IMG/VR virus record: IMGVR_UViG_3300013093_000087
Span: 1 to 43,855 of that record
Reading direction: 5' to 3' (one strand)
Length of the DNA: 43,855 bases
DNA from: a virus
The position numbers were made by a program, and so were the translations under genes. Shown one piece after another: positions 1 to 43,855 of this stretch. Each line of letters opens with the position of its first letter. Position 1 is the first letter of the stretch. The notes beneath the pieces were generated by a model. The model was not told where the DNA came from. It saw only the letters and a list, made by a program, of their open reading frames with translations, and made no database searches.

Positions 1-303
1 ACAATTCCAACCTACTTTAACTATAACGGTACACCGTTAAACCCAGCGCCACCAAACTTACCAGTATCTGCGCCTAGCAACTATACGCCTCAATTTGAGA
101 ACCAAATATTAAGCCAGCTACGTTTGTACTTTAACCAGCTAAATAACTATACCCAAGCTACTGCTATACCAGACTACGGAACAAAAACCCAAAGACCGAC
201 TGCTAATCAACAAATTGGTCAGTTTTACTTTGATACCACTCTTGGGTATCCTATTTGGTGGAACGGTACTAAATGGGTAAATGCTAGTGGAACGGTGGTT
301 TAA
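1..303 (+). CDS. Tail fibre-like structural protein, C-terminal part
   Basis: The frame is open from the window edge to TAA at 301-303, giving about 100 C-terminal residues; the start lies outside. The end of the protein carries the pattern GQFYFDTTLGYPIWWNGTKW, which is typical of phage tail-fibre or receptor-binding proteins, whose C-termini often repeat a 'YFDTTLGKPIWWNG' type segment. The upstream part is rich in Asn, Gln and Tyr. It is the first plus-strand gene before the internal virion proteins, which fits a tail role. The fibre assignment rests on this short motif and on position. Confidence 0.6.
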   Translation, partial: TIPTYFNYNGTPLNPAPPNLPVSAPSNYTPQFENQILSQLRLYFNQLNNYTQATAIPDYGTKTQRPTANQQIGQFYFDTTLGYPIWWNGTKWVNASGTVV

Positions 304-343
304 ATGATAAACTTCAATAAATACGTATTAAAGGAGGCCATTT

Positions 344-832
344 ATGGCTAATATGGGAATTGGTGCAGCTATGCTTATGAAGCATGCTATGGGTGACAAC
401 GCAGGTAATGCCGGAATCAGTGCGCTTAATCCTTCCATGCCCCCTGCACAAATGGCTCCTAAAAAGCCTGCAGCTAGCGCTTTAAAAATACTAACTAATT
501 ACTTCCAAAACCGTGGAATCCCTATCCCACAAGGTATGGCTGCAGTACAAAAAGAAATATCCGAAGGTTTACAATTACTTCAGTTTAGGCAGTCAATTAT
601 GGCTATTAAAGAAATGGGTCAAGGAGTTGCCCAGATTCACTTTTTTACTTTAGATACCGAAGCCCAACTTAGCGAAGATGTTAAACACTTTATTAATTTG
701 CTTCGTAAAGCGGGTATTCATACTATCTACGATAAAGATGCTGACCCAGTACTTATGCAAGCTGCCCAACCTATGGGGGTTACAGCACAGCAATCAGATC
801 AACCACAGTTTAAGTTAATGGCTACTCTATGA
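344..832 (+). CDS. Hypothetical virion-associated protein (162 aa)
   Basis: A strong ribosome binding site (AAGGAGG at 331-337) precedes the ATG. The N-terminus is Gly/Ala/Met-rich, with MGIGAAMLMKHAMGDNAGNAG in the first 25 residues. A Pro/Ala-rich linker follows, then a mixed region from about residue 40 to 130 with predicted helices. I recognise no catalytic motif. The stop overlaps the next start (ATGA at 829-832), so it is translationally coupled to the cupin-like gene. Its place between the tail fibre and the ejection proteins suggests a virion or virion-assembly role, which is inference only. Confidence 0.75.
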   Translation: MANMGIGAAMLMKHAMGDNAGNAGISALNPSMPPAQMAPKKPAASALKILTNYFQNRGIPIPQGMAAVQKEISEGLQLLQFRQSIMAIKEMGQGVAQIHFFTLDTEAQLSEDVKHFINLLRKAGIHTIYDKDADPVLMQAAQPMGVTAQQSDQPQFKLMATL

Positions 833-1221
833 GCCTAGTAATACAGCCTTCGTTTAAAAAAATAGAAGCTATGTTGCCCCAGCTTCGTGCTATGCCGCAA
901 GTTAAATGTGTTGAAAAACATCATTTTGGACCTGGAATGTATGTTAAAGAAGTTACTATGCCTGCTGGCTCTATTATTGTAGGTAAACCCCATAAGACTG
1001 AACATTTATGTATTTTGCTGCAAGGCAAAATGAAACTAGTTAAAGAAGATGGGGAAGTTATAGAGTTAGTTGCCCCTGCTACTTTTGTAGGTAAACCCGG
1101 TAGGAAAATAGCTTACATAATCGAAACCGTTGTTTTTCAAAATATTTTTGCAACCGATGAAACTGATGTGAAAAAGCTAGAACACATGTTTGTCGAGAAT
1201 CCGTTATTGGAAGGAAACTAA
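829..1221 (+). CDS. Cupin-like small protein
   Basis: The 130 residues look like a single small cupin-type beta barrel. The stretch PAGSIIVGKPHKTEHLCILL (about 45-64) resembles cupin motif 1, where the His and Glu positions usually bind metal. The following GKMKLVKEDGEVIEL and GKPGRKIAY stretches look like paired beta strands. Small cupin-like proteins of this type occur next to internal virion proteins in several podovirus-like genomes. No substrate can be assigned. It starts in an ATGA overlap and is followed by the next gene after 1 nt. A purely structural role is as likely as an enzymatic one. Confidence 0.6.
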   Translation: MSLVIQPSFKKIEAMLPQLRAMPQVKCVEKHHFGPGMYVKEVTMPAGSIIVGKPHKTEHLCILLQGKMKLVKEDGEVIELVAPATFVGKPGRKIAYIIETVVFQNIFATDETDVKKLEHMFVENPLLEGN

Positions 1222-1222
1222 T

Positions 1223-2464
1223 ATGGCATTTGTTGACGTTGGTGTAGCTATTATTGGATCCGAAGCCGCTGCAGCTATTGGTACTGCTGGCACTGCTGCT
1301 ATCGGTTCTGGTTTAGTTGGTGCTGGTACAGGTGCATTAATGGCGGGTATCCAAGGAAAAAATGTGCTTAATGGCGCATTAATGGGTGGTGCGCTTGGTG
1401 CTGTAGGTGGTGGTATTGGTGGATCAATGATGGGTGCCGCAGGAAATGTTACTGGACAAATTGGTACTGATGTTGCTTCAATGCAAGCGGCGGGAGCAAG
1501 TTATAGCGAAGTAAACCAAGCTTTAATGGATACCTATGGTATGACTTCAGCCCAAGCTGATGCAGCTATAACCCAAACAGCCCAAACAGGATCAACTGCT
1601 GGTGGTATTAATGCCGCTTCTGCCAATGCTTTAGATAAAGGTGTAGGTATTGCAAGTAATATTGGTCCAAGTACGGCCCCCGTAGGTAGTAGCAATGCTG
1701 CTGTTCAAGGCGCTAAAACCGCTATGACTAACCCAAACCTTTTAAAATACGGTGTACCTGCAGCTATGGTTGCCTATGGTTCAGGTTTATTTGGTAATAA
1801 AACTAGTGGTCCCGGCATTACTTCACAAAACACTATTGGTCAATCTAAGCCTGTACCGGGTATTATGAGTGCCCAGCTAAGCCCAAATTATCAAGGTTAC
1901 TTCCAAGCAGCTGAGGGTGGCATTGCTAAGTTAGCTGTAGGTGGTGGGGCTGAAGCCGAAATGACTCCTGACGTTAACCAAACATCGGTTAATCCTGCTG
2001 ATCTGAATCAAAGTAAAAGTGCTAGTTTATCCCCACAAACACAGTCTTTATTAAACCAATATGGTATTAACCAAAGCCAAGCAACGGGTGTTCTATCAGC
2101 ATTACAAAGCCAAGGTATTGGTAATCAACCAACTCATGCAGCTTCAGGCGGTATTATGGGTTTAGCCTCTGGTGGTGGAACTGGCTATCACTTAGGTGGT
2201 TATTCAGATGGTGGTCGTTTACTTAAAGGTCCTGGCGATGGTATGTCCGACGAAATTCCTGCAACAATTGGTCATAAACAACCAGCCCGTTTGGCTGATG
2301 GTGAGTTTGTTGTGCCTGCTGACGTTGTCTCGCATCTTGGTAACGGTTCTACTGATGCTGGTGCAAAGCACCTCTATAAGATGATGGATAACATACGACA
2401 TGCTCGCACAGGTAATAAGAAACAAGGCAAACAAATTAAGGCAGACAAATACTTACCAAAATGA
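1223..2464 (+). CDS. Gly-rich putative internal virion / DNA-ejection protein
   Basis: I place the start at ATG 1223, with GGAAGGAAA at 1209-1217 as its binding site; an earlier in-frame ATG at 1190 would overlap the previous gene by 32 nt. The product is 413 residues. Residues 1-90 are a Gly/Ala-rich hydrophobic stretch that could insert in membranes. Two GGI-x(2-3)-LA-x-GGG segments occur, EGGIAKLAVGGG and GGIMGLASGGG. The C-terminus holds ARLADGEFVVPADVVSHLGN followed by a Lys/Arg-rich tail. This 'DGEFVVPADVV' block recurs in putative internal virion proteins of uncultured podovirus-like phages. The stop overlaps the next start (ATGA). Confidence 0.65.
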   Translation: MAFVDVGVAIIGSEAAAAIGTAGTAAIGSGLVGAGTGALMAGIQGKNVLNGALMGGALGAVGGGIGGSMMGAAGNVTGQIGTDVASMQAAGASYSEVNQALMDTYGMTSAQADAAITQTAQTGSTAGGINAASANALDKGVGIASNIGPSTAPVGSSNAAVQGAKTAMTNPNLLKYGVPAAMVAYGSGLFGNKTSGPGITSQNTIGQSKPVPGIMSAQLSPNYQGYFQAAEGGIAKLAVGGGAEAEMTPDVNQTSVNPADLNQSKSASLSPQTQSLLNQYGINQSQATGVLSALQSQGIGNQPTHAASGGIMGLASGGGTGYHLGGYSDGGRLLKGPGDGMSDEIPATIGHKQPARLADGEFVVPADVVSHLGNGSTDAGAKHLYKMMDNIRHARTGNKKQGKQIKADKYLPK

Positions 2465-2862
2465 TCATTAGCCACATCCAGACAAACTACTGTGCCCAAA
2501 TTTGGCCTAAAGTAGAAGGTTTTTTAGCAGAAGCCTGTAAGTTTGGCGATGAGTACACATTAGATCAGATTAAAGTGTTTGTTTGCACAGGGCAATGGAT
2601 GTTGTTAGTGGCAGGAGATAATGAGAAAATATACGGCGCAGCAACAGTAAATTTTCTAAATATGCCAAACAGTAGGGTAGCATTTGTTACAGCTATAGGT
2701 GGAAAGTTAATTTCCAGTAAAGATACTTATGGTCAGATGGTAGAAATTTTTAAGCATTTTGGAGCTACTAAAGTTCAAGGTGCTGCTAGAGAGTCTATTG
2801 CACGTTTGTGGAGTAGATACGGGTTTAAAGAACGCTACAGGATTGTAGAGGCAAATATATGA
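2461..2862 (+). CDS. GNAT-fold acetyltransferase-like protein
   Basis: The 133-residue protein has the layout of a reduced GNAT domain. Beta strands cover GQWMLLVAGD and IYGAATVNFL (about 36-61). A central VAFVTAIGGK (about 68-77) sits where acetyl-CoA-binding GNATs have their beta4 strand. The end, ARESIARLWSRYGFKERYRI (about 110-129), resembles the GNAT terminal helix-strand 'GFK' signature. Homologous small proteins lie beside internal virion proteins in T7-like and marine podoviruses. The classic Q/RxxGxG/A loop is not clear, so catalysis is doubtful and the fold may serve a structural role. ATGA overlaps occur at both ends. Confidence 0.55.
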   Translation: MIISHIQTNYCAQIWPKVEGFLAEACKFGDEYTLDQIKVFVCTGQWMLLVAGDNEKIYGAATVNFLNMPNSRVAFVTAIGGKLISSKDTYGQMVEIFKHFGATKVQGAARESIARLWSRYGFKERYRIVEANI

Positions 2863-5495
2863 ATTTGATTAAATTGTTAAAGTGGTTTTTTATAGACCAA
2901 TTTATGTTGGGTTTTGGTGGCGGCGGATCTAGCGGTGGTGGTGGAACCACACAATCAGTATCAAATCAATATTCAAGTCTATCACCTTGGGCAGCGCCCT
3001 ATGTGACGTCTATGCTTGGTGCTGCTCAAAACCAAGTGTTTCAAACTGACCCAACCTCGGGTCAAATTACAGGCATGAACCCATACAATGCTTTTGGTAC
3101 ATCCAATGGTCAAGGTGGTCAATATGGTATGACTGCTAATGATATGACTGCCGCTAATTCTGCAGTGGCTCCATTTAGTCAACTTCAAAACCAATCTTTT
3201 GGTGCTGCAAGTAATCTGCAAACTCCTGGACAGTATGGTATGGCTACTGGCGCCGCTGGTATGGGTACTATGGGTGCTTTAGGTGCAGGTCAAAATCTGC
3301 AAAACACTCTGACTAGTGGTAATGCTATGAGTCAGTATATGAACCCATATATTCAAAATGTGCTTAACCCAGCTCTACAGCTATCTAACCAACAGTATGG
3401 TATCGCAGGACAACAAGCCCAAAGCGCTGCTACAGGTGCAGGTGCTTTCGGCGGATCACGTAATGCTTTAGCACAAGGTTTAAATCAACAAAATCAAATG
3501 CTGGCTAATAACCAGTTAATTGGTAACGCCTATAACACTGCATATGGTAATGCACAAACTCAAGCTAATAACGTAGCTAATATTGGGTTACAAGGTAATC
3601 AAGCTGCTATTACTGGTGGTAATACTTTAGCTAATATTGGTGCTTCACAAAATGCTACTAACTTGGCTAATATTGGTGTACAAAATCAATACGGTCAACA
3701 ACAGACTGCGGGTCAGCAAGCAATTATTAATCAGGCTATGCAGAACTACCAGACCGGTCAACAATATCCAATACAACAACTTACTAATCTAAAAAACTTA
3801 GCTTCTGGTATTCCTGTTACAGATACAACTCAAGTTCAACAAGTTGCTCCCCCTTCTACTGCTAATTTAATTGGTGGTGCTGGAATGACTGGGCTTGGTA
3901 TTGCTGCTGCAAGTGGTAACGCACCTACAACTACTATTAATATGAATACGCCACAAGTTGCTGCTGCTAAAGCTGGCGGTATTATGAAAATTAAACGTAT
4001 GGCTAATGGTGGTATTGGTTCTATTGTTACTAAAGCTATAGATGATCCAAAGTCGGTACCAGATCAAAGCCTTAAAGATGGGGTAATTCCAAAAGGATTA
4101 CCTGCTGATTTAGTTAGCGCATTAAAAACAAGCGAATCTTTACAGTCTAAAGCTATTTCACCAGCACCTACATCTACAGTTGTTCAAGATAATGATGCTA
4201 AGTTGCAACAGCAAGTAGCCCAAACTCAAGCAGTAGATTTACAAAAGCTACAAGCCGCATTACCTACTATTTTGGCTGACTTAAAAGTTCAAAGAGATAT
4301 TGCTGAAGAAAAAGGCAACAAAAAAGAAGTTAAACAAATAGATATGATGATGTCGGAAATACTTGCTAAAGCTCAAGAAGGTCAAGCTCAGCAAATGCAA
4401 CCGCAAAGTATTCAACAACTAGCTCAACCACAACAAGCCCCACAAGGTATTCAACAATTAGCACAACCCCAACAAGCCCCTCAACAAATGGCTCAAGCTC
4501 CACAACAAGTCCCACAAGGTATTGCTGGTGGTGGAGTTATTGCTTTTAGAAAAGGTGGTGAAGTTAAACGTTTTCTTGTTGGTGGTACAAGTACTGACGA
4601 TTCCAGCGCAGACCTTTCTCCTATTTTTAGTAAAATTGGTAGTGCTTTTAGTAATGTAGCTAAAGGGACTGTTAATGCTATGGATCCTGACGCACCTGCT
4701 CCAACACCTGTAGAAACTAAACCTCCAGTAGAAACTAAACCCCCAGTAGAAAAACCTAACAATAAAATTATTATTGGTGACCGTGCTCCTTCTGTGCCTA
4801 GAGAACCAAGTGCTCCAGTTGTTAATATGGATACATTTGATGTTACTAAGTCTACGAATAATATTACCAAAATGGTAGATAACTTTTCTAATATGTTAAT
4901 GAGTCAGTACAATCGTGACGATTCAAGCAAAGCTATTAGTAATGCACTTATAGCTGGTGGTGCTGCTTGGGGTAGCCATAAAGGTGTTGGTACTGGAATG
5001 GGTGATGCTATTGGTGCATTTGGTCCTGAATATCTACGTAGTACACAAGCTGAAAATGACCGTAAAGATAAGTTAATGGGTCAATATATGGCATTAGGTA
5101 TGAGTGGCGCTGGATTGCAAATGCAAGCTCAAAAATTGGGTATTGATGCTGCAGAATTTAAAGCTAAAGCACCGTTGTACGCTGCACAAGCACACTACTA
5201 TCTTAATAAAAAGAATACAGGTAGCCAAGGGCTTGGTTCTGTTTCCGGTACTGTAGTTCAAAAAGAACTTGATGCTGCAGAAGGATATAAAGCTAACCCG
5301 TCAACTGCACCATTTTTTAAGAATTTACCAAAAGAGACTCAAATTGCTTTAACTAAAACTGATCCTAGCTCTGGTTCTTACCAGCGTAATATGGATGTAT
5401 TTAATCAGGCACTAGATGACTATACTGGTAAAAGATTAAGAACTATGCAGTTTTTTGGGGCAAAAACTCCTGTAGTAGCTTCTAGCGCAGAATAA
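2859..5495 (+). CDS. Large Gln/Gly-rich putative internal virion protein (878 aa)
   Basis: The start is the ATGA overlap at 2859 with AGAGG upstream. Residues 1-20 are hydrophobic (LLKWFFIDQFML) and are followed by a Gly-rich linker. Residues 30-320 are rich in Asn, Gln and Ala, with recurrent NxxNxANIG patterns suggesting a long repetitive helix. GGI/GGV-type motifs appear in the middle, for example AGGIMKIKRMANGGIG and AGGGVIAFRKGG. A Gln-rich tandem repeat lies near residues 517-545 and a Pro-rich VETKPP repeat near 617-630. The C-terminal 220 residues look helical. Together with its neighbours it resembles the ejection proteins (T7 gp14-gp16 equivalents), assigned by position and composition only. 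Confidence 0.65.
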   Translation: MNLIKLLKWFFIDQFMLGFGGGGSSGGGGTTQSVSNQYSSLSPWAAPYVTSMLGAAQNQVFQTDPTSGQITGMNPYNAFGTSNGQGGQYGMTANDMTAANSAVAPFSQLQNQSFGAASNLQTPGQYGMATGAAGMGTMGALGAGQNLQNTLTSGNAMSQYMNPYIQNVLNPALQLSNQQYGIAGQQAQSAATGAGAFGGSRNALAQGLNQQNQMLANNQLIGNAYNTAYGNAQTQANNVANIGLQGNQAAITGGNTLANIGASQNATNLANIGVQNQYGQQQTAGQQAIINQAMQNYQTGQQYPIQQLTNLKNLASGIPVTDTTQVQQVAPPSTANLIGGAGMTGLGIAAASGNAPTTTINMNTPQVAAAKAGGIMKIKRMANGGIGSIVTKAIDDPKSVPDQSLKDGVIPKGLPADLVSALKTSESLQSKAISPAPTSTVVQDNDAKLQQQVAQTQAVDLQKLQAALPTILADLKVQRDIAEEKGNKKEVKQIDMMMSEILAKAQEGQAQQMQPQSIQQLAQPQQAPQGIQQLAQPQQAPQQMAQAPQQVPQGIAGGGVIAFRKGGEVKRFLVGGTSTDDSSADLSPIFSKIGSAFSNVAKGTVNAMDPDAPAPTPVETKPPVETKPPVEKPNNKIIIGDRAPSVPREPSAPVVNMDTFDVTKSTNNITKMVDNFSNMLMSQYNRDDSSKAISNALIAGGAAWGSHKGVGTGMGDAIGAFGPEYLRSTQAENDRKDKLMGQYMALGMSGAGLQMQAQKLGIDAAEFKAKAPLYAAQAHYYLNKKNTGSQGLGSVSGTVVQKELDAAEGYKANPSTAPFFKNLPKETQIALTKTDPSSGSYQRNMDVFNQALDDYTGKRLRTMQFFGAKTPVVASSAE
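4410..4487 (+). repeat. Two tandem 39-bp copies in coding sequence
   Basis: Two adjacent 39-bp units, 4410-4448 and 4449-4487, each encode IQQLAQPQQAPQ plus one residue (G or Q). They lie inside the Gln-rich part of the 878-residue protein. Several silent differences separate the copies, so the duplication is not recent. Confidence 0.8.
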
Positions 5496-5503
5496 GGACC
5501 ACT

Positions 5504-8500
5504 ATGCCAAAGGTAACTATACCGGGGGTCGGGGTAGTAAATTATCCTGATTCTATGTCTGATAAAGACATTATGTCTCATGCTCAAGGGTTACAGACTA
5601 AAGCTAATACACCGTTGTTAGATCCAAAAGATTTACCCGCTAAAGAACTTTTTAAAGGTGCTTTTTCTCGGGGTATTGAAGGACTTAAAGGCACTGCATT
5701 TGATTTGATTCCAGCATTAGCGGGTTCTGTTACTGGGCATGACCAATACGCTCAAGAACAAATGAAGGAATATCAAGACCGTATGGCTGCGGCAGAAGCC
5801 GAAAATCCTACAGCGTATAATAAACTTTCAGATATTAAAGGTATTGGAGATTTACCGGGGTTTGTGGCAGAAACTGCCGGTATGTTGGCACCTGATGCAT
5901 TGTCTTTTATTGCTGGCACAGGCGTAGGTACAACGCTTGGTAAATATGCTGCTAGAAAAGGTGCAGAAAAAGTTCTTGAAAAAAGTGCTCTTGAGTATGC
6001 TGCTAAAAAAGGACTTACTGGTGAAGCTGCGGATACTGCTGTAGAAGCATTTAAAAACCGTGCAATAGGTCAAAATGTTATATCTAATGCTACTGAGCAT
6101 GGTGCAAGCATTGGTACAAATTTAGGATTAACTAGTACATCTATGGCTATTAATGTGCCGGATGTACTGCAAAGTGTATATCAAGATACTGGTGAATTAC
6201 ACCCCGGTATTGCTTTAACTGTTGGTCCAATTGTTGGTGCTTTAGATACTATATTTCCAGCCCATATTGTTAAACAACTTGGTAGTACAGGCAAAAAAAT
6301 ATTAGCCAAAGAGTTGTTAGATAAGTCTACTGTTGTACCTACAACTTGGAAAAAAGCGTTTGGTAAAGAGTTACTTAAAGACGTTAGCATGGAGTCTTTA
6401 ACTGAGGGTACGCAACAAGCTTTACAAGTAGCTGCATCACAGATGGCTGGAGATAAGAAAAAATTCTTTGATCCTAACAATATTGATAGCATTATTATGG
6501 CATCGATTCAAGGTGCTATTGGTGCTGGTAGTATGGGTGCTATTCCTTCGGCTATACAAGCTAAGGGTATCAAAGCACAATCAGAACAAGATGCAGCAGC
6601 ACAAAAAGCGCAAGCTGCTTTAGATGCACAAAAAGCACAACCTCCTGCACCTCCTCTTGCATTAGGATATACATCTCCTCCAGCAATGCAACAGGTAGAA
6701 ACCGACCAAAGTAAACGACCTATTGAAGTATCTCCCGGCATTACGTATGACCCAACTACAGGGCTACATACTATTCAACAACAAGAAGAACAGCCCGGTC
6801 GTACAGTAAATCCGTTAATGAATATGCCTCAACCTAACCCTGAGTTAGTTGGTCAAGGCGCACCTAATGTTGAGTTAAATCCAGCTCAACAAGAAATGTT
6901 TGATACTACTGCTTTTGAAAAAAGACAGCCTTCAATAGATTCAGCCCTTGCCGGCCCACCAGAAGCTCCAACCGAATTTAGTTCTAAGTTAGATGCAGAA
7001 ACTTTAAAAGGAACTGGTCTCAAACCACAGTCTGGTTTTTTTAAACAGCTTCTTGATAAAGATATGTCTAAGCCTAAACAGCAAGCTGCAGTAGCGGATA
7101 TTCTTATAAATGTAAGAAAAAACCCTAACTTATCAGATTCAACTAAAAATGCTGTTGAAGCCGTTGCTATGCAAGCTTTTGGCGCATTAGCTAAACAACA
7201 AGAAATGTTTACCCCACTAGGTAACGTAAGAAAGGATGCATCTTATGCAGGAGTCCAACCTACAGTTCAATCTAAACCTATCAGTACAACAAATAGAACA
7301 GGCATTCAAGTTCCTAACGAGTCGGTACCAAACCAACCCGCCGGAGGAGTTACAGCACCTCAACAACGACGAGTGGCTCCAGTTACAGAACCTACTGCTC
7401 AATCTGCAGTACGAGAAACAGTGCAACCTTCTGCATTAAGTCAAGAGGATCAAGATGCACTTCAAGCCGAACTTCAAGCTGAAATGGCAGGTCAACAACC
7501 TACGCAACAAATGGGAACGACTCCACAAGCAGCTACTACCCCTGCTCAAGAATCTATTGTTAGAACTAATCAAGGAATACCTCAAGTGGCTGGTGTGGCA
7601 CAGTCTCAACCTGTTGCTAAAACTTCCGCTACCCAAACGTTGGCACCAGCGCTTATTCCTCATTCTGCTAAAGATATATTAAAGCAAGCCGAACAAGAAA
7701 AAGCTCGTAGAGAGAAGTTAGCAGAAGAAGGTAATCCCGAGTTTCAAGAACTTGGTCGTGCTGGTACAGGTGAATTTGACGTAAGCAAAGGTTATATGGG
7801 CTTTGCTAAAGAAGATGTAAAAAACATTGACGATAGTATTGCAGTAACAGATTTGTTACGTGGTGCAACACTTACCCCTATAGCTAAAGCTGCTAAAACA
7901 TATTTTGGTAAGATGCCTCGCCTTGTTGATAATTTAATCAACGTTGCATTTGATATAGCTTTTAATCCACCACGTTTTAGAGTTGAAGGTGAAAGCAATA
8001 GAGAAGCTAAATTTTTCCAAGGTATGAATGGAGCTAGTGCTCGTCTTGCTGCGGATTGGATACATAAAAATTTAAGCCCAGATACAGATAAGCAGTTCCG
8101 TGACTTTATTCGTGGTTTTGAACGTGCACGTGATACGACTAATGATACTCAGTTAATGCAATTAATTATGTCTGGTGTATCTGGTACTAAGGCTAAAGTT
8201 ACCGATGAAACTATTCAAAGCTATATAGATGCTATGTCTGCCGATATTGCTAATGCTCGTAACCGTGAAGCTCGCCGTGCGGTATCAGGTAAAACCAAAA
8301 AGATTCTTGAAAGCTCAGTAATTACTTTAGCTCATCCACTTCACCCAGCAGTCATAGCAGCTATCCATAATGGTGATTTACAGTCTGCATTAAAACTAAT
8401 GGCTGCAAGCTCTGATCCTTTTATTGCTAAAACCGCAGCTCGTTTTGCTGCTGTTAATTTAAATACAAAGATTAATGTAGTTGATGGTTTAATTGATGAA

Positions 8501-11500
8501 TCTGGTCGTCCTGTTCCCGGTTTATTTCACCCAGAAACTAACACAATATTGATTGATTCCATTACCGGCATGAACGGGCATGTGCTTCTGCATGAACCTG
8601 GACATGCAGTAACATCTCATGTATTAGATAACCCTAATCATCCATTAACTCGTCAACTACAACAAGTTCTTGATAAAATTAAAGATAGCCTAGATACAGC
8701 TTATGGCGCTACTGACGTGCATGAGTTTGCTGCTGAAGCTTTGTCGAATCCACAATTTGTAGGGAAACTACAATCTATTAACCCTAATGGTGGAGTACAT
8801 ACAGCGTGGGATATGTTTGCCCGTGCAGTAATTAATTTCTTTCGTCGTATGGTTGGTTTAGAGTCTAGACCCTTAGCTTCTGCTTATGATGAAGTTGACC
8901 GTATTCTATCAGGCATCATTTCCCCATCTCCTGAGTATCGTGACGCAGGGGCACTATACGCCCCAACAATCGCTAAGGACCAACAAATTTTTACTGGAGT
9001 AAATAAATTAGTTAGAAGCGTTCCAGTTTTAAATGAAAATCAAAAAGCTCATCTTGCGGATGGTATTAAACGGGCTGGTAAATTAACTAGATCCGGCATC
9101 TTCTCTATGTTACCTACTCATGCTTTAGGTGAAGTAGCTGAAAGTGTATTTCCCGGACTTGGTATGAAGTTTCATAATTTAATCAATGATCGCTCAGGTT
9201 ATCAAAATGATTTAAACAATAAGACTGATGCTGTTGTTACTGAAGCTAAAGCAGCTATTAAGGCAAAACCAGAACAACAAAAAACTTTTAATGCCATTGC
9301 TAATGAGAGTACAGTCTACGAGGTTGACCCAACTAAACCTATGTCTGAATATAAAGATCCAGAGGACATTAAAGTTTGGAAAGATTTAAATAGCCGTTAC
9401 AACAAGCTCGATAAAGTTTGGAAAGACCTATACGTTACGATGCGTAACGCTTATAAAGAAATGTATGAGGAAGTTAAGAAATCTATTAACGAACGTATTG
9501 AAGAAACTGCTTTAGATGCAGGTACTAAAAAACGAGTTAGAGATGCCATTATGGCTAAGCTATCTGAAAAAGGTATGCTTGATCCTTATTTTGCTTTAGG
9601 TCGTGAAGGTGAACATTGGTTAGCATTTAACTATAAAGATAAAAATGGTCAAATGCAACGTACGCAAGAAGCGTACAAAACAGACTATGAACGTGCTGCT
9701 CGTATGGAAGAACTTCAAAAGCTAGGTGCTACAGAAGTTGAACCTTATGAAAAGGTTTCGGCAATGAACTACCGCCGTGCACCTACTGGTTCATTTATGA
9801 ATAGTATCTTACAGATTATGGATACTAACGGAGTACCAGAAAAAGCCGTTGAAGAAACTATGCGGTTATTCTTAGCTACATTGCCGGAAACAGCATTTGC
9901 CCAATCACTTCAAAAGCGTAAAGGCACTCCCGGTTACATGGACGATACTATTGGTGTCTTCGAGCGTAAGATGCGTAATACTGCGCACCAAGTAGCTAAC
10001 ATGCGGTTTAATCCCCAACTTACTAATGTAGTTGACGAAATGCAACAAAAAACAGTTGCAGCAGGTGTGGCTGGTAAAGGTAATCAACTTGAAAAAGATT
10101 ATGTAACTGAGTTTGAAAAACACTTGAAGTATGTACTAAATCCGACTAAACGGGATCTTGGTAGCATTCTTGCGTCAACTGCATTTACTTATACGCTTGG
10201 TTTTAATTTATCTTCCGCTGTAGTTAACATGGCTAACGTACCAATGATTGTAGCTCCTTATTTAAAGGGTCAATATGCTAGTTATAACGTAGCTGGTGCT
10301 ATTGGTAATGCTTCTAAGATTTTTATAGGTAGCGGCACAAATGCTGAAATGGAAGTGCTTGGTGCTAATGGTAGAACTACTAAAACTAAAGTAATGCCAT
10401 CTATTTTAAATTATGCAAAAGATTCGGCTATTGGTAGAAAGTACGCTAAGCTGATTGAAATTGCTAATAAACGTGGACAGTTAAACCGTTCGCAACTTTA
10501 TGAGTTAATTAATGGTGATACCCGTACAGGTTTACTATCTAAATTTAATGCTATGTCGGGTTGGATGTTTCATCATGGTGAACGGATGAATCGTGAAGTA
10601 ACTATGATTGCTTCATTTGATCTTGAAATGCAGAAGTTGGCTAAAGATATTAAGAGTGGTAAGTTAACTCAAGAAGAAGCTGAAACCCAAGCAGCTAACA
10701 ATGCTGTATATACTGCAGAACTTACCAATGGTAGTATTGCTGCAGCTTCGGCCCCACGTGTAGCTCAAAATCCAATAGGTAAGTTGTTATTCATGTATAA
10801 ACGCTATGGTGTTTCTATGTATTACATGATGTTTAAAACAGCTAAAGAAGCTATAGATGTTAATCTTCCAGCCGATCAACGTAAAGCCGCATGGAGACAA
10901 CTAGGTGGAATCGTAGGTATGTCTGCATTAATGGCAGGTGCTCAGGGTATTCCTTTATTTGGTTTAGCTTCAATGGTCTATGCTTTGTTCTGCGACGATG
11001 ATGATGACGATTTAGACAATGTTACCCGTAAAGGTCTAGGTGAGTTTCTTTATAAAGGTCCGTTAGAGTACTTTACCAACCTATCTATTGCTAGCCGTAT
11101 TACTTTAAATGACTTGATTGTGCGTGATACTAAAGGCGGTACATCAGCAACTACATTTACCCAGCAGATTGGTCAAGCTATGGGTGGTCCTGCATTTGGT
11201 ATTATGGATAGAATCCAGCGTGGCTATAGCAAAATAGCTGAAGGTCATCTTGAACGTGGTATTGAAGATATGTTACCTTCCGCTTTATCTAATCCACTTA
11301 AAGGATATCGTTACGCAACTGAAGGAACTAATACTCTACGTGGGGATCCAATCACTGGAGATATTAATGCGTGGAACGTTGCTGCTCAAGCATTTGGTTT
11401 TGCACCAGCAGACTATACACGTCAAATTGAACTTAATGCCAAAGAAAAAGGTGTTGATAAATATGTAGTTCAAAAGGTTTCTAAATTAAAACAACGTTAC

Positions 11501-11734
11501 AACTTAGCTCGTATCAATCACGATACTGAAGAAATGCAAAATATGCGAGAAAAGTTAGTTGACGTCGGTAATAAACACACAGGTCTTGGTATCAATGCTG
11601 GTACAGTTTCTGAAATACTTTCAAGGTCAAAAACTGAATTTGATAAAGCTACTAAAGAGATGGTGCATGGTGTCAGATACTCTAAAAAGATGCTAAAAGA
11701 GATTAAATCTGACTCTGCTGAATACGAAAATTGA
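5504..11734 (+). CDS. Giant internal virion protein with metallopeptidase motif (2076 aa)
   Basis: This is the largest gene in the window and the last of the plus-strand virion genes. The N-terminus (about 1-350) is mixed, with Gly/Ala segments. Residues about 370-720 are Gln/Pro-rich and low in complexity. A zinc-peptidase-like signature HEPGH lies at about 1030-1034 within HVLLHEPGHAV, and VHEFAAEALSNP about 40 residues downstream could provide the third ligand. The region from about 1540 to 1960 (RDLGSILASTAFTYTLGFNL, membrane-like segments and an acidic DDDDDD run) matches what I know of large polyvalent-protein domain 38 (LPD38) in phage ejection proteins. A role in genome delivery is likely; peptidase activity is untested. 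Confidence 0.7.
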   Translation: MPKVTIPGVGVVNYPDSMSDKDIMSHAQGLQTKANTPLLDPKDLPAKELFKGAFSRGIEGLKGTAFDLIPALAGSVTGHDQYAQEQMKEYQDRMAAAEAENPTAYNKLSDIKGIGDLPGFVAETAGMLAPDALSFIAGTGVGTTLGKYAARKGAEKVLEKSALEYAAKKGLTGEAADTAVEAFKNRAIGQNVISNATEHGASIGTNLGLTSTSMAINVPDVLQSVYQDTGELHPGIALTVGPIVGALDTIFPAHIVKQLGSTGKKILAKELLDKSTVVPTTWKKAFGKELLKDVSMESLTEGTQQALQVAASQMAGDKKKFFDPNNIDSIIMASIQGAIGAGSMGAIPSAIQAKGIKAQSEQDAAAQKAQAALDAQKAQPPAPPLALGYTSPPAMQQVETDQSKRPIEVSPGITYDPTTGLHTIQQQEEQPGRTVNPLMNMPQPNPELVGQGAPNVELNPAQQEMFDTTAFEKRQPSIDSALAGPPEAPTEFSSKLDAETLKGTGLKPQSGFFKQLLDKDMSKPKQQAAVADILINVRKNPNLSDSTKNAVEAVAMQAFGALAKQQEMFTPLGNVRKDASYAGVQPTVQSKPISTTNRTGIQVPNESVPNQPAGGVTAPQQRRVAPVTEPTAQSAVRETVQPSALSQEDQDALQAELQAEMAGQQPTQQMGTTPQAATTPAQESIVRTNQGIPQVAGVAQSQPVAKTSATQTLAPALIPHSAKDILKQAEQEKARREKLAEEGNPEFQELGRAGTGEFDVSKGYMGFAKEDVKNIDDSIAVTDLLRGATLTPIAKAAKTYFGKMPRLVDNLINVAFDIAFNPPRFRVEGESNREAKFFQGMNGASARLAADWIHKNLSPDTDKQFRDFIRGFERARDTTNDTQLMQLIMSGVSGTKAKVTDETIQSYIDAMSADIANARNREARRAVSGKTKKILESSVITLAHPLHPAVIAAIHNGDLQSALKLMAASSDPFIAKTAARFAAVNLNTKINVVDGLIDESGRPVPGLFHPETNTILIDSITGMNGHVLLHEPGHAVTSHVLDNPNHPLTRQLQQVLDKIKDSLDTAYGATDVHEFAAEALSNPQFVGKLQSINPNGGVHTAWDMFARAVINFFRRMVGLESRPLASAYDEVDRILSGIISPSPEYRDAGALYAPTIAKDQQIFTGVNKLVRSVPVLNENQKAHLADGIKRAGKLTRSGIFSMLPTHALGEVAESVFPGLGMKFHNLINDRSGYQNDLNNKTDAVVTEAKAAIKAKPEQQKTFNAIANESTVYEVDPTKPMSEYKDPEDIKVWKDLNSRYNKLDKVWKDLYVTMRNAYKEMYEEVKKSINERIEETALDAGTKKRVRDAIMAKLSEKGMLDPYFALGREGEHWLAFNYKDKNGQMQRTQEAYKTDYERAARMEELQKLGATEVEPYEKVSAMNYRRAPTGSFMNSILQIMDTNGVPEKAVEETMRLFLATLPETAFAQSLQKRKGTPGYMDDTIGVFERKMRNTAHQVANMRFNPQLTNVVDEMQQKTVAAGVAGKGNQLEKDYVTEFEKHLKYVLNPTKRDLGSILASTAFTYTLGFNLSSAVVNMANVPMIVAPYLKGQYASYNVAGAIGNASKIFIGSGTNAEMEVLGANGRTTKTKVMPSILNYAKDSAIGRKYAKLIEIANKRGQLNRSQLYELINGDTRTGLLSKFNAMSGWMFHHGERMNREVTMIASFDLEMQKLAKDIKSGKLTQEEAETQAANNAVYTAELTNGSIAAASAPRVAQNPIGKLLFMYKRYGVSMYYMMFKTAKEAIDVNLPADQRKAAWRQLGGIVGMSALMAGAQGIPLFGLASMVYALFCDDDDDDLDNVTRKGLGEFLYKGPLEYFTNLSIASRITLNDLIVRDTKGGTSATTFTQQIGQAMGGPAFGIMDRIQRGYSKIAEGHLERGIEDMLPSALSNPLKGYRYATEGTNTLRGDPITGDINAWNVAAQAFGFAPADYTRQIELNAKEKGVDKYVVQKVSKLKQRYNLARINHDTEEMQNMREKLVDVGNKHTGLGINAGTVSEILSRSKTEFDKATKEMVHGVRYSKKMLKEIKSDSAEYEN

Positions 11735-11735
11735 C

Positions 11736-11763
11736 AAAAAAACCCCCACTTTTTGGGTGGGGG
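11736..11763 (-). terminator. Rho-independent terminator of the leftward operon
   Basis: Read on the minus strand, a 7-bp GC stem CCCCCAC/GTGGGGG with loop CCAAAAA is followed at once by seven T. On the plus strand the T run lies before the stem, so rightward termination should be weak. It sits just past the end of both converging gene blocks, 59 nt beyond the last minus-strand gene. Its stem-loop design is nearly the same as the one at 34739-34768. Confidence 0.88.
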
Positions 11764-11790
11764 CTAAGAGGGTTCCTCACGAGAACGAGA

Positions 11791-11812
11791 ATGCAACAGG
11801 AGAATGTTGCAT
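11791..11812. other. Perfect 7-bp hairpin holding an AGGAGA loop
   Basis: ATGCAAC and GTTGCAT pair around the loop AGGAGAAT. On the plus strand the loop and its flank read AACAGGAGAAT, the same block used as the ribosome binding site of many minus-strand genes here, but no plus-strand gene follows. It lies in the 88-bp space between the converging blocks. Confidence 0.5.
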
Positions 11813-11822
11813 AAGTAGTGTA

Positions 11823-12095
11823 CTACACGATTCTCCAAAAGCGCATCCCTAGTTTTTTATTCTCAATCCGGTCAAAGCCTTTAATGGTGAATCCCTTACT
11901 ATTTGCAATAGTTTGCATTTGTTTGTTCAATCTTACTAGATTAATAGCAGGGATAAAAAGTGACATTCCCACCCCAAAAGCATCCCAGTTAATGTCAATA
12001 ACCACACCATCAGGGCAAACTTGCCCTAACTTCATCACCTTCAAGGGCAGCTTTGTGAGCTGCAAGGGCTTTGAGTTCTTCTTCTCTGTCATCAT
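11823..12095 (-). CDS. Hypothetical protein (90 aa), last gene of the leftward operon
   Basis: I choose ATG 12095 because GAAGG stands 8 nt upstream on the minus strand. ATG 12092 and ATG 12035 are alternatives, but the latter has its GAAGG only 2 nt away. The gene overlaps the 3' end of the primase-helicase by 86 nt in another frame. The product begins MMTEKKNSKPLQLTKLPL, with a core WDAFGVGMSLFIPAINLVRL and a basic C-terminus. I do not recognise a family. It is followed by the terminator at 11736-11763. Confidence 0.6.
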   Translation of the reverse strand: MMTEKKNSKPLQLTKLPLKVMKLGQVCPDGVVIDINWDAFGVGMSLFIPAINLVRLNKQMQTIANSKGFTIKGFDRIENKKLGMRFWRIV

Positions 12096-14883
12096 CCATG
12101 AATCCTTCACATTGAACGTGTAGTACATCTAAAGAAGGCAGGCTCATACGAGTACCTTTTCCCATACGTTTCTTATCAATCTTAGCTTTGGTTCGTCCAC
12201 GCTTAAGTGAATCCACAAGCCCTTCATAATTAACTTGTCGTTTGACACACCATTCCCGCAATGGATTAAGGTATATAAAGAGCAACTTAATATCATATTC
12301 ATATCGTGCAATATAAGTCATTCTTGGGCTTGCATCAGGGATAATCAAATGGTCTACGTCATCTTGTTTGAGACTACGTGAATCTTGGGTACTTTGAATG
12401 CGTAAAGTATTATTCCAATTCTCAGCCAAGAAGTTAGTTAAGGTTGTTTCAGCATCAACATCCATAAATTTGACCTGTTCTTTTACCCCCTTAACCACTT
12501 CAGCTGCCCATTGAACAATAGGCTTAATATCATAATCTATCAATCCAGCCCGTTTTGCTATCATTAAACCCATGATGGCATCTGCTACCAATACAGAGTG
12601 AAATCGATCCGCTGGGCTAAAACCACACATCTTATCGAGTGTGTGCTGAGTAGAAGTATATAGTTTTTTGATTCCCTCAATATCATTCATTACATACTGA
12701 AGATAAGGTATATAGGCATGTCCATAGTTATTTAATAACTTGATGCTAAGTTCATCGGTATCAATCTTACTCAAACCATCTACGGGACGGGCACGGTGCT
12801 CTAGTACCCGCATAGCCTCACCTTTTGGCATAGCCTTGTAGCTACTAATTTTTTCCATGATTGAAGCATTTCCAGTACTAACACCCATTTGTTTCCATAG
12901 TTCTCCACGATGCCGTTCTGAGTTTGCTGAGGCAGTCATACGATTCCTTTGTGAACCGGAAGTATATTGGTATAGAAAGTCGCTACAGTCTTTAGCTGTT
13001 GAGTTAGTTAACTCATCCATAGGTAGAAACAAGTTGTTATAAATCTCAGCACGAAGCATCTTAGATGCTGTTGTATCAGATTCTTTTAATACTATCTTAG
13101 TTGGGTCGCCCCAAATGCTAGCACCTGCAAATAGGGCTGTAGTCTTACCAATACCCGACTCAGGACTAAAGATATGCAGTAAAGCCGCATTTACAGGGGT
13201 AAAATCGGTAAATATAGAACCAAACGCTAAGCCGATTACAAATTGATGCATCTCCATTCCGGGACGTTTATAGAATGACATAGCTTCTTTCCATGCTTCC
13301 ATAGTTCCTTTGGTTTGAAATGCATGAAATAAATGCCCTGTAGATGATGAAGGTGGATTATGGTCTATGCGGTCTGCACGGATCTCTTTATCCCCTAAAA
13401 CAAATGCTTCATACTTTTCATCAACCCAACCAAACTGTCTTCTAGCTGTGTCTGCTTTATTATTAAATTGCATGTGATTTACCCAAGTTGTTAAATATGA
13501 CATCAGTTCGTCAGTTTTTACTAGTGCTACACCTTTTGTGGATAAGTATTTTCTAAGTTCATCTTTTGATGTAACTGCTGATAAAGGAATAGTAAACTCC
13601 CGCACCCCATCTTTTGGAAGGTGTAGTCGAACGACTACCGCTTCACCTACTTCCGAATCATCCAATCGCCGAGTAAGGTATATATCATTGTGATATATCA
13701 TCACCTCAATTTCGTCTTCTTGTTTAATTACCCGCTTAAAAATACCACCGTTCTTACCCCGAAAGTAAGGATCAGGATACTTTGGTATAACGTATGTTTG
13801 TGTATGACCTTGGTCTATCTGAAATGGAACATCTTCAACAATATTATCTTCATCATTAGCTTCTAATACTTCACGACCTAATACGATTGGGGATTTTATA
13901 ACCCCTTTATTTGGGCATCCATTACAGCCTTTGGGGTTATATTCTTCAAACTTAGCGCAGGTATATGGACCACCTTTGATACCACGTACCTTACGATCCG
14001 CAAACTGGGGGCTATATTCTGGGTGGTGCTCGGATATTTTGGTTACTGCTTTATCAGCATCAATACAAAATTTGGCGATACTTAGCCCTGCTCTCCACAT
14101 AGGTTCGGGCATTGTGGCTTGCTCTTTTATTATATGTGCAAGTTGCTGGCAACCTTCGTTCTTCATGGTTTTTATTAAAATCGTCTTAAACCGATTCGTG
14201 TAATTACCAAGCAGTGCTTTGGTTACGTCGTCCATCTCGCCACGAGGTATATAGGCCCGTGGTGCAAGAATAGGATCACCTATAACATCTTTTAGTGTGT
14301 CAAGCTCATATGAGCCAGGTGAGCTACCAATTAAACAAACGTCTCTAGGTTCTTGATTTTTATAGTTTAAAGTCCCCGGAACCCGTAAGATTCGTACTGA
14401 ATCAGCCGTCACTACTGGATCAGCAAATAGGTCATTGTCGTCGCACATGCTCTTTAGCTTCTCAGCCATAGGTAACCATGTTTCACGTGAAACAGCTTCA
14501 GTCAAAGCCCAATAGGCATGAATACCCCCACCGGAATTAACCATTGCTGGTCTTGGCATTTTAGTAGCTTTGCAAAAAGCGATTAATGCTTTTGTAGCAT
14601 CGACTTGCGTTTCGTAAGGTTTACCTTCACCACAATCGAGATCAACAAATAAAGACCTTAACTGCTTAACGTTAGCAGTCTTCCTTGATTTGCCATCCTC
14701 AAAAGTAGCCAATGCATAGTATGCATCGTAGCCTTCTTTCGCTAAATTCTCAGCAACTCCCACCGCATCTTCAAGCTTTTTGAAAAACTTTTGGATAGGT
14801 TTATCCGAGTCTTTCTTTAACCCAACTATGCAGTAGTATCCTTCGTCGCCAAGGACTTGCTGTAAAAATTCCAAATTGTTCAT
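12010..14883 (-). CDS. Primase-helicase (RepB/AEP-like primase plus DUF927-like helicase)
   Basis: The 957-residue protein probably primes and unwinds phage DNA. The N-terminal third resembles archaeo-eukaryotic-type (RepB-like) primases: VDLDCGEG (80-87) gives the acidic metal ligands, SGGGIHAYW (117-125) the His motif, and VRILRVPGTLNYK (163-175) the last conserved block. A Cys set at C309, C320 and C323 may bind zinc. The C-terminal half is a superfamily 3/DUF927-like helicase with Walker A SGIGKTT (576-582) and Walker B LFLPMDE (618-624). The ribosome binding site AGGTGG is paired in a hairpin (14887-14902). It follows the SSB gene after 173 nt. Confidence 0.85.
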   Translation of the reverse strand: MNNLEFLQQVLGDEGYYCIVGLKKDSDKPIQKFFKKLEDAVGVAENLAKEGYDAYYALATFEDGKSRKTANVKQLRSLFVDLDCGEGKPYETQVDATKALIAFCKATKMPRPAMVNSGGGIHAYWALTEAVSRETWLPMAEKLKSMCDDNDLFADPVVTADSVRILRVPGTLNYKNQEPRDVCLIGSSPGSYELDTLKDVIGDPILAPRAYIPRGEMDDVTKALLGNYTNRFKTILIKTMKNEGCQQLAHIIKEQATMPEPMWRAGLSIAKFCIDADKAVTKISEHHPEYSPQFADRKVRGIKGGPYTCAKFEEYNPKGCNGCPNKGVIKSPIVLGREVLEANDEDNIVEDVPFQIDQGHTQTYVIPKYPDPYFRGKNGGIFKRVIKQEDEIEVMIYHNDIYLTRRLDDSEVGEAVVVRLHLPKDGVREFTIPLSAVTSKDELRKYLSTKGVALVKTDELMSYLTTWVNHMQFNNKADTARRQFGWVDEKYEAFVLGDKEIRADRIDHNPPSSSTGHLFHAFQTKGTMEAWKEAMSFYKRPGMEMHQFVIGLAFGSIFTDFTPVNAALLHIFSPESGIGKTTALFAGASIWGDPTKIVLKESDTTASKMLRAEIYNNLFLPMDELTNSTAKDCSDFLYQYTSGSQRNRMTASANSERHRGELWKQMGVSTGNASIMEKISSYKAMPKGEAMRVLEHRARPVDGLSKIDTDELSIKLLNNYGHAYIPYLQYVMNDIEGIKKLYTSTQHTLDKMCGFSPADRFHSVLVADAIMGLMIAKRAGLIDYDIKPIVQWAAEVVKGVKEQVKFMDVDAETTLTNFLAENWNNTLRIQSTQDSRSLKQDDVDHLIIPDASPRMTYIARYEYDIKLLFIYLNPLREWCVKRQVNYEGLVDSLKRGRTKAKIDKKRMGKGTRMSLPSLDVLHVQCEGFMDDDREEELKALAAHKAALEGDEVRASLP
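13622..13639. repeat. Stem-loop repeat copy (divergent, in primase-helicase)
   Basis: TGTAGTC-GAAC-GACTACC on the plus strand gives a 6-bp GTAGTC/GACTAC stem. It has the same stem core and 4-base loop as the copies at 26-35 kb. It encodes VVVRL on the minus strand. As an isolated copy it could be coincidence. Confidence 0.4.
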
Positions 14884-14886
14884 TAG

Positions 14887-14902
14887 CCACCTTCAAAGGT
14901 GG
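14887..14902 (-). promoter_or_regulatory. Hairpin masking the primase-helicase ribosome binding site
   Basis: On the minus strand CCACCT-TTGA-AGGTGG forms a 6-bp stem. Its 3' arm AGGTGG is the binding site of the gene that starts at 14883, with CTA between arm and ATG. Pairing would hide the site. The rest of the 173-nt space to the SSB gene holds a weak stem (TCGTA/TACGA, about 15018-15033) followed by five T, perhaps a partial terminator. Confidence 0.5.
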
Positions 14903-15056
14903 GGAGTGGCTGGTGTTGATCTCCAGCTTCGGCAAAACAATTTATTCACAACCCCATCCACGAGTACAGGAAATAAGGAAACCTATACTACTTTTTCAAA
15001 TGCGAATAAAAAGCCCTCGTATCAACCTACGAATTTCACCCCCCGTAAAACGTTAT

Positions 15057-15953
15057 TTAAGCATCATCCCATTCACTCACTAAGCTATCTAAGCTAGGTT
15101 CATTTGCTACGGAAGCTTTCTTGGGTGGTACTTTCTTAGGTTCTTCAATCGCATCTACTTCTGCTTCAATAGATTCAACTGTTTCAACCTTTGCTACTGG
15201 TTTGGTTAATGCTGGTTTTGGTTTATCCTTAACACCATCAGTCTGTGCGACTGTTAAAGTAATAGCAGCAAGAGCTTCTGCGCTATCTTTAAGTTCAGTA
15301 ATTTTTAAGAACTCATCTTCAGTTACAGGACGAACAGGTTTAAATACTAACTTTGGTGTAGGGCTTGCTGTGTCAAACCGCATCTCAGTCACAACACCTG
15401 TAATCGGAGTGCCATGATTCTTAAGATGGCGAGCATATGCCTGCAGAGGATGTTTACCTTTTTCCCCATCACCAAATACTGAAGTAGGTGGCAATACAAG
15501 TTGGTAAACTTCACCTTTGTCGACTTCTCCGTCTACCACGACTGCTAGACGCTGTTGATAACGACAGGCACGACTCTCACCCTGACCAGAACCCTTAATG
15601 TTTTGAGCACAAGTGAGACAGGTGGCTGACTGCTTCTCTTTGGACTTTTCATCGGGACGCTGACTGTCGGATGACCAGCAAGTTGGGGATACAGTTTCAC
15701 CTTCTACATAACTTCCTGAGTAGAAAATACGTGAAACTTTTGGTGCAGCTTTGATAATGATTACGTTCATAGAACGTTCTTCAGATACACGGTACTCTTT
15801 ACCACCAATAAACTCACGGAATACTCCGCCTTTAATACTAATGCGACGTGCGCCTAAACCACCATCACCCGTACCAGCTAGGGAGTTGGTTGCATCATCT
15901 GCACCTTTTAAATAATCAGGCAAACCGCCTTTAAATAAAGTCATTTCACTCAT
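15057..15953 (-). CDS. Single-stranded DNA-binding protein with zinc site
   Basis: The 298-residue protein probably coats single-stranded DNA during replication. Four cysteines at 92, 112, 115 and 130 (CLTC at 112-115) suggest a zinc site inside an OB-fold-like core, a layout comparable to T4 gp32-type SSBs. The last third is Pro/Lys/Glu-rich and the end is acidic (SEWDDA), as in SSB tails that bind partner proteins. It is read with three small upstream genes from the promoter at 16910-16938 and directly precedes the primase-helicase. GGAGAAG supplies the binding site. The assignment rests on this layout rather than on a named family. Confidence 0.7.
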   Translation of the reverse strand: MSEMTLFKGGLPDYLKGADDATNSLAGTGDGGLGARRISIKGGVFREFIGGKEYRVSEERSMNVIIIKAAPKVSRIFYSGSYVEGETVSPTCWSSDSQRPDEKSKEKQSATCLTCAQNIKGSGQGESRACRYQQRLAVVVDGEVDKGEVYQLVLPPTSVFGDGEKGKHPLQAYARHLKNHGTPITGVVTEMRFDTASPTPKLVFKPVRPVTEDEFLKITELKDSAEALAAITLTVAQTDGVKDKPKPALTKPVAKVETVESIEAEVDAIEEPKKVPPKKASVANEPSLDSLVSEWDDA

Positions 15954-16156
15954 GCTACTTCTCCTTTGATATAGTCACCAATTTTTTTAGCAATGTTAAC
16001 GATAGTATCTGAATCTACATCTTTAGCACGTGTTGCAAAATCAATACACATTGCTCTAAACTGCTGATTTTGTTGTGCTTGTTGTTCTGCTTTTACTGTT
16101 GCAGATAGCTCTTCGTTTACAAATGGTACATCTACTTCTTGTTGGATCTCGTCCAT
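15950..16156 (-). CDS. Hypothetical small protein (68 aa) coupled to SSB
   Basis: An acidic, Gln-rich helical protein (MDEIQQEVDVPFVNEELSA at the N-terminus) starts after AAGGAGAAC and overlaps the SSB start by 4 nt (ATGA type). No motif is visible beyond a likely helix at about residues 17-65. Tight coupling with SSB suggests a replication-linked role, which is inference. Confidence 0.7.
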   Translation of the reverse strand: MDEIQQEVDVPFVNEELSATVKAEQQAQQNQQFRAMCIDFATRAKDVDSDTIVNIAKKIGDYIKGEVA

Positions 16157-16166
16157 GTAGTTCTCC

Positions 16167-16439
16167 TTAAATATCTTCGTCAGGGTTAAAATTTAAAGCC
16201 ATTTGGGCTTGTCCTGCAGGTACGTTAACCGTTAAGCTTCCGTCTGCTTCTTCTTTTGGCAATCCTCCGCCGCATATAATCCGTAAGGCTTTCTCCACCT
16301 CAGTAATTTTGAAACGGTAAACACCGCCAATCTTTAATGAAGGGATTAAGTCTTGTCGAATCCATGCACGAACAGTCGATACTGACACAGCGAAATGCTT
16401 TGCCAAACCTTCTATCGGTACAAACGATTCATCAACCAT
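16167..16439 (-). CDS. Helix-turn-helix protein, MerR/excisionase type
   Basis: Residues 8-52 (IEGLAKHFAVSVSTVRAWIR, then a KIGGVYRF wing) match the small winged HTH of excisionase and MerR-like DNA-binding proteins (HTH_17). The 90-residue length suits a single domain plus a short acidic tail. The gene overlaps the upstream Gp157-like gene by 8 nt. It may regulate transcription or help replication initiation. No integrase is present, so a role as a true excisionase is unlikely. Confidence 0.75.
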   Translation of the reverse strand: MVDESFVPIEGLAKHFAVSVSTVRAWIRQDLIPSLKIGGVYRFKITEVEKALRIICGGGLPKEEADGSLTVNVPAGQAQMALNFNPDEDI

Positions 16440-16851
16440 TTTTACTCCTTTTTATAGTCACAGAATATTCCATGTTTGCGTTAAGTCCCGGCGGAAGCAC
16501 ATCGGGGTTGTCCTCTAAAAATGCTTTCATATTGGTCTGTTGAATACGCTTCTCCAATAGTTCCGGCACACCATGTTCAAGAATAAACTTGCCCATAGAT
16601 TCCCAATCGGTAGTTGAATACGTTGTCCTTACGGTGCGGTATACAGTACCTGCATCAGTCCTTAAGCTTTCAGCCCCAATCTCTTTCATATGGTCGAGAA
16701 TAGCAGTCTTAACGGCTTTCATATCCGTCTCAACTTTGCTAATCTTTTCCTCAAGTTCATGAGTGATTTCAGCTTTTTTGTCCCGCATTTTGATATAAAT
16801 ACGAGTGAGTTTTTCTAAAGGCACTCCTGCCTGTACAGCGTTCTCTGACAT
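16432..16851 (-). CDS. Gp157-like coiled-coil protein
   Basis: The 139-residue protein has a predicted coiled coil at about 15-60 (RIYIKMRDKKAEITHELEEK). A conserved block follows: ESLRTDAGTVYRTVRTTYST (63-82), then DW and LPPG. This arrangement is typical of a widespread phage family annotated as Gp157-like, usually found near SSB and recombination genes, whose biochemical role is not established to my knowledge. ACAGGAGAAT provides the binding site, and the gene is first after the promoter at 16910-16938. Confidence 0.65.
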   Translation of the reverse strand: MSENAVQAGVPLEKLTRIYIKMRDKKAEITHELEEKISKVETDMKAVKTAILDHMKEIGAESLRTDAGTVYRTVRTTYSTTDWESMGKFILEHGVPELLEKRIQQTNMKAFLEDNPDVLPPGLNANMEYSVTIKRSKNG

Positions 16852-16909
16852 AACATTCTCCTGTTAAAAACAATAACGGCTTTATTTTATTCTCGCTATT
16901 GGTACTTCT

Positions 16910-16938
16910 ACTATACTATCAAACTTTACCTTAATCAA
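16910..16938 (-). promoter_or_regulatory. Sigma70-like promoter for the SSB / primase block
   Basis: On the minus strand TTGATT (16938-16933), a 17-bp spacer and TATAGT (16915-16910) match 5 of 6 and 5 of 6 consensus bases. It overlaps the 3' end of the SNF2 helicase gene and lies 59 nt upstream of the Gp157-like start. Confidence 0.65.
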
Positions 16939-18469
16939 GTAAATTCTTGTAAAGGTCAACTAACTTTACATGGTCTTCAATACGGTTGTCAAGCATTTTA
17001 TATAGGTGTTTTTCCGCATTTGAACCTTGTAATCTTACTATAGTCACAGGATGCCTTTGCCCTGCTCTATGAACCCTTGCATTCGCTTGGGCATATGTTT
17101 CTAAACTTGGGGTCGGACCCCACCAAACAACCGTATCAGCCGCCGTTAAAGTCACTCCATGTGCCGCCGCTTGGGGTTGAATAATTAAAATTCTTGGGGA
17201 ACTGGTTTCTTGAAACTGTTTAAATATTTCCGCACGTTTATGGGCAGGTACATCGCCGTTAATAATCTCGGTCTTAAAGCCATCTACCTGTAGCTTGGTA
17301 GATAGTATTTCAATCGTATGTTTAAAAGGTACAAAGATTAATATCTTTTGCTGTGTTTCGTCAATCACTTCCCTTAATACCTTATAGCGGTTTTTAATGT
17401 CAAATTCAAGGGTTTCACCCGAATCGGAATATACTGCACCACAAGATATTTGTAACAACTTACTTAACCCAACGGCAGCATTAACTGCAGTAACTTGTTC
17501 ACCTGCTGTTTGCATAACTAGCTTCTTACGAAGCAAGTCATAATATTTCCTTTGCTGTGGAGTAAGTTCAACTTCCCTTGTAACATAGGTCATTTCCGGC
17601 AAATCAAGACACTCTTCTTTAGTAAATCGAATCGCAGGTTGTAATGCTTCAAATACTACTTTATCAGCGTTAGGTCTAATTACCCATCTAAATTGTGACA
17701 CTTTATACATCACCATATCTTTGAAAGAACCAAAAAATTTAGGTACTCCAGTAGGATTTACCAACTTAGCCAAACCATACGCATCTACTGGGGACTGTGC
17801 GGCGGGTGTTCCTGTTAGCATCCATAGCCACTTATCAGGTGTAAGTAATTTATTTAATGTTTTCCATCTTGTGGTCTGTGCATTTTTATAAGCGTTAGCT
17901 TCATCAATTACGATAAGGTCAAACCTACCATTAGTAATAGCTTCCTGCACAATCTCAACACCGTCATAGTTAATAATAACAAACTCAGCGTCTGAAGAAA
18001 TAATGCGGTTACGTTTCTCCCTGCTGCCATACGCAATATCAACAGTACGGTGCATAGCAAACTTAAATAAGTCTGCCCGCCAAGCTGAATCCATAATAGA
18101 TAAGGGGCAAATAACCAATACACGCTTAACCTTACCTATCTTCATTAGATAGTCTGCCGCCCATATAACTGAACCTGTTTTACCAGTACCCTGTTCATTA
18201 AGGCAAAAGGCACGGGGGTGTAAAGTTAAAAATGATGCTGTAGTTTTTTGATGGTCAAACGGCTTATGTAATCCGGGCCAGGTATACTTTCCCATAATAG
18301 GTGATGGGATGTTTTTTATTTGTAAATTATTTAAAACCCGTGCTTCATCTAAGCCCCAACTAACGGCAACTTGATTAGTACCTATTTGTCTACTCTTAGG
18401 AATGACAGTTGTAACCTTATTCGGGTTCCGTAGATTCAGCAACAACACTTTGTTGTCTATTATTTCCAC
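16931..18469 (-). CDS. SNF2-family DEAD/H helicase
   Basis: The 512-residue protein is a superfamily 2 ATPase. It shows Walker A EQGTGKT (92-98), the motif II box VIDEANAYKN (187-196), motif III LTGTPA and, near the C-terminus, the SNF2-typical ARVHRAGQ. Phage SNF2 proteins are thought to remodel or unwind DNA during replication or recombination. The start is GTG at 18469, with GGAG 6 nt upstream; a nearby ATG at 18473 is out of frame. A GNRA-capped hairpin (18500-18513) lies in its leader. It is followed by the SSB block, which has its own promoter. Confidence 0.85.
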   Translation of the reverse strand: MEIIDNKVLLLNLRNPNKVTTVIPKSRQIGTNQVAVSWGLDEARVLNNLQIKNIPSPIMGKYTWPGLHKPFDHQKTTASFLTLHPRAFCLNEQGTGKTGSVIWAADYLMKIGKVKRVLVICPLSIMDSAWRADLFKFAMHRTVDIAYGSREKRNRIISSDAEFVIINYDGVEIVQEAITNGRFDLIVIDEANAYKNAQTTRWKTLNKLLTPDKWLWMLTGTPAAQSPVDAYGLAKLVNPTGVPKFFGSFKDMVMYKVSQFRWVIRPNADKVVFEALQPAIRFTKEECLDLPEMTYVTREVELTPQQRKYYDLLRKKLVMQTAGEQVTAVNAAVGLSKLLQISCGAVYSDSGETLEFDIKNRYKVLREVIDETQQKILIFVPFKHTIEILSTKLQVDGFKTEIINGDVPAHKRAEIFKQFQETSSPRILIIQPQAAAHGVTLTAADTVVWWGPTPSLETYAQANARVHRAGQRHPVTIVRLQGSNAEKHLYKMLDNRIEDHVKLVDLYKNLLD

Positions 18470-18499
18470 ACATTCTCCAGTGAAGCGTTCTCAGGCGAA

Positions 18500-18513
18500 A
18501 GCGGTCTCCCGCT
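18500..18513 (-). promoter_or_regulatory. Leader hairpin with GAGA tetraloop; weak promoter nearby
   Basis: On the minus strand AGCGG-GAGA-CCGCT forms a 5-bp stem with a GNRA-type loop, about 30 nt upstream of the SNF2 start. A TATAAT lies at 18539-18534 just upstream, but I see no good -35 at the proper distance. The promoter is therefore only a possibility. Confidence 0.35.
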
Positions 18514-18545
18514 ATCACCTTACTTAATTTCTAATTATATTACTA

Positions 18546-18890
18546 CTATTTCTTAAGCTTTACAACCTTACTTAATTTCTTTTCGCCTTTTTCTTTTTTA
18601 GTCGTTTCAGAAACTAAGTTACTTTTACTATCACGTTTAAATGCTCTATTACCGCTAGCACTTTCAATAAAAACACCGTTCTTATTTGATCCACCTTTAT
18701 CTAATGCTTTGACATGGGCAACATCTTTACCTTCTCTAGCATCAGCTTTACCGTTTTTGTTTTTATCAGGCATGATCTTGTCAATAGCACGTCGGGCACG
18801 TTGACGTTCATCACGTCGTTCGCCTTCACCACGAGCTTTTTGTTGTTCATATTCTTTTTTATATGGTCTTGGTTTATTAACGTATGGCAT
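18546..18890 (-). CDS. HNH-like basic protein
   Basis: A very basic 114-residue protein. The stretch GKDVAHVKALDKGGSNKNGV (about 53-72) followed by SGNRAF resembles an HNH/treble-clef nuclease core: D-H, then GG-S-N, then N-R. The cysteine knuckles are absent, as in many phage HNH proteins. An Arg-rich N-terminal region (residues 20-38) could contact DNA. It lies 2 nt after the Cas4-like nuclease gene. It could instead be a non-catalytic DNA-binding protein, since the final His/Asn is not certain. Confidence 0.55.
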   Translation of the reverse strand: MPYVNKPRPYKKEYEQQKARGEGERRDERQRARRAIDKIMPDKNKNGKADAREGKDVAHVKALDKGGSNKNGVFIESASGNRAFKRDSKSNLVSETTKKEKGEKKLSKVVKLKK

Positions 18891-18892
18891 AT

Positions 18893-19561
18893 TTAGTTCC
18901 TTCCATTATGAGCGCACTCTAATACTGGGCAATACTTCTTACATAACCCACTTGGTCTAGGATTCCATACATTATTGGCATAGGAAAACTTCATCCGATT
19001 ATGTTCTGCAATCCATTTAACCCACATCTTATCCTGTTTTTCAGCATCATACGAATCTTTTATGAAGTTCTTAGAAATAACAAAAAGAAGCCCACCTTTG
19101 ACCTTTTTGACTTCGGGAAAAAACTTAAAAATAGCTAGTGCCATTAGTTCCAGTTGGTCAGTATCGGCATACTTAGCCGATTTGCCAGTCTTATAGTCTA
19201 CGCAACGTGCTTCATCCCCATTGATAATCAACAAGTCAGCAATACCTCGCCACCAAACCTTTGGGTCTTTGAATCCGCAGGGTTCTAGGTTTTCTGTCAA
19301 CCCCATTTCAAACTCACAATGTTTTATACCCTCTAGTTGTTTTAAACTATCTAATGTAGATTTAACAAAACTAAACTGTGGAGGTATTGGTACGTCATCC
19401 CGTACGTAATGTTCAGCTGCCGAATGAAACTCTTTACCATATAAGATAGCATCTGTTGGTGGCTCGGTTACATCTTTAGCTACACGTAAGTGGTAAAACT
19501 TTTTAGGGCATTGGTCGTATAGCTTAATGCTAGAGTATGACCATGCAGGTATCTTAGTCAA
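18893..19561 (-). CDS. Cas4/RecB-like PD-(D/E)XK nuclease
   Basis: The 222-residue protein opens with WSYSSIKLYDQCPKKFYHLR (8-27), the usual start of PD-(D/E)XK exonucleases of the Cas4/RecB group. GIADLLII and then CVDYKTGK (about 115-136) give the catalytic D...DxK. C-terminal cysteines (CKKYCPVLEC) together with C18 could hold an iron-sulfur cluster. The start is TTG at 19561, inside TTGACTAA, using GAGGTGG just upstream; that binding site is the 3' end of the preceding mini-gene. No CRISPR array is seen, so a role in phage recombination or DNA end processing is more likely. Confidence 0.8.
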   Translation of the reverse strand: MTKIPAWSYSSIKLYDQCPKKFYHLRVAKDVTEPPTDAILYGKEFHSAAEHYVRDDVPIPPQFSFVKSTLDSLKQLEGIKHCEFEMGLTENLEPCGFKDPKVWWRGIADLLIINGDEARCVDYKTGKSAKYADTDQLELMALAIFKFFPEVKKVKGGLLFVISKNFIKDSYDAEKQDKMWVKWIAEHNRMKFSYANNVWNPRPSGLCKKYCPVLECAHNGRN

Positions 19562-19718
19562 AGTCCACCTCTATTTCATAATCTTTTTGTTGGTTTAAAA
19601 TTTGTTGCGCTAAAGACTCAAGATAGGGTGGCACAATAAGTTTAGTAGGTTTAGTAGGTTTAGAAACCAAATCTATAAATATTATCTCAAGTGAAGATTC
19701 ATTTAACTCGCTATTCAT
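19554..19718 (-). CDS. Mini-gene ending in EVDFD (54 aa)
   Basis: A 54-residue protein, MNSELNESSLEII at the start and DYEIEVDFD at the end, with a TKPTKP repeat at about 21-26. It begins in the junction GAGGTGGACTTTGATGA, whose GAGGTGG is a ribosome binding site and also encodes the C-terminus of the gene before. Its own end supplies the binding site of the Cas4-like nuclease in the same way. The function is unknown. It is the last of four consecutive mini-genes sharing this junction. Confidence 0.6.
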   Translation of the reverse strand: MNSELNESSLEIIFIDLVSKPTKPTKLIVPPYLESLAQQILNQQKDYEIEVDFD

Positions 19719-19881
19719 CAAAGTCCACCTCTACTATGTAACTAGGTTTATTCGCATCTCTAAATGCGCCGCTAAGTATTCGCCCTATTATTGCTTCTTT
19801 AGTCTGCTCCATTGCTTCCGCTAAATGTTGAGTATATCGCTTGCGCATTTCTTCATGCACCTTCGGGTCTATCGTGTCCAT
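19711..19881 (-). CDS. Mini-gene ending in YIVEVDFDE (56 aa)
   Basis: A 56-residue, mostly helical protein (MDTIDPKVHEEMRKRYTQHL at the N-terminus). Its last nine residues YIVEVDFDE are identical to a segment of the gene at 19998-20171. The start lies inside the 3' end of the preceding gene, in GGTAGATTTTGATG; the stop overlaps the next start by 8 nt. No known domain is visible. Confidence 0.6.
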   Translation of the reverse strand: MDTIDPKVHEEMRKRYTQHLAEAMEQTKEAIIGRILSGAFRDANKPSYIVEVDFDE

Positions 19882-20038
19882 CAAAATCTACCTTTGTTAT
19901 GTATGGTTCATCTACAAAAATTTCACCAGCAAACTTTTTAGTTTTTGGCATGTTAGCAAGTTGAGTTGCATACTCTTCTGCTGTTATTCCAAGTTTCTTA
20001 GCTAAGTTCATTTGTACTGCACTTATTCTTATCTTCAT
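19853..20038 (-). CDS. Mini-gene with AKKLG motif and KVDFD end (61 aa)
   Basis: The start is ATG 20038 (MKIRISAVQMNLAKKLGITA). The segment AKKLGITAEEYATQL (14-28) resembles AKKLGLTNEQYVREL at the C-terminus of the scaffold protein at 41844-42794. Near its end it carries YITKVDFDGHDR, a variant of the shared VDFD junction peptide. It starts inside the preceding mini-gene, using GGAGGT as binding site. The function is unknown; the shared segment may bind a common partner or be a small helical module. Confidence 0.6.
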   Translation of the reverse strand: MKIRISAVQMNLAKKLGITAEEYATQLANMPKTKKFAGEIFVDEPYITKVDFDGHDRPEGA

Positions 20039-20171
20039 CAAAATCTACCTCCACTATATAGTCTTCTTTATTAAATATTTCAGCACCAAATTTACTGTAC
20101 TCAAGGTCAAATAGCGCATTAAGTCCGGGTAATAGTTCTTTCAATAAGTCTTTTCTAGATATCATTATCAT
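19998..20171 (-). CDS. Mini-gene with ELLPGLNALF motif (57 aa)
   Basis: A 57-residue protein. SRKDLLKELLPGLNALFDLE (5-24) resembles a short helical motif found in small phage proteins of unknown role. YIVEVDFDE follows at 38-46, then a tail of 11 residues that overlaps the next gene by 41 nt. The start ATG 20171 overlaps the stop of the preceding gene. It is the first of the four VDFD-junction genes. Confidence 0.6.
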   Translation of the reverse strand: MIMISRKDLLKELLPGLNALFDLEYSKFGAEIFNKEDYIVEVDFDEDKNKCSTNELS

Positions 20172-20470
20172 TTAACTCCATGATACTTTTCAACCCACCT
20201 AGCAAAGTCCTTGCCTTTGCCAATACTAATCCAAGCTTTCTTTAATGTTTCATCAGGTATTGGTTTAGATTGAACAGCACAACGTTTCTCTACCTTTTTT
20301 GTAGCTTCATAAGTAGCGGCACTTCTACATACGTACCATGCACTTTTCCATGCTTGCCACATAGGATCAGAGTTAATGTCTTCATTTTCGTTGTCAATCC
20401 AATGGTTATTCATAGCCCATCGTAAAAAAGACGCTAAACACTTAGCATCGGGTGAACCTTTAGCGTTCAT
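20168..20470 (-). CDS. Hypothetical Trp-rich protein (100 aa)
   Basis: A basic 100-residue protein with ten Trp or Cys residues (FLRWAMNNHWIDNE, MWQAWKSAWYVCRSAA). It starts with ATGAAC directly after the repeated junction GGCACAAGAGAA. I do not recognise a domain. It links the EPVAW cassette upstream with the VDFD cassette downstream. Confidence 0.65.
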   Translation of the reverse strand: MNAKGSPDAKCLASFLRWAMNNHWIDNENEDINSDPMWQAWKSAWYVCRSAATYEATKKVEKRCAVQSKPIPDETLKKAWISIGKGKDFARWVEKYHGVK

Positions 20471-20700
20471 TTCTCTTGTGCCTTTCTTAGTATTGCTCTA
20501 GCAAATTCAAGTTCAGGCTGTCCACTCCAATCCATCTCCGCCCATAAATCTTGTATTTCCTCATCTGTTAGTGTCTTTGCTGGATGGGTGTAGAGTGGAA
20601 TGTTGTAATCAGAACAATCACCACCTTTACCTGATTTCTTAAATTTATCTGTAATAACATCATCATCTTTACACATCCACGCTACTGGTTCATTGTTCAT
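20467..20700 (-). CDS. EPVAW/YTHPAK family small protein, paralog 3
   Basis: A 77-residue member of a phage family of unknown function. MNNEPVAWM opens the protein, IPLYTHPAKTLTDEEI (about 34-49) is the central motif, and FARAILRKAQEK closes it. The variable part between the ends contains CKDDD and GGDC. Two further copies lie at 20873-21130 and 21127-21366. The 3' end encodes KAQEK and carries the start of the next gene in an ATGA overlap. Confidence 0.75.
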   Translation of the reverse strand: MNNEPVAWMCKDDDVITDKFKKSGKGGDCSDYNIPLYTHPAKTLTDEEIQDLWAEMDWSGQPELEFARAILRKAQEK

Positions 20701-20876
20701 TTCTCTTGTGCCTTTAAAAATTTAAAAGTTAAGCCAAAACACTTGTAAACATTGATGTAACCATTTCTTTCGCTAAACAATGGCTGATGGTGCTTTGTTT
20801 GTTTTACCCATAAGCCATAGCCAAAAAATCTAAACCAAAATCCATGACCAATATTGCAGTAATAAAAAGGTTTCAT
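20697..20876 (-). CDS. Small aromatic protein with PLFSERNG motif (59 aa)
   Basis: MKPFYYCNIGHGFWFRFFGY leads into LWVK, then PLFSERNGY (32-40), a motif I know from small phage proteins of unknown role. It sits between two EPVAW paralogs and is not related to them, yet it ends in the same KAQEK encoded by the same junction GGCACAAGAGAAATGA. The strong aromatic content suggests membrane association or a compact beta fold. Confidence 0.65.
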   Translation of the reverse strand: MKPFYYCNIGHGFWFRFFGYGLWVKQTKHHQPLFSERNGYINVYKCFGLTFKFLKAQEK

Positions 20877-21130
20877 TTCTCTTGTGCCTTTCTTAGTATT
20901 TCGTATGCAAACTCAGTAAATTTAATTTCATCTACCTGACCATTTTTATCTAATTCGTAATACTTTCCAGCCGCCCATACTGCATGAATTTCTCCTATGC
21001 TAAGTTTCTTTGCTGGATGGGTGTAGAGTGGAATACAAGGTTGTTTAATATCAAAAGATATGTTTAATGCTGCACCCAAGCTAGTAAAAAGCACACCATC
21101 TACCATCCATGCTACTGGTTCATTGTTCAT
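20873..21130 (-). CDS. EPVAW/YTHPAK family small protein, paralog 2
   Basis: An 85-residue paralog with MNNEPVAWM, IPLYTHPAKKLSIGEI and EILRKAQEK. The middle (VDGVLFTSLGAALNISFDI) differs from the other copies, so only the ends and the YTHPAK motif are conserved. ATGA overlaps are present on both sides. Confidence 0.75.
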   Translation of the reverse strand: MNNEPVAWMVDGVLFTSLGAALNISFDIKQPCIPLYTHPAKKLSIGEIHAVWAAGKYYELDKNGQVDEIKFTEFAYEILRKAQEK

Positions 21131-21366
21131 TTATCCTGTGCCTTTCTTAGTATTGCTCTAGCAAAAGCCTTTTGTTTCATCCAAGGTGTGTTGCCATGCG
21201 AATGACTCCAGCAATAATCTATTTCCTCATCTGTTAGTGTCTTTGCTGGATTGGTATAGAGTGGAATCCATGTGCCTTCAAGATGGTCAATCACTTGTAA
21301 ATTAATTAACTTTGGCTTTCGGTCTTCCAAGCCCAACAACATCCATGCTACTGGTTCATTGTTCAT
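21127..21366 (-). CDS. EPVAW/YTHPAK family small protein, paralog 1
   Basis: A 79-residue paralog with MNNEPVAWM, IPLYTNPAKTLTDEEI and FARAILRKAQDK. It is first in the cassette after the DNA polymerase gene. Its start overlaps the 13-codon remnant ORF at 21356-21397. The function of the family is unknown. Confidence 0.75.
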   Translation of the reverse strand: MNNEPVAWMLLGLEDRKPKLINLQVIDHLEGTWIPLYTNPAKTLTDEEIDYCWSHSHGNTPWMKQKAFARAILRKAQDK

Positions 21367-21397
21367 TTGTAATCCCAGCTAGTTCATTTGCGTTCAT
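21356..21397 (-). pseudogene. 13-codon remnant ORF of a MNANEL-type gene
   Basis: ATG in a TAATG overlap with the polymerase stop reads MNANELAGITNEQ and then stops. The first six residues match the usual start of a small phage family (MNANELAD...). The rest seems lost, and the frame runs into the ATGAACAATGAACC start of the first EPVAW paralog. It may be a leftover from recombination or a tiny coupling ORF. Confidence 0.35.
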
Positions 21398-23229
21398 TAG
21401 CAGTCTCCATATGATTTACCAAACCCACTCTCACAGTTAACAGGTAATCCATCAGCCCACTCCGGTGTCCAACGCATACAATCTTCAATATATGCTTGGG
21501 CTTCTTCAACTTCTGTTTCCGGCACAATACAAGCAACGGCATCATGCACAGTCAGTACTACCCTGTAACGCTTAGCTATACGAATCATCTGCTCACCAAT
21601 AATGCAACGTGCCAATGCTTGGCAAACATTCTCAATAACTTTACCACCATAAATCTTATTCCAACCATAACGGGTCTTATACTGATATTGAGTTTTACCA
21701 TCTTCTTTGACTGAAACTAGCTGGTCATAACGCATTAACAAGCCGCTTGGTAAACGTATTCCACGCTCCTCTGGGGCCAGATTCAATACACCATTTTTAC
21801 CCAAAGATGTTGTCATACCCTTAGCCATTGCTTCAAGCGCTATCTGGGCTTCTCGCCATAGCGCAGTAATGTACGGATATGTTTCTCTGTAAATCGTGAT
21901 GATATGACGGGCTTCATCTTCCGTAACTTCCACATCGAAAGTCTTAAGCTGTGCTTTGAATTTCTGAGCCCCCATGCCGTAGCCACATCCGAGAATTGTA
22001 GTCTTGCCGACGAATCTTTCCTCTTTTGTAATTTCATCTGCACTCTTACCATATATAGCCGAAGCCATGATCTTGTATACATCCTCGTGCCTTTCAAACG
22101 CTTCAACCAAATCATTCTGCCCCGCCAACCATGCCAACACACGTGCCTCAATTTGACTTGAATCGGCATCAATAATCATGTAGCCCTCGGGTGCAATGAT
22201 GGCTTTTTTTAGCTTACCTGCATTATCTCCACGACTAGGCAAGTTCTGCAAGTTCAAGCTATCGCTACCACCCCACCGCCCTGTATGAGCCGCATAATAT
22301 TTAATAGGAACTGGCATCAAACCACGTTTAGAGATTCCAATAAATCGTTCAGTCCTAGTTTCTTCTAAAGTAGATTTAGCCCCAAGGCGAGCCGCTACTA
22401 AAGCCTGTACTCTTACATCAGGATGTTCAGACAAAATCTTAAACTCCTCGTCGTTCTTAGCTAACGCAAGGGCTTCTTTACCTGTCTTCAAACTAGTCTT
22501 CATCGGTGGCACAACACCAAGTAACTTTAATAGTTCAGCAAACTTCTGATTGCTCATTAGTTCTTCACGGCTAGTAATACCAGCTTCTATTAACAACTTA
22601 GCTTTTGCCGCCCTTACTGTGTCATAGTGCTGTTCAAGTAAAGTTAAATCTAAATCTAATTTCGGTTCAATAAACATACGTAGAGTAAGATCAATCAACT
22701 TCATCTCACCTTTAGGAAATCCATTTTTAACCATAGCATTAAATAGCTTATAGGTTAACTCCACATCATTAACACAATAATCACCATATCTATTAAGTTC
22801 TTCTTCGGTAAAGTCCACACGATTCTTCCCGGATGCGGCGATGACTTCATCACCCTTAACTCCTAGTTTGTATCTTTCAGTTAGTGCCGCAAGCGATGCA
22901 CTTGATTCAACACCATGAATCCCTCGACCCATGCACATCGTATCGGCATATGCTTTAGCGGTAATACCAAACTTCTCAGACATAATGAAGCCATCAAACA
23001 TACAGTTATGAGCAAGCATCATTGACTCTTTCCAAGGAAAAGTCTTAAGGTAATCCGCTATTTGTTTGTGCGTACCACTCGCCCACTCAGTCTCACCACC
23101 ATTAACCTTAATGGCTACACCGATTACTTCAAAACGGTCACTACGTACATACTCTTCAGTTGTCATCTTAGACAGACTAAAGCTAGACTTCTCATAGAAA
23201 GTCTCAAAGTCAATCGTTATTAGATTCAC
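21397..23229 (-). CDS. DNA polymerase, family A, with 3'-5' exonuclease
   Basis: The 610-residue replicative polymerase shows exonuclease motifs Exo I DFET (7-10), Exo II HNCMFD (74-79) and Exo III YCVND (151-155). The polymerase part has motif A DADSSQIEARVLAWLAG (354-370), motif B RFVGKTTILGCGYG (405-418) and motif C VHD (561-563). No 5' nuclease domain is present, as usual for phage enzymes. The start is GTG 23229 with GAGGAG about 8 nt upstream, inside the end of the preceding small gene. It probably works with the primase-helicase and SSB encoded downstream. Confidence 0.95.
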   Translation of the reverse strand: MNLITIDFETFYEKSSFSLSKMTTEEYVRSDRFEVIGVAIKVNGGETEWASGTHKQIADYLKTFPWKESMMLAHNCMFDGFIMSEKFGITAKAYADTMCMGRGIHGVESSASLAALTERYKLGVKGDEVIAASGKNRVDFTEEELNRYGDYCVNDVELTYKLFNAMVKNGFPKGEMKLIDLTLRMFIEPKLDLDLTLLEQHYDTVRAAKAKLLIEAGITSREELMSNQKFAELLKLLGVVPPMKTSLKTGKEALALAKNDEEFKILSEHPDVRVQALVAARLGAKSTLEETRTERFIGISKRGLMPVPIKYYAAHTGRWGGSDSLNLQNLPSRGDNAGKLKKAIIAPEGYMIIDADSSQIEARVLAWLAGQNDLVEAFERHEDVYKIMASAIYGKSADEITKEERFVGKTTILGCGYGMGAQKFKAQLKTFDVEVTEDEARHIITIYRETYPYITALWREAQIALEAMAKGMTTSLGKNGVLNLAPEERGIRLPSGLLMRYDQLVSVKEDGKTQYQYKTRYGWNKIYGGKVIENVCQALARCIIGEQMIRIAKRYRVVLTVHDAVACIVPETEVEEAQAYIEDCMRWTPEWADGLPVNCESGFGKSYGDC

Positions 23230-23383
23230 TTAACTTCTCCTCAAGTTGTTCCATATAACTAGCGACAATCTGAATCAGCATCGCTAATCGTTTACCTTCA
23301 TCGCTAGATACTCGTCCGCAAAGTTTCCCAATATTAAAAAATGCTTCATTGGCATCTTCTTTTGTAATCAATAAGCTAGACAT
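23210..23383 (-). CDS. Hypothetical small protein (57 aa) before the polymerase
   Basis: MSSLLITKEDANEAFFNIGK followed by LCGRVSSDEGKRLAMLIQIV, a short helical protein. The binding site is GGAGCAGGTG. It overlaps the polymerase start by 20 nt and carries that gene's GAGGAG binding site. No family is recognised. Confidence 0.6.
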   Translation of the reverse strand: MSSLLITKEDANEAFFNIGKLCGRVSSDEGKRLAMLIQIVASYMEQLEEKLSESNND

Positions 23384-23531
23384 TCACCTGCTCCTTGTCA
23401 TCTTCTTTATCTATCCAACCTATGAATGGCACAGGTTCTTTTTTGCCAAAAATTAACTCAAAGTTTTTTTCAAACTCTTCTCTCGGTACACCTAAAGGTC
23501 TTGGTATATCGCCTTTGCCACCATCAGTCAT
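23376..23531 (-). CDS. Small KGDIPRP family phage protein (51 aa)
   Basis: The start is ATG 23531, with GAGGG just upstream; the frame is open further 5' but that part belongs to the gene at 23528-23644 read in another frame. MTDGGKGDIPRPLGVPREEF, then NFELIFGKK, matches a common small phage family (KGDxPRP...IFGK) of unknown role. It overlaps the next gene by 8 nt. Confidence 0.65.
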   Translation of the reverse strand: MTDGGKGDIPRPLGVPREEFEKNFELIFGKKEPVPFIGWIDKEDDKEQVNV

Positions 23532-23644
23532 AATTCCCTCATCGTTTTCATCATTGAACCAAAAGCAAAAATACCCCACGCTACATACCAATACCATGTG
23601 GCATCACCATATACCATAAAGAACAACGTCAATAGGCTAGTCAT
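23528..23644 (-). CDS. Small membrane protein (38 aa)
   Basis: MTSLLTLFFMVYGDATWYWY continues as VAWGIFAFGS and ends MMKTMREL. The product is almost wholly hydrophobic and aromatic, with space for one membrane helix. It has ATGA-type overlaps with both neighbours (23641-23644 and 23528-23531), which supports a real gene despite the size. A role in the host membrane is inferred. Confidence 0.55.
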   Translation of the reverse strand: MTSLLTLFFMVYGDATWYWYVAWGIFAFGSMMKTMREL

Positions 23645-23868
23645 CCTACACCCTTTTCGTGAGAAACTAATACATCTTTTCTTTTAACTGGGTCTTTCTT
23701 GTAAGTGTATTTATCCCAAGCACCAAAGCTATCGAGGCGAGATGTAATGTTACCTTTTTTGTTATAGGTTTCTTTCATCCACACACCATCGCTATCTGTA
23801 TAGGTAAGCACACCTTTTACGGTCTCAGCTTTAACCCAACTACCATCTGCATTTTTAATTTCATGCAT
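23641..23868 (-). CDS. Small repeat protein of WxKxTY type (75 aa)
   Basis: I use ATG 23868; a GTG one codon upstream is possible. AAGGAGAAGG is the binding site. Short repeats of the form DGSWVKAET, DGVWMKETYNKKGN and FGAWDKYTYKKD suggest beta-hairpin repeats like those in a phage family with recurring 'W.K.EYD..GN'. The function is unknown. Confidence 0.65.
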   Translation of the reverse strand: MHEIKNADGSWVKAETVKGVLTYTDSDGVWMKETYNKKGNITSRLDSFGAWDKYTYKKDPVKRKDVLVSHEKGVG

Positions 23869-24070
23869 CACCTTCTCCTTTTTTCAATAAATACTTTCTT
23901 GCACTTACTCGGTTATTACAGTTACAGCATTGCCACCTATTACGTGTGCCCTCAATCATTTTCCCTGTTAACGCAGGTTGCATAGACTGACAACTTGTAC
24001 AATACCGTTTACCTGTGATACCGTGTTCCGCTTCTCGTACTGCTTTTCTTATATCAATCTTTTCGGACAT
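23861..24070 (-). CDS. Zinc-ribbon protein (69 aa)
   Basis: CTSCQ (24-28) and CCNCN (48-52), the second pair being C49/C51 or C48/C51, form a likely zinc ribbon. The N-terminus is helical and the C-terminus basic. It may bind nucleic acid. The stop overlaps the next gene by 8 nt. Confidence 0.65.
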   Translation of the reverse strand: MSEKIDIRKAVREAEHGITGKRYCTSCQSMQPALTGKMIEGTRNRWQCCNCNNRVSARKYLLKKGEGDA

Positions 24071-24254
24071 ACTTTCTCTTTTTAATTGTAGCTATACCAT
24101 CATCTTCTTGTTTGATTCGGACTTCCAGCATAGCATCTGCCATCTTGTATGCGTTGCTCGCTACCTCTTCTATAACATCATCACCAATACCCCGCATGAC
24201 AATGCCACATAAAGTAAACATAGCAAAACAATCTCTTAGATCTTCGTCGTTCAC
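24054..24254 (-). CDS. Small phage protein with YKMADAML motif (66 aa)
   Basis: A GTG start at 24254 in a GTGA overlap, with GAAGGGGG upstream. CFAMFTLCGIVMRGIGDDVI, then ASNAYKMADAMLEVR, fits a widespread phage family in which a hydrophobic 'AMxGLL' helix precedes 'A(Y/F)xMADAML'. The role is unknown. The C-terminus is basic (KKRKYVRKD). Confidence 0.65.
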   Translation of the reverse strand: MNDEDLRDCFAMFTLCGIVMRGIGDDVIEEVASNAYKMADAMLEVRIKQEDDGIATIKKRKYVRKD

Positions 24255-24544
24255 TTGACCCCCTTCATTTTAATTTTTTTGATTCGTTCGGCTTTACGTA
24301 GGTCATGACTATGCAACTTCTTACCTACTGATTTCGGTACTTCACCAGCTTTCTCTGCTACCTTTGCCGCCTTCTTACGGTTAACAACCGCACCACTAGA
24401 TAATTCAAACATATGCTTAGAACCTTTTGCCTTCTTACCTTCTTTAGCAATAAGTTCATCGTGTGAATATGCCTTGTTAGGTGCTTCAACAATCTTGCCT
24501 GATTTCTCTTTGATTGCAGGTACTTTTACTGTTAGCTTCGCCAT
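24251..24544 (-). CDS. Basic protein of unknown function (97 aa)
   Basis: Lys-rich throughout (MAKLTVKVPAIKEKSGKIVE; C-terminus RIKKIKMKGVK), suggesting nucleic-acid contact. It lies 1 nt after the PPK2 gene. No domain is recognised. Confidence 0.65.
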   Translation of the reverse strand: MAKLTVKVPAIKEKSGKIVEAPNKAYSHDELIAKEGKKAKGSKHMFELSSGAVVNRKKAAKVAEKAGEVPKSVGKKLHSHDLRKAERIKKIKMKGVK

Positions 24545-24545
24545 G

Positions 24546-25310
24546 TTATATTCCTTTTAAAATGTTGGGGTTAATCTCCCCTATATTATCCAAGTTCCTG
24601 CCTGCATAGTCATTATTTAGTAGAACATGTTGCATTGTGGCAATCCTTGCACTCCTCTTGCAGTCTGACTTAACTACTATCCAAGGGTTATCCTCTGATG
24701 TGTATTTAAGTATGCTCCGTTCTGCATGGGTATATTCATCCCACTTATCCTGACTTACCCTATCAATCGGGGATAACTTACCTAATTTCAAAGGGTTGCT
24801 TTCCCTTTCTTTAAACCGCCGTTCCTGCTCTTTTTTACTAACGTCTAACCAAAACTTAATAAGGCATATGCCACTTTCTTGCCACATCTCTTCCATTGTG
24901 TAACATTGGCTATAGAAAATAGCAACCTCGTCGGTTGTGGCAAAACCCATGACTCTCTCAACAGTTGCTCGGTTATACCAAGACCTATCCCATAGGGTAA
25001 CTTCTCCTGTACGTGGTAGTTCCTTGATAAACCGTTGCCAATACCATTGCATACGTTCTTGCTCGGTAGGTTTGTCCAATGCTACGACTCGGGCGGACTT
25101 TGGATTCATATGTTCCATAAATCGTTTAATCGTACCGCCCTTGCCTGCACCATCTCGTCCCTCAAAAACCACCATATGCTTCTGACCAGTATCTTTGACG
25201 TGGTGTTGCCACTTCAATAGTTCTACTTGCAAAGCATACTTCTTAGTATCAAATTCCTTTTGGGACATAAGATTCCTAGGTGATTCCTCGGTTTGATCAA
25301 TCGTGCTCAC
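24546..25310 (-). CDS. ppk2: Polyphosphate kinase 2 family (PPK2) enzyme
   Basis: PPK2 enzymes transfer phosphate between polyphosphate and nucleotides. All family signatures are visible: Walker A FEGRDGAGKGGTIKR (49-63), Walker B LWDRSWYNRATVERVMGF (106-123), and the lid RFKERESNP (165-173) followed by GKLSPIDRVSQDKWDEY (177-193). The length of 254 fits a one-domain PPK2. The lid has LGKLSP where WKLSP is more usual. The start is GTG 25310 in an overlap with the upstream gene, with AGAGGG before it; ATG at residue 15 is an alternative. Direction and nucleotide preference cannot be read from sequence. It is an unusual phage gene. Confidence 0.9.
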   Translation of the reverse strand: MSTIDQTEESPRNLMSQKEFDTKKYALQVELLKWQHHVKDTGQKHMVVFEGRDGAGKGGTIKRFMEHMNPKSARVVALDKPTEQERMQWYWQRFIKELPRTGEVTLWDRSWYNRATVERVMGFATTDEVAIFYSQCYTMEEMWQESGICLIKFWLDVSKKEQERRFKERESNPLKLGKLSPIDRVSQDKWDEYTHAERSILKYTSEDNPWIVVKSDCKRSARIATMQHVLLNNDYAGRNLDNIGEINPNILKGI

Positions 25311-25674
25311 TTAGCCCTCTATTAACATTACTCAAAACATCGTCAACGACAGAGCCTTGTCTTATTACGGTGTTATAGATACCAAATACTTTACGGTTCA
25401 TGAACTCTCGTTCCTCTTCGTCTTTATAGTTGAAATGAACATTAGCAGTTTTTGTAAATTCATGTAGCAACGCAGTATCTAAATGTTTATCTACAAACGT
25501 TCGGTTTACTCCGTGCTCATACTTTAACTTATCGAATGCAGGAATAACGTCTTTGTACAAATATAAAGTTTTATTAACATCATCTACACTCGCCATTGAT
25601 GGATCTATAGCTAGCATCAGATATAACAGACGCATTATGATCCAATCCTTTTCACTCATATCTTCAATCTTCAT
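25297..25674 (-). CDS. Hypothetical protein (125 aa) upstream of PPK2
   Basis: I prefer ATG 25674, with AGGGAG 6 nt upstream, over a GTG at 25689. The product begins MKIEDMSEKDWIIMRLLYLM and is mainly helical, with acidic stretches (KDEEEREFMNRKVFGIYNTV). It is coupled to PPK2 by a 14-nt overlap. I recognise no domain. Coupling makes a shared role with PPK2 possible but not shown. Confidence 0.65.
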   Translation of the reverse strand: MKIEDMSEKDWIIMRLLYLMLAIDPSMASVDDVNKTLYLYKDVIPAFDKLKYEHGVNRTFVDKHLDTALLHEFTKTANVHFNYKDEEEREFMNRKVFGIYNTVIRQGSVVDDVLSNVNRGLSEHD

Positions 25675-26251
25675 GTACGCTCCCTTCACCCCAAGTCTCG
25701 TTCATAATCTCAGCGTAGTTAAACTTTTCACCTACACAATCTTTAATGTAAACAGTTTCTACACTAACATCTTTGAGTGTGTCGTTGTAAAGATAAACAA
25801 ACTTGGGTATTTGAACTAACCCTCTAGCAAACTGCATGCCTAAAGGTGTGACTCGCCATAGTCCGCTAGATCTTTTCTCTGAATCTTCACGAACTAACTT
25901 TTCATTACCTTCATCGTCTATCTCTACCTTGACTGACATATCTAAGTTCATAGGTTGAATTAAATGCCACCACTTCAATGTAGCAAATGTATAAGTTGCT
26001 ACCACAGACTTAGGTGCTACTCTTGGCATATCAATCCAGTTCTCACCATGATTACTTGCCATCCATAGTAATGACTTCACCATAGATTCTGATACTTTGT
26101 AACGATATACCTTACCCCATCTGTCGCAACAAGGGCAATGCCCTCCCTTGTCACGTATCGTCAAGTCCCAGTTGTTTCTTGCTTGCTCAAGCGTTGTTTG
26201 TGCAGGGGGTGGTCTAAACCGTAATGCTTTGATTTGATCAAGCGTTATCAT
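25664..26251 (-). CDS. Zinc-finger phage protein (195 aa)
   Basis: GHCPCCDRWGKVYRYKVSES (37-56) gives two or three cysteines that may bind zinc with other residues. SGLWRVTPLGMQFARGLVQI, then PKFVYLYND (about 128-156), resembles a winged-helix end seen in a phage family of unknown role. It starts in a TAATG overlap with the HTH gene upstream. A DNA-binding role is plausible, but no regulator family is clear. Confidence 0.65.
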   Translation of the reverse strand: MITLDQIKALRFRPPPAQTTLEQARNNWDLTIRDKGGHCPCCDRWGKVYRYKVSESMVKSLLWMASNHGENWIDMPRVAPKSVVATYTFATLKWWHLIQPMNLDMSVKVEIDDEGNEKLVREDSEKRSSGLWRVTPLGMQFARGLVQIPKFVYLYNDTLKDVSVETVYIKDCVGEKFNYAEIMNETWGEGSVHED

Positions 26252-26604
26252 TATCTTTTTCCTTCCAAGTATTTAATTACCGCCTTAGCGTCAAGCAATG
26301 CTGATCTAGAAAATTCAAGTTCATCTTGCAAGGCATCATGCTTACCCCGCCAATCTAAGCACCATTGATGATACTTAGCGATTTCGGCTTCAAGTCCTTT
26401 GATGATCTTGTTAACGTCTTGCTTCACAGTGGTAGTCGGCTGACTACCTGCTTTCTTAACGTGTTTAGTTTTAACATAGTTACGTAGGGCATATGTACGT
26501 TGTACAGTTACACCTAACCTTGCCGCCATATCACTAACGGATATGTTTGGTTCTACTTTTAAAAGTTCAATCGATTTTGCTACTAGTGTTTGTTTCTTGC
26601 TCAT
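26251..26604 (-). CDS. HTH plus coiled-coil protein (117 aa)
   Basis: Residues 8-36 (AKSIELLKVEPNISVSDMAA, then GVTVQRTYALRN) form a winged-helix/HTH domain of the kind that reads 'PxxSxxxxAxxLGVxxxxxY'. A linker GSQPTTT follows at about 53-59 and is encoded by a copy of the dispersed stem-loop (26431-26448). Residues 65-115 are a predicted coiled coil. ACAGGAGAAT precedes the ATG. It could bind DNA as a dimer and is a candidate regulator of the early region. Confidence 0.65.
   Translation of the reverse strand: MSKKQTLVAKSIELLKVEPNISVSDMAARLGVTVQRTYALRNYVKTKHVKKAGSQPTTTVKQDVNKIIKGLEAEIAKYHQWCLDWRGKHDALQDELEFSRSALLDAKAVIKYLEGKR
26431..26448. repeat. Stem-loop repeat copy, GGCT loop
   Basis: GGTAGTC-GGCT-GACTACC has a perfect 7-bp stem. 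It lies inside the HTH/coiled-coil gene and encodes SQPTT in the linker between the two domains. Confidence 0.9.
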
Positions 26605-26899
26605 TTAATTCTCCTGTTGTTAATAAAGATGGAAGATACTTAACGTCATCTTCCCTTACTACTAAAGCCACACCACCGCAGTCAATAATCTTTTTAAGAT
26701 TAAGTTCTTGCAATGTAGTTAGCTTTCCTTTTCCAGCTTTAGTTTCAATGCCGAAAAATAGACCTTTATGGCAGACTAAAAAATCAGGTGCACCTTGCTT
26801 ACCGTAACCGCCTGTAACTGGCATCACGTAATAAGCACCAAGCCCATCAAGGACTTGGCGCACTTGTTTTTTAACTTTCCCCTCGGGGGTCAGTGCCAT
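26567..26899 (-). CDS. VRR-NUC domain nuclease
   Basis: I place the start at ATG 26899, with AAGGAGAG upstream; the open frame extends 5' but has no signal. The 110-residue protein shows the PD-(D/E)XK pattern of VRR-NUC proteins: GAPDFLVCHKGLFFGIETKA (38-57) gives D...ExK, after an N-terminal helix (VKKQVRQVLDGLGAYYVMPV). VRR-NUC nucleases act on branched DNA, and phage copies probably resolve replication or recombination structures. The 3' end overlaps the HTH gene by 38 nt. Confidence 0.85.
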   Translation of the reverse strand: MALTPEGKVKKQVRQVLDGLGAYYVMPVTGGYGKQGAPDFLVCHKGLFFGIETKAGKGKLTTLQELNLKKIIDCGGVALVVREDDVKYLPSLLTTGELNEQETNTSSKID

Positions 26900-27293
26900 C
26901 GTTCTCTCCTTTGAAAACCCAATAAATACTACTGTTAATACGACGACCAACGTTCTTGATTTCTTCGTTCTGCTTTGTGTGATCAAGTAACATTAAGACT
27001 GCAAGTTTATCTTGCACCCATTTTGGTAATTCGTCAACACTATCATAAGACATTTTTAACTCAGGTGCAAAGTTTTCTAATAAATCATAACAATCTGTTT
27101 GCACACTACTATCGGTATTAACCTTGATTCGATAGATAGGTTCTTCCTTTATCATTTCAAGGATTTGCATAAGTTCTTCTTCGGGTGCTGATAACATCTT
27201 TTTTCCGTGTTCGTCCACAGCATTAGCGTGAAAGCCCAAGTCATAAAAGATGTGTATATACATCGACTTCTCTCGTTTAGCGGCATCGTACAT
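26871..27293 (-). CDS. Hypothetical acidic protein (140 aa)
   Basis: MYDAAKREKSMYIHIFYDLG starts the protein; a second ATG at residue 11 is possible, but GAGG lies 5 nt before the first. It is acidic in the middle and ends in a polar tail that overlaps the VRR-NUC gene. A compact alpha/beta fold is likely; no family is recognised. Confidence 0.65.
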   Translation of the reverse strand: MYDAAKREKSMYIHIFYDLGFHANAVDEHGKKMLSAPEEELMQILEMIKEEPIYRIKVNTDSSVQTDCYDLLENFAPELKMSYDSVDELPKWVQDKLAVLMLLDHTKQNEEIKNVGRRINSSIYWVFKGENDGTDPRGES

Positions 27294-27294
27294 A

Positions 27295-28275
27295 TTAACC
27301 TCGTTCTATATAGTAAGTAACTTCATCAATCTTCTGACCAACTTTGTCTACATATTGCCCATCGCTTAAGATACTAAGGACAGATATGCTACCTACGATG
27401 TCTTCAGGGAGACTTGACATAGGGTAGGTAGTCGGCTGACTACTCATCTCAGGTCTTTGCGAATTTCTACGCACGTCATCTACCTCTTGTACATCAACAT
27501 ACATATCCTCTCCGACCTTACGGCAACGCACAAATAACATCTGTACCTTACGTACTTCCTCGGCTCTTGCTTCGGCAACGGCTTCCTCTACTTGCTCTGC
27601 CGCTTTTTTAAATGCCTCGGTCTTAAACTGTATACCCAAAGACTTAAGATGTAAAAGTTCTGCCAGTACTTCTTGGTTACTGTTAGTAACTATTCTTGAT
27701 ACATCACGCATCTTGTTCTGTGCTTTGTCATACACAGTAGACACAGATCTATGTACGCTATCATAAAATGCCGTTGCTAGTTCCTTATGGGTATATGGCA
27801 CAAGATATTTACACGCATTTTTTACGGCTTTGTTAGCATCTGCTGACATAATCATATGGTATTGATCTCGGTGCGTATCATACTTATCATTCATGATCTT
27901 GCGACTGTATACACCATAGCTAGGTACTGCCTTGTTACTATCTTTCTTGACTGCATAGTTACGGAAACCCACCCAACCTAAGTCAAATGGAAACTCATCC
28001 ATCACTACACAGAACTCATCAACGATGAAACATCTCCCCTGTACACCTGTCGCAACGACGTGTTGTACTGACGTTACCTCGGCAGGGATTAGCTTAGCAC
28101 TTGGCATACTTTGTTGTAGTGTAGTTAAGAACCCGACCATCTCTTGTGGCACAGGACAATCGCTGTACCAATGAAGCCAGTTACACTCTTTGCTCGTCTG
28201 CTTAGCCCGAGCGACCCTCTCTCGATAGTTATCGTTTGCCAATATTCGCTTAATGTCTACTAGTTTTGCAGTCAT
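27295..28275 (-). CDS. Large unknown protein downstream of the MoxR/vWA module (326 aa)
   Basis: AAGGAGAAT precedes the ATG. The N-terminal 180 residues look alpha/beta (MTAKLVDIKRILANDNYRER; GRCFIVDEFCVVMDEFPFDL). A long helical region at about 190-245 (EEAVAEARAEEVRKVQMLFV) suggests a coiled coil. SSQPTTY near residue 283 is encoded by a stem-loop repeat at 27427-27444. I recognise no family. The uniform direction and tight spacing with the 300-residue protein upstream place it in the same transcription unit. Confidence 0.7.
   Translation of the reverse strand: MTAKLVDIKRILANDNYRERVARAKQTSKECNWLHWYSDCPVPQEMVGFLTTLQQSMPSAKLIPAEVTSVQHVVATGVQGRCFIVDEFCVVMDEFPFDLGWVGFRNYAVKKDSNKAVPSYGVYSRKIMNDKYDTHRDQYHMIMSADANKAVKNACKYLVPYTHKELATAFYDSVHRSVSTVYDKAQNKMRDVSRIVTNSNQEVLAELLHLKSLGIQFKTEAFKKAAEQVEEAVAEARAEEVRKVQMLFVRCRKVGEDMYVDVQEVDDVRRNSQRPEMSSQPTTYPMSSLPEDIVGSISVLSILSDGQYVDKVGQKIDEVTYYIERG
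27427..27444. repeat. Stem-loop repeat copy, GGCT loop
   Basis: GGTAGTC-GGCT-GACTACT has 6 Watson-Crick pairs plus a terminal G-T pair. It lies in the 326-residue gene and encodes SQPTT. Confidence 0.85.
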
Positions 28276-28286
28276 ATTTATTCTCC

Positions 28287-29189
28287 TTAAACCATGTCTA
28301 TTAAATAAAAGTTACCTGTCTTGCGAACCAAATCCCTAAGCATTTTGAATGAATTTGCTTTGGGTTGGAATCGTCCCTGCTCTAATGCATTCATCTCATT
28401 AGCTATACAAACTGCAAATGCCATACGTTTATCGTGTTGTTCATCTTCTAGTAGTCCACGGACTACCTCAGATCCAACTTGTTTAGTCCAATACCAATAA
28501 CTACCACCGCCAGTTAGTGTTTCTGCATATTCATGACGGTTACTATTAAGTGTTTCACCTAGTACAGGAAGAACTATCTGCATCCAATCCCACAGCTCCC
28601 GTACCTTCGGAGCGTAACTCCTGTCAAGATCTTTATCAATCCTTCTCGTTTGCATAGGTAACAGATCACTAACACGCTCGAACCCATCAGGATTTATATC
28701 TTTAAACACTAACGTATTATCTTTAATACTTGTAAATATTTTAGTGTTGTGATCGTAGCTACCTTGTGACTTCGGCAAGTAAAACTCTTTCCAAGTTCCA
28801 TCTTTATTTCTTTGATGAACAAAGTGTTTACCGTTGCTACCCCAATCAAAGCGCATACCTTGTGGTAAGTACCTATCTATAAACTGATAGCGAGATACCG
28901 ATGAACCACCGTTTAGGTTGTTACGTATAGTAATGTAGTCACCATCAGGCTTGCGTTCCCATGTAATCGGACAAACGTTCTGATATGTCCCCTCGGGGTT
29001 ATTACCACCTGCACCCCAGTATGCCCAGTTACCATCCATCAATAGGTACTTGGTATCACTTACTTTGTGTATACGATTCCACCAATACCGACGTTGACCC
29101 AATGGACGAATGTCCTCAGTGCGCTTCCGAATCGGCTTAGTTTCCGCATAATGTTTTGCTACTTGGTCAAACGTATTGAACATTCCCAT
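28287..29189 (-). CDS. Large unknown protein in the MoxR/vWA module (300 aa)
   Basis: I choose ATG 29189 (MGMFNTFDQVAKHYAETKPI), with AGGAGAAG upstream, in a TAATG overlap with the 42-residue membrane protein gene. The protein is rich in Trp, Tyr and Gly, with patterns such as GNWAYWGAGGNNPEGTYQNV and GGGSYWYWTK, suggesting beta structure in the first half. The C-terminal part is helical. I recognise no domain. In comparable phage loci unknown genes often accompany the AAA+/vWA pair, so it may be a substrate or adaptor. Confidence 0.7.
   Translation of the reverse strand: MGMFNTFDQVAKHYAETKPIRKRTEDIRPLGQRRYWWNRIHKVSDTKYLLMDGNWAYWGAGGNNPEGTYQNVCPITWERKPDGDYITIRNNLNGGSSVSRYQFIDRYLPQGMRFDWGSNGKHFVHQRNKDGTWKEFYLPKSQGSYDHNTKIFTSIKDNTLVFKDINPDGFERVSDLLPMQTRRIDKDLDRSYAPKVRELWDWMQIVLPVLGETLNSNRHEYAETLTGGGSYWYWTKQVGSEVVRGLLEDEQHDKRMAFAVCIANEMNALEQGRFQPKANSFKMLRDLVRKTGNFYLIDMV
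28450..28467. repeat. Stem-loop repeat copy, CGTG loop on minus strand
   Basis: On the minus strand GGTAGTC-CGTG-GACTACT has 6 pairs plus a terminal G-T pair. It is in the 300-residue gene and encodes VVRGLL. The stem matches the other copies and the loop differs. Confidence 0.65.
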
Positions 29190-29317
29190 TATTCTTCTCC
29201 TGTTATTAACTTGATTAACATTGTTGCTACATAAATGACAACAGCTACCAATGCAACGGCTACCGCACAAACACTTAAGCCTATTAAGTACCTCGTAAAC
29301 TCGGTAAACATATCCAT
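29189..29317 (-). CDS. Small membrane protein in the MoxR/vWA module (42 aa)
   Basis: MDMFTEFTRYLIGLSVCAVA continues into a hydrophobic stretch to about residue 35 and ends KLITGEE: one membrane helix. It starts directly after the vWA stop, with GAGGAGAAC upstream, and ends in TAATG overlapping the next gene. Its place in the module hints at a membrane anchor, though a small holin-like role cannot be excluded. Confidence 0.6.
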   Translation of the reverse strand: MDMFTEFTRYLIGLSVCAVAVALVAVVIYVATMLIKLITGEE

Positions 29318-30505
29318 TTAGTTCTCCTCAATATGTACAGTCACACCAACATCTGCGTTGGCACTCTTATTACCTTGAATACACCACAACACAGGCACAG
29401 TCCACCGACCCCATGACCCACCCAAATAGCCATCTGTTAACACAACAACACACTCGGGCTTGATGCCATGCTCGTTCATATACATCGGCACACACTCGAC
29501 GTTAGTACCACCGCCCCCTGCAGGCTTGGTAGACTTCACCAAATCATCAAGTTCATCTTGCATATAAACTTCTTCCTTACATACGTCCGTGTCCCAATAC
29601 AACATACGAACCTTGCTCGGCTTAACCTGATCACAGATACCTTTGACCTCTGTTAAGAACTTCATCAGTTCATGCTGACCAATCGAACCCGACGTATCTA
29701 TGGCTATGACAATCTCACCGATTGATTCACTAATGCTTGACGGCATTAACATATCCATACCCACATATCTACGGTTAGGTTTGCGCCATGTAGAGTAGTC
29801 TTTACCTGCACAAGTTGTTGTCACAAAGTCACGTAGTAACTCTTTCCAATCTTTCTTGGTTTGCAATAACTCACTAATATCACGTAACCCACCAGTACCC
29901 ATCTTGCCTGCCATGATTGCGCCTTGCCTTACAGCTTCATCAATATCTTTGGCTAACTCCTCAGCTTCTTCGGCAGATAACGCTTGAGCACCCTCCCAGT
30001 CATGGTCATCGAAACCAGTGCCCTCACCCAAACCTTGACCTTTACCTTTTCCATTACTAGGTGGTAGTAAGTCAAAGACTTGTTTAGAGTCCATGCCTGC
30101 ATACTTGAGATCCATCAGCCCACCATCGGGCATTCGTATCCACCCACTCCTACATGCATCGGTATCTGTTAACTTGTGATTGATTACATAGTCACATGCT
30201 TGGTTGGCCCGTTCATGATCTAAGTCATGCAGATACTTCCATGTAGTCAAGTGTCGATACATCTTGTGATAACACTCATGCAACATTAAGAATCTAAACT
30301 CAGCGTCATTCAAAGAGTCAACAAACTCCCGACCATACTTCTCGTCACGTCCGTTGGTACATGCAGTTGGTAGTCCGTCGACTACTTCTTTGTTGCCAAT
30401 CATGAGCACCCCTGCAAGGGCGACGAACTCTTCCCGACCTACGATGTCAGTCGTAGCCTTCATAAGTCGTTGCTCTGCAGTTAATGGTTTACCTATTGCT
30501 AACAT
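29318..30505 (-). CDS. vWA-domain protein with metallopeptidase-like N-terminus
   Basis: The C-terminal domain has the MIDAS motif DTSGSIG (270-276) followed by TDGY, typical of vWA domains that pair with MoxR AAA+ proteins (DUF2201 / vWA-like type). The N-terminal part has LHECYH (75-80), an HExxH zinc-peptidase-like signature. An acidic linker lies at about 165-195. It is directly downstream of the MoxR ATPase gene. Such pairs act as metal-dependent chaperone or remodelling machines; the phage target is unknown. Binding site AAGGAGAAA. Confidence 0.85.
   Translation of the reverse strand: MLAIGKPLTAEQRLMKATTDIVGREEFVALAGVLMIGNKEVVDGLPTACTNGRDEKYGREFVDSLNDAEFRFLMLHECYHKMYRHLTTWKYLHDLDHERANQACDYVINHKLTDTDACRSGWIRMPDGGLMDLKYAGMDSKQVFDLLPPSNGKGKGQGLGEGTGFDDHDWEGAQALSAEEAEELAKDIDEAVRQGAIMAGKMGTGGLRDISELLQTKKDWKELLRDFVTTTCAGKDYSTWRKPNRRYVGMDMLMPSSISESIGEIVIAIDTSGSIGQHELMKFLTEVKGICDQVKPSKVRMLYWDTDVCKEEVYMQDELDDLVKSTKPAGGGGTNVECVPMYMNEHGIKPECVVVLTDGYLGGSWGRWTVPVLWCIQGNKSANADVGVTVHIEEN
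30369..30386. repeat. Stem-loop repeat copy, CGTC loop
   Basis: GGTAGTC-CGTC-GACTACT has the constant stem and a different loop. It lies in the vWA gene where the protein reads VVDGLP, a region that looks conserved in the protein family, so coding constraint may explain part of it. Confidence 0.6.
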
Positions 30506-30516
30506 AATGTTTCTCC

Positions 30517-31632
30517 TTATTTTTTATCTGCGCTAAACATGAAGTTGTTGTCCATGCACCATTGAGTAAACTTCTTATTACCCATGACCATAGACTGACG
30601 TTGATACTTCGGATTGCGTACCTGCATAGCGAATAGACCTTGTGCTTCTTTATCTAAACGATTGAGGTATTCCATCCAAGGATCAATGAACTCTTTGTTC
30701 ATAGTCGCAAGCGCACGATACACAACCATGACAATGCCTGATGCGGATTGCGGGATCTTGGCAGTTGACGGACTCGTCTTAATATCTTCCTGTCTTGGCA
30801 GTTGATCGACCAGATCAATATAGGCTTCAAGGTCAGCACCACCACGAGCACCGATAGTACCCATGAGATTAGACTTCAATGCGTTCTTGCTCATCTTGTC
30901 CTTAGCCCATAACCAATGACTTGCTAACTCAAGACTGCGTGGTGTCACGAATGACGGACGTTGTGACTTCGGATGATAGATATAAGGGTTACCACCTATA
31001 TCATCGTCAGGCTTCTCGATCTCTTCATAAGATTGAAAGAGTTGTTCACCATGTTCTTTGACCCACATAATCATGGCAGGATTTATTCCTGCGTTGATAG
31101 CAAAGCCCTCGATCCACTCGGTAGCCGTTGGCTTCTTCATACGTATGACTGTGATGCGATTGCGGTGGTGTGGCATAAGTAAGTCACCGACCCCCTCTGT
31201 TCCTAGGTTAGTGGTGGCAAACACGATAGACCCTTCGGGTAACTTCTTAGTACCAAAGGTACGTTCTAACATTACACGCATCATGCCATTCTTGACTGAT
31301 GGATTCGCCTTACCAAACTCATCAATCATTAAGATGATTGGCTTGTCGTGGTGTAGACCCATCTCTTCGTTAGGTACAAAGCGTACAAAGTCCTCGGTAC
31401 TGTCGTCACGCAAGATCTTGGGCAACATCAAATCGCCTAAGTCCTTGGTAGTGCAGTCAAAATAGCAAGGCACGTGAGTTGGTAACTTCTGTGCCAACAC
31501 CTTAAGGATTGAGGATTTACCTGTACCCATGTGACCTTGAACCAAGGTAGTCAGCCGACTACCAGTAGCGAGGATTGAATCGACGCACTCGTCGAGGGAT
31601 TGTGCGAATAACTGCTCTGCTGATTGTTTCAT
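30517..31632 (-). CDS. MoxR-type AAA+ ATPase
   Basis: The 371-residue protein has Walker A GHMGTGKS (33-40), Walker B ILMIDE (100-105) and sensor 1 ATTN (139-142). Arg residues at HHRNR (155-159) could serve as arginine finger. The layout matches MoxR/AAA_5 ATPases that work with vWA partners, and the vWA gene follows after 11 nt. ACAGGAGAAT is the binding site. GSRLTT at 24-29, just before the P-loop strand, is encoded by a stem-loop repeat (31546-31563). Confidence 0.88.
   Translation of the reverse strand: MKQSAEQLFAQSLDECVDSILATGSRLTTLVQGHMGTGKSSILKVLAQKLPTHVPCYFDCTTKDLGDLMLPKILRDDSTEDFVRFVPNEEMGLHHDKPIILMIDEFGKANPSVKNGMMRVMLERTFGTKKLPEGSIVFATTNLGTEGVGDLLMPHHRNRITVIRMKKPTATEWIEGFAINAGINPAMIMWVKEHGEQLFQSYEEIEKPDDDIGGNPYIYHPKSQRPSFVTPRSLELASHWLWAKDKMSKNALKSNLMGTIGARGGADLEAYIDLVDQLPRQEDIKTSPSTAKIPQSASGIVMVVYRALATMNKEFIDPWMEYLNRLDKEAQGLFAMQVRNPKYQRQSMVMGNKKFTQWCMDNNFMFSADKK
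31546..31563. repeat. Stem-loop repeat copy, inverted orientation
   Basis: GGTAGTC-AGCC-GACTACC has a perfect 7-bp stem; the loop is the reverse complement of GGCT. It lies near the 5' end of the MoxR gene, encoding GSRLTT. Confidence 0.9.
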
Positions 31633-31700
31633 GTAATTCTCCTGTTTAAATTGATCGTACTTATTGCCGATTGTTGATTAACGTACCACTCCATAACTTC

Positions 31701-32609
31701 TTACCACGAAAACTCTTTCATTAAAGCGTCGACCTTGCTCTTAGTATCTAAGCGTAGATCATCGTCCTCACGTAGAGCATCGGGTGTAATACCTCGTAAG
31801 GCATTTTCAATCTTTGCTTTGGCTCGTGACATCTTGACATCACCTGTGACATTAAACTTATCTAGCAAGTCCACCATGTCAGCGACGTTTGATACCAGTG
31901 AGTCACGGAATATCTGCTTCTTATTACCTGACAGCTTAGTGCTCATGCTTGATAATGCTTCGTACGTACGCTCCCATATATCCTTGTATGCGTTGTCGAT
32001 ATTCTCCTGATAGAACTGAGCATAAGACTCCTTAAGTTGTTGTTGGGCTTCATTGCCTACATCGACCCGCCAATCACCTACATCGGGTACTGGCGCATAC
32101 TTAACCGAAAACCTAAACTTACTGAGCACATCTTCCTTGCTCGGATAGTCCTCTAAGTTAAACATTGTGCCTAGCTTGACCCTTGCTCGGTTGATCATGT
32201 TGTCCCAGTCTGCGATGCAGTCGGCTACCAGTCGGTAGAACTCCTGTTCCATCTCGGTAATGTTCTTCTGATAGTCAAAGTACATAGCGGTTGTGAGTAG
32301 GCGCAGTCCACTATCTGACCAAGGCATTGTGGCAAAGTAGTGGTGTGTTCGTGCGTTGCCTGCATGCTTGCCGATAGCTTCAAAACGTGGCTCACTCGCA
32401 AACAATATCTTGTTATAGTTGCCTGCCCTTGTAGTCGTTTGCTTCTGTATGTCGATTTCGGCTGAGACACTCTTGTCGTACTTGCGACCTGTCCATGTAC
32501 TAATGTTTAACTCCACTAGCATTGCGCTACTACTAATGGTTGGTGCTGTGATACTGGTTGGTGCTGAGGTAGTCGGCTGACTACTTGCTACTGAGTTACT
32601 TGTTTCCAT
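31701..32609 (-). CDS. DUF3150-like partner of the MoxR/vWA pair (302 aa)
   Basis: The N-terminal 30 residues are Ser/Thr-rich and include SSQPTTS, encoded by a stem-loop repeat. The body has STWTGRKYDKSVSAEI (37-52), RAGNYNKIL, then MPWSDSGLRLL (about 95-105) and the block FRFSVKYAPVPDVGDWRVDV. This pattern is known to me from phage proteins encoded beside AAA+/vWA genes and often labelled DUF3150-like. The mainly helical C-terminal half could be an adaptor. ACAGGAGAAT and the promoter at 32667-32695 lie upstream, so it may be the first gene of a subunit operon. Confidence 0.7.
   Translation of the reverse strand: METSNSVASSQPTTSAPTSITAPTISSSAMLVELNISTWTGRKYDKSVSAEIDIQKQTTTRAGNYNKILFASEPRFEAIGKHAGNARTHHYFATMPWSDSGLRLLTTAMYFDYQKNITEMEQEFYRLVADCIADWDNMINRARVKLGTMFNLEDYPSKEDVLSKFRFSVKYAPVPDVGDWRVDVGNEAQQQLKESYAQFYQENIDNAYKDIWERTYEALSSMSTKLSGNKKQIFRDSLVSNVADMVDLLDKFNVTGDVKMSRAKAKIENALRGITPDALREDDDLRLDTKSKVDALMKEFSW
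32568..32585. repeat. Stem-loop repeat copy, GGCT loop
   Basis: GGTAGTC-GGCT-GACTACT, 25-42 nt downstream of the start of the DUF3150-like gene, encoding SQPTT in its disordered N-terminus. Confidence 0.88.
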
Positions 32610-32666
32610 TTTAATTCTCCTGTTGAACTACGTTGATGTTTACTACGAATTACCACCTTATACTAC

Positions 32667-32695
32667 AGTATACCACAATATGTTAATGAATGCAA
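32667..32695 (-). promoter_or_regulatory. Sigma70-like promoter for the MoxR/vWA module
   Basis: On the minus strand TTGCAT (32695-32690), a 17-bp spacer and TATACT (32672-32667), about 58 nt upstream of the DUF3150-like start. The -35 matches 4 of 6 and the -10 5 of 6 consensus bases. Confidence 0.7.
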
Positions 32696-32710
32696 GTTTT
32701 CTAGCCATGT

Positions 32711-32863
32711 TTATGTACCTGTTTTAAGCCCACCCATTCGAGTGCGTGGTATCACAATGATGATCTTTTCTTCATCCATTGACTGCAGGGTTACGTCGTG
32801 GTCTGTCCAACACATGACGCAATAGGTTCGTTTGCCTATCCGTTTGATCTGCCCTGTGTTCAC
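32711..32863 (-). CDS. Hypothetical small protein (50 aa)
   Basis: I prefer GTG 32863 (VNTGQIKRIGKRTYCVMCWT) because it forms a GTGA overlap with the preceding stop. ATG 32923 or 32899 would overlap the upstream gene by 64 or 40 nt. CVMC could bind metal. The end is hydrophobic, then basic (IIIVIPRTRMGGL). Confidence 0.5.
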   Translation of the reverse strand: MNTGQIKRIGKRTYCVMCWTDHDVTLQSMDEEKIIIVIPRTRMGGLKTGT

Positions 32864-33243
32864 TTGTATGCCCCGATGATCGTCGAAACCAGTGCCCATA
32901 ACATTAGCAACGGTACACCACAAATGAGCATGCCAATGATCATATCCCTCAAGAACTCATAGGCTAACTGTGCGTCTGACTTGAACTTTGTGATTGAGCA
33001 TGCGTACTCGGCATCCCTAAACGCTTCGGATACTGTGCGGTGTGTCTTACTGCTGTGCACAATAACGGCAGGGTCTATATCACCAAAGTATTGATTTATC
33101 CTACGCTGTGTAACATCTAACGGTGTAGGGTTGCGCCACTTGACCTTATCGGTTTTTGGATCAAACACATATGGGTTCTTTCTTGGTAGTCGGCTGACTA
33201 CCTTCGGGGTTGCCACTACTGGTTGTACTTTAGTTACTTTCAT
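32860..33243 (-). CDS. Hypothetical protein with C-terminal membrane helix (127 aa)
   Basis: The basic N-terminus (MKVTKVQPVVATPKVVSRLP) contains VVSRLP encoded by a stem-loop repeat at 33185-33202. The middle has DVTQRRINQYFGDID. Residues about 100-125 (MIIGMLICGVPLLMLWALVS) form one membrane helix. It overlaps its upstream neighbour by 4 nt. It may be a membrane-anchored early protein; no family is recognised. Confidence 0.65.
   Translation of the reverse strand: MKVTKVQPVVATPKVVSRLPRKNPYVFDPKTDKVKWRNPTPLDVTQRRINQYFGDIDPAVIVHSSKTHRTVSEAFRDAEYACSITKFKSDAQLAYEFLRDMIIGMLICGVPLLMLWALVSTIIGAYK
33185..33202. repeat. Stem-loop repeat copy, GGCT loop
   Basis: GGTAGTC-GGCT-GACTACC with a perfect stem, near the 5' end of the 127-residue gene. 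It is in a different reading frame from the SQPTT copies and encodes VVSRLP. Confidence 0.9.
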
Positions 33244-40792: not shown

Positions 40793-40986
40793 TGGACAAT
40801 CATTTAGATTACCTACTTAGAGAGTACCAAGAGCGTAGGGAATACTTAAGTTCAGCCCTAGCTCAAGGAAACATTCCGACAATGGAAGAGTACAGATATG
40901 TTTGCGGTCAGTTACGAGGTCTTGAAGCCGCATCCTTAATCATTACAGACCTCAAAAAACGATTGGAGAACTCGGACAATGAGTGA
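40792..40986 (+). CDS. Hypothetical small helical protein (64 aa)
   Basis: MDNHLDYLLREYQERREYLS, then EYRYVCGQLRGLEAASLIIT, is a short two-helix protein found beside portal genes in related phages. AAAGGAGAG precedes it. It overlaps the GroES-like gene by 8 nt. Confidence 0.65.
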   Translation: MDNHLDYLLREYQERREYLSSALAQGNIPTMEEYRYVCGQLRGLEAASLIITDLKKRLENSDNE

Positions 40987-41386
40987 ACTAAACCTTAGCC
41001 AAGCAGTGGACTTATCTGCTGTGCTAAACAAAGAAGCAGAAGATAGAGCAAAACAGCTACCTATGCCACAAGGGTATCGTATTTTATGTGCAATCCCTGA
41101 AGCAGAAGAAGCGTTTGAAAGTGGAATTATCAAGTCGGATGAAACACGCCGTGTTGATGAACTTTTAACTACAGTGCTTTTTGTGGTCTCTTTAGGCCCA
41201 GATTGCTATGCAGATAAAGTAAGGTTCCCTAATGGACCTTGGTGTAAACAAGGTGATTTTATCCTTGTAAGACCAAATGCAGGTACCCGTCTGGTAATTC
41301 ACGACCGTGAGTTCCGGATTATTAACGATGACTCTGTGGAAGCCGTCGTGCAGGATCCGAGGGGAATTAAGCGTAAATTCATATGA
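40979..41386 (+). CDS. GroES-like co-chaperonin fold protein
   Basis: The 135-residue protein contains PQGYRILCAIPEAEE (29-43), a gap with KSDETRRVDELLTT, then VVSLGPDC, GDFILVRPNAGT and IHDREFRIINDDSVEAVVQD. This order of strands parallels Cpn10/GroES (PLxDRVLV...G.V..VG.G......GD.V.......G......Y.I...DILA). Phage co-chaperonins help the host GroEL fold capsid protein, and its place in the head operon fits. The mobile-loop IVL motif is not obvious. Confidence 0.7.
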   Translation: MSELNLSQAVDLSAVLNKEAEDRAKQLPMPQGYRILCAIPEAEEAFESGIIKSDETRRVDELLTTVLFVVSLGPDCYADKVRFPNGPWCKQGDFILVRPNAGTRLVIHDREFRIINDDSVEAVVQDPRGIKRKFI

Positions 41387-41832
41387 GAACTGAAGCTCAA
41401 AAAGAATCTCGCCGTAAGTACGAGGCTAGCGCAAAAGGTAAAGCTGCTAAGCAACGCCACGAAGCTGCTTATAAAGCATCTGGTGGAAGAGCCAAAGCAG
41501 AAGAACGTCGTAAAGAAGTTCCTTTATCCCCCGCTAGAAAAGCAGCAAGAATAAAGTGGGCCAAAGCAAATAAGGACTATTTCACAGTAAATAGATCTTT
41601 TAGAAGATCTTTAGAACGTGATTTATCTGAGTTTGATAGGTTTGTTTTATTAGAAGCAGTTTCTTTAGCAAGATTACGTGAACATATAGTTGGCGGTAAG
41701 TGGCATGTTGACCATATTATTCCCGTATCTAAAGGTGGTACAAACACCGCTAATAATCTGCAAGTAGTACCCGCTGAATGGAATAGACGCAAATCTAATA
41801 TCCATACACAGCAATTTTTTAACATTATTTAA
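41383..41832 (+). CDS. HNH endonuclease
   Basis: The C-terminal HNH core reads WHVDHIIPVSKGGTNTANNL, then NRRKSN (residues about 107-139), with H-D-H, N and the final N. The N-terminal 70 residues are very basic with alternating Lys/Arg and Ala and probably bind DNA. Cys pairs are lacking. It sits inside the head operon with an ATGA overlap. HNH proteins near terminase can assist packaging, but a position between the GroES-like and scaffold genes is also typical of a free-standing mobile endonuclease. Confidence 0.85.
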   Translation: MRTEAQKESRRKYEASAKGKAAKQRHEAAYKASGGRAKAEERRKEVPLSPARKAARIKWAKANKDYFTVNRSFRRSLERDLSEFDRFVLLEAVSLARLREHIVGGKWHVDHIIPVSKGGTNTANNLQVVPAEWNRRKSNIHTQQFFNII

Positions 41833-41843
41833 GGAGGCGGACA

Positions 41844-42794
41844 ATGCCAGATGCATACCAATTTCCCGATGAAATCGAGGATATTAAGGGTAAACCCCTA
41901 GAAGAATTAGAGATTGAGATCGAGGATGATACCCCCGAAGAAGATCGAAACCGTAAACCTGCTGACCCCGAAAAGGTTAGGCAACTAGAAGTTGACGTCG
42001 ATGACTTAGATAAGTACAGCAAAGAAGCTAAAGATAAGCTTATTAAGATGAAGCGAGTCTGGAATGATGAGCGACGTGCCCGAGAAGCTGCAGAACGAGA
42101 GCGAAATGCTGCTATTGAAGCTGCTCAAAGGCTATTAGCTGAAAACAATCAGGTCAAAAAGATGCTTTCTAGTGGTGAAAAAGACTACAAGAATACTAAA
42201 AAAGACTCTGCTAAGCTGCAATTAAAAAATGCTAAAAAGGCTTATAAAGAAGCTTATGAAGCTGGCGATGCTGAAAAAGTAATGAATGCGCAAGCCGCTA
42301 TTACTAAAGCGCAATTAAATTTAGAAAAAGCAAAAGATTTTAAGTTGCCCCCTTTACAGCAAGAACAATTTGTTGTACAACCTCAACAAGACTACCAAAA
42401 TGTACCAAGAGACGAAAAGCTCGAATCTTGGCAATCGGAAAATCCTTGGTTCGGACAGGACGAGGAAATGACGGCAGCGGCTCTGGGACTCCATGAGAAG
42501 CTAAAACGTCAAGGTGTACAAATTGGGTCAGAGGAATATTACGCAACGTTGGACCAAACAATGCGAAAAAGATTTGCAGAAAATTTCGACCATGAAGATT
42601 CTGAAGATCAAGAAGTACGGGCAAAACCACGAGCAGACACGCACAGGGTAAAGCCATCAACGGTAGTAGCTTCGGCAACTCGGTCGACCGCACCGAAAAG
42701 AGTTAGGTTATCCCAGTCGCAAGTTGCGATTGCAAAAAAACTTGGCTTAACCAATGAGCAATATGTCCGTGAACTAATGAAAGTGGAGGCCTGA
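41844..42794 (+). CDS. Capsid assembly scaffold protein
   Basis: The 316-residue acidic, strongly helical protein has a coiled coil at about 50-170 (RVWNDERRAREAAERERNAA and following). The middle is Gln-rich, then WQSENPWFGQDEEMTAAALG (about 197-216), a block typical of podovirus scaffolds. The basic C-terminus ends in QSQVAIAKKLGLTNEQYVRE, a helix-turn-helix-like end such as those that bind coat protein. AAGGAGG lies at 41831-41837. The AKKLG segment recurs in a mini-gene at 19853-20038. Confidence 0.75.
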   Translation: MPDAYQFPDEIEDIKGKPLEELEIEIEDDTPEEDRNRKPADPEKVRQLEVDVDDLDKYSKEAKDKLIKMKRVWNDERRAREAAERERNAAIEAAQRLLAENNQVKKMLSSGEKDYKNTKKDSAKLQLKNAKKAYKEAYEAGDAEKVMNAQAAITKAQLNLEKAKDFKLPPLQQEQFVVQPQQDYQNVPRDEKLESWQSENPWFGQDEEMTAAALGLHEKLKRQGVQIGSEEYYATLDQTMRKRFAENFDHEDSEDQEVRAKPRADTHRVKPSTVVASATRSTAPKRVRLSQSQVAIAKKLGLTNEQYVRELMKVEA

Positions 42795-42795
42795 C

Positions 42796-43248
42796 ATGGC
42801 TACAAATAGACTTAATCGTGAAGCAGAAAACCGTGAAATTACAGAACGTCCTAAACAGTGGATGCCACCTGAACTTTTACCTGAGCCCGACAAGCAGGCT
42901 GGTTTCGCTTATCGTTGGATACGTGTTTCAATGCTTAATCAAGCTGACCCCCGTAATACTTCTGCTAAGTTTAGAGAAGGTTGGGAGCCAGTAAGTATTG
43001 AAGAACAACCAAAATTTAAACTGTTAGCTAATCCCAATGGTCAATTTAAAGACAACGTTGAGATTGGCGGGTTACTACTCTGCAAAATCCCAGAGGAACT
43101 TGTGGCACAACGTGCAGCTTATGAGGCTAAACAGACACAAGACCAATCGGAAGCTGTAGATAACAACCTAATGCGCCAAAGTGATTCGAGAATGCCAATC
43201 TTTATGGAACGGAAATCCTCGGTGACCTTTGGATCTGGTTCTCAATAA
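42796..43248 (+). CDS. Head-associated structural protein (150 aa)
   Basis: AYRWIRVSMLNQADPRNTSA, then KFREGWEPVSIEEQPKFKLL (about 39-77), is a block common in small head proteins encoded between scaffold and capsid in aquatic phages. Its exact role is not known. It starts 1 nt after the scaffold stop and is followed 13 nt later by the last gene. Confidence 0.65.
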   Translation: MATNRLNREAENREITERPKQWMPPELLPEPDKQAGFAYRWIRVSMLNQADPRNTSAKFREGWEPVSIEEQPKFKLLANPNGQFKDNVEIGGLLLCKIPEELVAQRAAYEAKQTQDQSEAVDNNLMRQSDSRMPIFMERKSSVTFGSGSQ

Positions 43249-43261
43249 TTAGGAGATTTAC

Positions 43262-43855
43262 ATGGCTTATCCTACTGTTTCAGGTCCTTATGGACTAAAG
43301 CCTGTTAACCTTATCGGTGGTCGAGTATTTGCGGGTTCAACCCGTATGTTCCCTATTGTTAATGGTTACAGCACAAGCTTGTTCAACGGTGACGTTGTAG
43401 CACTTGGTACTAGCGCTAATATTGGCGCTTTGGTCTCATCAACCCTTGCTTATAACGGTGCATCTGCTGTTAACGGCACGATTGGTGTATTTGCTGGCTG
43501 CGAGTATTCAACTACTGGTGGTCCAATCTATGGTAAAAACCGCTATCAATTCTGGCAAGCAAGCACTACAGCTACAGATGCGATTGGTTATGTAGTTGAC
43601 GATCCTCAAGCTGTTTTCCAAGCAGTTTGTTTGTCTAACCCAGCTGGTACTGGTGGTTCTACAACCATTCAATACCTAAACCCAGCTTTCGTTGGTTCTA
43701 ATGCTTATTACATTGGCGCCGCTGCTGGCAATACTGGTTCGACAACTACTGGCGATTCATCTGCTGGTATTGCAATCTCTGCTGCTGCCACAAGCACATC
43801 AGCGATTACACCTTTGACTACATCGGCTCCTTTCCGTATCGTAGGCGTTGTACCT
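43262..43855 (+). CDS. Major virion structural protein, N-terminal part
   Basis: ATG 43262 follows TAGGAG and the frame stays open to the window edge (198 codons). MAYPTVSGPYGLKPVNLIGG, then RVFAGSTRMFPIVNGYSTSL, is the start of a family seen as a major head or structural protein in uncultured podovirus-like phages. Later it is Gly/Ser/Thr-rich. By position after the scaffold it could be the major capsid protein; a decoration protein is the alternative. Confidence 0.7.
   Translation, partial: MAYPTVSGPYGLKPVNLIGGRVFAGSTRMFPIVNGYSTSLFNGDVVALGTSANIGALVSSTLAYNGASAVNGTIGVFAGCEYSTTGGPIYGKNRYQFWQASTTATDAIGYVVDDPQAVFQAVCLSNPAGTGGSTTIQYLNPAFVGSNAYYIGAAAGNTGSTTTGDSSAGIAISAAATSTSAITPLTTSAPFRIVGVVP

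Follow-up and report, generated by a model that had tools for sequence, protein, structure and literature searches.

The mini-gene string and its surroundings

The window, by which we mean the whole stretch of 43,855 nt that was analysed, belongs to a water-borne bacterial virus and carries, adjoining its DNA-copying genes, a string of four mini-genes on the minus strand. From first to last, these are mini-gene 4 (19998..20171), mini-gene 3 (19853..20038), mini-gene 2 (19711..19881) and mini-gene 1 (19554..19718); all four open reading frames are present where an earlier note on this DNA had placed them. The string occupies a cargo slot that is limited upstream by a DNA polymerase gene (21397..23229, minus strand), homologous to the polymerase found 5′ of the nuclease in 70+ loci, and downstream by a gene for a RecB-like PD-(D/E)XK nuclease (18893..19561, minus strand; PF12705, E = 7.1e-15; phrog_69 exonuclease, E = 7.9e-22). 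The earlier note had the last junction of the string driving a Cas4-like nuclease from a TTG. The TTG junction and the nuclease are there, but the Cas4 identity was rejected: the best Pfam match is PF12705 (PDDEXK_1), and no Cas4 model matched at E up to 1. Searching genome contigs with the nuclease for a candidate host returned no relative.

Polymerase, nuclease, a SNF2-type helicase, primase and the mini-gene string together form a minus-strand, replication-side unit, and the head genes lie on the plus strand. There, the portal, GroES-like, scaffold-like and phrog_36003 genes follow the order of annotated Pam1-like phages. The scaffold-like protein (41844..42794, plus strand; phrog_28737, E = 7.5e-32) is encoded between the GroES-like gene and the head genes, and the phrog_36003 head-region protein (42796..43248, plus strand; E = 2.6e-33) comes directly after it. 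The window ends inside the gene that precedes the major capsid protein (MCP) gene, which itself lies beyond the window; we read the missing MCP from contig L162, which encodes a scaffold-like protein 100% identical to the window's.

Several other features were recorded. The replication-side region encodes a polyphosphate kinase 2 (24546..25310, minus strand; PF03976, E = 4e-82), and adjoining genes for an AAA ATPase and a DUF2201/VWA-like metallopeptidase-domain protein form a MoxR/VWA-like pair (29318..31632, minus strand). A 2076-aa protein (5504..11734, plus strand) contains a large polyvalent protein domain (LPD39, E = 3e-13). Directly after the MCP gene, L162 has a 194-aa gene that by eye resembles a GIY-YIG endonuclease (8330..8914 of L162, plus strand), and the window has an HNH-like gene at 41383..41832; the two are possible homing elements beside head genes.

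A junction that is peptide, ribosome site and start signal

The mini-genes are joined by a 27-nt direct repeat within their coding sequence, present in four copies that are 78–85% identical to the reference copy and spaced 157–163 nt from start to start. The copy at 20034..20060 comprises tail codons, GAGGT and the ATG of mini-gene 3; the copy at 19877..19903 comprises tail codons, AAGGT and the ATG of mini-gene 2; the copies at 19714..19740 and 19554..19580 both combine tail codons with GAGGT, followed by the ATG of mini-gene 1 and the TTG of the nuclease, respectively (all minus strand). Every copy encodes VDFD, and the next start lies 10–13 nt past the first base of the EV/KV codon. A 17-nt junction core, allowing up to three mismatches, matches four times in the window compared to 0.55 expected, a count reached in 0 of 100 shuffles. 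The earlier description of the junction as a shared peptide, a ribosome binding site and the next start in one is thus borne out. Its placement of VDFD at or near the gene ends fits mini-genes 1 and 2, where the motif is terminal or almost so; in mini-genes 3 and 4, a further 8 and 13 residues follow, respectively, and both frames continue into the next gene.

The same arrangement recurs in 36 distinct tail-bearing mini-genes from the window and its relatives, which have the tail consensus [YHW]xx(E/K)V(D/N)F. A further open frame begins at the junction in all 36 cases; for most, its start is an ATG lying +13/14, or a TTG lying +10, from the Glu/Lys codon. Of 34 Glu codons in EV, 30 are GAG, compared to a GAG share of 29% in the long genes of the window (binomial P about 7e-13). 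Such a bias is expected if GAGGT acts as a ribosome site within the codons of the tail, and it favours that reading. Since the tail codons hold the ribosome site and overlap the next start, translation of the string is probably coupled as far as the nuclease.

A translation signal is only part of what is conserved. The tail Asp (GAC/GAT) and Phe (TTT/TTC) codons vary synonymously and Phe is never replaced (36/36, a partly circular count because the search motif admitted only Phe or Tyr there), which indicates that the tail is kept as a peptide as well. Nor does every nuclease start region include the tail: in relatives without mini-genes the preceding gene ends differently and has no EVDFD. 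In L125 (1489..1935), and likewise in L127 and L129, a 146- to 148-aa gene that has no relation to the mini-genes carries AEVNFD at its end and forms a similar junction at the nuclease start; its sequence gives the impression that another gene was fused to the junction there.

Just upstream is another string of small genes (20467..21366, minus strand), made up of MNNEPVAWM...IPLYTHPAK...ILRKAQEK paralogues. One member (20697..20876) has an unrelated body with the same KAQEK-ATGA ending, so that the window has two instances of a shared junction with different bodies. The window, L121, L122 and L123 differ from one another in this block.

Single modules are gained or lost at the junction

We found three independent pairs of sequences that differ by exactly one mini-gene at a junction. 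The window and L123 differ by precisely mini-gene 1, which L123 does not have, a 160-bp difference that runs between two TAGAGGTGGACTTTGA copies (upstream edge at the junction copy 19714..19740, downstream edge at 19554..19580), while the sequences outside these 160 bp have only 6 mismatches in 1040 aligned bp. L244 has one mini-gene, of 163 bp, more than L252, and L368 and L278 differ by one 172-bp mini-gene, with 42 mismatches in 1004. Because the junctions are direct repeats of at least 16 bp, recombination between them can remove or add a whole module and leave its neighbours unharmed. These differences support the modular interpretation and supply the exchange in related phages that the earlier note had proposed, although its picture of tiny genes being freely added or swapped is incomplete: the bodies are mostly fragments of capsid-morphogenesis proteins rather than arbitrary cargo. 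One short sequence can in this way act simultaneously as peptide, ribosome site, start signal and recombination site.

The bodies are fragments of capsid-morphogenesis proteins

We compared the mini-gene bodies with the phage's own proteins by profile and pairwise alignment. The body of mini-gene 4 is the MCP N-terminus (aa 1–35), followed by the tail YIVEVDFD (profile E = 4.1e-11; pairwise alignment over aa 3–47, score 113 compared to a shuffle maximum of 49). In a tblastn search of the mini-genes against 50,697 phage records, its first 30–47 residues matched annotated MCPs of the Pam1-like phages HTVC023P, Pag-Yong1 and DSL-LC04 (E = 4e-6 to 0.01). Mini-gene 2 corresponds to about MCP residues 92–130, followed by YIVEVDFDE (profile E = 1.7e-6; pairwise over 92–130, score 64 compared to a shuffle maximum of 53); its tblastn matches were weak, two of them falling in MCPs (E = 0.3 and 6). 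Mini-gene 1 corresponds to about MCP residues 163–212 (LNESSLE...TKLIVPP), followed by YEIEVDFD (profile E = 4.4e-4, pairwise over 163–212, score 62 compared to a shuffle maximum of 46), a P-class match that is weak taken alone (E = 4e-4). Mini-gene 3 begins with about 29 aa of the scaffold-like C-terminus (profile positions 291–319 of 321, E = 5.4e-8; pairwise to residues 286–311 of the 316-aa protein, score 67 compared to a shuffle maximum of 51) and continues with a mini-gene-4-like segment and the tail YITKVDFD. These alignments assign three of the four bodies to separate segments of the MCP and the remaining one, that of mini-gene 3, to the scaffold-like C-terminus.

A tandem array of full-length homologues, which the earlier note had named as the finding that would overturn its reading, was ruled out: body-only scores among the four mini-genes fall within those of shuffles, with the exception of mini-genes 4 and 3 (P = 0.03), so that the junction is repeated and the bodies differ, as that note had held. 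Mini-genes 4 and 3 have in common about 20 aa upstream of the tail, within a 58-nt match of 71% identity. This pattern suggests that mini-gene 3 arose by recombination inside genes, joining a scaffold-derived first half to a mini-gene-4-like second half. We also ruled out a functional HK97-fold major capsid protein, as each product spans only about 23–60 of the 302 MCP positions and has no complete set of shell-forming domains.

The structural labels of the fragments rest on analogy, because the AlphaFold2 model of the MCP has a pLDDT of 32 and a usable prediction, a single helix at residues 6–43 with a mean pLDDT of 72.6, was obtained only for mini-gene 2. The MCP profile found no match among PDB chains. 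By analogy with HK97-fold MCPs, the middle segment (mini-gene 2) probably corresponds to the spine helix, and the 163–212 segment to the P-domain region.

The same capsid regions recur across one phage clade

The MCP profile was run on 38,023 ORFs from 321 sequences. The short ORFs that it matched at E below about 0.05 were either MCPs cut by a contig end or mini-genes between polymerase and nuclease. We then tested 66 profiles made from window and L162 ORFs on the 36 distinct tail-bearing mini-genes and on 1800 shuffles. At a threshold of E < 0.05, the MCP profile matches 26 of the 36 (E = 5e-15 to 0.003) and 5 of the 1800 shuffles, leaving 10 mini-genes with no MCP match at this threshold. 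The phrog_36003 profile matches 4 of the 36 (E = 0.004–0.03) and 4 of the 1800 shuffles; a DPRMP(I/V)F motif in relatives' mini-genes resembles the conserved phrog_36003 C-terminus RMP(I/L)F (...RMPIFMERK...). It is mainly by this motif that phrog_36003 is a probable, but less certain, source of a mini-gene segment. Only MCP, scaffold and, weakly, phrog_36003 rise above the shuffles; matches to the other profiles are few and at shuffle level.

Three MCP regions recur in different phages, the N-terminal (1 to about 40), the middle (73–134) and residues 160–216, and their order varies. In L284, which has the P-class fragment first and the N-class fragment last, six consecutive tail-bearing mini-genes (7796..8841) include P-, M- and N-class MCP fragments and several bodies with no assigned source. 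Among the weaker pairwise comparisons are L284_8188 with phrog_36003 (z = 1.1) and the first mini-gene of L124 with MCP (z = 2.8). By eye, L284_8022 seemed to match the protein encoded before the MCP, but this match was dropped after pairwise alignment gave z = 0.0.

About 28 contigs, all from one Pam1-like phage clade, carry mini-genes, always between the DNA polymerase and the PD-(D/E)XK nuclease. Mini-genes and tails are confined to loci whose polymerase is at least 74% identical to that of the window and are patchy among these: of 37 distinct loci, about 22 have them, including 3 with the EVNFD-ending 146- to 148-aa gene in place of mini-genes. Loci with a more distant polymerase (<74% identity) have no tails or mini-genes, and polymerase and nuclease abut in several. 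An intact MCP and a fragment mini-gene occur together in G033, a 65-kb record. The five named Pam1-like genomes each have an intact MCP, one MCP match and no fragment, and G014 (61 kb) and G021 (66 kb) likewise have one MCP match each and no fragment elsewhere. In IMG/VR, the 17-nt degenerate junction pattern was found in at least 119 stretches, likely by chance. A 23-nt tail pattern gave 13 matches, 10 of them in contigs already known for mini-genes or nuclease, and it added two new contigs from the same family, L368 and L369. A scan with the M-class profile returned only contigs already known; L368, found via the tail patterns, adds one M-class gene.

The constant site between a DNA polymerase and a nuclease raises another explanation, in which capsid shards were raw material for small proteins that now act in DNA metabolism, for example with the tail binding polymerase or nuclease, and have lost any capsid link. 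A tail kept at the peptide level is what a common partner would produce. However, residues conserved in the MCP are retained in the fragments, as three separate MCP regions and the scaffold C-terminus have been: I3, R5, L8, L9, P14, L19, F20 and Y24 are invariant in an alignment of the N-class fragments and the MCP. We consider such a new function unlikely.

Probable purifying selection on the mini-gene products

We counted synonymous and nonsynonymous differences by a Nei–Gojobori-type method; with 20–67 codons and synonymous sites near saturation, the counts support conservation rather than a precise estimate. For the pooled N and M classes, pS is 0.68–0.73 and pN is 0.30–0.37. The close pairs L278/L283 and L244/L252 (M class) both have a pN of 0.07, with a pS of 0.48 and 0.32, respectively. 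For the N class of L244/L252, pN and pS are about equal (0.20/0.22), possibly due to the 3′ part overlapping the next gene, and the ratio for the P class (three sequences) is 0.61. Because the protein sequence is kept while synonymous sites approach saturation, it is probable that the mini-genes are translated and that purifying selection acts on their products.

This conservation bears on a simpler account, that the bodies are debris of late genes upstream of the nuclease, kept only as a translation start for the next gene. Patchy presence and easily lost modules would agree with it, and so would the unrelated gene of L125, L127 and L129, whose similar EVNFD junction means that the junction alone can be kept. 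But debris would not be expected to conserve its protein against near-saturated synonymous change or to consist of the same MCP regions in different phages, and we judge this account quite improbable. That the mini-gene bodies are conserved pieces of capsid-morphogenesis proteins of this phage is, in our view, highly likely.

A proposed role in mimicking capsid-assembly interfaces

The clean differences of one module at a time, together with fragments of the virus's own shell, suggest from sequence comparison that the virus uses mimics of that shell. The P22 scaffold binds the coat N-arm through its C-terminus (PMC9962691), and the adjacent mini-genes 4 and 3 carry the MCP N-terminus and the scaffold C-terminus, the two segments that bind there. 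The best explanation as a whole, a string of capsid-fragment genes with shared-tail junctions that mimic assembly interfaces, stands in our judgement evenly poised between right and wrong. The string would be expressed early from the replication-side transcription unit, before the capsid, which is plausible because it lies in the minus-strand unit opposite to the plus-strand head genes. Its products would then mimic capsid-assembly interfaces and compete for the copied MCP–MCP or MCP–scaffold contacts, and this competition could delay premature assembly or poison the assembly of a co-infecting relative. Alternatively, the mimics could target a host receptor that recognises the capsid protein. 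The mechanism of assembly-interface mimicry is itself put forward tentatively, as a serious possibility short of even confidence. An assembly poison would also strike the capsid of the phage that makes it, barring protection by timing or divergence, because the MCP N-terminus is nearly invariant within the family.

MCP acts as the trigger for several bacterial systems: CapRelSJ46 makes contact with the spine helix and the beta-sheet of the MCP P-domain (PMC9712102), the Gol peptide of the T4 MCP activates Lit (PMC9712102), and in staphylococci the major head protein is what Thoeris detects (PMC11312562). The fragments could thus be immune decoys, non-activating mimics of MCP epitopes that are made before the real MCP, occupy the host sensor and avert abortive infection. 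The M and P fragment classes are probably MCP regions of the sensed kind, and the position of the mini-genes in the replication-side transcription unit, opposite to the head genes, would suit such timing. A decoy role alone leaves the scaffold C-terminus fragment and the common tail unexplained, and we regard it as doubtful. Based on the parallels with P22, CapRelSJ46 and Thoeris, we rank mimicry of assembly interfaces first, immune decoys second, an unrelated new function third and debris last.

A broader proposal, possible but held with more reserve than the mechanism above, is that a lytic clade keeps a swappable arsenal of capsid mimics, made before the capsid, that would neutralise capsid-sensing immunity or sabotage the assembly of competitors, the junction allowing modules to be exchanged in frame between phages, each with its own ribosome site. 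If the products do act as mimics, the string would represent a modular route from pieces of a phage's own structural proteins to small regulatory or offensive proteins, and capsid-sensing immunity, phage–phage competition and the origin of new small genes would become linked.

Comparison with known systems

Gene arrays of MCP and scaffold fragments have no precedent in the open-access literature that we searched, and the nearest systems each match one aspect. The C-terminal coat-binding region of the P22 scaffold and the coat N-arm are the same two interface segments as those in mini-genes 3 and 4; however, in P22 they are parts of full-length proteins, whereas here they are separate genes, known from sequence and likened by segment rather than by homology to P22.

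Phage satellites encode small capsid-remodelling proteins (PMC10945586). TcaP of PLE and Sid of P4 are likewise small and encoded away from head genes, and they act on the capsid protein; they are satellite-encoded scaffolds, whereas the mini-gene bodies are pieces from capsid-protein families of the phage itself. Tab, a tail-assembly blocker encoded by a prophage (PMC10884400), offers a proposed parallel as a phage-encoded product that blocks the virion assembly of another phage. Unlike the mini-gene products, Tab targets tails, is prophage-borne, is paired with an anti-Tab protein and does not belong to a set of capsid fragments.

Finally, the Gol peptide, which activates Lit, and the MCP triggers of CapRel are parallels in that a short MCP segment can be biologically effective alone. 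Gol is a region within the MCP and triggers defence, whereas the segments described here are separate, conserved genes.

Follow-up and report, generated by a model that had tools for sequence, protein, structure and literature searches.

Why should small phage genes of unrelated sequence end in the same few residues? The question is raised by a 43,855-base virus record, referred to here as the window, in which an array of four small genes lies between a family-A DNA polymerase gene on one side and a gene for a 100-residue protein on the other (Table 1). Three of the array genes are EPVAW paralogs that are homologous over their whole length, and one encodes a 59-residue protein whose likeness to the paralogs is limited, by inspection, to the last five residues. 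The open reading frames are as the preliminary description gave them, with all four products ending in KAQ(E/D)K, and the stop codon of each gene overlaps the start of the next as ATGA. No family was matched in Pfam and PHROG scans of the four array proteins, tblastn of the 59-residue and EPVAW3 proteins against phage records returned no matches, and the AlphaFold model of EPVAW3 (mean pLDDT 73, pTM 0.44) was too weak for a structure search. Beyond the 100-residue gene lie a second array, called VDFD after its own repeat, a PD-(D/E)XK exonuclease gene and an SNF2-type helicase gene. Elsewhere the window encodes a polyphosphate kinase 2, and similar DNA (65-73%) occurs in six loci with the VRGEK pattern introduced below (L212, L213, L217, L220, L225 and L226). 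It also carries an AAA ATPase gene adjoining a DUF2201 metallopeptidase/VWA-like gene, a pair that resembles MoxR-VWA chaperone pairs and is unusual cargo for a small phage.

Table 1. Positions of the array genes, junction copies and other features in the window or, where a locus is named, in that locus
Feature	Coordinates	Strand	Remarks
Four-gene array	20467-21366	-	all four genes on this strand
EPVAW1	21127..21366	-	79 aa, C-terminus RKAQDK
EPVAW2	20873..21130	-	85 aa, C-terminus RKAQEK
Unrelated cassette PLFSERNG	20697..20876	-	59 aa, C-terminus FLKAQEK
EPVAW3	20467..20700	-	77 aa, C-terminus RKAQEK
Junction copy 1, variant	21127..21149	-	TAAGAAAGGCACAGGATAAATGA; EPVAW1 end, EPVAW2 start region
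Junction copy 2	20873..20895	-	TAAGAAAGGCACAAGAGAAATGA; EPVAW2 end, 59-aa gene start region
Junction copy 3	20697..20714	-	AAGGCACAAGAGAAATGA; 59-aa gene end, EPVAW3 start region; without the upstream TAAGA part
Junction copy 4	20467..20489	-	TAAGAAAGGCACAAGAGAAATGA; EPVAW3 end, 100-aa gene start region
Exact 16-mer GGCACAAGAGAAATGA (3 copies)	20467-20482, 20697-20712, 20873-20888		
Two-mismatch copy GGCACAGGATAAATGA of the 16-mer	21127-21142		
100-aa gene	20168..20470	-	downstream edge of array; kept in L408, L409 and L414
Relic ORF MNANELAGITNEQ	21356..21397	-	first 22 nt (21376-21397) equal the start of the MNANELAD cassette
Family-A DNA polymerase gene	21397-23229		flanks the array
VDFD junction copy	19558..19571	-	
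VDFD junction copy	19718..19731	-	GAGGTGGACTTTGA; encodes EVDFD, with a strong Shine-Dalgarno and the next gene's start region
VDFD junction copy	20038..20051	-	GAGGTAGATTTTGA
VDFD-array gene MNSELNESS...	19554..19721	-	missing from L414, a single-cassette difference
ACAGGAGAATTA copies	26606-26617, 31634-31645, 32612-32623, 34036-34047	-	each just before an ATG; the four genes are unrelated
Polyphosphate kinase 2 gene	24546-25310	-	PF03976, E 4e-82
AAA ATPase gene	30517-31632	-	
DUF2201 metallopeptidase/VWA-like gene	29318-30505	-	adjoins the AAA ATPase gene
Within-gene domain recombination	L408 about 2987-3278; L414 3812-4283		L408 positions on the locus reverse complement
Cassettes stopping at the TAA that opens the junction	L124 610-740; L451 about 1560-1690		

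The shared ends are a matter of DNA as well as of protein. Four or more matches to the 16-mer GGCACAAGAGAAATGA at up to three mismatches, as present in the window, were found in none of 100 dinucleotide-preserving shuffles of it (mean 0.40). The preliminary description had put the shared junction at 16 bp; its placement at the four gene ends is borne out, and the shared block has turned out to be longer. Specifically, in a conservation profile built from one representative per upstream context (n = 117), a block of about 23 bp, TAAGAAAGGCACAAGAGAAATGA, is conserved from -19 to +3 around the ATG, and conservation drops steeply on either side into unconserved flanks. Within the block lie the putative ribosome-binding region of the following gene and its start codon, which overlaps the preceding gene's TGA stop; in 88 of the 117 contexts the upstream KAQEK frame runs open for 30 codons or more. 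A promoter or terminator reading of the junction was dropped, such sites being no more numerous than in shuffles, as was a hairpin reading, since the KAQEK and KASEK junctions fold at 0 kcal/mol.

The junction is also widespread. An exact scan of IMG/VR with the 16-mer found at least 120 stretches, and among the matches listed 41 of 120 loci hold two to six copies. About 180 of the 201 matches listed mark the KAQEK end of one open reading frame and, at the overlapping ATG, the beginning of a second, and the genes on either side vary from match to match. Proteins with junction tails fall into at least about 164 families by loose clustering and at least 245 by stricter clustering, one of the families being large and held together by an LTDEEI...FARAIL domain. 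The junction has two further versions: KASEK (AAAGAAAGCGAGTGAGAAATGA), which is related to KAQEK and recurs in IMG/VR among the matches listed, and VRGEK (GTAAGGGGAGAGAAATGA), which is rare. Through a 50-bp match at the DNA level, a deposited circular phage genome, MW202753.1, was identified; it has two exact KAQEK junctions at different genes. A host search over genome contigs returned seven scattered MAG contigs of inconsistent taxa. The window genome has in addition a separate start-associated repeat, ACAGGAGAATTA, in four copies.

Comparison of near-identical phages shows genes coming and going at these sites. For example, locus L414, whose flanks are 99.5% identical to the window, has one fused, intact MNAYELAD+EPVAW gene in place of the four-gene array. 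In L408 the start of EPVAW1 is joined to a different C-terminal half that ends in KASEK, and L409 has another EPVAW gene with the same C-terminal half as L408, ending in KAQEK. Likewise, L174 and L451 (98-99.6% identical) carry the FKEFPV and MNGND cassettes in opposite order, and L451 has one cassette more, all of them bounded by junctions. The preliminary description had proposed that gain and loss of single genes be mapped in related phages; so mapped, they comprise loss, replacement, fusion and reordering, with breaks at junctions. The window bears a trace of its own: the relic ORF next to the polymerase gene is a remnant left where an MNANELAD cassette, common in the collected loci (52 copies), was lost or replaced. 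EPVAW, MNANELAD and LTDEEI...FARAIL also behave as domains that recombine inside genes, besides at junctions.

The pooled comparisons point the same way. Where pairs of sites shared 90% of the upstream 60 nt, the downstream genes were discordant in 225 pairs and concordant in 9 at junctions; pairing the other gene boundaries of these loci in the same manner gave 49 and 186. These counts are not independent of one another. Taken by clusters, 45 of 49 were discordant at junctions and 106 of 246 elsewhere (Fisher, 5e-11), and in the opposite direction 27 of 31 and 152 of 278 (4e-4); the sequence switches 0-3 nt past the ATG in most pairs. The junction was the query by which the loci were collected, a procedure that enriches for varied contexts at it, so that more weight attaches to the near-identical phages. 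Of the 204 breakpoint sides between related loci, 23 fall within 30 nt of a junction, versus 1.6% for random points, and 83 of 102 length-changing differences touch no junction. Junctions are therefore hot, but are not the sole points of exchange.

The neighbouring VDFD array offers the cleanest single event. The sequence TAGAGGTGGACTTTGA occurs twice in the window, 160 bp apart, and once in L414, which lacks one VDFD gene and retains exactly one copy of the 16-bp repeat; recombination between the VDFD copies at 19558 and 19718 gives this one-gene-shorter form. A four-fold degenerate 17-mer for VDFD found 77 stretches, of which 72 had a single match, and VDFD was dropped as a candidate widespread junction because other contigs mostly showed single matches. 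The idea that the KAQEK and VDFD arrays follow the same logic is thus upheld by the clean gene loss in L414 and needs amending in scope, VDFD being a local repeat and KAQEK a widespread one.

It is probable, in our judgement, that the junction is a portable stop/ribosome-binding/start element that doubles as a short homology patch for the exchange of cassettes. In the mRNA, AGAAAGG followed by CACAAGAGAA and ATG would start the next gene, and the TGA inside ATGA would end the preceding one. Leaving no intergenic space, the element would also encode the final residues of the protein upstream (RKAQEK), giving unrelated proteins a common end. The same sequence between most array genes would offer a short homology patch. 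Copies within a genome, or in co-infecting phages, could then undergo phage homologous recombination or strand annealing, by which whole cassettes would be deleted, inserted, swapped or reordered with reading frames and start signals left intact. On entering an array of a different junction version, a gene would adopt the version found there.

The machinery for such exchange may be at hand, as array-bearing loci also carry Erf-like and Sak annealing proteins, YqaJ/RecE exonucleases and RusA, and we infer that single-strand annealing proteins are used; none was recognised among the window proteins scanned. The minimal pairing length of Red-beta is 23-27 bp, and Rad52-like phage recombinases use short stretches (PMC3945230). 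At 23 bp the KAQEK junction, and at 16 bp the VDFD one, lie at or below the Red-beta minimum (PMC3945230), a length that is just reached by the KAQEK junction, or by the 38 bp available where FARAIL precedes it. A dedicated recombinase of the integron type, with the junction as its recognition site, would also account for precise single-cassette boundaries in same-direction arrays of small genes, and different recombinase specificities could be reflected in the several junction types. This seems unlikely, however: the junction lacks an inverted repeat and shows no notable single-strand structure, no integrase was found among the 25 commonest families of 93 neighbour proteins or among the window proteins scanned, and genes also undergo exchange internally, at homologous stretches other than the junction, such as YTHPAKTLTDEEI/FARAIL in L408 and L414, as homology-driven exchange predicts.

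The resemblance of the gene ends might instead stem from plain tandem duplication of EPVAW, with the unrelated gene having converged on the same end through the same need for ribosome binding. The paralogs are indeed homologous throughout, and the junction does hold a Shine-Dalgarno-like stretch. The last seven bases of betaproteobacterial 16S rRNA are CCUUUCU, and the AGAAAGG of the junction is complementary to that 3' end, the host being assumed to be of this class. With the same assumed 16S tail, the computed duplex amounts to -7.9 kcal/mol for KAQEK, -9.7 for KASEK, -8.6 for VRGEK and about -10.5 for VDFD, so that all four versions are predicted to pair more strongly than 95% of random 20-mers from the window (median -1.8, best-5% cut-off -6.2 kcal/mol). 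A role in translation initiation is suggested by these values, and the ATGA overlap would suit coupled translation. Ribosome binding alone does not explain the identity of the junction, however, because positions such as CACAAGAGAA are fixed yet do not pair with 16S rRNA. Indeed, positions that do not pair are mostly 96-100% conserved across the 117 contexts, as conserved as those that do, which suggests that the identity is best explained by descent and exchange rather than convergence. Duplication with convergence is further contradicted by the abrupt change of the flanks at the ATG, by the cassette loss in L414 and by the reordering between L174 and L451 at the repeat, and we regard it as quite improbable. 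The earlier reading as a recombination junction stands with an addition: the junction is also the translation-start region of the next gene, and so more than a recombination scar.

The tail goes with the array and not with the protein. The 59-residue protein was found in nine loci. In KAQEK arrays its homologs end in KAQEK or KVQEK beside several different neighbours, and in L130 and L131, with a core 83% identical over residues 1-54, it ends in AKVRGEK, as do the adjoining genes. This answers in the negative the question posed in the preliminary description, namely whether homologs in unrelated contexts also keep KAQEK, and shows that the end belongs to the junction of the array and not to the protein. 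Together with the breaks at junctions, it supports the earlier proposal of an insertion or recombination event there as the source of the unrelated gene's end. Similarly, the HTHCWH protein ends in ...HPNAIRKAQEK in KAQEK arrays and in ...HPNAIEAKVRGEK, with the AKVRGEK end, in L442, and is followed by about ten different genes across 17 loci. The FKEFPV protein ends in RKAQEK or KKASEK, and in L444 has a native-looking ...SPAPSSEPTE end with no junction after it. The same junction type is shared by 0.81 of pairs within a locus (shuffled maximum 0.565) and by 0.84 of pairs within a gene family (shuffled maximum 0.687), the latter partly because close relatives were sampled.

These tails also bear on a further explanation, that the peptide itself is selected, for instance as a shared C-terminal signal, and that the DNA identity merely follows. 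Tail changes are synonymous more often than expected (0.39 versus 0.22 for KAQEK, 0.34 versus 0.21 for KASEK), and the KAQEK frame is open in most contexts, as given above. Most changes nevertheless alter the peptide, the same proteins end in AKVRGEK in other arrays or natively, as in L444, and some cassettes in L124 and L451 stop at the TAA that opens the junction, the remainder of which then serves as an untranslated leader, making the tail peptide optional. It is under weak constraint at most, and a selected tail is a very improbable cause of the identity. Finally, nearly all compared sequences, and every close comparison, are metagenomic, but misjoining of contigs at short repeats, which could mimic shuffled cassettes, is hardly credible, given that the repeats (16-45 bp) are below usual assembler k-mers, that the window and another contig record (L129/L133, a pair that may come from the same sampling site) agree at 99.99% over 7 kb around the array and that circular MW202753.1 has its two exact junction copies at different genes.

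The nearest described element is the start-associated sequence (SAS) of cluster K mycobacteriophages, as portrayed in the relevant sections of Pope et al. 2011 (PMC3203893) and a survey (PMC12699233). Like the junction, the SAS is there a short, asymmetric repeat in one orientation, just upstream of the starts of many gene families in the non-structural half of the genome, with a Shine-Dalgarno core and conserved positions that do not pair with 16S rRNA; the junction core can likewise pair with the 16S 3' end, a betaproteobacterial tail being assumed for the host. Its consensus, GGGATAGGAGCCC, differs from that of the junction, and no extended inverted repeats were seen at the junction, unlike the SAS. 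Coding sequence is almost free of the SAS (six of 125 lie in ORFs according to that part of PMC12699233), whereas the junction is read as the C-terminus of the preceding gene, and those sections of the two papers describe no gain, loss or reordering of cassettes at the SAS.

Integron arrays resemble the present ones in their small, unrelated, same-direction genes, in the repeated site that separates these and in the exchange of cassettes one at a time. Unlike integrons, these arrays have no attC-like fold, no single insertion site and no integrase in the proteins surveyed above, and they exchange at other homologous stretches as well. Promoter/stem-loop (PeSL) cassettes of T4-type phages were reportedly treated by Arbiol et al. 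in 2010 and Comeau et al. in 2014. As mobile regulatory cassettes, cited in the pertinent part of PMC4503421, they too are repeated regulatory sequences between small accessory genes with proposed homology-based modular shuffling, a trait found also at the junction; the PeSL combines an early promoter with a terminator stem-loop, whereas the junction has neither and signals translation start and stop. The engine of exchange at short or diverged homology is likely the homology-driven mosaicism by Rad52-like phage recombinases of De Paepe et al. 2014 (PMC3945230). In that case homology arises incidentally, whereas here a recurrent functional junction supplies it at nearly every array gene boundary. 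In the open-access papers searched, no junction that confers the same C-terminus on unrelated phage proteins was found described.

Taken as a whole, these freshwater phages gain, lose and reorder genes exactly at a shared start/stop sequence. How single accessory genes can be swapped without breaking an operon is an old question, and here one sequence ends a gene, starts the next and supplies the homology, so that any cassette can be inserted in frame at the junction. It is conceivable, although we put this forward with considerable doubt, that a freshwater phage group keeps its accessory genes as exchangeable cassettes with lineage dialects (KAQEK, KASEK, VRGEK and VDFD), and that incoming genes are converted to the resident dialect by a specific process of replacement of their native C-terminus, possibly through a dedicated annealing protein that favours the junction. 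Annotators should note that a C-terminus common to such proteins is a product of the junction rather than a sign of common ancestry. With the junction as a sequence handle, tiny and fast-moving phage genes, likely candidates for host takeover or counter-defence, can be found by the hundred, and gene-by-gene exchange in these phages becomes testable.
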